Source: a virus
Virus record (IMG/VR): IMGVR_UViG_3300034630_000005
Location: 1-35,619 of that record
Direction: 5' to 3' (one strand)
DNA: 35,619 bases
In this document: piece by piece, positions 1 through 35,619 of the stretch
Layout of the letters: every line of letters begins with the position of its first letter
Position numbering within the stretch: position 1 is the first letter of the stretch
Notes under the pieces: generated by a model
What the model was told of the DNA's origin: nothing
The model's input: the letters and a program-made list of their open reading frames with translations, nothing else
The model's database searches: none
Translations under genes and position numbers: made by a program

Positions 1-477
1 ATGGAGCCTACCGTTCCGCTCGATACGATCTACACCGCCGATGAAGCCGCGGCGCGCCTGCGCTTGACCAATCGCGGCGTGATCAAACTCGCGAAGGCGC
101 ATGGCCTGTGTTCCCGCTCCGGTCGCAACTATCTGTTTTCCGAGAGCGATCTTTTGGCGCTGTGGGAAGTTCTCCGCGAACCGCCGAAAGTGTCGAAGCT
201 TCCGACGGTGAAGACGCACATCTCTGATTTAAGGCTCTACCAAACTCTTCAGAAGCTTACCGCCAATAAGAAGGGGCGTGGTCGAGCTAGATGGGAAGCC
301 ACCAACGCCAAAAACAAGGAAATGCGTGAGGCGACGAAAGCAGCCATCGAGAAATGGAAGGACGATGAGCCGTTGGATCACAGCAAGCGAGATCAGGACT
401 ACTGGACGCCAGAGCGGAAAGAGCGCCGCCGTCTAGAGAGCCTGGCAAAGAAGAAGGGCTGGGTGGCGCGAACATGA
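1..477 (+). CDS. Helix-turn-helix DNA-binding protein, excisionase-like N-terminus
   Basis: A 158-residue protein. Residues about 9-55 read as a MerR/excisionase-type helix-turn-helix: a TADEAAARLRL helix, a turn, then a basic recognition stretch ending in a SESDLLALWEVL helix. The C-terminal half is highly charged (Lys/Arg/Glu) and probably helical, with no motif I recognise. It is first in a run of four tightly packed genes; its stop overlaps the next start by four bases (ATGA), implying translational coupling. The window begins at its ATG, so its ribosome-binding site and promoter cannot be judged and an upstream start is possible. Inferred role: small DNA-binding regulator or recombination accessory factor. 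The fold is fairly secure; the job is unknown. Confidence 0.75.
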   Translation: MEPTVPLDTIYTADEAAARLRLTNRGVIKLAKAHGLCSRSGRNYLFSESDLLALWEVLREPPKVSKLPTVKTHISDLRLYQTLQKLTANKKGRGRARWEATNAKNKEMREATKAAIEKWKDDEPLDHSKRDQDYWTPERKERRRLESLAKKKGWVART

Positions 478-764
478 CTAAAGATGATCTCCTCGACGGC
501 CTACTCACCCCGGAAGAAATTGCGCGCCGTATCACGGCGTCGAGCGGCGTGCATATGACGGCTCGCACTATCTGGGAAAAGGCGAGGAGAATCGGCGTCG
601 CCAAGAAGATAGGCAGGGCAATGCTGGTAGCGGTCGAAGATATTCCGGCGCTGCTAAAAGAAGAAAGCAAGACGGAAAAACGCGAACGTCTGATTAAGAA
701 ATCCAACCGGCCCGACGCGCTTGCCATGCTTCAGAGAGCACGCAAGAAAAGGGCGCGCGCATGA
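474..764 (+). CDS. Small helix-turn-helix protein
   Basis: A 96-residue basic protein. The segment LLTPEEIARRI followed by MTARTIWEKARRIGV and a short basic wing resembles an excisionase/MerR-like DNA-binding fold (residues about 8-60), ending in a Lys/Arg-rich tail. It overlaps the gene before it (ATGA at 474-477) and the gene after it (ATGA at 761-764), so the three are probably translated as one coupled unit. I recognise no specific family. Inferred role: DNA-binding partner of its neighbours. Confidence 0.7.
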   Translation: MTKDDLLDGLLTPEEIARRITASSGVHMTARTIWEKARRIGVAKKIGRAMLVAVEDIPALLKEESKTEKRERLIKKSNRPDALAMLQRARKKRARA

Positions 765-1243
765 CCCACAACGACAACTCCCCTCGCCTCATCGGCCGCA
801 AAGAGGCTGCCGCGTATTGCGGCATTGCCGTGAGCACGTTTTCTTTGTGGGTCGCCAAAGGCAAAGCGCCACCGACGGTGCCTGGGACCCGGAAGTGGGA
901 TCGGCATGCGATCGATGCTTTGCTGAATGCATTCAGCGGTATCGGTGAACCGCCATCCGCCAATGCGATACCCACTAATCGCGCACGACAAGACGAGGAT
1001 AAAGTCGACAGGCCACGGTTCGGTCTCGACGCCAAGAGTGAAAACATCCTGGTAGCGATGTCGTACAACACCGAACTGAACACGCTGAATCTTCTGCCTG
1101 GCGCCGGGTCGGTGTTGATGGGGCGTCTGGTCGGGAAGGGTTTGGTGAATTGCGAGACCGCGGATGGGCAGAAGCTCTATATCATCACCGAAGATGGGCA
1201 CGCAGAGGCATGTAGGATCGTCGAGAGCTGGAAGAGGCGGTAG
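761..1243 (+). CDS. Helix-turn-helix protein with C-terminal winged-helix-like module
   Basis: A 160-residue protein. Residues about 10-50 contain the pattern RKEAAAYCGIAVSTFSLWVA followed by a Pro-rich turn and KWDRHAIDALL, which is the classic excisionase/AlpA-type (HTH_17-like) arrangement. The last 60 residues look like a small winged helix ending YIITEDGHAEACRI; the next protein ends in a comparable segment (WTVTDIGREEIARI), so the two probably share this module. Residues 4-6 are NDN, a motif that recurs in five other proteins here. Its ATG overlaps the previous stop. Its own role is unknown. Confidence 0.72.
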   Translation: MTHNDNSPRLIGRKEAAAYCGIAVSTFSLWVAKGKAPPTVPGTRKWDRHAIDALLNAFSGIGEPPSANAIPTNRARQDEDKVDRPRFGLDAKSENILVAMSYNTELNTLNLLPGAGSVLMGRLVGKGLVNCETADGQKLYIITEDGHAEACRIVESWKRR

Positions 1244-1246
1244 CCT

Positions 1247-1855
1247 GTGACCCAAAAGTTGAATGAGTCCTTGCGGCAGCGTGAGATGACCGATCCTCTC
1301 TCAAAATTACCCATGTTCGCCACGGACGACGAGATCGCCATTGCGATCGTCGGCAAGGCACGAGCATCAACGTGGAAGCGCGGCGCCCTATTGATTTTGG
1401 AGGCGCGGGGATTCCCCAAAGTCGACGCCCTTCACGGCGGCCGGCCGGTCCCGTTGGTCCGCAAGTGGTACAATCAATACATGGGCGTCGATAAAAGCTA
1501 TGTGTTGCAGACCTTGGAACCAGCGAAAGACAACCCGGAAGCTTGGCGCCCCAAGCGCGAGATTCGGGCTGAACGCAAACCCCAACTGGGTCTAAGCACC
1601 CGCTGCGAGAAAGCTCTGCGCCACATGGTCGAGCACCCGGATATTCGCACCAGTGCAGAAATCTCGGGTGCTCGCGATCTAACCCTCGAGCAGTTGGCGC
1701 AGGTTGGAGCACTTAAAGAGGGAAAACGAGACAGCCAGGGCGACCGCACATGGACCGTGACCGACATAGGGCGGGAGGAAATTGCCCGCATTAATGACTG
1801 GCACAAAGGCATCACGTATCGGCCTAGCTGGCGGCGAGGAACACCGCGCGCCTGA
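1247..1855 (+). CDS. Putative DNA-binding protein, HTH plus winged-helix C-terminus
   Basis: A 202-residue protein. The chosen GTG start lies three bases after the previous stop and has a GAGGCGG ribosome-binding site seven bases upstream; an ATG at 1286 is an alternative with weaker signals. The N-terminal part (LPMFATDDEIAIAIVGK, then RGALLILEARGFPKVD and a GGRPVPLVRKW stretch) resembles a rhizobial excisionase-like helix-turn-helix protein I know by pattern. The C-terminal part resembles that of the preceding gene product (VTD-GREE-RI), consistent with a winged helix. It ends the four-gene DNA-binding cluster. Confidence 0.7.
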   Translation: MTQKLNESLRQREMTDPLSKLPMFATDDEIAIAIVGKARASTWKRGALLILEARGFPKVDALHGGRPVPLVRKWYNQYMGVDKSYVLQTLEPAKDNPEAWRPKREIRAERKPQLGLSTRCEKALRHMVEHPDIRTSAEISGARDLTLEQLAQVGALKEGKRDSQGDRTWTVTDIGREEIARINDWHKGITYRPSWRRGTPRA

Positions 1856-1905
1856 TCTCCACCTCATATTGCAATTGGGCTAGCCATTGGAAAAGGGACA
1901 ACGCC

Positions 1906-2184
1906 ATGTCAGAACAAGACCGCCAACAGCGCCTACAAGCCGCCATCGATAGGCGCGACTACACCCTCGACGAAATGTGCGAGAAATTCTCGCCAGGCAC
2001 TCACGGTTGCCACGAGGCACTGCACGTCGCGAGCATGCTGGGCGATCTCGTCGACGGACGTCTCTGCGATCATCCAGCGGTGCTGATGGTGCCGGAATGG
2101 TATGCATTGGCCGAGCGGGCGCAGGAGGCGCTGTTCGACCTCTATCAGGCGATTGGGGCGGCGCATTTGGGTCGGGAGAGGTGA
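1906..2184 (+). CDS. Conserved small hypothetical protein
   Basis: A 92-residue acidic protein with a purine-rich GGGAC element ahead of its ATG. The core FSPGTHGCHEALH followed by ASMLGDLVDGRL, HPAVL, PEWYALAERA and LFDLYQAIG reads as an all-helical protein of a kind I associate with rhizobial chromosomes and prophages. The Cys-His pair (GCHEALH) might bind metal, but no full ligand set is visible. It follows the helix-turn-helix cluster after a 50-base gap and may belong to the same transcript. Confidence 0.65.
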   Translation: MSEQDRQQRLQAAIDRRDYTLDEMCEKFSPGTHGCHEALHVASMLGDLVDGRLCDHPAVLMVPEWYALAERAQEALFDLYQAIGAAHLGRER

Positions 2185-2202
2185 GGCTGTTCATCGGCCA
2201 GC

Positions 2203-2394
2203 TTGCATGCGACATATGAGAAAGCGAGAACCGCACTTGCGGAATGCGCTTCGCTCGACGAATGCCAAGATTGGGCAGACAAGGCGGCAGCACTGGCGTC
2301 ATATGCCAAGCAGGCGAAAGACGACCAGCTTGAGCGCATGTCCCAACGCATCACAGATTGCTGGCGATGCAAGAGCTTGGTCGCGCCGCTGTAG
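2203..2394 (+). pseudogene. Fragment of a phage ParB-associated helical protein
   Basis: The frame encodes YEKARTALAECASLDECQDW followed by ADKAAALASYAKQAKDDQLE. This closely resembles the N-terminal part of a common phage protein in which (Y-A-KA-) A-TALAEA is followed by a conserved D-A-KAEALR-YAKQA-D--LE segment. Usually a Glu/Gly-rich continuation follows; here the frame runs into unrelated residues and a stop, so I read it as truncated. It could still produce a 63-residue protein. No good ribosome-binding site precedes the ATG. Confidence 0.5.
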
Positions 2395-2615
2395 AATGCG
2401 CAGTTCATGATGTCGATGATCTACATGCTGAACTTATGGAGATCGACGAGAACCTGGCACGGGCGGAACTGTCGCCCGCGCAGGAAGCTGCGCATATTCT
2501 GCGCAGGCAAGCGATCTGGTCGGAGATCAGGAGGCCCGTGGGTGAAACAATTTGTTCCACCCAGAAAGCATCAGAGCACAAAGACAGCATGACGCGCAGC
2601 TGCCGGCACTCTTGA
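2358..2615 (+). pseudogene. Remnant of a ParB-like nuclease-domain protein
   Basis: The frame contains ELMEIDENLARAELSPAQEA followed by HILRRQAIW. This matches the hallmark of phage ParB-domain proteins (IDENL-RA-L-PA-RA--I-RRK-IY). Immediately afterwards the expected continuation is lost, the frame stops at 2615, and another frame at about 2600-2678 keeps a GTLEKLRGAEKDVARRAQQA tail that may be the shifted remainder. No N-terminal ParB domain is present. With the fragment before it, this suggests a decayed two-gene ParB-type module. From 2679 to 2807 I see nothing coding. Confidence 0.5.
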
Positions 2616-2807
2616 AAAGCTCCGTGGAGCGGAGAAGGATGTCGCTCGAAGAGCTCAGCAAGCTGTCAGATTTCTAATGCTGCATCGAAGGGATGCCGAC
2701 CTCTTGACACCCCACCAAACCAGAACATAATAAGAACATTCACGGCGTTGCGGCCGCCATCCTGACAGAACACGCTTAAACTCCGTTCCTGCGGAGAAGG
2801 AGAAGCC

Positions 2808-3023
2808 ATGTCCGCCGCCCAGCTAGAAAACGCCACCGACACCGACGAACTCGCCGCCGCCCTCGACTGGCACAATGGAGACGCGATCGCGACCGTCCAA
2901 ACGCTGCTCAACGACTGCCGGCACCTTCGCGAACAACTGGCATTTGCCGAAGCCTCAATGAGCGTTGGTTTCACTCGTGGCTGGCGGCCCAGCGAGAACG
3001 CAGGCACGTGCCCCTCCGCGTGA
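2808..3023 (+). CDS. Small hypothetical protein
   Basis: A 71-residue protein preceded by a strong AGGAG ribosome-binding site at proper spacing. It is acidic at the N-terminus (ATDTDELAAALDWHNGDA) and probably helical (LLNDCRHLREQLAFAEASMS). The form resembles small rhizobial phage proteins that open with an Asp/Glu-rich helix and a short coiled coil. I cannot assign a function. It stands alone between decayed genes and the nuclease gene. Confidence 0.55.
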   Translation: MSAAQLENATDTDELAAALDWHNGDAIATVQTLLNDCRHLREQLAFAEASMSVGFTRGWRPSENAGTCPSA

Positions 3024-3136
3024 TGATCGGCAACGTTGAACATCATGGACGTCTATCCGGATCGTTCGCACCGATCGTGCGCAACAACGGGGATCACCGG
3101 CAGCTACTTCGGAGGCGCTGCCTGCTTTGAAGAGAA

Positions 3137-3628
3137 TTGTCTATTTTCGCAGCGGCGCTTTTGAGCATCAATGTGGCCGCCGCCCAAGAGCCCATCATCG
3201 GGCGCGCTTCGGTGATTGACGGTGATACGATCGAGATCGCCGGCGAGCGCATACGCCTTCACGGCATTGACGCGCCCGAGAGTTGGCAGAAATGCCAGGA
3301 TGGCGATGGAGGCACGTACCGATGCGGAAAGGAAGCTGCTTTTGCGCTTGAAAGATTCCTCGCAGCCTCGCGGCCTACCCGTTGCGAGACAGTGGAGCGC
3401 GACCGATACAAACGCCTCGTTGGCGTCTGCTTTCGCGCCGACGGCCAGGCGGTCAACCATTGGCTCGTTGCCAATGGATATGCCGTTGATTGGGAGAAAT
3501 ACAGCATGGGCGCCTATGCGGCCGCGCTGGACAAGGCTCGGACGTCAGGAGTTGGTATTTGGCGCGGCGAGTTCCAGCTACCTTGCGAAGCTCGAGCGGA
3601 ACGTGCGAAGCAGTTGCCGGCATGTTGA
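3137..3628 (+). CDS. Exported staphylococcal-nuclease-like (thermonuclease) protein
   Basis: A 163-residue protein of the SNase (OB-fold, calcium-dependent phosphodiesterase) family. Catalytic signatures in this numbering: D28-G-D-T31, R40-L-H-G-I-D45-A-P-E48, and R93 in the DRYKR segment, corresponding to the metal ligands and to R35/E43/R87 of staphylococcal nuclease. Four cysteines in the middle may form disulfides. A hydrophobic leader ends at AAA before QEP, so export is likely. The only start available in frame is TTG at 3137, giving a leader without positive charge; a better leader (MKRIVYF then AAALLS) would begin at TTG 3127 if one T of the T4 run at 3142-3145 were absent. Likely role: secreted nuclease, cargo or DNA scavenging. 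Confidence 0.85.
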   Translation: MSIFAAALLSINVAAAQEPIIGRASVIDGDTIEIAGERIRLHGIDAPESWQKCQDGDGGTYRCGKEAAFALERFLAASRPTRCETVERDRYKRLVGVCFRADGQAVNHWLVANGYAVDWEKYSMGAYAAALDKARTSGVGIWRGEFQLPCEARAERAKQLPAC

Positions 3629-3709
3629 CGAAGAGTGGCGTCAAACGCTCGCCTGCCAACCTGCACGCGCGCGAGGTCGGCGGGGTCTCGGAGATTCATA
3701 GGGGGGAAA

Positions 3710-4261
3710 ATGTCTCGATTTGCGCTTCCGTTCTTGCTTGCGATGGGCGTTTCACAGCCGGTGATGGCAAGCACCGAAGAATTTGAGAAGGCCATCATTG
3801 CCGCTCTTCACCTCTCAGAATTTCAGACAATGCCCGCAGAACAGCGCAAGCAACTAGCCGAAACTTCATTGGCATATTGGAAGAATTTCGACAGTCGTAT
3901 CCCCCGCAATTCCCCTGCTGATACTGCGTGGCTCCGCCGTGAACTGGATACGACCGACACGATGCGGATCAACCGAGCCGTCAACTCTCCTGCATATGCC
4001 CATGAGCAGCTCGGCGCGCTTTCTACGAATTGCATCAGCATTTTTGAGAGTTTGCTGAATGCGGTAGGGGGCGCCAAGGCTACCGAACTATACCTTTGGT
4101 TAAAATCAACCCAATGCTACTCAAATACAGGTACGGCGCACTACCAGCTGCTGGCTGGCCTCTCAAATGGACGGTACGATGGGGCCTTTAAGATGCAGTC
4201 ATTCACGATGGTGCTTTCCACTATAACTGGCAAGCTCGCCAACAGCATCATCCAAGAATGA
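3710..4261 (+). CDS. Secreted or periplasmic protein of unknown function
   Basis: A 183-residue protein. The ATG at 3710 follows a GGGGGG ribosome-binding element and begins a standard signal peptide (MSRF, hydrophobic core ALPFLLAMGV, cleavage probably after MAS). The mature part is helical, with two cysteines that could pair. No family recognised. It sits 80 bases after the exported nuclease on the same strand, so the two may be a lysogenic-conversion pair acting outside the cytoplasm. Its base composition is less GC-rich than the structural genes, consistent with recent acquisition. Confidence 0.65.
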   Translation: MSRFALPFLLAMGVSQPVMASTEEFEKAIIAALHLSEFQTMPAEQRKQLAETSLAYWKNFDSRIPRNSPADTAWLRRELDTTDTMRINRAVNSPAYAHEQLGALSTNCISIFESLLNAVGGAKATELYLWLKSTQCYSNTGTAHYQLLAGLSNGRYDGAFKMQSFTMVLSTITGKLANSIIQE

Positions 4262-4323
4262 TCTATCGAACCTGCGGACAAACAAGTTTCAACAGCAGAA
4301 CATGGCGCCCAGAAAACAAAAAA

Positions 4324-4351
4324 GGCCCGCCACCGATTAGGGTGGCGGGCC
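4324..4351 (-). terminator. Rho-independent terminator of the toxin operon
   Basis: An 11-base-pair perfect GC-rich stem (GGCCCGCCACC with GGTGGCGGGCC) around a six-base loop. On the minus strand it is followed by TTTTTTG, which is the arrangement of an intrinsic terminator. It lies 30 bases beyond the stop codon of the GNAT toxin gene. Confidence 0.9.
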
Positions 4352-4380
4352 TGGGCGTGTGGAGTGGTGGTGGCGGCAGG

Positions 4381-4914
4381 TTATTCGGCGTCTCCCGCTT
4401 CGACAAACGCCTCAGCGACGGTTGATAGGGGAATAAACATTGCCTTGTATTCCTCCTGATCCTGGGCTGGATCCGCAAACTGTTGAAATCCAAAGGTCTC
4501 GTAGTATGCCTTCACCTTTTCATTGAATGCGTGCAGAGTTAGCGCATAGACGCCCACGTGCTCGCGAACTTCTAATGCTCGTTGGAACGCGTCCAGCATC
4601 ATGCGAGCGCCCAAGCCTTTGGGGGCCGCTTTATCCCTCCCAATCATAGTGAGGTAGATAGAGGGAATAGCGTCGAACCTACCAAATTTCTTATCAGCTT
4701 CAGCGTTCATCCCAGGCCGAAAAGTCATCGTCGTCAGAGCGTAGAATCCTACCGGCGACTTATCGTCGGCGGTGCACGCAACGAAAACACGCTGAGCGTA
4801 AGCCCTATGGCTTTTCAACGCATTGTTTTTAAAGAAATTGTCTATTCGCTGAAGGTCGCAGCAAAAAGCCCCTCGCGGGTGTTCGCCGAGGGGCTCAATA
4901 ACGATGTCGTTCAT
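4381..4914 (-). CDS. GNAT acetyltransferase toxin (TacT/AtaT-like)
   Basis: A 177-residue GNAT-fold N-acetyltransferase. Visible: the beta strand GFYALTTMTF; the acetyl-CoA loop region around IGRDKAAPKGLGARMML (a variant of the R/Q-x-x-G-x-G/A pyrophosphate loop); and a C-terminal AYYETFGFQQF with the conserved Tyr used as general acid. The short N-terminus, which opens directly with IEPL followed by an F-C-D---D-FF segment, is typical of toxins of the TacT/AtaT/ItaT group, which acetylate aminoacyl-tRNA. It lies 15 bases after a 54-residue antitoxin-like gene. Its own ribosome-binding site is weak, and a terminator-like hairpin occupies codons 6-14. An ordinary GNAT enzyme cannot be excluded, but the context favours a toxin. 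Confidence 0.82.
   Translation of the reverse strand: MNDIVIEPLGEHPRGAFCCDLQRIDNFFKNNALKSHRAYAQRVFVACTADDKSPVGFYALTTMTFRPGMNAEADKKFGRFDAIPSIYLTMIGRDKAAPKGLGARMMLDAFQRALEVREHVGVYALTLHAFNEKVKAYYETFGFQQFADPAQDQEEYKAMFIPLSTVAEAFVEAGDAE
4863..4894 (-). terminator. Intragenic terminator-like hairpin at the 5' end of the toxin gene
   Basis: On the minus strand an eight-base-pair GCCCCTCG/CGAGGGGC stem (nine with the flanking A-T pair), loop of 11, is followed directly by TTTTTGC. It starts about 20 bases after the toxin start codon and about 36 bases after the antitoxin stop. Everything an intrinsic terminator needs is present, but inside a coding sequence. It could end most transcripts after the antitoxin and so keep toxin levels low. 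Confidence 0.7.
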
Positions 4915-4929
4915 AGTAGGTCGATGGCC

Positions 4930-5094
4930 TTACTTTGCGTTCGCCGATTTACGGGCGCTTCGGATAAGGTCAACGAGCGCAGGAGCAACTTTCGCGGGCT
5001 TATCCAACTCCGCCTTCAACTGCTCAAACTTCGCTGTGTCACACACTACCGGCATGGGTGTGAAATCGCCGTTGTCTTTTAAAAGCGCAACCAT
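4930..5094 (-). CDS. Putative short antitoxin lacking a DNA-binding domain
   Basis: A 54-residue protein. The start at 5094 is chosen for its GGAGG site five bases upstream; two earlier in-frame starts have poorer sites. The segment FEQLKAELDKPAKVAPAL matches the C-terminal toxin-neutralising tail of TacA/DUF1778 antitoxins (F---L--LD-P---NPALR-LL). The ribbon-helix-helix DNA-binding half of those antitoxins is absent; the N-terminus is only MVALLKDNGDFTPMP. It is directly upstream of the GNAT gene on the same strand. I infer a minimal antitoxin that binds toxin only; if so, autoregulation must work differently. Confidence 0.6.
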   Translation of the reverse strand: MVALLKDNGDFTPMPVVCDTAKFEQLKAELDKPAKVAPALVDLIRSARKSANAK

Positions 5095-5206
5095 GTTGGC
5101 CTCCATATTCTTGTTAGGCGAGAATAAAACGTAAATCGTTAAGCGTTTGTTCCACACGCGCCGACACGCGCTGCGTTTCACCGTTACTCAACATGCATAA
5201 CGCATA

Positions 5207-5260
5207 GTTGCGAATTCCGCAACGTTCCACCAACACTTTGTTGGGTGTTTCGCGCGCGAA
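5207..5260. promoter_or_regulatory. Cluster of three inverted repeats upstream of the toxin/antitoxin genes
   Basis: Within 54 bases: GTTGCG/CGCAAC around a five-base centre (5207-5223); CCAACA/TGTTGG around three bases (5230-5244), extendable with a bulge to 5228-5247; and the perfect palindrome TTCGCGCGCGAA (5249-5260). The interval 5095-5325 has no gene and should hold the promoter of the minus-strand antitoxin. The repeats could be operators or transcript structures. I see no convincing -10/-35 pair. Confidence 0.45.
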
Positions 5261-5325
5261 CGTTTCAACGTCACATCGCGCAACTGCCTGCGTACGTAGG
5301 GGTTCTGTGTTGCTTGCGCAAGACG

Positions 5326-5634
5326 TTACGCGCGCGTCGTTCGCGGCTTCGCCTGATTCTCGACGATGCGGTCAACGCGCAGCGTCATGTGGTCGACGGC
5401 AGTCTTTACGCCGCTGATGGCCTCCATGATGCTTTCGGTCGCTTCCCGCATGCCCTGCTTGGTAATGTAGGTTTCGGCCACATGAAGGCGCTGTTGCGCT
5501 AGGTCGGCAGCCACCTTATCCGCCTTGTCCTCGGCGACCTTCACCTTCCCCTCGATGCGCCACCACACACCAGACACTGCGCCGAACAGCATGACGATAA
5601 ACCCTACAACGGCCATGATTTCGGCGCCGGTCAC
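5326..5634 (-). CDS. Membrane-anchored coiled-coil protein of the lysis cassette
   Basis: A 102-residue protein: one transmembrane helix at residues about 7-26 (hydrophobic, ending VWW), then a long charged heptad-like helix (KVKVAEDKADKVAADLAQQR) typical of a coiled coil. It starts at GTG 5634, overlapping the o-spanin stop in a GTGA junction, so it is translationally coupled to the lysis genes. The architecture resembles holin-associated or antiholin-like proteins in phage lysis cassettes, but I cannot name a family. Confidence 0.65.
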   Translation of the reverse strand: MTGAEIMAVVGFIVMLFGAVSGVWWRIEGKVKVAEDKADKVAADLAQQRLHVAETYITKQGMREATESIMEAISGVKTAVDHMTLRVDRIVENQAKPRTTRA

Positions 5635-5822
5635 GGCTTCACCCCACAGAGCTTCGCCAGCTTCTCATTCTCGGCCAGGATCTGGCGCTTGGTGCCTTCC
5701 GTCAACTTGTCCTCGACCGACGGTCGAACGGGGCGCGCAACGTCGCAGTAGCTACCGGCCGTCACGCAGCCACTTACCGAGAGCGCGATCAACGTCGCCA
5801 CCCCCCATGTTCTGAACATCAT
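5631..5822 (-). CDS. Outer-membrane spanin lipoprotein (Rz1-like)
   Basis: A 63-residue protein with an N-terminal signal and lipobox LSVSGC, so Cys19 would be lipidated. The mature part is short, with two more cysteines and a Pro pair, as expected for an Rz1-type o-spanin. The first 71 bases of its gene overlap the end of the i-spanin gene in another frame, the usual Rz/Rz1 nesting. Predicted role: pairs with the i-spanin across the periplasm to fuse the membranes in the last step of lysis. The ATG at 5819 is an alternative start. Confidence 0.75.
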   Translation of the reverse strand: MMFRTWGVATLIALSVSGCVTAGSYCDVARPVRPSVEDKLTEGTKRQILAENEKLAKLCGVKP

Positions 5823-6000
5823 CCTCGACGCCCCTCGCCTGTTTTATGGCTTTCGCGTTTGCCTTAGCTTGCTCCGCCTTGGCATCAGCCTTGCCGCTGG
5901 AGCGTCCATAGAAAAAGGCGCCCGCGACGATCGCGAGCGCAGCGCCGACAGGAGCCAGCCAACTTGAGATGCGGGACCAGATTGCCGCGATGATTATCAC
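5752..6000 (-). CDS. Inner-membrane spanin (Rz-like)
   Basis: An 82-residue protein starting at GTG 6000 in a GTGA overlap with the holin stop. Residues about 12-31 form one transmembrane helix (APVGAALAIVAGAFFYG); the rest is a Lys/Ala-rich amphipathic helix (KADAKAEQAKANAKAIKQAR) that would span the periplasm. Its end overlaps the start of the lipoprotein gene. Topology, size and overlap identify it as the i-spanin. It is short for an Rz but acceptable for alphaproteobacterial phages. Confidence 0.7.
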   Translation of the reverse strand: MIIIAAIWSRISSWLAPVGAALAIVAGAFFYGRSSGKADAKAEQAKANAKAIKQARGVEDDVQNMGGGDVDRALGKWLRDGR

Positions 6001-6197
6001 GTCGGATGCCCCACCTTCCTCGCCCACTGCCACCAGGCAACCGGAATGGCGCCGATAGCGGCGGCGATGCCAGCCTCGATCGAAGCGGCAACGGCGGGGT
6101 CTTCTGTGATGAGCGACCTGACTTCCTCGCCGATGTATCCGGAGCCGTAGAGCCAGCCCGCAATCATGTAGAGGGCGATTCTTATCCAGACGGTCAT
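5997..6197 (-). CDS. Putative holin (Pam3-gp28-like)
   Basis: A 66-residue protein with two hydrophobic segments: IALYMIAGWLYGSGYIG near the N-terminus and SIEAGIAAAIGAIPVAWWQW near the C-terminus, separated by an acidic stretch. This pattern and the position directly after the endolysin resemble small holins of the Pam3-gp28 type. The ATG overlaps the endolysin stop (ATGA) and has a GGAGG site six bases upstream. Predicted role: timed permeabilisation of the inner membrane to release endolysin. Confidence 0.7.
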   Translation of the reverse strand: MTVWIRIALYMIAGWLYGSGYIGEEVRSLITEDPAVAASIEAGIAAAIGAIPVAWWQWARKVGHPT

Positions 6198-6940
6198 TTC
6201 TTGCCTCCCTTGATGAGCGCCAGCAGAAAGCGACCGAGCGCCGCCCAGAAGCCGTTTGCGGCGGGTGTGGTGGGCGTAGTGGGCTTATTGGGAACAACGG
6301 CACCCGGCACGTAGCCAGCCGCAAGCAGCGCGGCCTCGAAGGAGCGCCCGTACTTCTCAATACGCGGCCCGTTCGCCTTCACGTCGCCGTTGATGATTGC
6401 CCTCGATGCCGCATACCGATAACCCTCTGGCGCGTCGTAATCCTTCAACTTGCGGCCAGTGAACGTGCCCCCCGTCATGCCGTCAAAAAGGATATTGATG
6501 GCCGTGGCCATCTCGCCGGCTTTGTCAGGCGTGCCCGAGAGCCCGAACTTGACGTAGTTTGCCTTGCCAGTGATCTGGGCCAGGCCGCGCCCGCGGTAGA
6601 GCCAGCCATCGTCTGGGCCAACATTGCCGATCCTGCCGCCGTAGACCTTGTTGGCCAGCTTGCGCTGGTTGCCGGCATACGGTGCGGCAGCGGCAAGCGT
6701 CGGGAATCGGCTAGGCCAGACTTCCGTCAACCGCTTTGCTGAGTAGTTGAGATTTTCCGAGATTGGCTGCATTGCGCCGCCTGTCTCGTGGTGCGTCTCG
6801 GCAAGGATCGCAGCCAGATGCGCCAACGGCGTACCGCGGCGCTCTGCCTCGTCGAGAATCGCGTCGATGCCCTGCACTTGTGCTTTCTTGTTGACAGACA
6901 AGGGCGAGCGCACCGCCGCGAAGAATTTCGCGCGGTCCAT
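6194..6940 (-). CDS. GH19 family endolysin (chitinase-like muramidase)
   Basis: A 248-residue glycoside hydrolase family 19 protein, the fold used by many phage endolysins to cut peptidoglycan. Catalytic region: AETHHETGG with Glu48 and Glu52; also NYSAKRL and the conserved YRGRGLAQITGKANY at about 115-129. There is no N-terminal signal or anchor, so release through the holin is expected. A Pro/Thr linker (NKPTTPTTP) leads to a C-terminal hydrophobic-basic helix (GFWAALGRFLLALIKGGKK), which is unusual and may contact membrane. First gene of the lysis cassette; ATG preceded by GGAG. Confidence 0.9.
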   Translation of the reverse strand: MDRAKFFAAVRSPLSVNKKAQVQGIDAILDEAERRGTPLAHLAAILAETHHETGGAMQPISENLNYSAKRLTEVWPSRFPTLAAAAPYAGNQRKLANKVYGGRIGNVGPDDGWLYRGRGLAQITGKANYVKFGLSGTPDKAGEMATAINILFDGMTGGTFTGRKLKDYDAPEGYRYAASRAIINGDVKANGPRIEKYGRSFEAALLAAGYVPGAVVPNKPTTPTTPAANGFWAALGRFLLALIKGGKK

Positions 6941-7244
6941 TGGTGGTCTCCTAGAATGTTGTGGTTAGTGCCGCCTTGGTGGATAGGTCGGCCGCATCAG
7001 GTGGATGCTCCAAGAATAGCGGAGCACCTCGCGCAGTTGACGATTGGGTTCATAGGTGGTTCCCTTTGGCCCGCCACTTAGCGAAACGGCCCCAGCTTCT
7101 TCCCGTCGGAACCCAGTGCTTGGCCACCTGTCAGAAAGCAGGCTTCCACCATCGGTAGAAACCATGTATTTTATCGCTTTCTTATATATCTAAGCGAACG
7201 GCTCGTCGTCGATTTTTAGAACCGAAGAATTTCAGGGGGCATTT
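6941..7244. other. Intergenic region between lysis cassette and cargo genes
   Basis: 304 bases without a convincing gene. Its right end (about 7164-7200) is AT-rich (TTTTATC, TTATATATC) and probably holds promoter elements for the rightward cargo genes, though no clean -35/-10 pair is seen. A 66-codon minus-strand frame at 6965-7165 has no recognisable content and is not called. Confidence 0.4.
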
Positions 7245-7457
7245 ATGGAGCTTGGCGGAACCACGATCAGCGCCCAATTTCTGGGCAACTTTTCTATCAT
7301 ATCCAGCGACCCACTCATCGGGTTCTTCGAGTTTTCAACTTCGACGAACACGACGATCGAAGTTTCAATGGACTGGTATAGTGCGGAGGCATTGCTGTCG
7401 GCACTCGTGCAGTTCCTTTCGCACGGGCAGGCGGTGGAGTTTGATGATGGGATGTGA
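7245..7457 (+). CDS. Small hypothetical protein
   Basis: A 70-residue acidic protein with a strong GGGGG ribosome-binding element (CAGGGGGC) ahead of its ATG. Its alternating hydrophobic and polar stretches (ISAQFLGNFSIISS, TTIEVSMDW) suggest a small beta-rich fold. No family recognised. It is the first of three rightward genes set between the leftward lysis and tail genes, so it is probably expressed from its own promoter in the lysogen. Confidence 0.55.
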   Translation: MELGGTTISAQFLGNFSIISSDPLIGFFEFSTSTNTTIEVSMDWYSAEALLSALVQFLSHGQAVEFDDGM

Positions 7458-7540
7458 TTGAACAGGGCCGTCTAATGTGCGCACACGTTTCAGGAAAGCG
7501 AGGACGCCTACGCTTAGTTGAGCGTCAACTGAGGCGAGTT

Positions 7541-7732
7541 ATGATTCCAGAAGACATTACTGAAACAGCGTGGAGCCTTTCGGCCCGTCACCTTGCGCGC
7601 GGACAAAGCGACCCGACCAAGATGGTTGCTGAGGCTATTGCTCTGGAGCGGCAACGCTGTTTGGACATTGCCGCAGAATGCTGCGGAAAGGACAGCGACG
7701 TCGTTAGAGAGATCCGCGGTGCGACCAAGTAG
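7541..7732 (+). CDS. Small hypothetical protein
   Basis: A 63-residue protein starting at ATG 7541 after a GAGGCG ribosome-binding site; an upstream in-frame ATG at 7454 overlaps the previous stop but the added residues look non-coding. The segment SDPTKMVAEAIALERQRCLD followed by IAAEC resembles a short helix seen in many rhizobial phage-borne small proteins. Function unknown. It lies between the 70-residue gene and the HEPN-like gene on the same strand. Confidence 0.5.
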   Translation: MIPEDITETAWSLSARHLARGQSDPTKMVAEAIALERQRCLDIAAECCGKDSDVVREIRGATK

Positions 7733-7856
7733 CAACTAATAAGGCTCAAGAGACCGTGAGGATGTTCAATTGTTTTACTTAGTCACTATAAGTTAGTTTA
7801 GCTAGTGTGGAGATTGATTCCCCGATACCGGTCAATTTTTTTGAGGAAGTAAGTTG

Positions 7857-8546
7857 ATGCATATAGCCACAGAGACCTTAACAGCAGCGGATCATCTTAA
7901 TGCTGAACTACTCTTTGATGCAGCGATCGGGCGGTTGGTTCGAAATTTCGGGAAGCTAGACAGTGCCATGCACGACGCGATCAAGAATATTGTCGAGTAC
8001 GGCCTCAAGGGTAGCTATCTGAATAGGAAGGACTTGGATCTCTTCACCGAAGAGGACAAGAAGATCCAGGGAGCATTGAAGCGGCGTTTTGCTCAGTTCA
8101 GGAAAGCTGTATGCGCGATAGACGCGGAAGAACTATTCATCTCAAATGTCGATTACGCGCGAACGATTTTCGACGACTTACTGATTGCAAGAAATTGCAT
8201 TTGTCATAACTCATCCTCGATTGAGGAATCATCTAAGTACATTGAGCTCCGCAGGCCAATAACAACGCATCATGAGATTTTTAACTACGAAACAACCAAC
8301 AACTTCTACTTTTATCTCACGATCGACGAAGTTGATGCGATCGCGAAAACCATCAGTGACATTTACTGGGTCGTGCGGAAAACCGAAATTGATGTGATGT
8401 ACAAATACTCACGCGACGACCTCTGGGCTGCATCTATGCTAGACGGGAAAATCGACCTGCGCAGTACAGCGTGGCTCGAGCTACAATTAGCCCCTTCCCC
8501 GTGGGACCCGGAGTCAAGCAGAGGAACTCGGCCCAGGTCCAAGTAG
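7857..8546 (+). CDS. HEPN-like cargo protein, possible RNase or defence factor
   Basis: A 229-residue protein starting at ATG 7857 (TTG at 7854 also possible) with GAGGA nine bases upstream. It is largely helical at the N-terminus (LLFDAAIGRLVRNFGKLDSA) and contains LLIARNCICHNSS, in which R112-x4-H117 fits the catalytic R-x4-6-H signature of HEPN ribonucleases found in toxins and abortive-infection proteins. The gene is visibly more AT-rich than the phage structural genes, points against them, and is bounded by its own hairpin. Inference: a moron expressed in the lysogen, perhaps for superinfection exclusion. The HEPN call rests on one motif. Confidence 0.6.
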   Translation: MHIATETLTAADHLNAELLFDAAIGRLVRNFGKLDSAMHDAIKNIVEYGLKGSYLNRKDLDLFTEEDKKIQGALKRRFAQFRKAVCAIDAEELFISNVDYARTIFDDLLIARNCICHNSSSIEESSKYIELRRPITTHHEIFNYETTNNFYFYLTIDEVDAIAKTISDIYWVVRKTEIDVMYKYSRDDLWAASMLDGKIDLRSTAWLELQLAPSPWDPESSRGTRPRSK

Positions 8547-8575
8547 CTGAAGTTTCGATCTCTTGGCATCACTTC

Positions 8576-8606
8576 AGCACGGCGTCGGGTTCGCCGACGC
8601 CGTGCT
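8576..8606. terminator. Strong hairpin between convergent genes
   Basis: A perfect 13-base-pair stem (AGCACGGCGTCGG with its complement) and a five-base GTTCG loop, sitting between the stop of the HEPN-like gene and the stop of the tailspike gene. Neither side has a T-run, so it is not a textbook intrinsic terminator, but its position between converging genes suggests a bidirectional transcript end or 3' protective stem. Confidence 0.6.
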
Positions 8607-8615
8607 ATTGAACGC

Positions 8616-11234
8616 TTAAATTGAGGCATCCAAGGAAAATGTTATGTTCCCTGGGGTAACGGCGCCATCATGCCAGATCTGAACCGTAGTGTTTGTGGCG
8701 TCCGTTGAAACAACGGAGCATCGCAGGTTCATATAAACTGCTCCGTTTGCCACGGTAGCGGTCAGGCCGGTTATGACGCTAGGTGCCCGGATCAGTCCGT
8801 GAGGAATGGGGAGGTAAGCCTGATTGGCGGGGCTGGCCGCTGTTGCGCTGGAAGTTTTCCTTAGCACCTTCCCAAAGGTCCGGCCGATATTCCACCGATC
8901 GCGGGTAATTGACACCGGGACATCAACAGTTCCAGCCGCATCAAAGTTTTCGTTTTCGATTGAGATCGACCCGCCGCCGGCCTTTTCCGTCAGGACTAGG
9001 TTTTTCTTAATCCCGGCCGCCGTCATCGTATACGTGTTGTCTCTCAACCGAAGACGGTCGGCGTCTGCGCTAATGCCAATCTGGTCAATGTTCAACAGGC
9101 TATTGCCTTCAATGGAGACGTTCGAAACCTTGTTGAGCAGGGAAATACCGTAGGCGCTCCAAGCGATTTCATTTTTCGTGATTTTCACATCGTCAATCAC
9201 GCCAACGCTGCCAGAATCAACGCGGATGCCGATGCCACCTCCGACTCCGGTAGGAGATTGAGCCGCCGCTATATAGCAAGTATCGACCGTTAGTCCTTGG
9301 ATACCAGCCGCCGACGAGGCAAGGTTGATGATAGCGAAAGAGCCTTGGTCAAGCATGTTATCGAGCAGATGCAGCGACAGAACCGCTTCGACCTGAACAA
9401 TCGTCGTTCCGGTCAATACCGACTTGTTGCGAGAGAACGTGATTCCCTCCGGCCGCTCGCCGGCCTCTTCTGAAGAAACGCAGAAAGCTCGACCGGTCCC
9501 GCCGAAATAATTATCAACGATCTTGTTATTGATGTTGATCTGTCCTGCCTTCTTCGCGACCCGGATAGCGTAGCTTGAGGTCCGGAACGAGCCGAAAGCA
9601 TTGTCTTCGATGTAAGTATCGGAGCCGGAAACGATGATGCCGTCTTTTGTGGTGACGCCTCCAACATCGAGCCGGAAGCCTCGCATCTGGATGGCGTCCT
9701 TCTGGTTGGTGTCGAGGAATTCCCCATCGCCACCGTGCGAGAATTCCGCGCCAAAACCGCCATCCAAGTAGACGCGCGACCCCGTAACCCTGAAAGTCTT
9801 CACGGCGGCTTGCGTCGTGCTCTTCGACGCCGGGTCGAAAACAAGCTTCGTATTTGCCGGCAAGTCAATTTGACTGTCGAAACGCCAGACGAAGCCGAGA
9901 GGGTGCGCCGGGATAAACGCCGTCTTCTTTGCGACTGCGGCGGCATTCACCAAAGCTTGAACTTTGGCAGAAACGTCTGCCCCATTCGCCAGAGACGGCG
10001 CAGTCATCAAAAGATCGAGGTGGCCTTCGATAATGTTTTTTACTGAGTAGATTCCACTACCAGTGAACCCCGCGTCCTGCTGCGTTTGCAGAAACCTCAG
10101 ATCATTCTGCACATCGCCACGCCGAGGAGCATCAGCACAGGTAGCAATCCAAGCGATATCGATGTCAGCTCCAACGCCATTGGCGGCGAAGAAGCGGATC
10201 CCGGTGATCGTGTTCGTTTTCCAGTCAGTCCCGCCCGCAAAGGGGCTCCACATATCAAGGTATGCGGTCTTCCAGCCCGTCGACGTGTTGATGATCTTGG
10301 CGAGGAAGCTGCTGGTGAAGCCGTGACCGGACGTAGACCAGCCGAAGGCGTCTTCGTCGGAGTCCCAGCCAGGAGTCCCAACAGTGCGCCGATACCGAAT
10401 GGCAAGATAGCGCTCGGTCGCCCCATTGATGGTCAGGCCACTCAGGGTGATCTGTGTACTTGCGCCGGAAGCAATGAGCTTAAGGTAGCCATCAACATTC
10501 GACTTGGCCGCGCCGGTCGCCGTGAAAGTGTTGAGTTCCGTGTATCCGCGCCAGCTATTGACGGGGTTGCCGCCTCCTCCTATCGCAGCCGCCGCTTCTG
10601 CTGCCGCCTGCGCAGCCTCGGCCGCCACCTGCGCCGCTTCAGCAGCAGCAACGATAGCGCTAGACACTTGGTCGTTGAGCAGCCTAAACGTCGAGCCGGA
10701 AACAATACCGAGAACGATCATGCCCGCGACCAGACCGCCCGCGCTAACGTTATTGCCGGTATTCGTCTTGATCGTGAGTGCCGAGCCGCCGTTGAAGCTA
10801 ATCGTCACCGGACTTCCCGTGTTCGCGCGAAACACGTTTGTCCAGATCAGCGCCGAGCCCGAAACCGGCATCGAAGTCGTCGCCTGGATGGCGTTCGCCG
10901 TGCCGGCACCCACATCGCTCGCAATGATGAAGGAGAACGGCAGATCGCTGACGCGCGTCCAGCTTCCGGTCCCGCTAGCGCCAACCTTCTTGTAGACGCC
11001 GTTGTTGGCGACGGTCGCATCGCCCAGCACCCACGCCATGCTGTTGGCGGCGTAGTTCAGGCTGGCGTCGAGGCTGGCCTTGGACGAGAAAAGCAACCCG
11101 CCGTTGGACAGGAAGGCGTCAATAACATTCTCATACTGCTTCAGCAGCTTGCGGATTTCAGACTTCGCCGGCTGAAGCGGCGAGCCAGCAGGGCCATCCG
11201 CATAAACAGTCTGTGCGTTCGGGGAAAATGCCAC
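8616..11234 (-). CDS. Tail fibre / beta-helix tailspike
   Basis: An 872-residue protein. GTG 11234 is chosen because AGGAGAG lies just upstream. Order: an N-terminal attachment region (FSPNAQTVYADGP); an Ala/Glu-rich heptad stalk at about residues 190-220 (AAEAAQVAAEAAQ) typical of trimeric coils; a GGGG hinge; a lectin-like sandwich; then a long stretch of short Asn/Asp-rich turns (ITFSRNKS, DVKITKNEIAWSAYG, VSIEGNSLLN, LRLRDNTYTM) typical of a right-handed parallel beta helix, as in polysaccharide-degrading tailspikes. Predicted role: receptor binding, possibly capsule or exopolysaccharide cleavage. Catalytic residues cannot be picked out. Last gene of the late operon. Confidence 0.85.
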   Translation of the reverse strand: MAFSPNAQTVYADGPAGSPLQPAKSEIRKLLKQYENVIDAFLSNGGLLFSSKASLDASLNYAANSMAWVLGDATVANNGVYKKVGASGTGSWTRVSDLPFSFIIASDVGAGTANAIQATTSMPVSGSALIWTNVFRANTGSPVTISFNGGSALTIKTNTGNNVSAGGLVAGMIVLGIVSGSTFRLLNDQVSSAIVAAAEAAQVAAEAAQAAAEAAAAIGGGGNPVNSWRGYTELNTFTATGAAKSNVDGYLKLIASGASTQITLSGLTINGATERYLAIRYRRTVGTPGWDSDEDAFGWSTSGHGFTSSFLAKIINTSTGWKTAYLDMWSPFAGGTDWKTNTITGIRFFAANGVGADIDIAWIATCADAPRRGDVQNDLRFLQTQQDAGFTGSGIYSVKNIIEGHLDLLMTAPSLANGADVSAKVQALVNAAAVAKKTAFIPAHPLGFVWRFDSQIDLPANTKLVFDPASKSTTQAAVKTFRVTGSRVYLDGGFGAEFSHGGDGEFLDTNQKDAIQMRGFRLDVGGVTTKDGIIVSGSDTYIEDNAFGSFRTSSYAIRVAKKAGQININNKIVDNYFGGTGRAFCVSSEEAGERPEGITFSRNKSVLTGTTIVQVEAVLSLHLLDNMLDQGSFAIINLASSAAGIQGLTVDTCYIAAAQSPTGVGGGIGIRVDSGSVGVIDDVKITKNEIAWSAYGISLLNKVSNVSIEGNSLLNIDQIGISADADRLRLRDNTYTMTAAGIKKNLVLTEKAGGGSISIENENFDAAGTVDVPVSITRDRWNIGRTFGKVLRKTSSATAASPANQAYLPIPHGLIRAPSVITGLTATVANGAVYMNLRCSVVSTDATNTTVQIWHDGAVTPGNITFSLDASI

Positions 11235-11250
11235 GTGGCTCTCCTGAAAA

Positions 11251-11274
11251 GAAAAACCCCGCCGAACGGCAGGG
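11251..11274 (-). terminator. Intrinsic terminator-like element between tip protein and tailspike
   Basis: On the minus strand the stem CCCTGCC/GGCGGGG (one G-T pair, tetraloop-sized loop) is followed by TTTTTC. It sits between the stop of the tip protein and the start of the tailspike gene. It would reduce read-through, so the tailspike may be made at lower level or need antitermination. Confidence 0.65.
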
Positions 11275-11308
11275 CTCAAGATGTTTGATTGTCAGCGTCA
11301 GAGGCGCG

Positions 11309-13495
11309 TCAGGTTACGACGAAACTACCCGTAGCTACGGGCGTGCCCTCGATGCCGGAACTGTTGATTGAAACGATCCAGGCATAGCGAGTGCCGGCCG
11401 AGATTGTGCGCGAAGCACTGTCGGTGGAACTCGGAGCTCCGTACTCAGGCGGGCTGAGATACGTCGCAGTGCCGAAGTTGTTGACCGTGTTCCAATAGAT
11501 TTTCGCTCCGGCGTAGTTCGCGCTGTTCGGAGCCGTCCAGTTGAAAGTTGCTGTGCCAGATCCGGGCGTTACAGAAACACCAGTCACCGCGCCGGGGGGC
11601 GTCGGATCGGCGGTGGATGTGACGCTTTCGGTGGTTGACCACGCTGAATAGGCACCGCCAGGACTTGTATAAGCGACCTGCACTTCAAGCGCCTGATTCA
11701 CCGGAACCGTGTTGGTGTTCAAGTTGATGTAGCCGATCGAGGGCTGAGCATCGGGGAAACTTTGCTCAACCCACGCGCCCGGAACCCCCGCCCCGATGTC
11801 GGCAACGCGGTATCTGACAATCGGCGTGAGACTTGCGTCGCCGGGGTCAATGACCACCACGCGGATGTAGACGGAGCCGCCGTTCGCCTTTGACTGCACC
11901 AGATTGATGACTGGAGTTACAATCCCAGAGACGGCCGGCTGGTTTGGAACTGGAGGCTGCACCCCCTCGTCGACCGCAGGATTCCATGCGTCGATGTTGT
12001 CCGGATGCTGCACAATATCCATCGAAAAGCCGCCACGCGTGAGTGCAAGCAGTGAACGGCGATTTTCAATCAGCTTTCCGTTTAGCCTTGGCAGCCGCAG
12101 CGGCGTATCCAATCGAACCCATCGCGAATATACCGCGTTGATGCCGGATAAACGAACGTCGATGCTGCCCTTGACTTTCTGACGAAGCCGCAACCAGTCA
12201 CGCTTGCCGAGCCTTCGTGCTTGCCGCCACTGGTGTACCCACTGATACTCAGCCTCCTCAGCCAAGATGCGCCCAGATTCAAGTTGAGCTTCCACATCCT
12301 CGAAATAGTCGGTGTCCGACGTTGTGTAGTCGGTGGATGGATACGTGAACTTCGGAATGAGGCGGTTGCACTCGTCCTCGAAAAGCACGTCGTACTGAAT
12401 GTTGTGGCCGACGATATCGCGATCCGACAGCGTAACGCAGCGGCTCTCGCGGAACTTGCCGACCGTCAGGATGCGAGCGCCGTCACCTCTTGCCACTAAA
12501 TGCCCGTCACAGGCGGCAAGCATGGCGTTCAGGCCAGCCTTCGGTCCGTTCTCAGTGGTGTCGAAGCCGTTGCATTCATAGCGCTTCTCAGTACCGCCGC
12601 CGGCAAGGGTTACCGCTTCGTCGCAGATGTCGGCCTCTTCTTTCCAGAGGTCGATGACCGGGAGCAACGCCTTTTGATAGTCGAGGCCGAACCCGAACTC
12701 GTTAAAGCAAAGGTGCCATGCGGTGATGATCGCGCTGTTTCGCGTCCACTGCCAGGTACTCGGATCAGCAGGGTTCTGTGCCGGGTCTCGGAAATCCCAG
12801 CAAAGGGCACCATCGAGCTCGACGGAAACCTGCGGCACGCCATAGGGGAACCGCTTCTGCTGGTCTTTCATCCGGGTCGCGCCGGCGAACATGCAAAGAG
12901 ACGCCTGCCCGTCCCCGCGGTGATCGTTGGTCCAGAGGCCCTCCGACGAGAAGTCGGCCACTGCGTTAGCGTAGGCCGTCTCAGTAGGAAGACCCAGACG
13001 CGTCTGGATCTGGACGCTGGTGTTGCCGTAGCGGCCGCCACCGGGCGAAATCACCCAGCCGCTGCCGTCGAGAGAGACTTCATCGTCGTGTAGCCAATAG
13101 CGATTGAACGACTTGATGCGGTGACCGGCCATCGCCTGGATGCCGAAAAGGCGGTGGCCCTTGGACTCCCAAAGCATGTAGGCGCCAGCCATTCGCGTGC
13201 GGCCGACTGCCCAGATGCGGTATGGTATCGACTGCGTCAGCGGAACCTTGGCCGCCTCAGGCTTCGGGGGTTTGGGCGCCATCAGCATCCGAATGCCGAT
13301 CGATAGCGCCGTCGTCGCGATGGCCGATGCAATCGACGCGTAAGTGATAGTCGAGGCGCCAATCGTGATGCCGCCAGTGCCCAGCACGGCGGTAAACAGT
13401 GGCGTAAAGATGGGGTCAAAAACGACCGTGCTGTAAAGCGATGTCGAATGACCAAGGCCATATCGCTGCAGCATCATGCGATGGTGTAAGCTCAC
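11309..13495 (-). CDS. Tail tip / host specificity protein (J-like)
   Basis: A 728-residue protein. The GTG at 13495 forms a GTGA overlap with the preceding stop and has GGAGG seven bases upstream. The N-terminus has a glycine/alanine-rich hydrophobic stretch (ITIGASTITYASIASAIAT) followed by a Pro/Lys segment, as in many phage J-type tip proteins. The middle (about 90-520) is a baseplate-hub-like region rich in aromatic turns. The C-terminus holds beta-sandwich repeats, the last a fibronectin type III-like domain (PPGAVTGVSVTPGSGTATFN). Position after the NlpC-like protein matches the lambda K-I-J order. Role: central tip and host recognition. Confidence 0.82.
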   Translation of the reverse strand: MSLHHRMMLQRYGLGHSTSLYSTVVFDPIFTPLFTAVLGTGGITIGASTITYASIASAIATTALSIGIRMLMAPKPPKPEAAKVPLTQSIPYRIWAVGRTRMAGAYMLWESKGHRLFGIQAMAGHRIKSFNRYWLHDDEVSLDGSGWVISPGGGRYGNTSVQIQTRLGLPTETAYANAVADFSSEGLWTNDHRGDGQASLCMFAGATRMKDQQKRFPYGVPQVSVELDGALCWDFRDPAQNPADPSTWQWTRNSAIITAWHLCFNEFGFGLDYQKALLPVIDLWKEEADICDEAVTLAGGGTEKRYECNGFDTTENGPKAGLNAMLAACDGHLVARGDGARILTVGKFRESRCVTLSDRDIVGHNIQYDVLFEDECNRLIPKFTYPSTDYTTSDTDYFEDVEAQLESGRILAEEAEYQWVHQWRQARRLGKRDWLRLRQKVKGSIDVRLSGINAVYSRWVRLDTPLRLPRLNGKLIENRRSLLALTRGGFSMDIVQHPDNIDAWNPAVDEGVQPPVPNQPAVSGIVTPVINLVQSKANGGSVYIRVVVIDPGDASLTPIVRYRVADIGAGVPGAWVEQSFPDAQPSIGYINLNTNTVPVNQALEVQVAYTSPGGAYSAWSTTESVTSTADPTPPGAVTGVSVTPGSGTATFNWTAPNSANYAGAKIYWNTVNNFGTATYLSPPEYGAPSSTDSASRTISAGTRYAWIVSINSSGIEGTPVATGSFVVT

Positions 13496-13899
13496 CCCGT
13501 AAACCTCCACGCTGCAACGTAATTCATCTGTTTCGCGACAACGCCGGAAGGCCCCAACATCATCCAGAGCGGGCCAAACCTGATTGCGCAAATCTCGGTG
13601 ATTTCGCCGTCCATGCCGGCAGGTGCCTTGACCACGCCGACGTCGCCGTCCTGTGGGTGCTGGATGCGCTTGAAACCCAGTGGCTCTAGTGTCTTCGCGG
13701 CGAAAGCAACGGTGCCCCCAGCACGCGCTAGGATTTCGTGAGCGCCCCTGGCCGTGGAATAAGTGCCGCGGTAACTGGCGGCGGGATCGACGCCGATGCT
13801 CTCTTGCAGCCAGGTGGCGCAGAACGTCGTGCAGTCGTCACCGCCCATCCCGCCCCACCTGAATCGGTGCGGCAGGGCTGCAAATTCCTGCAATGTCAT
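13492..13899 (-). CDS. NlpC/P60-like tail tip peptidase
   Basis: A 135-residue protein. The segment FRWGGMGGDDCTTFCATWL has the Asp-Cys-x-x-Phe core seen in phage NlpC/P60-type cysteine peptidases (candidate nucleophile Cys23). The expected catalytic His is not obvious, so it may be a DUF6950-type relative with weak or no activity. It lies directly before the tip protein with overlapping stop and start, the place where lambda gpK-like and gene-transfer-agent peptidases sit. Predicted role: local peptidoglycan opening during DNA entry. Confidence 0.72.
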   Translation of the reverse strand: MTLQEFAALPHRFRWGGMGGDDCTTFCATWLQESIGVDPAASYRGTYSTARGAHEILARAGGTVAFAAKTLEPLGFKRIQHPQDGDVGVVKAPAGMDGEITEICAIRFGPLWMMLGPSGVVAKQMNYVAAWRFTG

Positions 13900-13938
13900 C
13901 TTGTTTCCTTGCCGCCACGCGGCAGCGATTGGCCGGGG

Positions 13939-14541
13939 CTAGTAGCCGAGCGTCCATGTGGGCTGGACACCGCGGGCAAGGCGGGCCGTCTCATCACAGA
14001 ACTTGTCGCTCGACGAAATCGCCTTCTGGTGAGCCGAAGACCAGAGCGTGCGCGCCGGCCTCGACCGTGTCGCCTCTCCGGCCACTACGGCCAGCGAAAG
14101 GGTAAGCGTCACCGACTGGCCGCTCGGCGTTGCCGGTGATTGCTCGCCGACGTGGGAGGCGGTCCCTGTCCAGATCGGGATGATGTCGCTCATCGGCTGG
14201 AAATACTGATCCAGCGTCGTGATGCCCATCTGGACGTTCGCGCCGCGCACCACCGGCAGACTGTCGATCGTCTTTGCGGCCGTCGCTGGGTCGATGCCCG
14301 ACAGCGTGAACTCCACACTATCCGCAGTTCCGTTGACCAGCACTTCGAGCGTGGGGACGCCGACAAGTCGGCCGCCGCCGAGATAGACGGTCCCGTCTGG
14401 ATCTATGCTGTCAAAATTCGCTGGTATATCGTTGATTCCGAACCACATATGCAAAGCAGGGTCGGTGGCAATGCGAAGAAAGATGCCAAGTTGATGGCTC
14501 CCGCGCAGTTCCTCAATAACGTTGTCTGGAACCCAGCCCAT
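13939..14541 (-). CDS. Tail tip/baseplate assembly protein
   Basis: A 200-residue protein. Beta-rich, with repeated short strands (VYLGGGRLVGVPTLEVLVNG, VEFTLSGIDPATA) and a C-terminal DKFCDETARLARGVQPTW segment. That ending and the location just before the NlpC-like peptidase resemble the hub proteins that occupy the slot of gene-transfer-agent gp13 (DUF2163 type) or lambda gpL, though the sequence match I can see is partial. Its ATG overlaps the previous stop by one base (TGATG). Confidence 0.6.
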   Translation of the reverse strand: MGWVPDNVIEELRGSHQLGIFLRIATDPALHMWFGINDIPANFDSIDPDGTVYLGGGRLVGVPTLEVLVNGTADSVEFTLSGIDPATAAKTIDSLPVVRGANVQMGITTLDQYFQPMSDIIPIWTGTASHVGEQSPATPSGQSVTLTLSLAVVAGEATRSRPARTLWSSAHQKAISSSDKFCDETARLARGVQPTWTLGY

Positions 14542-15284
14542 CAGAACGCCTCAACAAACTGAATGGCCTGCTGCGTCACGAAGAACGCCTCGACCACGGA
14601 CGGCAACGTGAAATCCGATTTGAACTTCGCGACGAACATCGGCCGAGCGAATTCGACACGCGTTCCGACCGTCACGGCTTCCCGCAGCGGGGGTGCTATG
14701 GCCAATTGATAGTCGGTGAATGCGCCCGAGCCGTCTGAACCTTCGGTCGAGTCCAAGACTTCCCAATATCGATACGCTCGCCAGCCCTTTGTCGGGTGGT
14801 AGATCGAAAACCAATCCGACCACCGCAGCGGTCTAGACAACCCGTAGACCTTCAATCGAATTACACCAGCATTCAGGGCCGCTGCTTCGGTGATCTCGCC
14901 CCAGGCGGTCGCCTGGCTGTAGCCGGAGCCATCATCGAAATAGGACCCATCAGAATGCGGAATGCCGCTGACGATCGGCGTCGGCAACCGCCCAATTTTA
15001 GGGAACGGCCCGAACCAGTCGGTGATGATCGGAACGTTGATGAATCGGTACCCACCATTCAGGCGGGCGCCGAGCCAATTCACATATTCGTAGTGCTCCG
15101 GATCCTTGATTTTGCAGTCTTCATAGATGGCGGTGACGATACCGCCACCGCTCATCTCGATTGACTGCCCCTCACCCACGCCATTGCGGCCGCCGTCGAT
15201 CGACGAGCCGGTGACGTCATAGGTGGTTCGCAACGGGGCCAGAAAGTTGGCCGCCAGCGTCGGCTGATTGATGTAAACAGCCAT
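14541..15284 (-). CDS. Tail protein downstream of tape measure
   Basis: A 247-residue protein, Gly/Tyr/Trp-rich with alternating strands (IEMSGGGIVTAIYED, GGYRFINVPIITDWFGPFP), ending in PSVVEAFFVTQQAIQFVEAF. It lies directly downstream of the tape measure gene, the slot occupied by distal tail or tip proteins (lambda gpM or gene-transfer-agent gp12). I do not recognise the family; the function is assigned by position only. Confidence 0.6.
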   Translation of the reverse strand: MAVYINQPTLAANFLAPLRTTYDVTGSSIDGGRNGVGEGQSIEMSGGGIVTAIYEDCKIKDPEHYEYVNWLGARLNGGYRFINVPIITDWFGPFPKIGRLPTPIVSGIPHSDGSYFDDGSGYSQATAWGEITEAAALNAGVIRLKVYGLSRPLRWSDWFSIYHPTKGWRAYRYWEVLDSTEGSDGSGAFTDYQLAIAPPLREAVTVGTRVEFARPMFVAKFKSDFTLPSVVEAFFVTQQAIQFVEAF

Positions 15285-15286
15285 TG

Positions 15287-18200
15287 TCAGCCCTTCTGGT
15301 TTGTATAGCGGACCTGCATGGTCCCGAAGCCGCCGCGGCGCTCATTGTCGTTCTGCGCGGCCAAAGCCTCGCCCACACCCTGCTTCACCAGCGTGCGCAC
15401 GTGATCGTCACCGCTGGCGCCGCTGATGTGCACCTGCAGAACACCCGGCTGTGAGTTGCTGTTCGTCGCCGATGCGCGACCGTTTAGCCGCGGAGCACGC
15501 GGCGCGCCGACGAGGCCGCCGTTGGCGTAGCCGCGAAGACGCTCAAGCGTTGGAACGCCGATGCGGCTGGTCGCTGCTGCGTCGAAGACGTACTCGCCTT
15601 TGTGGACGATGCCGGCAGGCGTGTACTTGCCGCCTGAGCCGGTATACCCGCCCTTATCGAACAGGCCGATGCCGCCGCTCGCCGCGAGTTGCTTGGATCC
15701 GGAGAAAGCTGTGCCGGACAGGAATGACAGCCAGGATGATCCGCCACCACCTGCCGAGGTGAGGTTGGTTGCGAGGCTGCTAAGGCCCTTGGTCGTTTCC
15801 GTGGAAGCGCCTGCCAACTTCTCGAGCGCCTCGCCGGCCGATTTGGCCTGCGAGATTTCGAAATGCATGGCGTCCTTCTTGGACTTCCAGTCGCCGCCCC
15901 AGTTGAAGCCATTTCGAGCCGCTATGGCGCTGACGCCAGTCGGCATGTCGGTGACAAGATTTCGCCCCATCGGATTGGCCTGCGGATTGATGTCAATCGC
16001 ATTGCCATAGGCATGGTTCGACAGCTTGTTTGTCCCGGCGATGTTGCGGTGGTTGTAGCCGCCAATCGACTTGATCTGGTAGCCAGTGGCCTCAAGGTCG
16101 TTGACGAGCGACTGAAACTGCGAAGCGAACTTGGAATTCACATCTGCGGTCAGACCGCTTGCCGTGCTGATCGTGGACAGGCCAATGCCCGTCTTAGACG
16201 TTCCTGCTGCTGGCAGTGCTCCGCGCGTTACCGCACCCACTGGCGCGGCAAAGGCAGATGCGAGCGAAGAAGGTGCAGCCGGGAAGGCCGATAACGTCGA
16301 GCTCGCCGCGCCACCCTTTGCCCCAAACACAGCCGATGCCAGCGCGTTGCCGATCTGCGTGAAGAGGCTATCCAGCGACTTCTGCATGGCATTCGCGGCG
16401 GCGTTCTTGATGGCATCCGCGAAGGACTCGCCGATGCTCTTGCCGCCCGATACGACGCCAGTTGTAAACTCCGACAGGAACGACTGCGTCAGGTCCGACA
16501 ACTCTTCACGCTGGAACTGATCGCGGATCATTGCCGCGTTCGTTCCGCCCATGTCTTCAGATAGGCCGTAAGACCGCAGCCGTTGCTTTACGGCCTGCTC
16601 TTGCTTCGACATGCCGGCGAAGACGCCGTCGTCGAGCAGATCCTGCTTTAGCTTGGCTTCAGACAGCGCCTGCGAGTATTTCTCGTAGGCGGCTACCTTC
16701 TCCTCGATCTTAATGCGCTGCTTTTCAGACAGCGATCGGCCCTTGTCTTCGGCCTGCTGCAGCAATTCCAACCGGAACCGTGCGGCATCTGTGGCGACGC
16801 CGTATTGGCCGGAAAGTTCCGTTTCCAACCGGAGTTGCGCAATTCTGTCGTCCGCGCTCTTGATAAGGTCGCGATACGCGTTCGCTGCGCGCTCCGCAGA
16901 GGTCTCAGCTTTCTTGTTGGGCTCGTCGCCCAACTGGATCGGTTTGGCGCCAGGTGTCGGAACGGAGACAGTGCGGCCGTCGCCATTGACGATGGTCGGA
17001 TTTTCGTTCTGCGCCTGCCGAAAGCGATAGTCCTGGATATCGTTCTGGTTGACGAGGAACCTGCCGTCGCCGCTCAGTATTGGCGAAAGCTGGCCGAGAG
17101 GGCCAAGTTGCTTGATCAGGTCGGCGAGAACCGCCGCCTCGGTCTTGAACTTCGATGCGCTGGTCGCGGCTTTATCGATCGACGGCGCGAGCTTCTCGAA
17201 TATTTCGAGGTACTTTTGCAGTTCCGGAGTAGCGTTGTCTTTGATGACCGCCGCCAGTTCCGACTGCACCTTCTTGGCAAGGTCCGAGCTAGCCGTGCCG
17301 TCTTCGATGCCGGCGACAAGTTCACTAAACGCCCGCTGAAGACTGGTGACCTTGTCTGTATCTTGGCCCATCTGCGACAAGCGCGACACGATGTCGGCAA
17401 TCTCGGTGTTTACGTCACCGAGCGCTTTACGAAGCTCCGTCCACTGCTCATCGGCGGCGATGCTTGCCGCCTCTTTCAAATCCTTGTTGTCGGCTGCCTT
17501 CTGCCGTTCGTCGTAGTAAGCTTTCAATGCCGGTACGGCTTCAGCCCACTTATTGACGACAGCCTGAACGAGCTCGGCTTCCTTTTTCAGAGTTTCCTCT
17601 GACTTGCCGCCGCCCCATTCGATGGTGGAGAAGTATTGGACTGCCGCTGCCGTCGCGCCGATAGCTGCGATCGTTGCCAGGGAGATCGGATTGAGAAGCT
17701 GCGTGAATGCGCCAGCGACCGCAGGTCCAATTGCTTGGCCCTTGGCGCGAATGTCGTTAAAGACCTGCGCAACTTGCGGCCCCTGCTGAAGCGCAACAGT
17801 GTACCATGGCATGAATGGTGCCGTGGTGAGCGTGTCAAATCCCTGCGCGGCTAGGTTGGACGTATTGAACGCCCCGGCTCCCATGCTGCCGCGACCGCTT
17901 GTCTTGTTTATTTCTGCGTTCTTGCCGCGAATCGCGGCGGTTGCTTGGAGCGCCGCCTGCCGCTCGCGCTGGATGGCTGCTGTCATCTCGTTCGCAGAGA
18001 TGGCGCCTACCGCATGCGCGCGGCGAATATCAGAAACAGCCGATTTGTAGTTGTTGATGGTCGCGAAGAGCGGGCTGTACTTTGAGCGCAGCCGCTCAAG
18101 TTCCTTGCCCTGATCCGCGAGCGCGCCGCTCCACTCCTTGGCGCCCTTGGTTCCGATTCCGACCATCTTGTCGATGCGGGCCTGCAGCGAAGAGGTCATC

Positions 18201-18352
18201 GAGTTGTCGATGCCCTTGCCCAGGTCGTTGAATTGCTTCTGGACCTTGCCAGTGGTCGACGAAATGTCCTGCTCGAGCCGCTTGAGGCTGCGCTTGACGG
18301 TCGCAAGGTCGGCGCTGATGGAAATTACAAGATCGTCGGTCTTTTCAACCAT
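15287..18352 (-). CDS. Tape measure protein with embedded M15 peptidase domain
   Basis: A 1021-residue protein, the longest in the window. The N-terminal third is coiled coil (VKRSLKRLEQDISS), followed by hydrophobic segments (about 180-240), long helical repeats, and around residues 755-840 a metallopeptidase M15/VanY-like domain: SNHAYGNAIDINPQ with His and Asp ligands and DAMHFE with the third His. The C-terminus ends in a Gly-rich segment and AAQNDNERRGG. Role: sets tail length and enters the cell with DNA; the peptidase would trim peptidoglycan. The stop lies 2 bases from the start of the next tail gene. Confidence 0.9.
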   Translation of the reverse strand: MVEKTDDLVISISADLATVKRSLKRLEQDISSTTGKVQKQFNDLGKGIDNSMTSSLQARIDKMVGIGTKGAKEWSGALADQGKELERLRSKYSPLFATINNYKSAVSDIRRAHAVGAISANEMTAAIQRERQAALQATAAIRGKNAEINKTSGRGSMGAGAFNTSNLAAQGFDTLTTAPFMPWYTVALQQGPQVAQVFNDIRAKGQAIGPAVAGAFTQLLNPISLATIAAIGATAAAVQYFSTIEWGGGKSEETLKKEAELVQAVVNKWAEAVPALKAYYDERQKAADNKDLKEAASIAADEQWTELRKALGDVNTEIADIVSRLSQMGQDTDKVTSLQRAFSELVAGIEDGTASSDLAKKVQSELAAVIKDNATPELQKYLEIFEKLAPSIDKAATSASKFKTEAAVLADLIKQLGPLGQLSPILSGDGRFLVNQNDIQDYRFRQAQNENPTIVNGDGRTVSVPTPGAKPIQLGDEPNKKAETSAERAANAYRDLIKSADDRIAQLRLETELSGQYGVATDAARFRLELLQQAEDKGRSLSEKQRIKIEEKVAAYEKYSQALSEAKLKQDLLDDGVFAGMSKQEQAVKQRLRSYGLSEDMGGTNAAMIRDQFQREELSDLTQSFLSEFTTGVVSGGKSIGESFADAIKNAAANAMQKSLDSLFTQIGNALASAVFGAKGGAASSTLSAFPAAPSSLASAFAAPVGAVTRGALPAAGTSKTGIGLSTISTASGLTADVNSKFASQFQSLVNDLEATGYQIKSIGGYNHRNIAGTNKLSNHAYGNAIDINPQANPMGRNLVTDMPTGVSAIAARNGFNWGGDWKSKKDAMHFEISQAKSAGEALEKLAGASTETTKGLSSLATNLTSAGGGGSSWLSFLSGTAFSGSKQLAASGGIGLFDKGGYTGSGGKYTPAGIVHKGEYVFDAAATSRIGVPTLERLRGYANGGLVGAPRAPRLNGRASATNSNSQPGVLQVHISGASGDDHVRTLVKQGVGEALAAQNDNERRGGFGTMQVRYTNQKG

Positions 18353-18373
18353 CAGGCGTATATCCTAGAATAG

Positions 18374-18401
18374 CAGAAGCCCGCGTGGTGGCGGGCTTCT
18401 G
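18374..18401. other. Perfect hairpin between divergent genes
   Basis: An 11-base-pair perfect stem (CAGAAGCCCGC with its complement) around a six-base loop, between the tape measure start and the start of the rightward small gene. It lacks a T-run on either side. It could shape the 5' leader of the tape measure transcript or act as a weak terminator; the rightward gene's GAGGTGG site begins exactly at its edge. Confidence 0.5.
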
Positions 18402-18412
18402 AGGTGGTGAAG

Positions 18413-18658
18413 ATGGATGGATGGCTGAAGGCGCTTGTCGCAGCCGCCTGCGTTGTGGTGATCGCGGGTGGTGGCTGGTTCGCAATAGGAGAGTATCGAA
18501 AATCAGGCGAGGCAGAAGCTGCGCAGAAGGAATCGACAATGCGCTCCGGCTGCCGGCAGTCATTGTCGCCAGAAAACAAGGACTATTCTCTACTGCGCGA
18601 GACGTGCTTGAATCGCGGCTACATCACTCAAAGTGAATTCAACGCAGCTTCCAACTAA
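18413..18658 (+). CDS. Small membrane-anchored protein on the opposite strand in the tail operon
   Basis: An 81-residue protein. ATG at 18413 follows a GAGGTGG element. One transmembrane helix (LVAAACVVVIAGGGWFAIG), then a charged exposed part with two cysteines (GCRQSL, ETCLNRGYIT) that could form a disulfide outside. It runs against the surrounding leftward tail genes and its stop overlaps the stop of the frameshifted tail chaperone (18655-18657). Inference: an inserted moron, perhaps exclusion-type. No family recognised. Confidence 0.55.
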   Translation: MDGWLKALVAAACVVVIAGGGWFAIGEYRKSGEAEAAQKESTMRSGCRQSLSPENKDYSLLRETCLNRGYITQSEFNAASN

Positions 18659-19256
18659 CCGTACTTCTCCAACAGCGCGTCCATCTCACTCTTAGAAGGC
18701 GCCTTCGGAGCGTCGTCGACGCCATTGGCCTCGTTTCGACCGTGGATGGCTTCGAAAAACTCAGTCATGGTGGCGGCCCAGAAATCAGTGGGACGCCAAC
18801 CAAGCCCGCCAAGGGCAATCCGTATCCAGTCGCGCCACGGAAACGGCTCTTCCCGCTCTACTTGGCCGCCTAGCCGGCGGCTTCCGCGTTTCCCTCGTCA
18901 CCGTCGAAATGATGGCCGAGCACGGTGAGGAAGGCAGCCTTGCATGCCGCCAGGTCCTTTAGCTTGAGCGCCTGGATAGCGGCGAGTTTGTCGCCTCGCA
19001 CCGTCAGCAGCTCGATCGCGGCAAAGGTGGCTGCGACCTCAACGTCGGATAGGCGCACGAAAAGCTCCTGAAACGACTTGCACTCCAGACGGGTTGAAAC
19101 AGCGGCCAAGCCGGCCATGCTTGCCGCCACGACGACAGGCACGTCGCCAACCCAGAGCTCGGCTTCGCCGCGGGCGCCGTTCACCTCAAGCGGGAAAGGC
19201 TTCTTTTCCGCCAGCTTCGCCTTGGCAGTTGCCATAGTCTTCTCCTCTTTTGCCAT
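18655..19256 (-). CDS. Tail assembly chaperone G-T fusion made by -1 frameshift
   Basis: Reading the upstream chaperone frame to codon 123, then slipping back one base at GGGAAAC, gives a 200-residue product. The second part has no start codon of its own before its conserved core. It contains PFPWRDWIRIALGGLGWRP followed by TDFWAATMTEFFEAI, the signature of the alphaproteobacterial tail assembly chaperone family (TAC_6-like; gene-transfer-agent type W-----G-LGL-P--FW-LT--E). As in lambda gpG-T, the fusion would bridge the tape measure and the tail tube protein during tail assembly. Confidence 0.82.
18865..18894 (-). promoter_or_regulatory. Programmed -1 ribosomal frameshift signal
   Basis: In the upstream reading frame the bases read G-GGA-AAC, a canonical X-XXY-YYZ slippery heptamer at 18894-18888. 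Six bases further comes a GC-only hairpin, GCCGCC/GGCGGC with a five-base loop (18881-18865), whose loop contains the zero-frame TAG stop. Heptamer, six-base spacer and stem together match the known layout of -1 stimulators. Confidence 0.82.
18870..19256 (-). CDS. Tail assembly chaperone, short (G-like) form
   Basis: A 128-residue protein ending at the TAG in the frameshift hairpin. ATG 19256 has GAGGTG six bases upstream; ATG 19235 with GAGGAG is an alternative. Mixed alpha/beta with a Leu/Val-rich core (LSDVEVAATFAAIELLTV), then a charged stretch (HHFDGDEGNAEAAG). It lies between the tail tube and tape measure genes, the standard place for the G-type chaperone. It would be made in excess over the fused form. 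Confidence 0.78.
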   Translation of the reverse strand: MAKEEKTMATAKAKLAEKKPFPLEVNGARGEAELWVGDVPVVVAASMAGLAAVSTRLECKSFQELFVRLSDVEVAATFAAIELLTVRGDKLAAIQALKLKDLAACKAAFLTVLGHHFDGDEGNAEAAG

Positions 19257-19259
19257 CGA

Positions 19260-19691
19260 TTACACCTCGGCAGTGAACGTCAGTACGTCGGCGGCAACGA
19301 AGGTTGCGCTGAATTCCAAGTTCGGCTCGACGTCGCCGTCGAATGAGAAGTCGGTCACCATCCACGAGCCCTCATACGTGCCGTCGCCGGGGACAACGAC
19401 CTGCGCATTGAACGCTTCGCTGTTGCGCACGTGCGTCAGGAATGCAGTCGATACGGCGCTCTTCACGAAATTGCCGGAGCCGGTGAAAGTGCGGTTCGAG
19501 ATGCCGGGACGGCTGGTCTTCTGAACCGGGCCGCCTGGATTGGTGCACGACGGGATGGTCGTGTCGATTTCGTTGGCGGAAAGATTGAAGCTGCGGGTTT
19601 TGATGCCGCAGAGATTGCTGAACACTTCCGGCGAACCGCCGTCGCCTACCTTGATAAGCAAGAGGCGGCCAAGCTGCTGTCCATCTGCCAT
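19260..19691 (-). CDS. Major tail tube protein
   Basis: A 143-residue protein starting at ATG 19691 after GGAGA. The pattern MADGQQLGRLLLIKVGD, then a hydrophilic N-terminal loop, ISNRTFTGSG and a C-terminal FSFDGDVEPNLEFSATFVAA fits phage major tail tube proteins (two-sheet beta sandwich with a long loop). Directly upstream of the tail chaperone and downstream of the tail terminator gene, as in other HK97-like tails. The upstream start at 19724 lacks a site. Confidence 0.85.
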   Translation of the reverse strand: MADGQQLGRLLLIKVGDGGSPEVFSNLCGIKTRSFNLSANEIDTTIPSCTNPGGPVQKTSRPGISNRTFTGSGNFVKSAVSTAFLTHVRNSEAFNAQVVVPGDGTYEGSWMVTDFSFDGDVEPNLEFSATFVAADVLTFTAEV

Positions 19692-19756
19692 GTGGTCTCC
19701 TTCGCCGGCAGCGCCGGACGTCAATTGTGGTGGTTCTTTGTGGTGGTGGCCCGCCG

Positions 19757-20173
19757 CTAAGCGATGCGCTCGACGTTCGCCACGAAGTCAATGACCGCAT
19801 GGCTCGTCAGCCCGTCCGCGTCACGAAAGACGCGAGTCTGGCGATGCATGAGTGAAACAAGGCGCCACGTCGTCAGATTGACCGGCGCGAGATGGAGCGA
19901 TTCAACGACCGCGTCTGCTATTTTCTTGCATTCCGGAAAGCCGACCCTGCGCGACCATGCGTGGAGGGTCAGGAACACGTCGCCTCCACTAATGCACGTC
20001 GCATCATCGCGGATGAACTGCGCCTCGCCGATCGTGACGTAGCCCTCTTTGGGCATTGCCCAACGATTGTCAGGAGGCTGGTCATAAACCCCGTTCACAA
20101 GGCTCATGAGGCCAGCGTCAGCCTTCAGGCGCGTGACGATCACGCCCTGTAATTCCAGTTCAGCGCTGGCCAT
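19757..20173 (-). CDS. Tail completion/terminator protein (DUF3168-like)
   Basis: A 138-residue protein. The features ELELQGVIVTRLKAD, VYDQPPDN, YVTIGEAQF and LTLHAWSRRVGFPECKKIAD are the standard succession of DUF3168 proteins (lambda gpU-like tail terminators). It sits between the gp10-like head-tail protein and the tail tube protein, matching that role: it caps the tail tube at the head-proximal end. Confidence 0.88.
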   Translation of the reverse strand: MASAELELQGVIVTRLKADAGLMSLVNGVYDQPPDNRWAMPKEGYVTIGEAQFIRDDATCISGGDVFLTLHAWSRRVGFPECKKIADAVVESLHLAPVNLTTWRLVSLMHRQTRVFRDADGLTSHAVIDFVANVERIA

Positions 20174-20191
20174 TCGGAAATCCTTGCCGGG

Positions 20192-20683
20192 TTACTTGCT
20201 CATGGCCTCTTTGACGCCCTTGTTGACGGCGGCCTGAATTTTACGCTTTGCCCTATCCCGCATTTCGCGCCACGTCGGAAAGATGTGAGGCTGCGCGGCA
20301 GTGCCGGGATGCTGCGTACCGCCGCCTTCTGCGTGCGTCACCTGCCCCAGGACAGTACCGCCACCTGGCGCTGTGTTGTGCGGCGCTGTGCCGAACTCCA
20401 AGAACCGCCAGATGAACGGAGCAAAGACTCCAGCCGCCGATGGGTCTTTCGACGCATTGATGCCGACTGGCTTTTTGTCTGGGTGATCAGCGAGCCTGCC
20501 GGCTTCGATGTTGTGCATGTATTCCAGCGTTGCACCCGTAGGCGCGCGGCCAGCAATCTTGTCGGCGGCCTCTTCGGCGATCTCCAGCTTTGCTGGTGCC
20601 GCATACTTCTCGACAGATGGCGCAATCTCGTTCAACTTCTTGGTCAGCGCCTCGCGCCCCAGAATCTTCGTCTTCAGCGCCAT
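20192..20683 (-). CDS. HK97 gp10-like head-tail joining protein
   Basis: A 163-residue basic protein. The N-terminal helix (LTKKLNEIAPSVEKYAAPAK), RAPTGAT, and the central FLEFGTAPHN with HPGTAAQPHIFPTWRE are the hallmarks of HK97 gp10-family proteins. It lies after the head closure protein and before the DUF3168 tail terminator, as in HK97. Role: completes the neck and joins heads to tails. Confidence 0.92.
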   Translation of the reverse strand: MALKTKILGREALTKKLNEIAPSVEKYAAPAKLEIAEEAADKIAGRAPTGATLEYMHNIEAGRLADHPDKKPVGINASKDPSAAGVFAPFIWRFLEFGTAPHNTAPGGGTVLGQVTHAEGGGTQHPGTAAQPHIFPTWREMRDRAKRKIQAAVNKGVKEAMSK

Positions 20684-20710
20684 GCCGTCTCTCCTGCCTT
20701 ACGTCCACCG

Positions 20711-21064
20711 CTACGTGGCAACCCCGTCATCGACCAGCAATTCAAGCCAGCCGTTCTTCTGGTCCGGATTGGTCACGGTGCGGATGTTGAGTACCCGCCT
20801 GTCGTTGCGCGCGTCGACGGCCCGCCAGGATGGCGTGACTTCCCGGCTGGCAACACACGACCGGATCCGAACGATGTAAGGCTGCCTGCCCGTCAGGCGG
20901 GCCGCTTGCACGCCCTCGCCGCCGCGGAGCGGCACGAGCTCGGCAAAGTCGGTGAAGATGGTGGCGAAGTCCGTTTGCGGGTTGCCGTATTCGTCCTCGC
21001 CCTCGCCGCGCTTCTGAAAGTGCATCTTCTCGCGTTGGCGGCCCGCACTAGGCTTTTTTGCCAT
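20711..21064 (-). CDS. Head closure protein (SPP1 gp16-like)
   Basis: A 117-residue protein. The order KMHFQKRGEGEDEYGNPQTD, FTDFAELVPLRGGEG, ARLTGRQPYIVRIRS, DARNDRRVLNIRTVTNPDQK and WLELLVDDG is typical of phage head-tail adaptor proteins. It lies between the capsid-decoration gene group and the gp10-like gene, the usual neck position. It overlaps the preceding small gene by 17 bases. Confidence 0.9.
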   Translation of the reverse strand: MAKKPSAGRQREKMHFQKRGEGEDEYGNPQTDFATIFTDFAELVPLRGGEGVQAARLTGRQPYIVRIRSCVASREVTPSWRAVDARNDRRVLNIRTVTNPDQKNGWLELLVDDGVAT

Positions 21065-21230
21065 TGGCCACCTCCCGCTCTCGCCGTGGCGTCGGAGCCT
21101 TCAAAGCCTTACCCGCCGTAATCGCCTCTTCGGCGCACTCGCGAGTGACGTTCTCGATCATCCCGGCTTTGTAAGCGATGGTGAAGCCCGGCTGCACCCA
21201 GTTGTGGTCGGCGGTAAAGCGAATCCACAT
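21048..21230 (-). CDS. Small conserved phage protein
   Basis: A 60-residue protein: MWIRFTADHNWVQPGFTIAY, KAGMIENVTRECAEEAITAG, then a basic tail. This pattern (short beta hairpin then helix with a conserved Cys) occurs in small proteins of HK97-like phages around the connector genes; function unknown. It overlaps the head closure gene and ends four bases from its neighbour. A second protein with a related layout is encoded at 22162-22392. Confidence 0.7.
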   Translation of the reverse strand: MWIRFTADHNWVQPGFTIAYKAGMIENVTRECAEEAITAGKALKAPTPRREREVANGKKA

Positions 21231-21233
21231 GGC

Positions 21234-21638
21234 TTAAAGTGTCACGCCCGGATCCTGAATCGCGATCGTGAGCACCGTCGCGCTCTTCGCAACGCCGATC
21301 TGAATCGTGTCCATGCCGGTGGCCAGGTCTGCGCGAGGGCAGATGCCGCCTGCAGTCGCCGAAAGCCAGTAGTCAGTGCCGGCCGTAAGAACGGAGCCGA
21401 CGGTGACGTCGCCAGACTTCACGACCGATAGAGGCTGGTTGAGCGATGCGCCGTTCAGCGCCATGCCGTTGACGGTGCGCGTGCCAGTGCCGTTGTTATC
21501 CGACAGCATCCACTTACTGGTGGCTGCGTCGAGAAACACAATCTTGCCAGCGGTGATTGTCTCGCCGGCCGTGCCGATGTCGCGCGTTGCGTTGCTGCCC
21601 GCGATCACATTTGCCGCGGTGATGGTGATGTCTGACAT
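21234..21638 (-). CDS. Probable capsid decoration/cement protein
   Basis: A 134-residue small beta-rich protein full of Thr/Gly turns (ITITAANVIAG, RDIGTAGETITAGKIVFLD, VVKSGDVTVGSVLTAGTDYW) and a TATAGGICPRADL stretch. This composition and the place among the connector genes suggest a capsid cement or DUF2190-like protein. Cement genes usually precede the capsid gene, so the position is a mild departure. The role is inferred. Confidence 0.6.
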   Translation of the reverse strand: MSDITITAANVIAGSNATRDIGTAGETITAGKIVFLDAATSKWMLSDNNGTGTRTVNGMALNGASLNQPLSVVKSGDVTVGSVLTAGTDYWLSATAGGICPRADLATGMDTIQIGVAKSATVLTIAIQDPGVTL

Positions 21639-21656
21639 GGTGGAATCCCCTGCGGC

Positions 21657-22202
21657 TTAAGCGCCGCGTCTGTAGTTGCAAAGAAGTGCGTCAAACGCGG
21701 TCCAATCTTCTAGTTTTGCGTTCTCGCGGTTCTCGTAGGCGTCGACGATGTTCAGAAGAATGGCGTGCTTCACCGCCGCGGGGGCCGCTGTGTAGCCGAC
21801 TACTGCAGTAACAATGATGCGTGACCCGCTTCGGATGGCTGGCCACTGCTGGCCGTATTTCAAGACGATGGAGACCTCGAGATCATCGTTGCGAAGATCA
21901 TAGACCGTGTCAGCGAGCGTCTGAACGGCACCCGCTGTGTCGACGTAAACAATCGACGTCACCTCGGTGACGGGCGCCTCTGTCAGCCTGGCCAGATCGC
22001 AGAAGCCGTCGCATTTCATCTCGACGGTCTGGCTGGCGAAGCGCACATTGCAATACTTTTCAGCATGATCGCGCACGGAGGCAATCATCAAGCTGATGTC
22101 GTCGTCGTCATCGTCAAAAGTGACGTGAAGACGACGCTTGGCGTCTTCTAGGCTTACCGGCTCAGTCGCCGCCGGCGTGGTCACTTTCGTTGGATACCAC
22201 AT
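21657..22202 (-). CDS. Head-tail connector protein (HK97 gp6-like)
   Basis: A 181-residue protein. SLEDAKRRLHVTFDDDDDDI, ISLMIASVRDHAEKYC near the N-terminus, then VTSIVYVDTAG and a C-terminal VKHAILLNIVDAYENRENA helix are the standard layout of the phage gp6-like connector family. It lies one gene after the capsid. Role: ring between portal and tail. Its N-terminal coding region overlaps the preceding small gene by 41 bases. Confidence 0.9.
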   Translation of the reverse strand: MWYPTKVTTPAATEPVSLEDAKRRLHVTFDDDDDDISLMIASVRDHAEKYCNVRFASQTVEMKCDGFCDLARLTEAPVTEVTSIVYVDTAGAVQTLADTVYDLRNDDLEVSIVLKYGQQWPAIRSGSRIIVTAVVGYTAAPAAVKHAILLNIVDAYENRENAKLEDWTAFDALLCNYRRGA

Positions 22203-22392
22203 TCTTGCCTCGCTTGTTGCGGCGCTCAGGAGCTATTTCTGCAACGGCGCGCTCAACATGCTGCGCTACAGCCGGCACTCCGTAGCCAGCCTCAATCAGC
22301 CGAATTGCTTCGGCGTCGCTGAAATCGTGCTCGTCGCCTGGAGCGAGCGAATATTCATTGCCGGACAGGCCGACCAACATTTTGATCTTCAT
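22162..22392 (-). CDS. Small conserved phage protein between capsid and connector
   Basis: A 76-residue protein with MKIKMLVGLSGNEYSLAPGD and a conserved DAEAIRLIEAGYGVPA segment, then a Lys/Arg-rich tail. The core is that of a small family found in HK97-like phages in exactly this place. Function unknown. It begins after a GGAGG-type site (in TACGGAGGCAAAC) and ends inside the connector gene start. Confidence 0.75.
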   Translation of the reverse strand: MKIKMLVGLSGNEYSLAPGDEHDFSDAEAIRLIEAGYGVPAVAQHVERAVAEIAPERRNKRGKNVVSNESDHAGGD

Positions 22393-22413
22393 GTTTGCCT
22401 CCGTAGGGAAGGA

Positions 22414-22431
22414 GGCGGGCCGAAGCCCGCC
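22414..22431 (-). terminator. Hairpin after the major capsid gene
   Basis: A seven-base-pair GGCGGGC/GCCCGCC stem with a CGAA-type tetraloop just past the capsid stop codon, followed on the minus strand by TCCTTCCC rather than a pure T-run. Likely a partial terminator or 3' mRNA stabiliser that lets capsid be made in excess over the genes downstream. Confidence 0.55.
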
Positions 22432-22440
22432 GTCCGACTA

Positions 22441-23724
22441 TTAGGATGCAGCCATCACAAGGTGCTTGACCGCAGCGGTGTCGCCGAGTTCGCCATCGAA
22501 GCGGATGAGACCGGCGATGCCGAGATCCGGCCAAAAGCGCTCGCGCAGAACACCGATGACCGGCGAGCCGACCTTGCGGACAAAGTATTTCGAGAAGTCA
22601 CCAAAGATGACCGGCTTTGCCGAGGCGGCGATGGCCGGGACGTCGTCATTGATCTCGTAGCGATATCCGAGGAGCGTGCCGGGTTCACCCTTCTGAATGT
22701 CACCCATCGTCCACACATACCGATTCTCGGCGTCCTTCAATTTCCGGATGGCCGCGAGTGTCAGATCGGCGAACTGCCAGCGGGTCTTCGGCGACCGTCG
22801 GTAAGCCGCGTTGACCGAGTGCTGCAGGTCGATGAGTTCGTCCGCGGTGAGCGCGGCAGCTGCAGCTGCAGTTCGACCGAGCGTCGATGCAGTGACAACG
22901 CCATTCGGGTCGCCAGTGCCGTCGCCGATCGTCAGTTCGCGGTTCGCAATGCGTCCGAGGCGTTCGCCGAGCAGGGCGCCAAGCAGGGCTTCCATGTTGA
23001 AGATGCTGTCCTGCGCCAGTTCCATCGAGAACTTCACGAACTCGGTGTCATAAACGTAGGCGTCGAGCAGTTTCTGACCGAATGTCGCATCCTTGCCGCC
23101 ATCATCGGTCAGCGCAGTGCCTTCGGTGTGCTTCTCAGCCGTAACGCCAGTGTCGTCGACGGTCGGGATGGTGATGCGATTGCCGCCGGCGGTCGAAACG
23201 ACAGTGGCAATGTCCTCGCTGTACATCGGGCCGAAGTCCTTCATCGACTTCACGATGAAGTCGGCCAGCTCGACCGGGACCGTGTAGCCGCCAGCAGTAT
23301 TGGTGCCGGTAGTCTGCATGCGGAATTCCTTGGCCGACTGAACGCCAGCTTTCAAGACTGCACGCTCTTCGGCATCGAGTTCGCCGAGGTCGGCGCCAGA
23401 GGCAAGGAACTTGTAAAACACCGAGCGGTATTCGAGCTCGTCACCGCCGTCCTGGCCACGCGATTCGGACTGGGAACCTGCGCCGGGGCGGCGACTCTCG
23501 CGATCCTGGCGGGCGCGCTCTTCGATGCGCGCCTCAAGTGTGGCCATGCGCCCTTCGCGTTCGATGTTCTTCTCGATGCGATCAAACTCGGCCATGATGT
23601 CGTCATGGCGCTTGTCGAGCTCCGCGGCGCGGGATTCGTCGGTATTCTTGGTGATCTCGTTCAGGGCTTCGCGAGCCTGCGTCATCAGACGGCCGCGCTT
23701 CTCCTGCAGTTCCGTAAGGGACAT
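22441..23724 (-). CDS. Major capsid protein, HK97 fold
   Basis: A 427-residue protein from ATG 23724 (GGAGA site upstream). Residues 1-105 form a charged coiled-coil delta domain (LQEKRGRLMTQAREALNEIT) that the protease would remove. The mature capsid body follows: GGYTVPVELADFIVKSM, YDTEFVKFSMELAQDSI, the conserved IGDGTGDPNGVV turn, KTRWQFAD, and a C-terminal P-loop/A-domain with LLGYRYEINDDVP and IFGDFSKYFVRKVG. These are diagnostic of HK97-type capsids. Directly downstream of the protease gene. Confidence 0.95.
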   Translation of the reverse strand: MSLTELQEKRGRLMTQAREALNEITKNTDESRAAELDKRHDDIMAEFDRIEKNIEREGRMATLEARIEERARQDRESRRPGAGSQSESRGQDGGDELEYRSVFYKFLASGADLGELDAEERAVLKAGVQSAKEFRMQTTGTNTAGGYTVPVELADFIVKSMKDFGPMYSEDIATVVSTAGGNRITIPTVDDTGVTAEKHTEGTALTDDGGKDATFGQKLLDAYVYDTEFVKFSMELAQDSIFNMEALLGALLGERLGRIANRELTIGDGTGDPNGVVTASTLGRTAAAAAALTADELIDLQHSVNAAYRRSPKTRWQFADLTLAAIRKLKDAENRYVWTMGDIQKGEPGTLLGYRYEINDDVPAIAASAKPVIFGDFSKYFVRKVGSPVIGVLRERFWPDLGIAGLIRFDGELGDTAAVKHLVMAAS

Positions 23725-23807
23725 GCTGGTCTCCAAATCTAGGATGGTGGTTGGTAAAATGGCAGGACGTTTGTCCGTGCCCTCCGGCTGAGCCGGGTGA
23801 CTGCGGG

Positions 23808-24407
23808 TCAGTCCTGCCGGATGCCCCGAAACTTCTGTTCGCTCAATGCTCGTTTCTCTGCCACGCGCCGACGTGCTGCCGCCGCGTTGTGCGCGGCATT
23901 GCCTTCGCCCCTCGCTGCCTCGAGTGAACGAAGACCAACTGTGGTATCGGCATATGCCGGGAACGTGACGATCGATACCTCGCTGATTTCGACCTTCTCC
24001 AGCGTGCGCCTCGGTGGGTCGACCGTGTCGTCCCACGACTGCTTCATCGCGCGGAAATCGAAAGAACAACCGCTGATGTCGCCGCGGGCAACCAGAGTTC
24101 CGACGTCTTTGCCGAGTACTGTGTCAGGCAAATCGACCTCGAAACGCAAGCCGTGGCTGTCTTCCGAAAGCCTAAGCGTACCGCTCTTTGTCCGCCCCAG
24201 AACGTTGCCGCTCTGATGGTCGAACAAGCAGCGCACGTCGCCCTTGATGGTCTCGATGAATGCGCCTGGCGCAATCTGCTCGGTGAAGTACCCGCCGATA
24301 TCCGTCGGCGAGTTGAAGACGGCCGCGTAGCCGGTGAGCGTCTTCGTGCCGCTCTCGTCTGCGCGCAGTTCAACCTGCTGCGCTATGCGCTTTTCGAAAT
24401 CGCTCAT
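23808..24407 (-). CDS. HK97-family prohead protease
   Basis: A 199-residue serine protease of peptidase family U35. Seen: GYAAVFNSPTDIGGYFTEQI, APGAF, H64 in LFDHQSGNVLGRT, and GDISGCSFDF with probable nucleophile Ser115. It would cleave the capsid delta domain and itself during maturation. Its ATG overlaps the portal stop (ATGA). The C-terminal 40 residues are charged and likely an interaction or cleavage tail. Confidence 0.93.
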   Translation of the reverse strand: MSDFEKRIAQQVELRADESGTKTLTGYAAVFNSPTDIGGYFTEQIAPGAFIETIKGDVRCLFDHQSGNVLGRTKSGTLRLSEDSHGLRFEVDLPDTVLGKDVGTLVARGDISGCSFDFRAMKQSWDDTVDPPRRTLEKVEISEVSIVTFPAYADTTVGLRSLEAARGEGNAAHNAAAARRRVAEKRALSEQKFRGIRQD

Positions 24408-25657
24408 GCGGCTTCCGCCTCATTTTCTTGATTGTCATTTGCCGGAGGAGGCGCTGCCTGTGAGACATTCTGCGAGCCAAGAGGCACTGTTGCCCCTTGG
24501 ATATGCAGCTTGTCGGCCTCGCCGCCCTTGGACGGGAGGTTTTCGAGCGCTCGGATCTCGTCAGGCGTTCGAATGGCGTTCTGGATCGCGACTCCGTAGC
24601 CGTTCATCCTTGAGACGAAGTCGCCGCGCAATATTCCGTCGAGCGCATGCTCGATCCACCTGCCGTTGTTGTTGCGCCCGAAGAACTTGAGGTTCATTTC
24701 GTCTTCGAGGGCCTTGGCCCACTGGCCGATAAGGTGCTTGACGAGATGCAAATCCTGCTGCTCGGCGTTGCTGAACGTCGCGCGCGACAAGTCCTGCAAG
24801 AATACCGGCGGGAGTTGCCAGGCCCTTGCGATCTCTTCGACCTGAAAGCGTCGCGCCTCGACCATCTGCCCCTTAGCCGGGTCGATACCGACAGGCGCCA
24901 GTTTGTAGCCGGCTGGAATCGGGAAGATCGGGTCGCTGGCATTCTTGGCCGCGTCGACTGACCTTTTGATATCAGTCTGAGCGCGCTTCATAGCGTCCGC
25001 ACCGGCTGGTAACGGCCCTTCCAGAGCCAACGGCGGAACGCCGCCGCCCGCGAAGAAGTTGCTGCCGTAGTCGTTCATGGCGATGGCAAGCTGAATCGCT
25101 TTGGTCGCCCTCTGAATCGGCCCATAGTGCTTTACGCCATCGGAGTGCAGCATGAACGGCACATCGATAACGTCTTCAGCGGGATAATCTCGACCCTCAA
25201 ACTGATAGACGGTCCTGAGACCAATCCGCTTGACGACGGTCTTCGCAGGATCCATTGGCCAGAGCGAGTCGAGCCCCTGCGGCGTGCGCTCGATGTAAGC
25301 CAGTCCGCGGCCGCCGGTAAAGACCTGCTGCCAGAACCACTGCCAGAAGGCAAATGAGCCCATCGTTTCGTTTGGAGCGCGGTTCACAACCGTCTCCAGC
25401 TTGCCGCCCACCCGCTTCGCGCCGTCCTTGCTGTCGCGATAAGCGTGCCGCGGGAGCGCCGCCAGCGTGCGAGACATGAACGCGACCGCTGCAAGTACCG
25501 CCGGCACAGTCAGCGCCGTGTCGATCGTGACCCTTGGCATGCTGGCCTGCTGGACGCCGAAGAACGCCATGAAATTCTCGGCACTCACCGGCACAGTGGG
25601 ATTTTCGATGCTTGAGCGCGTTTCTGCCGACTTTTCGCGGCTAAATGGCCATTTCAT
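24404..25657 (-). CDS. Phage portal protein, HK97 family
   Basis: A 417-residue protein from ATG 25657 preceded by AGGAGG. Standard HK97-type portal landmarks: FMSRTLAALPRHAYRDSKDG, a YIERTPQGLDSLWPMDPAKT stretch, LHSDGVKHYGPI, an NDYGSNFFAGGGVPPLALEG block, and the FQVEEIARAWQLPPVFLQDL segment. Role: dodecameric DNA channel at one capsid vertex. The C-terminal tail is acidic and includes ANDNQENE, one of the NDN motifs found in this window. Confidence 0.94.
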   Translation of the reverse strand: MKWPFSREKSAETRSSIENPTVPVSAENFMAFFGVQQASMPRVTIDTALTVPAVLAAVAFMSRTLAALPRHAYRDSKDGAKRVGGKLETVVNRAPNETMGSFAFWQWFWQQVFTGGRGLAYIERTPQGLDSLWPMDPAKTVVKRIGLRTVYQFEGRDYPAEDVIDVPFMLHSDGVKHYGPIQRATKAIQLAIAMNDYGSNFFAGGGVPPLALEGPLPAGADAMKRAQTDIKRSVDAAKNASDPIFPIPAGYKLAPVGIDPAKGQMVEARRFQVEEIARAWQLPPVFLQDLSRATFSNAEQQDLHLVKHLIGQWAKALEDEMNLKFFGRNNNGRWIEHALDGILRGDFVSRMNGYGVAIQNAIRTPDEIRALENLPSKGGEADKLHIQGATVPLGSQNVSQAAPPPANDNQENEAEAA

Positions 25658-25665
25658 ACGGCCTC

Positions 25666-27618
25666 CTATGCCGCTAGAGAGTACTCCGGGTCGTCCCATG
25701 GGCTGACCACAGGCTTGACTTCGACAAAGCCATCAACCGCCGCACCCACAGCCATTGCACTCGCGACTGCCGGGTCGATACGAACCGTTGATTTTTTCTT
25801 GGAGAACCACTGATTGCCCATGAGCGGGTCAGTCTCGATTGCCACGCCCATCAGCGCGCCGAGCAGAACTGGCGATCGGCGCAACCTAATGCGCTCTTCG
25901 AGGATGAGTGTTTCCAGCGCCGAAACAGAGCCGGGCATCCAGAGCCCCAAAGGAGGCTCCAACCCGGCGTCTTTCGCCGCCTGGACCTTTTCTTCGTCCG
26001 GTTTTGCTCGCTTTTTGCCGCCCTGCGGGTGCGCTACCGTCTTGATCTCGACACCGTAGTCGTCGAGCTCCTGTTCGAACTTATCAAACGCGTAACGGTC
26101 GAAAGCCAAAACGCCGATACCATGCTCGGTATTGAGGCGAGCGAATAGTGCAGCAACATGGTCGTAGCGAACCCGAGCGCCTTCAGGGGCGTGAATGTAG
26201 GGCCAGGACGTGCCGGGATAATGCGTCTCATTCCAGAGGCGATAAGGCACGTGATCCTGCTTTGACCGCTCGTCCATCGTGTCTCGAGGCGTCCACGCCT
26301 CAATCCAGAGATCGTAAGTCGGCAGGTCGACCTCAGTCCCGTCCTCGCGCGTGATGCGCTTCGATCCGGTTTCGATCGTGAATGCTGCCGCGGTCAGATC
26401 CTTCGCGCCGGACAAGTCCAGGCCAGCCGCCGTGATCTTCTTACCCTTGTGCTCTTCGTAAGGGTCGAAATCGACCATCACCTTTTCAAGGATGGGCCGC
26501 GGTATCCAAGCTGTGTCGGCTTCAGTCCAAACGCAGAAGTGCAATCGGAGAATGCCGTTCCGCTTTGACGGAATGTCCTTCGCCTGATTGACGACACCGG
26601 CAAGATAGTCGTGCTTCAGCGTGACACCAAAAAGCGGGTTTGCCTTCTGCCAGCACGTCGGATCCGTAAAGGGGTCGTCGTCCTTGTCGAGCGCACAGAC
26701 ATACGAAAACGTCGTGTCGTCGATGACCTCGCCGACATAGGAAAAGTCATCGTCAGGCGTCTGCGTGCCTGCTGCAACCTTGACCGCGTGCTGGTGCTCG
26801 TCCCAGCAGATGCTGTTGCGATCCGAACCGGAGTTCGTGATCATGAACAGCAGAGGCTGCCGGCGAAACTTAAAGCCGCGCTCGAGCATTTCGACGACCT
26901 TGCCATCGGGGTGCTCGTGGATTTCGTCGCAAAGCGCAATGTACGGACGCGGGCCGGAATGTGCACCTTCGCGCGAAATCGGCCTGAAGAACGACCGCCT
27001 CTTCAGATACGAAAGGTTCCACACCGGGTTGCCGCCAGACGGCGTCAGCTTCGATTTCAGCGCCGGCGATTGCTCGTACATCGCGACAGCGTCGCGGAAC
27101 AGAACGAAAGCCTGATCCTTATTTGCGGCTGCAGCGTAGATTTCGGCAGCGGCCTCGCCGTCAGAGGTCAGGCAATAATGCCCGATCCCGGCCGCAAGCG
27201 GAGACTTGCCGTTGCCCTTACCTTCTTCGATGTAGGCGCGTCGAAAGCGTCGCAGAATTGCGCCGTCAGATTCGACACGCTTCCAGCCGAAGATGGAGCC
27301 AATCTTGAACTGCTGCGAAAGGTGCGGATGAAACGGCCTTCCTTCGAACTGGCCGCCGTTCAGTCTCAGAACCGCCGGGAAGAAGCGGAGCACTCGGCTT
27401 GCCGCCTCGGGATCCCAGTGGATGCCTCGCTTCGGCCCGTTCAGCCGGTCGTCTTTGTGCCTGCGGCAAGCGTTCCGCACATGCGGCCCCGCCACGATAT
27501 CGCCACTGATGACTTTCTCAGCGTACTCGTCGACCGGCCCTGTCGGGTATGCCGGGTTGAAATGGGCAGGGAGATCAGGTGTCGAAGAATTCGTCGGCTG
27601 GATCTGTTTTCTCGCCAT
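25666..27618 (-). CDS. terL: Terminase large subunit
   Basis: About 650 residues from ATG 27618 (GGAG site nine bases upstream; ATG 27645 is an alternative). ATPase: Walker A GKGNGKS at about residues 133-139, Walker B IALCDEIHEH with Asp231-Glu232. Nuclease: first acidic cluster GLDLSGAKDLTA, later FDRYAFDKFEQEL. This is the HK97-like Terminase_1 layout. Role: packages and cuts DNA. It begins inside the small terminase gene and ends nine bases before the portal start. Confidence 0.95.
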   Translation of the reverse strand: MARKQIQPTNSSTPDLPAHFNPAYPTGPVDEYAEKVISGDIVAGPHVRNACRRHKDDRLNGPKRGIHWDPEAASRVLRFFPAVLRLNGGQFEGRPFHPHLSQQFKIGSIFGWKRVESDGAILRRFRRAYIEEGKGNGKSPLAAGIGHYCLTSDGEAAAEIYAAAANKDQAFVLFRDAVAMYEQSPALKSKLTPSGGNPVWNLSYLKRRSFFRPISREGAHSGPRPYIALCDEIHEHPDGKVVEMLERGFKFRRQPLLFMITNSGSDRNSICWDEHQHAVKVAAGTQTPDDDFSYVGEVIDDTTFSYVCALDKDDDPFTDPTCWQKANPLFGVTLKHDYLAGVVNQAKDIPSKRNGILRLHFCVWTEADTAWIPRPILEKVMVDFDPYEEHKGKKITAAGLDLSGAKDLTAAAFTIETGSKRITREDGTEVDLPTYDLWIEAWTPRDTMDERSKQDHVPYRLWNETHYPGTSWPYIHAPEGARVRYDHVAALFARLNTEHGIGVLAFDRYAFDKFEQELDDYGVEIKTVAHPQGGKKRAKPDEEKVQAAKDAGLEPPLGLWMPGSVSALETLILEERIRLRRSPVLLGALMGVAIETDPLMGNQWFSKKKSTVRIDPAVASAMAVGAAVDGFVEVKPVVSPWDDPEYSLAA

Positions 27619-27973
27619 CCGGTTTTGCTCCAGCCTTGCTAGCATCAGCCGGCGTGGCGCCCATCTGGCCTAGGCATTGCCGAAGAAGGTTCATCGCCTG
27701 GACGCCGCAGTCCTGGCCGGCGATCATGCGCCCCAAAATATTGCTCGCTGTTGCCACCAGGATTCGGTGGCTGCTGTTGAGCCATGGGATATCAAGGCGC
27801 AATGTTTGCCACGCCTCCCTGGCCTTGTTCTGTTCGGTATCCTTGATCCACTCAGGCGGATCGCCGAGTTCGTCCGATACGCTAGGCTCGTTTCGAGCCT
27901 CAAATTTCTTGCGCCTTACGCTGGCCTGACCGGTAACCTCGGCCTTGGCTTTTGGCGTCCGCGGCCTTGCCAT
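27575..27973 (-). CDS. terS: Terminase small subunit (P27-like)
   Basis: A 132-residue protein. Basic N-terminus (ARPRTPKAKAEVTGQ), then PPEWIKDTEQNKAREAWQTL and an ASNILGRMIAGQ helix, fitting the P27-type small terminase that recognises the packaging site. No clear ribosome-binding site precedes it. It sits directly upstream of TerL with a 44-base overlap. The 101 bases between it and the HNH gene may include the cos site, but none is visible to me. Confidence 0.85.
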   Translation of the reverse strand: MARPRTPKAKAEVTGQASVRRKKFEARNEPSVSDELGDPPEWIKDTEQNKAREAWQTLRLDIPWLNSSHRILVATASNILGRMIAGQDCGVQAMNLLRQCLGQMGATPADASKAGAKPDGEKTDPADEFFDT

Positions 27974-28074
27974 AGGAATTTAACCCCAACATCTGATTTG
28001 GAAAAATGTGCGTTGTTGGTCAGCGCCGGTTCCCGCTGCCCGGTGGCCTAGACTCTCGAGGCACCCCCTACCCC

Positions 28075-28404
28075 TCACAATGGCCACCCATCCGCCCCAT
28101 AAACCACGACCGTCTTGCCGTGGTCCTCTAGCTGGCCTCTCGATGAGTGACATGGGCTGCATGTGCTGACGAATGGGCCACCCCAGAACAGCGCCTCATC
28201 GCCGCGATGAGGGATGGAGTGGTGGACCTCTGTCGCTTCGGTGACGTCCTCACGTTCCAAGCACCAGGCGCACAATGGATGAAGGGCAAGTTGGTACTCG
28301 CGGATACGACGCCAACGGGCTGTCTTGTAGAGACGCCTGTAGCGTGCCGCCTGTTCGGAGCGGGCATTTGAACTAGATGCCGGTTTCATTGCTGCGCATG
28401 ACAT
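28075..28404 (-). CDS. HNH endonuclease
   Basis: A 109-residue protein. Zinc ligands CAWC and CSPC, the HNH core EVHHSIPHRGDEALFWGG and CHSSRGQLED, identify the phage HNH family that lies next to terminase genes. In HK97 such a protein (gp74) stimulates terminase cos cleavage. It leads the packaging genes here. ATG with GAGG upstream. Confidence 0.92.
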   Translation of the reverse strand: MSCAAMKPASSSNARSEQAARYRRLYKTARWRRIREYQLALHPLCAWCLEREDVTEATEVHHSIPHRGDEALFWGGPFVSTCSPCHSSRGQLEDHGKTVVVYGADGWPL

Positions 28405-28463
28405 CCTCGCTGATTAACGCACCACGAACGCCCGGTGCCGGGAGAAGCGCCTATAGCGCAAAC

Positions 28464-28549
28464 TGGCGGAAGACTGAGGAATCGAACCCCTGACCTTGCG
28501 GTCCCCTCGGTTTTCAAGACCGATTGCCAACCATTTAGCGGCGCCTTCC
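28464..28549 (-). tRNA. tRNA-Ser (anticodon UGA)
   Basis: An 86-base class II tRNA read on the minus strand. Acceptor GGAAGGC pairs with GTCTTCC (one G-U), discriminator G, encoded CCA. The anticodon UGA lies exactly at positions 34-36 with a perfect five-pair stem (TCGGT/ACCGA). The long variable arm is GACC-GCAA-GGTC. T-loop TTCGATT. Oddities: base 8 is G rather than U, base 10-25 is a C/A mismatch, and the T-stem has one mismatch. Likely phage-borne supplementary tRNA. Confidence 0.85.
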
Positions 28550-28555
28550 AGATTT

Positions 28556-28642
28556 TGGCGGATAGTGATGGGATCGAACCATCGCAGCCTTTCGGCTGTA
28601 CCGGTTAGCAACCGAGACCACGAATGGTCGGCAAGGGAACGC
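28556..28642 (-). tRNA. tRNA-Ser-like (anticodon GCU), degenerate 5' half
   Basis: The 3' half is tRNA-like on the minus strand: anticodon loop TTGCTAA, a long variable arm CAGCC-GAAA-GGCTG, T-arm GATGG-TTCGATC-CCATC, acceptor strand ACTATCC, G, CCA. But the 5' acceptor strand that should read about GGATAGT is absent: the bases there are GCGTTCC or nearby, which do not pair. The D-arm is also weak (GCC/GGT without the GG loop). Only six bases separate it from the UGA tRNA. Either a decayed gene or one with unusual pairing; the 5' end is approximate. Confidence 0.6.
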
Positions 28643-28822
28643 CGCACGCTCACTGGCGATCAACCCAGTGGCCCGGTTTACACCCGGTATCCTTGAAAAC
28701 AGAAAGCGCCGAGCTCGACCCGAAGGGAGCCCGGCGCACGACCACCACGGCAGCGAGAGGAGCGCGCGCCATGGCGATGGGGGTGACACGTGCGCATCGT
28801 TGAGTGGGGCAGCGTGACTGAT

Positions 28823-28898
28823 TGGTGTCGGGTATGGGACTCGAACCCATGATTTCCAGCTTATGAGGCTGGCGAGATGACCGCTTCTCTAACCCGCG
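28823..28898 (-). tRNA. tRNA-Met (anticodon CAU), elongator type
   Basis: A 76-base tRNA on the minus strand, anticodon CAU at 34-36 with stem CCAGC/GCTGG (no GGG/CCC, so not an initiator). D-stem GAGA/TCTC is perfect, T-arm ATGGG-TTCGAGT-CCCAT perfect, CCA encoded. Pairs 3-70 to 7-66 form the acceptor stem but 1-72 (C/C) and 2-71 (G/A) do not pair. Could also be an Ile-CAU (lysidine) tRNA; anticodon alone cannot tell. Confidence 0.8.
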
Positions 28899-29233
28899 TT
28901 ATTGGTGCCTACGCCAGAACGTGTCATGTGCCACGTCTAGCGCAGGGCTTGAAGCAGGCGGTCGGCGTATAGCCAGACTTCTTTGGTTATCCGTCGTGGC
29001 ATAGCCATTCACGGTCCTGCTTGACGGCTACTGGTTTACAACGCCAGCACCGCAGATAGGGTGGATCCGGCGCTAGGCCAGGTCGACAGGGTTTGGAGCA
29101 GTCCCGGCGATCGTCGCGAGTTTGAACGTCCGCGGATCTTCAGCGCTCCAAAAGGAGAAGGCCGCACACTGGCGGCCTTTGGGAAATTCACCCATTCAAT
29201 TAAATACGGTGCGAGCATGCGTCCGACCGGACA
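28899..29233. other. Gene-poor spacer between tRNA cluster and early operon
   Basis: 335 bases without a convincing gene. It contains the terminator at 29158-29179 and a 23-codon minus-strand frame at 28937-29008 (begins MAMPRRITKEVW, AGGA six bases upstream) that could be a leader peptide but is too short to support. The stretch 28650-28822 between tRNAs also shows nothing coding. Confidence 0.35.
29158..29179 (-). terminator. Terminator at the end of the early/replication operon
   Basis: On the minus strand AAGGCCGC and GCGGCCTT form a perfect eight-base-pair stem around a six-base loop, followed by CTCCTTTTGG. It lies 55 bases past the stop of the 388-residue gene, so it would end the leftward early transcript before the tRNAs and late genes. 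The T-run is short and begins three bases late. Confidence 0.65.
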
Positions 29234-30400
29234 TCATGCTGCGATTTTTTCTTCCACTGGTACAAATTCCCCGCGCGCCGTTTCGTCCAGAACGATCAGA
29301 GCGTCTATCGCAGCATCAATGAGCGCGGTCCCGCACTTTTCAGCGTAGGTTGGCGCCTTCTTCATTGCCATGCCAATGGCCTTGGCGGTCGCATCGGTAA
29401 TCGCCATGTCAAGCACGAGGGCATGCTGGCCGAGATGCCGACGGAGATGTTCGACATAAGACATTGTCTCCACCTGCCGCGCGAAATCAGGCTCCCGACC
29501 AGCGGCGGCCGAAATCTCGCCGAGTGGCTTTGGTTTTTTCACCCCGCCGACCCACTGCGGTCCCGAAACCAGCCCATCAGGGCATCGTGTTGCCGGAATT
29601 GGGAGGCGGTCGAACGGGACCGAGCCGTCCACACCAAAACTGCGCAGAAGTTGTCGCCCCTCTTCAACGCCGAAACGGCCGAGCTTATCCTTTGCGTTTG
29701 GCTCTTCCCGCGGCAGGGGCGAATAGAAATCGCCGATGGCCGCCTCGCCTGAAAGAGGCTTCGAATACGGTTTCGCCGTCAACGGTGAGGCCACAGCTCC
29801 AGGAAGCTCCAGGTAGTCCAAGATTGCAGCGTCGGACCTGGTGGGCGACGCTCCACCCTTGACGCCGCGAGGACGTTCGACGGGGCGTAGCGACCTGCCC
29901 TTTCGCGTCTTGCCCCACTCAACCAGTCTCCCGTCGCGGAAAAGGAGATCGCCGAGCTGAGTATCAGTGCCGCCGTTCTTGTTCTTGTGGTGGCTCGGTG
30001 TGGAATCTTTCGGCTCATAGACGTTGACCATTTCGGCGGTGAACTGCCAACGGTCGCGGCCAATGACCTTCCAGCCGAGGGCGCCGAGGAGCTCCGCCTC
30101 TGACGGACGGATTTCGATGGTTGTCTCCGGATTGAGATCGTTTGGTTCTGGGGGATCAATTGCAGACCCAGGAAATGCCATGTTCTTCCAGTGGCGCAGG
30201 GCGAAGAGACGCCGATAGTCGCCGCGATGGGCAAGCCGTTCAAGTGCCGGCCACGCCAGTTGCTCGCGGGCCGGTCTGTTGTCGTTGGCTGGGGTGAGCA
30301 TCTTTGTCTTGGCCGGCGCTTGCTTTTTCTCGGCTGGTTGCGCTTGTGCGGCCAGGAGCGCGGACAATTGCGAAAGATCACGATGACGGGATTTCTTCAT
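29234..30400 (-). CDS. Large protein of unknown function in the replication region
   Basis: A 388-residue protein. The ATG at 30400 makes an ATGA overlap with the previous stop and has GGAG six bases upstream. Regions: a Lys/Ala-rich N-terminus with TPANDNRPA; a middle rich in Pro/Asp/Trp/Arg turns (FALRHWKNMAFPGSAIDPPE), including LLGALGWKVIGRDRWQFTAE; a C-terminal helical domain (SYVEHLRRHLGQHALVLDMA, then a CGTALIDAAIDALIVLDE helix). I recognise no family. Position next to the iteron region suggests replication or its control, but this is inference. Confidence 0.7.
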   Translation of the reverse strand: MKKSRHRDLSQLSALLAAQAQPAEKKQAPAKTKMLTPANDNRPAREQLAWPALERLAHRGDYRRLFALRHWKNMAFPGSAIDPPEPNDLNPETTIEIRPSEAELLGALGWKVIGRDRWQFTAEMVNVYEPKDSTPSHHKNKNGGTDTQLGDLLFRDGRLVEWGKTRKGRSLRPVERPRGVKGGASPTRSDAAILDYLELPGAVASPLTAKPYSKPLSGEAAIGDFYSPLPREEPNAKDKLGRFGVEEGRQLLRSFGVDGSVPFDRLPIPATRCPDGLVSGPQWVGGVKKPKPLGEISAAAGREPDFARQVETMSYVEHLRRHLGQHALVLDMAITDATAKAIGMAMKKAPTYAEKCGTALIDAAIDALIVLDETARGEFVPVEEKIAA

Positions 30401-30801
30401 GCTTTGCTCCATTTTGGCTTCGGGTCTGGAATGTCGCGGATGTCCTCCGACGCTTGGTTCAGGATGCCGGGTGGGAATTCCATGAGCAGCGCTGCCTTTT
30501 CGCGAGCCAGGCGGAAAGCTCTCAACCTCGCCTCTTCGGCTGCTGACCGGGTGACACATAGCGACAGGTCGTATTCAGACTGCCGTTTGATACGGTCCCG
30601 CTCGCTTTCGATTTCCTTGATCCGCAATTGAAGGGTTTCGATTACCAGATGCGCAGCCGCTAGGTGCGTGCGATAGTGTTCGCCTTGACGACGTGGATCC
30701 CTGGGCGCCGTCGAGTCTGCCACTGCTGTGCGCAGCGCCTCCTTGGCCAGCGCGCTTTCGCGCCGGGCGGATTGCTCGGCAGTTTTTATGCGGCGGCTCA
30801 T
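30397..30801 (-). CDS. Coiled-coil protein of unknown function
   Basis: A 134-residue basic protein from ATG 30801, which has a full AAGGAGGAA site. Mostly helical with a likely coiled coil (LVIETLQLRIKEIESERDRI) and a Pro-rich C-terminus (FPPGILNQASEDIRDIPDPK). Gene lies right beside the hairpin and iteron cluster, which forms its upstream region, so it may be regulated by, or bind, that DNA. No family recognised. Confidence 0.65.
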   Translation of the reverse strand: MSRRIKTAEQSARRESALAKEALRTAVADSTAPRDPRRQGEHYRTHLAAAHLVIETLQLRIKEIESERDRIKRQSEYDLSLCVTRSAAEEARLRAFRLAREKAALLMEFPPGILNQASEDIRDIPDPKPKWSKA

Positions 30802-30831
30802 GTGTTTCCTCCTTTTAGAGCGTGGGAGTAC

Positions 30832-30952
30832 CGCGGTGGCTTCCACCACCGCGAGGTGCTTCCACCTCGCAGGGGGTTATAGGGGGAGAGGTGGAACATG
30901 CGGTGGAAGGCGGTGGAAGGGTGGTGGAAGCGCGGTGGAACGTGCGGTGGAA
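30832..30952. repeat. Iteron array with hairpins, candidate phage replication origin
   Basis: Six direct copies of GGTGGAA begin at 30890, 30902, 30912, 30923, 30934 and 30946: spacings of 12, 10, 11, 11 and 12 bases, about one helical turn. Two inverted copies (TTCCACC at 30841 and 30860) lie in two overlapping, mutually exclusive hairpins: 30832-30853 (eight pairs) and 30851-30870 (GCGAGGTG-CTTC-CACCTCGC). All lie between the Prim-Pol/helicase stop and the next gene. The arrangement resembles iteron origins bound by an initiator; the function is inferred. Confidence 0.7.
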
Positions 30953-30955
30953 ATT

Positions 30956-33133
30956 TCATTCGTCGCCTTCCTTACGGCCGTAATCATCAGCGCTAACCAT
31001 CAATCTCTGTCTCGGCTTAGACGGAGGTCCGTCCCAAACAAGCTTGATGGTTCCGTCCTCGAGAAGTCGCTGCATGGCGCCCTCAAGTGCCTTCTTGGAA
31101 TGCCCCTCAGCGGCAGGGTGCTTTGCCATCTTGGCTGGCGCATAGTTCGTTCCCGCAGAGGCGCCCACATTCTGCCCTGTCCTTGAGAAGGTGCGGAGAA
31201 GTTCGATAAAGACCTTCTCCGCTTTGCGATTGATCAGCCCGATGGCCTGAGATGAACCTCCAGCGGGCTCTGCAACAAAACACCCGTGCTCCCAACGCAA
31301 CTTCGTCTCGTTTCCGACCTTGCCGTAGTTGATCTTTTTCGTGCTCAAGAGACGAATGTCGGGGTCAGCTTCCTTGTCGCCATCTGGGCGGCTGAAATAG
31401 AGTTGTGACCGCGAGCTATTCTTCCATCCAGTACTGCCGGACGAACCTGAGCCAGATCGAATGCCCTCCTGCGACGGGTGGGCAAGCAAGATGATCGAGC
31501 AATCGAGATCGATTGCCAGCCGTCTCAACATCCCGATGAACTGCCGCGCTTGCCCACGCTTGATTTCATCGCCACCAAAAAGATCAGCAACTGTATCGAG
31601 GACGATCAAGCGCGGCCGGAATTCACGAGCCAATTCGCAGAACTGTCGCCAGACCGCCGTTGGCAGCATGACGCCAGATTTATCTGGTATCGCAAGCAAG
31701 GCATCCGCATCGGCCATCGGGATAAGCCTAAAGTCCCCAAGGTCGGACAGTTGTCGCCCATGTCCACGAACGATGTCGACGAGGCGCCGATGGAATTCCT
31801 CCCCTTCATCTTCCGCGCCCAGATACAGAACCCTTCCCTGAGTCGGACTGTATCCTGCTGTGTCGACACCAAGCGCTGACGCAGCGCCGAACTGCAAAGC
31901 AAGTAGCGATTTCCCGACGCCGCCATCGCCAGCCAAGATTGTCACCTGCCGGTGAGGAACTAGCCCCTCAATAAACCACTCACGCTCTGGAACGGGCTGC
32001 CCGTGCCAGTTGACAGGGTTGACTACAGGCAGCGACGACGGTTCATCTGCGGCGTCCGCCGTCGGCTTGGTAGGTTCATTGTCATTGGCCGCCACAGGCG
32101 TTTTCTTGGCAAGCTCCCTGGCCACGAACGCCTCGACCTTGTCCGGGTCTATCGGCTGCGTGTCGTCATGCTGACGACCGCGATGCTTCTTGCCTATGGC
32201 CGACAAGTCAGCGCCGCCGTCTCGCGCGAGAACGGTTAGGGTGCCCATACCGATTCCCGCGCCTGCTTTAAAGGTTTTCCATTTTCTTGCTACCTCGCCC
32301 CTCTTGTACTTGGATCCGGTCGCGCTCCATGAGTCGGCGACGGCAAGCCCGCTCTCGCCGAGCTCCCCATGGACGGCCATCAGGGCATTAATCCAGTCCT
32401 GGTATCCGCACTCAGGGCTGATGTAGGAAAGCAGCTCCTCGACCTCGGCTGCCGAAACGTCATCGTTGCGCGGCATGGGTATAGTTGGGCTAGAAGTCGC
32501 CCTGTACCGCGGAGTGCGGATGACATCGACTAGCCAAGCCGGGGCCTCTGCAACGCCACCGATCGCCGCAATGAGGTCCGCAGGCGTGCCGCCTAGATAA
32601 TCGTACCGGCTCCCATCGGGGAACTCGCTGCCGGCGGCTATGACATATCCCCCTTGCGCGCGAATATCGATGTGTTCGGGAAGGCTGCCGGTTGATGTGG
32701 TCAGACCGTCGACGTGTCTAAAAAGGTAGTGGAATCCCCCCGTGGCTGTTTGGACGACAACGGTTCGCGGAAGCTGCGCGTGCTCGGCTTCCAGCGCGGC
32801 GAGATTGCGGTCGCCTGCCTTGCCTTCCTTGACGTCGACGTCCAGCGCGAAAAACCCTGTTTTCTCGCCCGTCGGGATGCCGACCAGAGCCTTAGGATTG
32901 CGGCGCCACCATTCACGAATGATGCGCTCATTCGTGCTCGCCCCGTATAGGCCATTTGATGTCAGCGGGCTCTTCGGGTCGTAGATCTCCCCAGTGTGTG
33001 GGTCTGTCTCTGTCCATGCCCTACAGGGAAATATGGGGATCCCCGCCGCGATGTATTCTAGCGCGACTGAAAGGTTGCCCGCGATCGTTGGAGTGTCTGA
33101 TTTAGGCTGAACGGCGACTGTGGTTGTCGGCAA
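30956..33133 (-). CDS. Bifunctional primase-polymerase / RepA-like helicase
   Basis: A 725-residue fusion. TTG start at 33133 with GGGAGG just upstream. Residues about 15-205: Prim-Pol domain with catalytic D98-V-D100 (FALDVDVKEG), TGGFHYLF, and HIDIRAQGGYVIAAGS. About 225-305: PriCT-like linker helices (YQDWINALMAVHGELGES, KYKRGEVARKWKTFK). About 395-600: RecA-type ATPase with Walker A GDGGVGKS (402-409), Walker B RLIVLDT with Asp513, then LLAHPSQEG and a SQLYFSRP segment. Role: replication initiation by priming and unwinding at the phage origin. Contains AANDNEPT at 349-356. It overlaps the preceding gene by 32 bases. Confidence 0.92.
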   Translation of the reverse strand: MPTTTVAVQPKSDTPTIAGNLSVALEYIAAGIPIFPCRAWTETDPHTGEIYDPKSPLTSNGLYGASTNERIIREWWRRNPKALVGIPTGEKTGFFALDVDVKEGKAGDRNLAALEAEHAQLPRTVVVQTATGGFHYLFRHVDGLTTSTGSLPEHIDIRAQGGYVIAAGSEFPDGSRYDYLGGTPADLIAAIGGVAEAPAWLVDVIRTPRYRATSSPTIPMPRNDDVSAAEVEELLSYISPECGYQDWINALMAVHGELGESGLAVADSWSATGSKYKRGEVARKWKTFKAGAGIGMGTLTVLARDGGADLSAIGKKHRGRQHDDTQPIDPDKVEAFVARELAKKTPVAANDNEPTKPTADAADEPSSLPVVNPVNWHGQPVPEREWFIEGLVPHRQVTILAGDGGVGKSLLALQFGAASALGVDTAGYSPTQGRVLYLGAEDEGEEFHRRLVDIVRGHGRQLSDLGDFRLIPMADADALLAIPDKSGVMLPTAVWRQFCELAREFRPRLIVLDTVADLFGGDEIKRGQARQFIGMLRRLAIDLDCSIILLAHPSQEGIRSGSGSSGSTGWKNSSRSQLYFSRPDGDKEADPDIRLLSTKKINYGKVGNETKLRWEHGCFVAEPAGGSSQAIGLINRKAEKVFIELLRTFSRTGQNVGASAGTNYAPAKMAKHPAAEGHSKKALEGAMQRLLEDGTIKLVWDGPPSKPRQRLMVSADDYGRKEGDE

Positions 33134-33386
33134 GCTGGCCTCCCAAAAGTGCTAATGTTGCTGCTGCTGTGATTTTTTCTGCGACTGCAGGCTTAAACGA
33201 AGCGCAGTGCTGACCGCCGACGTTGGGTGAAATCGTCCGACGAGTGCCGTCGGGAAATTCGCGAAGGAGAAGGTTGTAGAGGCGGACGTCGCCAAGCTGG
33301 ACGGTGAACCGTGCGATGGTTTTCGCGCCGCCTGGTGATGACGGCGGTCTGTCGACCGCCTCAATGGTTTGGATGATTGGTGTCAT
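33102..33386 (-). CDS. Small conserved early protein
   Basis: A 94-residue protein. ATG 33386 overlaps the previous stop (TGATG). The core ARFTVQLGDVRLYNLLLREF followed by RTISPNVGG and a Leu/Ala-rich helix (ITAAATLALLGGQ) recalls the short proteins beside single-strand DNA-binding proteins in phage early regions (sequence FTV-LG-VRL-N--LR-FPDG-R---). No named family; likely part of the replication operon. Confidence 0.7.
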   Translation of the reverse strand: MTPIIQTIEAVDRPPSSPGGAKTIARFTVQLGDVRLYNLLLREFPDGTRRTISPNVGGQHCASFKPAVAEKITAAATLALLGGQLADNHSRRSA

Positions 33387-33961
33387 CAGGCAGCCACCCA
33401 CCGCTTGAAGACCACCCCCTCATTACGACGCTCTAACGTCGCGGTTCTCCCGAGCAGTTCGTCGCTGTCCTCGATTTCGGTAAGGCCGACAGCGCGCAGA
33501 AGCTGGCCAAACTCGCGCTGCGCGTCTTCCCGCAGCTCGCGGCTTGGGGCCTCGAGTGCAAAGCTGAAAGTGTCGGTTTTGCCCGAAGCAAGGAAAACGA
33601 CATCAACGTGGACGAAAAGGTACAGCCGACGACGCGTGACGTTCGTGCGCGTGACCTGGAATGCGTTCGCAGCATCCAGTTCGCGCTCGATTTTTTCCTC
33701 CCGCTCGCGCTGCAATTTCTCGTTTATGGCCTCACGGACGAAGCCTGCGGTTTGCATATCTGGGCAGAATATGTCGCCAAGGGTACGGAGCGGCCGGCGC
33801 CCTTCCGAGAACCGGAAGCGGCGCCTATTCTGGTCTTTTTCGATACTGGTCGGGACAAGGACGGGAGAACCGTCGAGGAAGCCGCAGGTGTCTCCGTCGC
33901 CGCTGCGATACAAGAACAGGCCGTATCCATGAACGGGACGTTGTGGTTCAGAAATGCGCAA
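33386..33961 (-). CDS. Putative replication-associated protein
   Basis: A 191-residue protein. TTG 33961 is chosen because AGGAGG lies five bases upstream and no ATG is near. A Gly/Arg-rich N-terminus precedes a basic coiled coil (EKLQREREEKIERELDAANA), then a region with FGQLLRAVGLTEIEDSDELL and a closing GRTATLERRNEGVVFKRW. The last part resembles the ending of phage DUF669-type single-strand DNA-binding-like proteins (AVGL---D--EL-GR------N---), but the evidence is thin. Confidence 0.65.
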   Translation of the reverse strand: MRISEPQRPVHGYGLFLYRSGDGDTCGFLDGSPVLVPTSIEKDQNRRRFRFSEGRRPLRTLGDIFCPDMQTAGFVREAINEKLQREREEKIERELDAANAFQVTRTNVTRRRLYLFVHVDVVFLASGKTDTFSFALEAPSRELREDAQREFGQLLRAVGLTEIEDSDELLGRTATLERRNEGVVFKRWVAA

Positions 33962-34058
33962 AAACTCCTCCTGCGCCGGCGAAGACGCCGGTCGGCTGAT
34001 GGTGATGAATTGTGGAATGCGAGAATATTAACTGGCGATGGTCGCCGAGCGTAAAGGG

Positions 34059-34262
34059 CTAGGCAACGCTTTTTTCGACCTCGGCTAGCCACTTATTGAG
34101 TGACGAGCGACGAGCGGCAACCGTACCACCGAGCTTGAAGCACGGTATGATGCGGTCATAGGAAAGGCGATAAGCTTGCCTCGGCTTAACACCCAAGTAG
34201 GCGGCAATGGCGTTTGCCCCCATCAGCAGATCGCCCTCAGAATTATCGTTCGCTGCTTTCAT
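34059..34262 (-). CDS. AlpA/Xis-like DNA-binding protein, first early gene
   Basis: A 67-residue protein with an AGGAGG site directly upstream. The sequence GANAIAAYLGVKPRQAYRLS and then IPCFKLGGTVAARRSSLNKW form the standard helix-turn-helix and wing of AlpA/excisionase-type proteins. It opens the leftward early operon opposite the integrase, so a recombination directionality factor or switch protein is the best guess. Residues 5-7 are NDN. Confidence 0.8.
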   Translation of the reverse strand: MKAANDNSEGDLLMGANAIAAYLGVKPRQAYRLSYDRIIPCFKLGGTVAARRSSLNKWLAEVEKSVA

Positions 34263-34280
34263 TTTTTTCCTCCTCAGGGG

Positions 34281-34373
34281 TTGACACGATTTGTAAAACT
34301 GGTGTACTTTCGAAGGTGGATACCTGTGTCTTTCGATATCTTCCTTTCTATGTCCGTTTTACATTTTTGTCAA
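34281..34373. promoter_or_regulatory. Face-to-face promoters with inverted-repeat arms
   Basis: Rightward: TTGACA at 34281, 18-base spacer, TACTTT at 34305. Leftward: TTGACA at 34373-34368, 17-base spacer, TAGAAA at 34350-34345. Each -35 begins an arm of an inverted repeat: 34281-34299 reads TTGACA then TGTAAAAC, and 34373-34356 reads the same on the other strand with four instead of five bases between. The promoters point at each other, so their transcripts overlap. They would drive integrase (+) and early operon (-). Confidence 0.65.
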
Positions 34374-34443
34374 GGTCTACGCGCCTTGATTGTGCCCTCG
34401 CGCGTGTCGTGATATCCGTGTGCCTCCAGATCAGGAGGTCAAC

Positions 34444-35619
34444 GTGGCGGTAATCAAGCGAAGGAAGTGGACAAACGGCAGCGGCGAGCATGTCGCCTGG
34501 CAACTCGACTTCACCGACCGTTTCGGGAAACGCCATCGAGAACAGTTCGCCTTGAAGCGCGACGCCGAGGGCCGTTTGGCGGAACTTCAGGGAACAACGC
34601 GTGCCGGCACCTACCGCCCCCTCGCCGATCGATCTGACGTGGCAGAAGGATGCAAGGTGTTCTGCCAGTACATGACCGACCGTCGTGACCGCGGGGAAAA
34701 AGTCACAGAAACGTATTTGCGGACGACACGCCAACACTGCGAAAATTATATCGATCCGAATGGTGAATACGTTGTGCGCCGACCAGGACTAAAGAAGAAA
34801 GACTCTATCGGCTTCAAGGGCGGGCTAGGCGCAATCAAGTTGGCTGACCTTACAGCGGCACGCGTCGTGAAGTTCCGCGACGACATGCGAAAACACGGCG
34901 CAGGCATCGTCACGACTAGGCGCGTCTTAGGAACCCTATCCCGCGTCCTGAAGCATGCCGTGGAAACAGATATGGCAACGATGAACGTGGCGAAGGGAGT
35001 CCGTGTAATCGGAACCCGAGACGAAGACTCTGAGCGCGTCACGCCTCCATCCAAAGCTGACCTCACGGCGCTGCTGAAGGCCGCCTCCCCTGATTACAAG
35101 ATACGGGTTCAGTTTGCCGCCACTACTGGGCTGCGCGCATCGGAACAATGGGCGCTGCGGTGGAGCAACATCGACCTCGATACAGGAAAGGTAACTGTCG
35201 ATTCACGCGTCGATGCATTTGGAAGCATCGACAAAACGAAATCAGCGGCCGGCAAGCGAACCATCCCTATCGGCAAGACGATGATCGAAGAGCTAAAAGC
35301 GTGGCGAGACCGCTCGAAACAAAAATCCAACGACGGCTTTGTCTTCCCTGATGGTCGCGGGAGCTTCACAAGGCACACGAATCAGACGAAGCGCTTCTGG
35401 AATCCGCTGGTCAAAGCTGCCGGAATTGAGCCCATTGGCTGGCATGCTCTCCGCCATTTTGCTGTCAGCACGTGGATCGAAGCCGGGCTGCAGCCAAAGG
35501 CGGTCCAAACACTCGCCGGTCACGCATCATTCGCGATCACAATGAACCGCTATGGCCACCTGTTCCCGTCTGACGACCATCAAGCAGCATTTGACAAGAT
35601 CGCTGCAACTTTGGCATAG
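34444..35619 (+). CDS. int: Tyrosine recombinase / phage integrase
   Basis: A 391-residue protein from GTG 34444 with AGGAGG five bases upstream. An N-terminal Arm-type DNA-binding domain (about 1-50), a SAM-like core-binding domain (about 65-180), and the catalytic domain: Arg231 (TTGLRASEQWALRW), Lys266 (KTKSAAGKR), His334 and Arg337 (HALRH), His360 (LAGHASF) and the nucleophile Tyr370 (MNRYGHL). All five residues are intact. It integrates and, with a directionality factor, excises the phage. It closes the window, so any attachment site should lie beyond 35619 or in the control region. Confidence 0.96.
   Translation: MAVIKRRKWTNGSGEHVAWQLDFTDRFGKRHREQFALKRDAEGRLAELQGTTRAGTYRPLADRSDVAEGCKVFCQYMTDRRDRGEKVTETYLRTTRQHCENYIDPNGEYVVRRPGLKKKDSIGFKGGLGAIKLADLTAARVVKFRDDMRKHGAGIVTTRRVLGTLSRVLKHAVETDMATMNVAKGVRVIGTRDEDSERVTPPSKADLTALLKAASPDYKIRVQFAATTGLRASEQWALRWSNIDLDTGKVTVDSRVDAFGSIDKTKSAAGKRTIPIGKTMIEELKAWRDRSKQKSNDGFVFPDGRGSFTRHTNQTKRFWNPLVKAAGIEPIGWHALRHFAVSTWIEAGLQPKAVQTLAGHASFAITMNRYGHLFPSDDHQAAFDKIAATLA

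Follow-up and report, generated by a model that had tools for sequence, protein, structure and literature searches.

A candidate iteron-type replication origin behind a Prim-Pol/helicase gene in a probable temperate phage and its relatives

Layout of the locus

The analysed stretch of DNA (hereafter the window; 35,619 nt) comprises positions 1-35,619 of the IMG/VR record IMGVR_UViG_3300034630_000005. This 35.6-kb virus carries genes for an integrase, a terminase and a portal protein (Pfam, PHROGs), and is therefore probably a temperate phage. The record starts with an ATG (position 1) and ends with the stop codon of the integrase gene (position 35619); this makes it a probable provirus that was cut back to gene boundaries and lacks attachment sites.

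The element examined here (positions 30832-30952) occupies a 154-bp gap between the stop codon of a gene encoding a 725-aa Prim-Pol/helicase, the proposed initiator, helicase and primase, and the start of the next gene (Table 1). The latter encodes a 134-aa protein with no match in Pfam or PHROGs and is preceded by a Shine-Dalgarno-like site (30808-30812). Read along the helicase gene, the stop codon is followed by six TTCCACC repeats, the core CCCCCTATAACCCCC, hairpin 1 and hairpin 2.

Table 1. Features of the locus in the window
Feature	Position	Strand	Basis or remark
Next gene, 134-aa hypothetical protein	30397..30801	-	far edge of the element
Hairpin 2, CGCGGTGG(TGGAAG)CCACCGCG	30832..30853	-	inverted iteron spans stem and loop
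Hairpin 1, GCGAGGTG(GAAG)CACCTCGC	30851..30870	-	inverted iteron spans stem and loop
Core, CCCCCTATAACCCCC	30872..30886	-	single copy in the 35,619-nt window and in the 5.2-Mb genome of relative L122; conserved in the family
Six direct iterons, GGTGGAA (TTCCACC along the gene)	30890..30952	+	motif count, Tandem Repeats Finder, family comparison
Prim-Pol/helicase stop codon	30956-30958	-	
Prim-Pol / PriCT_2 / RepA-type (AAA_25) helicase / C-terminal winged helix, 725 aa	30959..33133	-	Pfam, PHROGs, fold, sequence profile
Winged-helix domain (residues ~631-713), proposed iteron reader	30995..31243	-	AlphaFold2 models, winged-helix fold matches, column test

The preliminary description of six GGTGGAA repeats spaced by about one helical turn, with two inverted copies, filling the gap beside the replication gene, was confirmed. 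On the plus strand the repeats start at 30890, 30902, 30912, 30923, 30934 and 30946 (spacings of 12, 10, 11, 11 and 12 bp), and the two inverted copies (minus strand) occupy 30841-30847 and 30860-30866. The first TTCCACC begins 3 nt past the helicase stop codon, i.e. directly downstream, as in the SaPI type of arrangement, and several direct repeats at roughly helical spacing beside a replication gene are what is expected of an iteron-type origin. Tandem Repeats Finder called the array independently.

The window holds 14 GGTGGAA matches (3.8 expected), a number reached in none of 100 shuffles. When the gap was shuffled 5000 times with its dinucleotides preserved, GGTGGAA occurred at most twice, and any 7-mer reached six copies in only five shuffles, which excludes chance. 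It is scarcely credible that the array arose by chance or belongs to a coding repeat; although open frames do cross it (e.g. 30822-30983 on the plus strand), it is conserved without a conserved frame, and any frame is broken because the spacings are not multiples of three and vary between relatives.

The preliminary description did not include the core (GGGGGTTATAGGGGG at 30872-30886), a GC-rich sequence of the form CCCCC-TATAA-CCCCC (C5-TATA-C5), which is apparently undescribed. A literature search with the iteron and core strings, with subscription journals mostly outside its reach, returned nothing relevant on an iteron-core-hairpin element. No AT-rich melting region was found, the GC skew was uninformative, and a search of the window for exact matches revealed no DnaA box (TTWTNCACA), the feature expected of a classical DnaA-assisted plasmid origin.

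The two hairpins had been proposed to form a mutually exclusive switch, which did not hold in that form. At full length they share just 2-3 bp, they fold side by side in the minimum-energy structure of the DNA, and in the relative L126 they are two separate tandem hairpins; they are therefore not intrinsically exclusive. For several relatives the optimal fold was predicted to contain a different, outer stem enclosing hairpin 2, and a second conformation of this kind is possible. The segment after the core folded better than its shuffles (mean z -2.8; z < -2 in 36 of 45 loci). RNAalifold found no consensus in a MAFFT alignment of the hairpins, probably because the arm lengths differ, and the comparison across relatives was made by folding each locus separately.

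The good folding of the transcript (z -4.5) and the ability of TTCCACC to pair with the inverted copies would also suit an element acting as RNA, i.e. a structured 3' untranslated region, terminator or attenuator between the helicase gene and the next gene. We regard this as very unlikely, given that (i) no terminator-like site lies inside the element, (ii) Rfam gave nothing above chance (its one sub-threshold match lies outside the element), and (iii) neither the one-turn spacing nor the coupling of the iterons to a predicted DNA-binding domain (see below) is expected of RNA.

Distribution of the element

The closest relative was found in Ferirhizobium litorale (L122); its protein is 60% identical, and the array and its spacings are the same. 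DNA identity between the two loci reaches 95% in the gap and 87% in the helicase part (70% at third codon positions), whereas the Prim-Pol half is only 63% and the next gene 67% identical. This pattern argues that the helicase, the winged helix and the element form one conserved block.

A scan of viral contigs with the whole 725-aa protein gave no match, and with an alignment of the helicase plus winged helix as query 50 viral loci were recovered. Dozens of phages and prophages show the iteron-core-hairpin layout just after the stop codon of their helicase gene. Among full-length loci fetched by protein, the distance from the stop codon to the core is at most 250 nt in 26 of 27, as against none of 725 control windows with a core; the sole exception (L153) has CCCTTATACCC in its place. 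The Prim-Pol part appears to be exchangeable: that half has diverged strongly from L122, and no Prim-Pol match was found in L106, L088, L146 and L141, which may use a host primase.

The conservation also bears on whether the element is an operator or copy-control site, bound by the winged helix and serving the replication operon or the next gene, with the origin elsewhere. Such a role would fit a site that immediately precedes the next gene, itself read from the same strand, and iteron initiators often repress their own operons too. However, the element stands behind the helicase gene and not in front of it, and a search of 30300-31400 gave no promoter-like site. Moreover, an operator would need neither the invariant core nor the hairpins, both of which recur where the next gene of the relatives begins differently. 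We therefore consider an operator improbable.

Several relatives depart from this layout. L139, L141, L143 and L144 have a longer element, in which a second array lies past a segment like AAGTCGTTGAAATGATTGATG; their hairpins differ and lack inverted iterons. Downstream of the more distant homologues of Azospirillum and Wolbachia phage WO there is no clear copy of the element. In Rhizobium phage 16-3, another distant relative (gene p101, L404:4619-4900; 29.5% identity), the p101 stop codon is directly followed by GCGTGACAA repeats in both orientations. Several records (L106, L128, L129, L130, L131 and L134) are just 15-18 kb long and could be satellites or trimmed proviruses; L106, by appearance, contains an integrase, a helicase of the Prim-Pol/helicase type and capsid-region genes.

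Scans with DNA patterns alone led to the same type of gene. The core by itself yielded 190 usable sites, 25 of which had flanking iterons and an inverted copy, compared with 3 of 954 control windows (the core pattern and the iteron classes were set after the data had been seen; the same rules were applied to the controls, and none of the counts in this study is blind). Of 12 such loci that were examined, 10 matched the helicase profile clearly, the 3' end of the match preceding the core by 70-152 bp or slightly more; the remaining two (L321 and L355) may be due to chance. L282 gave a weak profile match, with no helicase ending beside the core in that test. The scan with the iteron pattern also reached helicases of the same type. 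In a control scan, the reversed motif AAGGTGG gave one helicase-linked array versus five for GGTGGAA, and this one locus (L496) itself has phased repeats behind its helicase.

Other arrangements were encountered in these scans. L358, L372 and L299 retain the core, with ATTGGCGGA-type repeats after it rather than before. Genes for other phage helicases or primase-helicases also have phased GGTGGAA arrays next to them, some in both orientations (L115:1078-1127, L046:6654-6682, L016:5461-5498, L012:1562-1588, L003:8137-8165), which may reflect either common descent or convergence. Arrays with 10-13 bp spacing also occur inside open frames (L055:7515-7545, L058:9233-9260, L069:3134-3161, L070:1827-1868); on reading, the frames of L055, L058 and L070 look to us like replication proteins reminiscent of lambda O, which we take as an impression.

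Iteron classes and their putative reader

The 45 loci fall into 18 iteron classes (TTCCACC, TTCCAAC, TTCAGAC and others), and 79% of the 209 intervals between iterons measure 9-13 bp. The inverted copies match the direct iterons of their own locus in 41 of 45 cases, whereas only 32% of pairs taken from different classes match. When each class was represented by a single locus, the score for this agreement was 77, compared with a permutation mean of 11.6 (p<=5e-5).

The AlphaFold2 model of the helicase plus C-terminus (pLDDT 89.7) had its best structural matches in RSF1010 RepA (1nlf, 1olo, 1g8y), which the sequence profile also selected (E 4.9e-19); together with AAA_25 in Pfam, this identifies the helicase as RepA-type. 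The RSF1010 RepA match stops short of the C-terminal domain, a predicted winged helix. A profile of that domain found no relative among PDB sequences, and its fold matches are generic winged helices only.

The columns of the protein alignment were compared with the iteron class in 30 close relatives, relatedness being handled just by comparison with all other columns. The best predictors are three neighbouring residues of the winged helix, 661-663. Residue 661 separates TTCCACC from other iterons in 97% and residue 663 in 93% of the sequences, while the next-ranked columns reach 80%; residue 662 has the highest mutual information with the iteron class. In the model, residues 661-663 lie in the loop before the second helix of the domain and at the start of that helix. 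Two loci suggest that the iteron class follows the winged helix or residues 661-663, and not the ATPase domain. The ATPase of L134 is nearest to that of L127, a TTCCACC member, whereas its winged helix is nearer to L137, with which it shares the iteron. The winged helix of L146 is overall nearest to L137/L138, yet this locus has TTCCACC iterons and the matching residues 661-663. On the ATPase tree, which is weakly supported, the iteron classes are intermixed, with seven changes.

This coupling also bears on a site for another phage or host protein, such as an excisionase, a repressor or a packaging or recombination factor. The phage does encode an excisionase-like HTH protein (34059-34262) and a terminase. 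However, some 3 kb separate the element from the small terminase gene, the element accompanies relatives of the Prim-Pol/helicase in diverse phages, and the iteron class tracks residues of the helicase, all of which leaves such a site only a slim chance.

The element is thus very probably a replication origin, as first proposed. The layout conserved behind homologous helicases, the co-variation of inverted and direct iterons, and the iteron class that tracks winged-helix residues strongly support this proposal, and point to the neighbouring Prim-Pol/helicase itself as the most likely initiator. The further suggestion of plasmid-like maintenance was not borne out, as integrase, terminase and portal genes are present and no partition gene was found among the annotated proteins.

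Comparison with known origins and a possible mode of action

In the SaPI Rep and SCCmec Cch2 systems, the short iterons bound by the C-terminal domain of the helicase follow immediately after the helicase gene, and the helicases are of the DUF927 and D5/Primase_Cterm types (PMC7581432). Short iterons likewise lie directly behind the helicase gene here, as putative binding sites of its winged helix. The differences are an RSF1010 RepA-type helicase fused to a Prim-Pol (the only significant Pfam matches are Prim-Pol, PriCT_2 and AAA_25, none of the SaPI helicase classes), the C5-TATA-C5 core and the inverted-iteron hairpins.

The alpha protein of phage P4, a primase-helicase with a Toprim primase, binds origin repeats via a winged helix (PMC4234260). 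The present protein resembles it as a primase-helicase with a winged helix as proposed reader of origin repeats, and differs in its Prim-Pol and its helicase class. The P4 origin contains, to our knowledge, no core of the C5-TATA-C5 type.

The oriV of RSF1010 (IncQ) combines iterons with stem-loops (ssiA, ssiB) at which the primase starts, and is served by three separate proteins, RepA, RepB' and RepC, the last of which reads the iterons (PMC4234260). The helicase type and the combination of iterons with stem-loops are shared, whereas here the iterons are about 11 bp apart and the winged helix is fused to the helicase, so that Prim-Pol, helicase and winged helix occupy one 725-aa frame in place of separate RepB' and RepC. 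ORF904 of the Sulfolobus plasmid pRN1 also unites Prim-Pol, helicase and winged helix, and its gene is closely followed by a stem-loop origin; its helicase belongs to SF3 and there are no iterons (PMC4234260). The single protein and the downstream origin candidate are alike, in contrast to the AAA_25/RepA helicase and the iterons found here instead of an SF3 helicase and a large stem-loop. Primase-ATPase-winged helix fusions have been noted earlier as proposed origin binders (PMC5862659).

Because its helicase is of the class of RSF1010 RepA, the protein is not a member of the SaPI, P4 alpha or pRN1 families; what it appears to share with them is the mode, in which the helicase carries a DNA-binding domain and the origin adjoins the helicase gene. 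We consider it highly probable that the element is an origin whose iterons are recognised by the winged helix of the adjacent helicase, in a mode like that of SaPI, P4 alpha and pRN1, with another class of helicase and an apparently undescribed core.

In such an origin, the TTCCACC iterons would be read by the C-terminal winged helix. With their spacing of about one helical turn, on the same face of the DNA, the direct iterons could gather several RepA-type subunits for ring assembly, and the inverted iterons across the core would take up subunits in the opposite orientation. The loaded helicase would then melt the DNA, at a guess at or near the CCCCC-TATAA-CCCCC core. The hairpins would be exposed in single-stranded form, and the fused Prim-Pol might make the first primers, conceivably there; priming at the hairpins by the same protein would not be general, because several members have no recognisable Prim-Pol.

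A bolder proposal, which we put forward tentatively and at somewhat less than even chances, is that of an undescribed class of phage origin run by one polypeptide. The winged helices of one RepA-type ring would sit on the (about six) direct iterons and those of a second set on the inverted iterons, loading the helicase on either side of the core without a separate loader or DnaA, while residues 661-663 would re-code the specificity, keeping apart the origins of related phages and small phage-like elements.

A helicase stop codon followed at once by iterons, a C5-TATA-C5 core and hairpins is a signature that locates probable origins in many unannotated phages and prophages. The loci also provide a natural series of protein-DNA pairs, in which it may be followed how an initiator changes its recognition sequence, and they suggest that initiator, helicase and primase, which are separate in RSF1010, can be joined in one protein.
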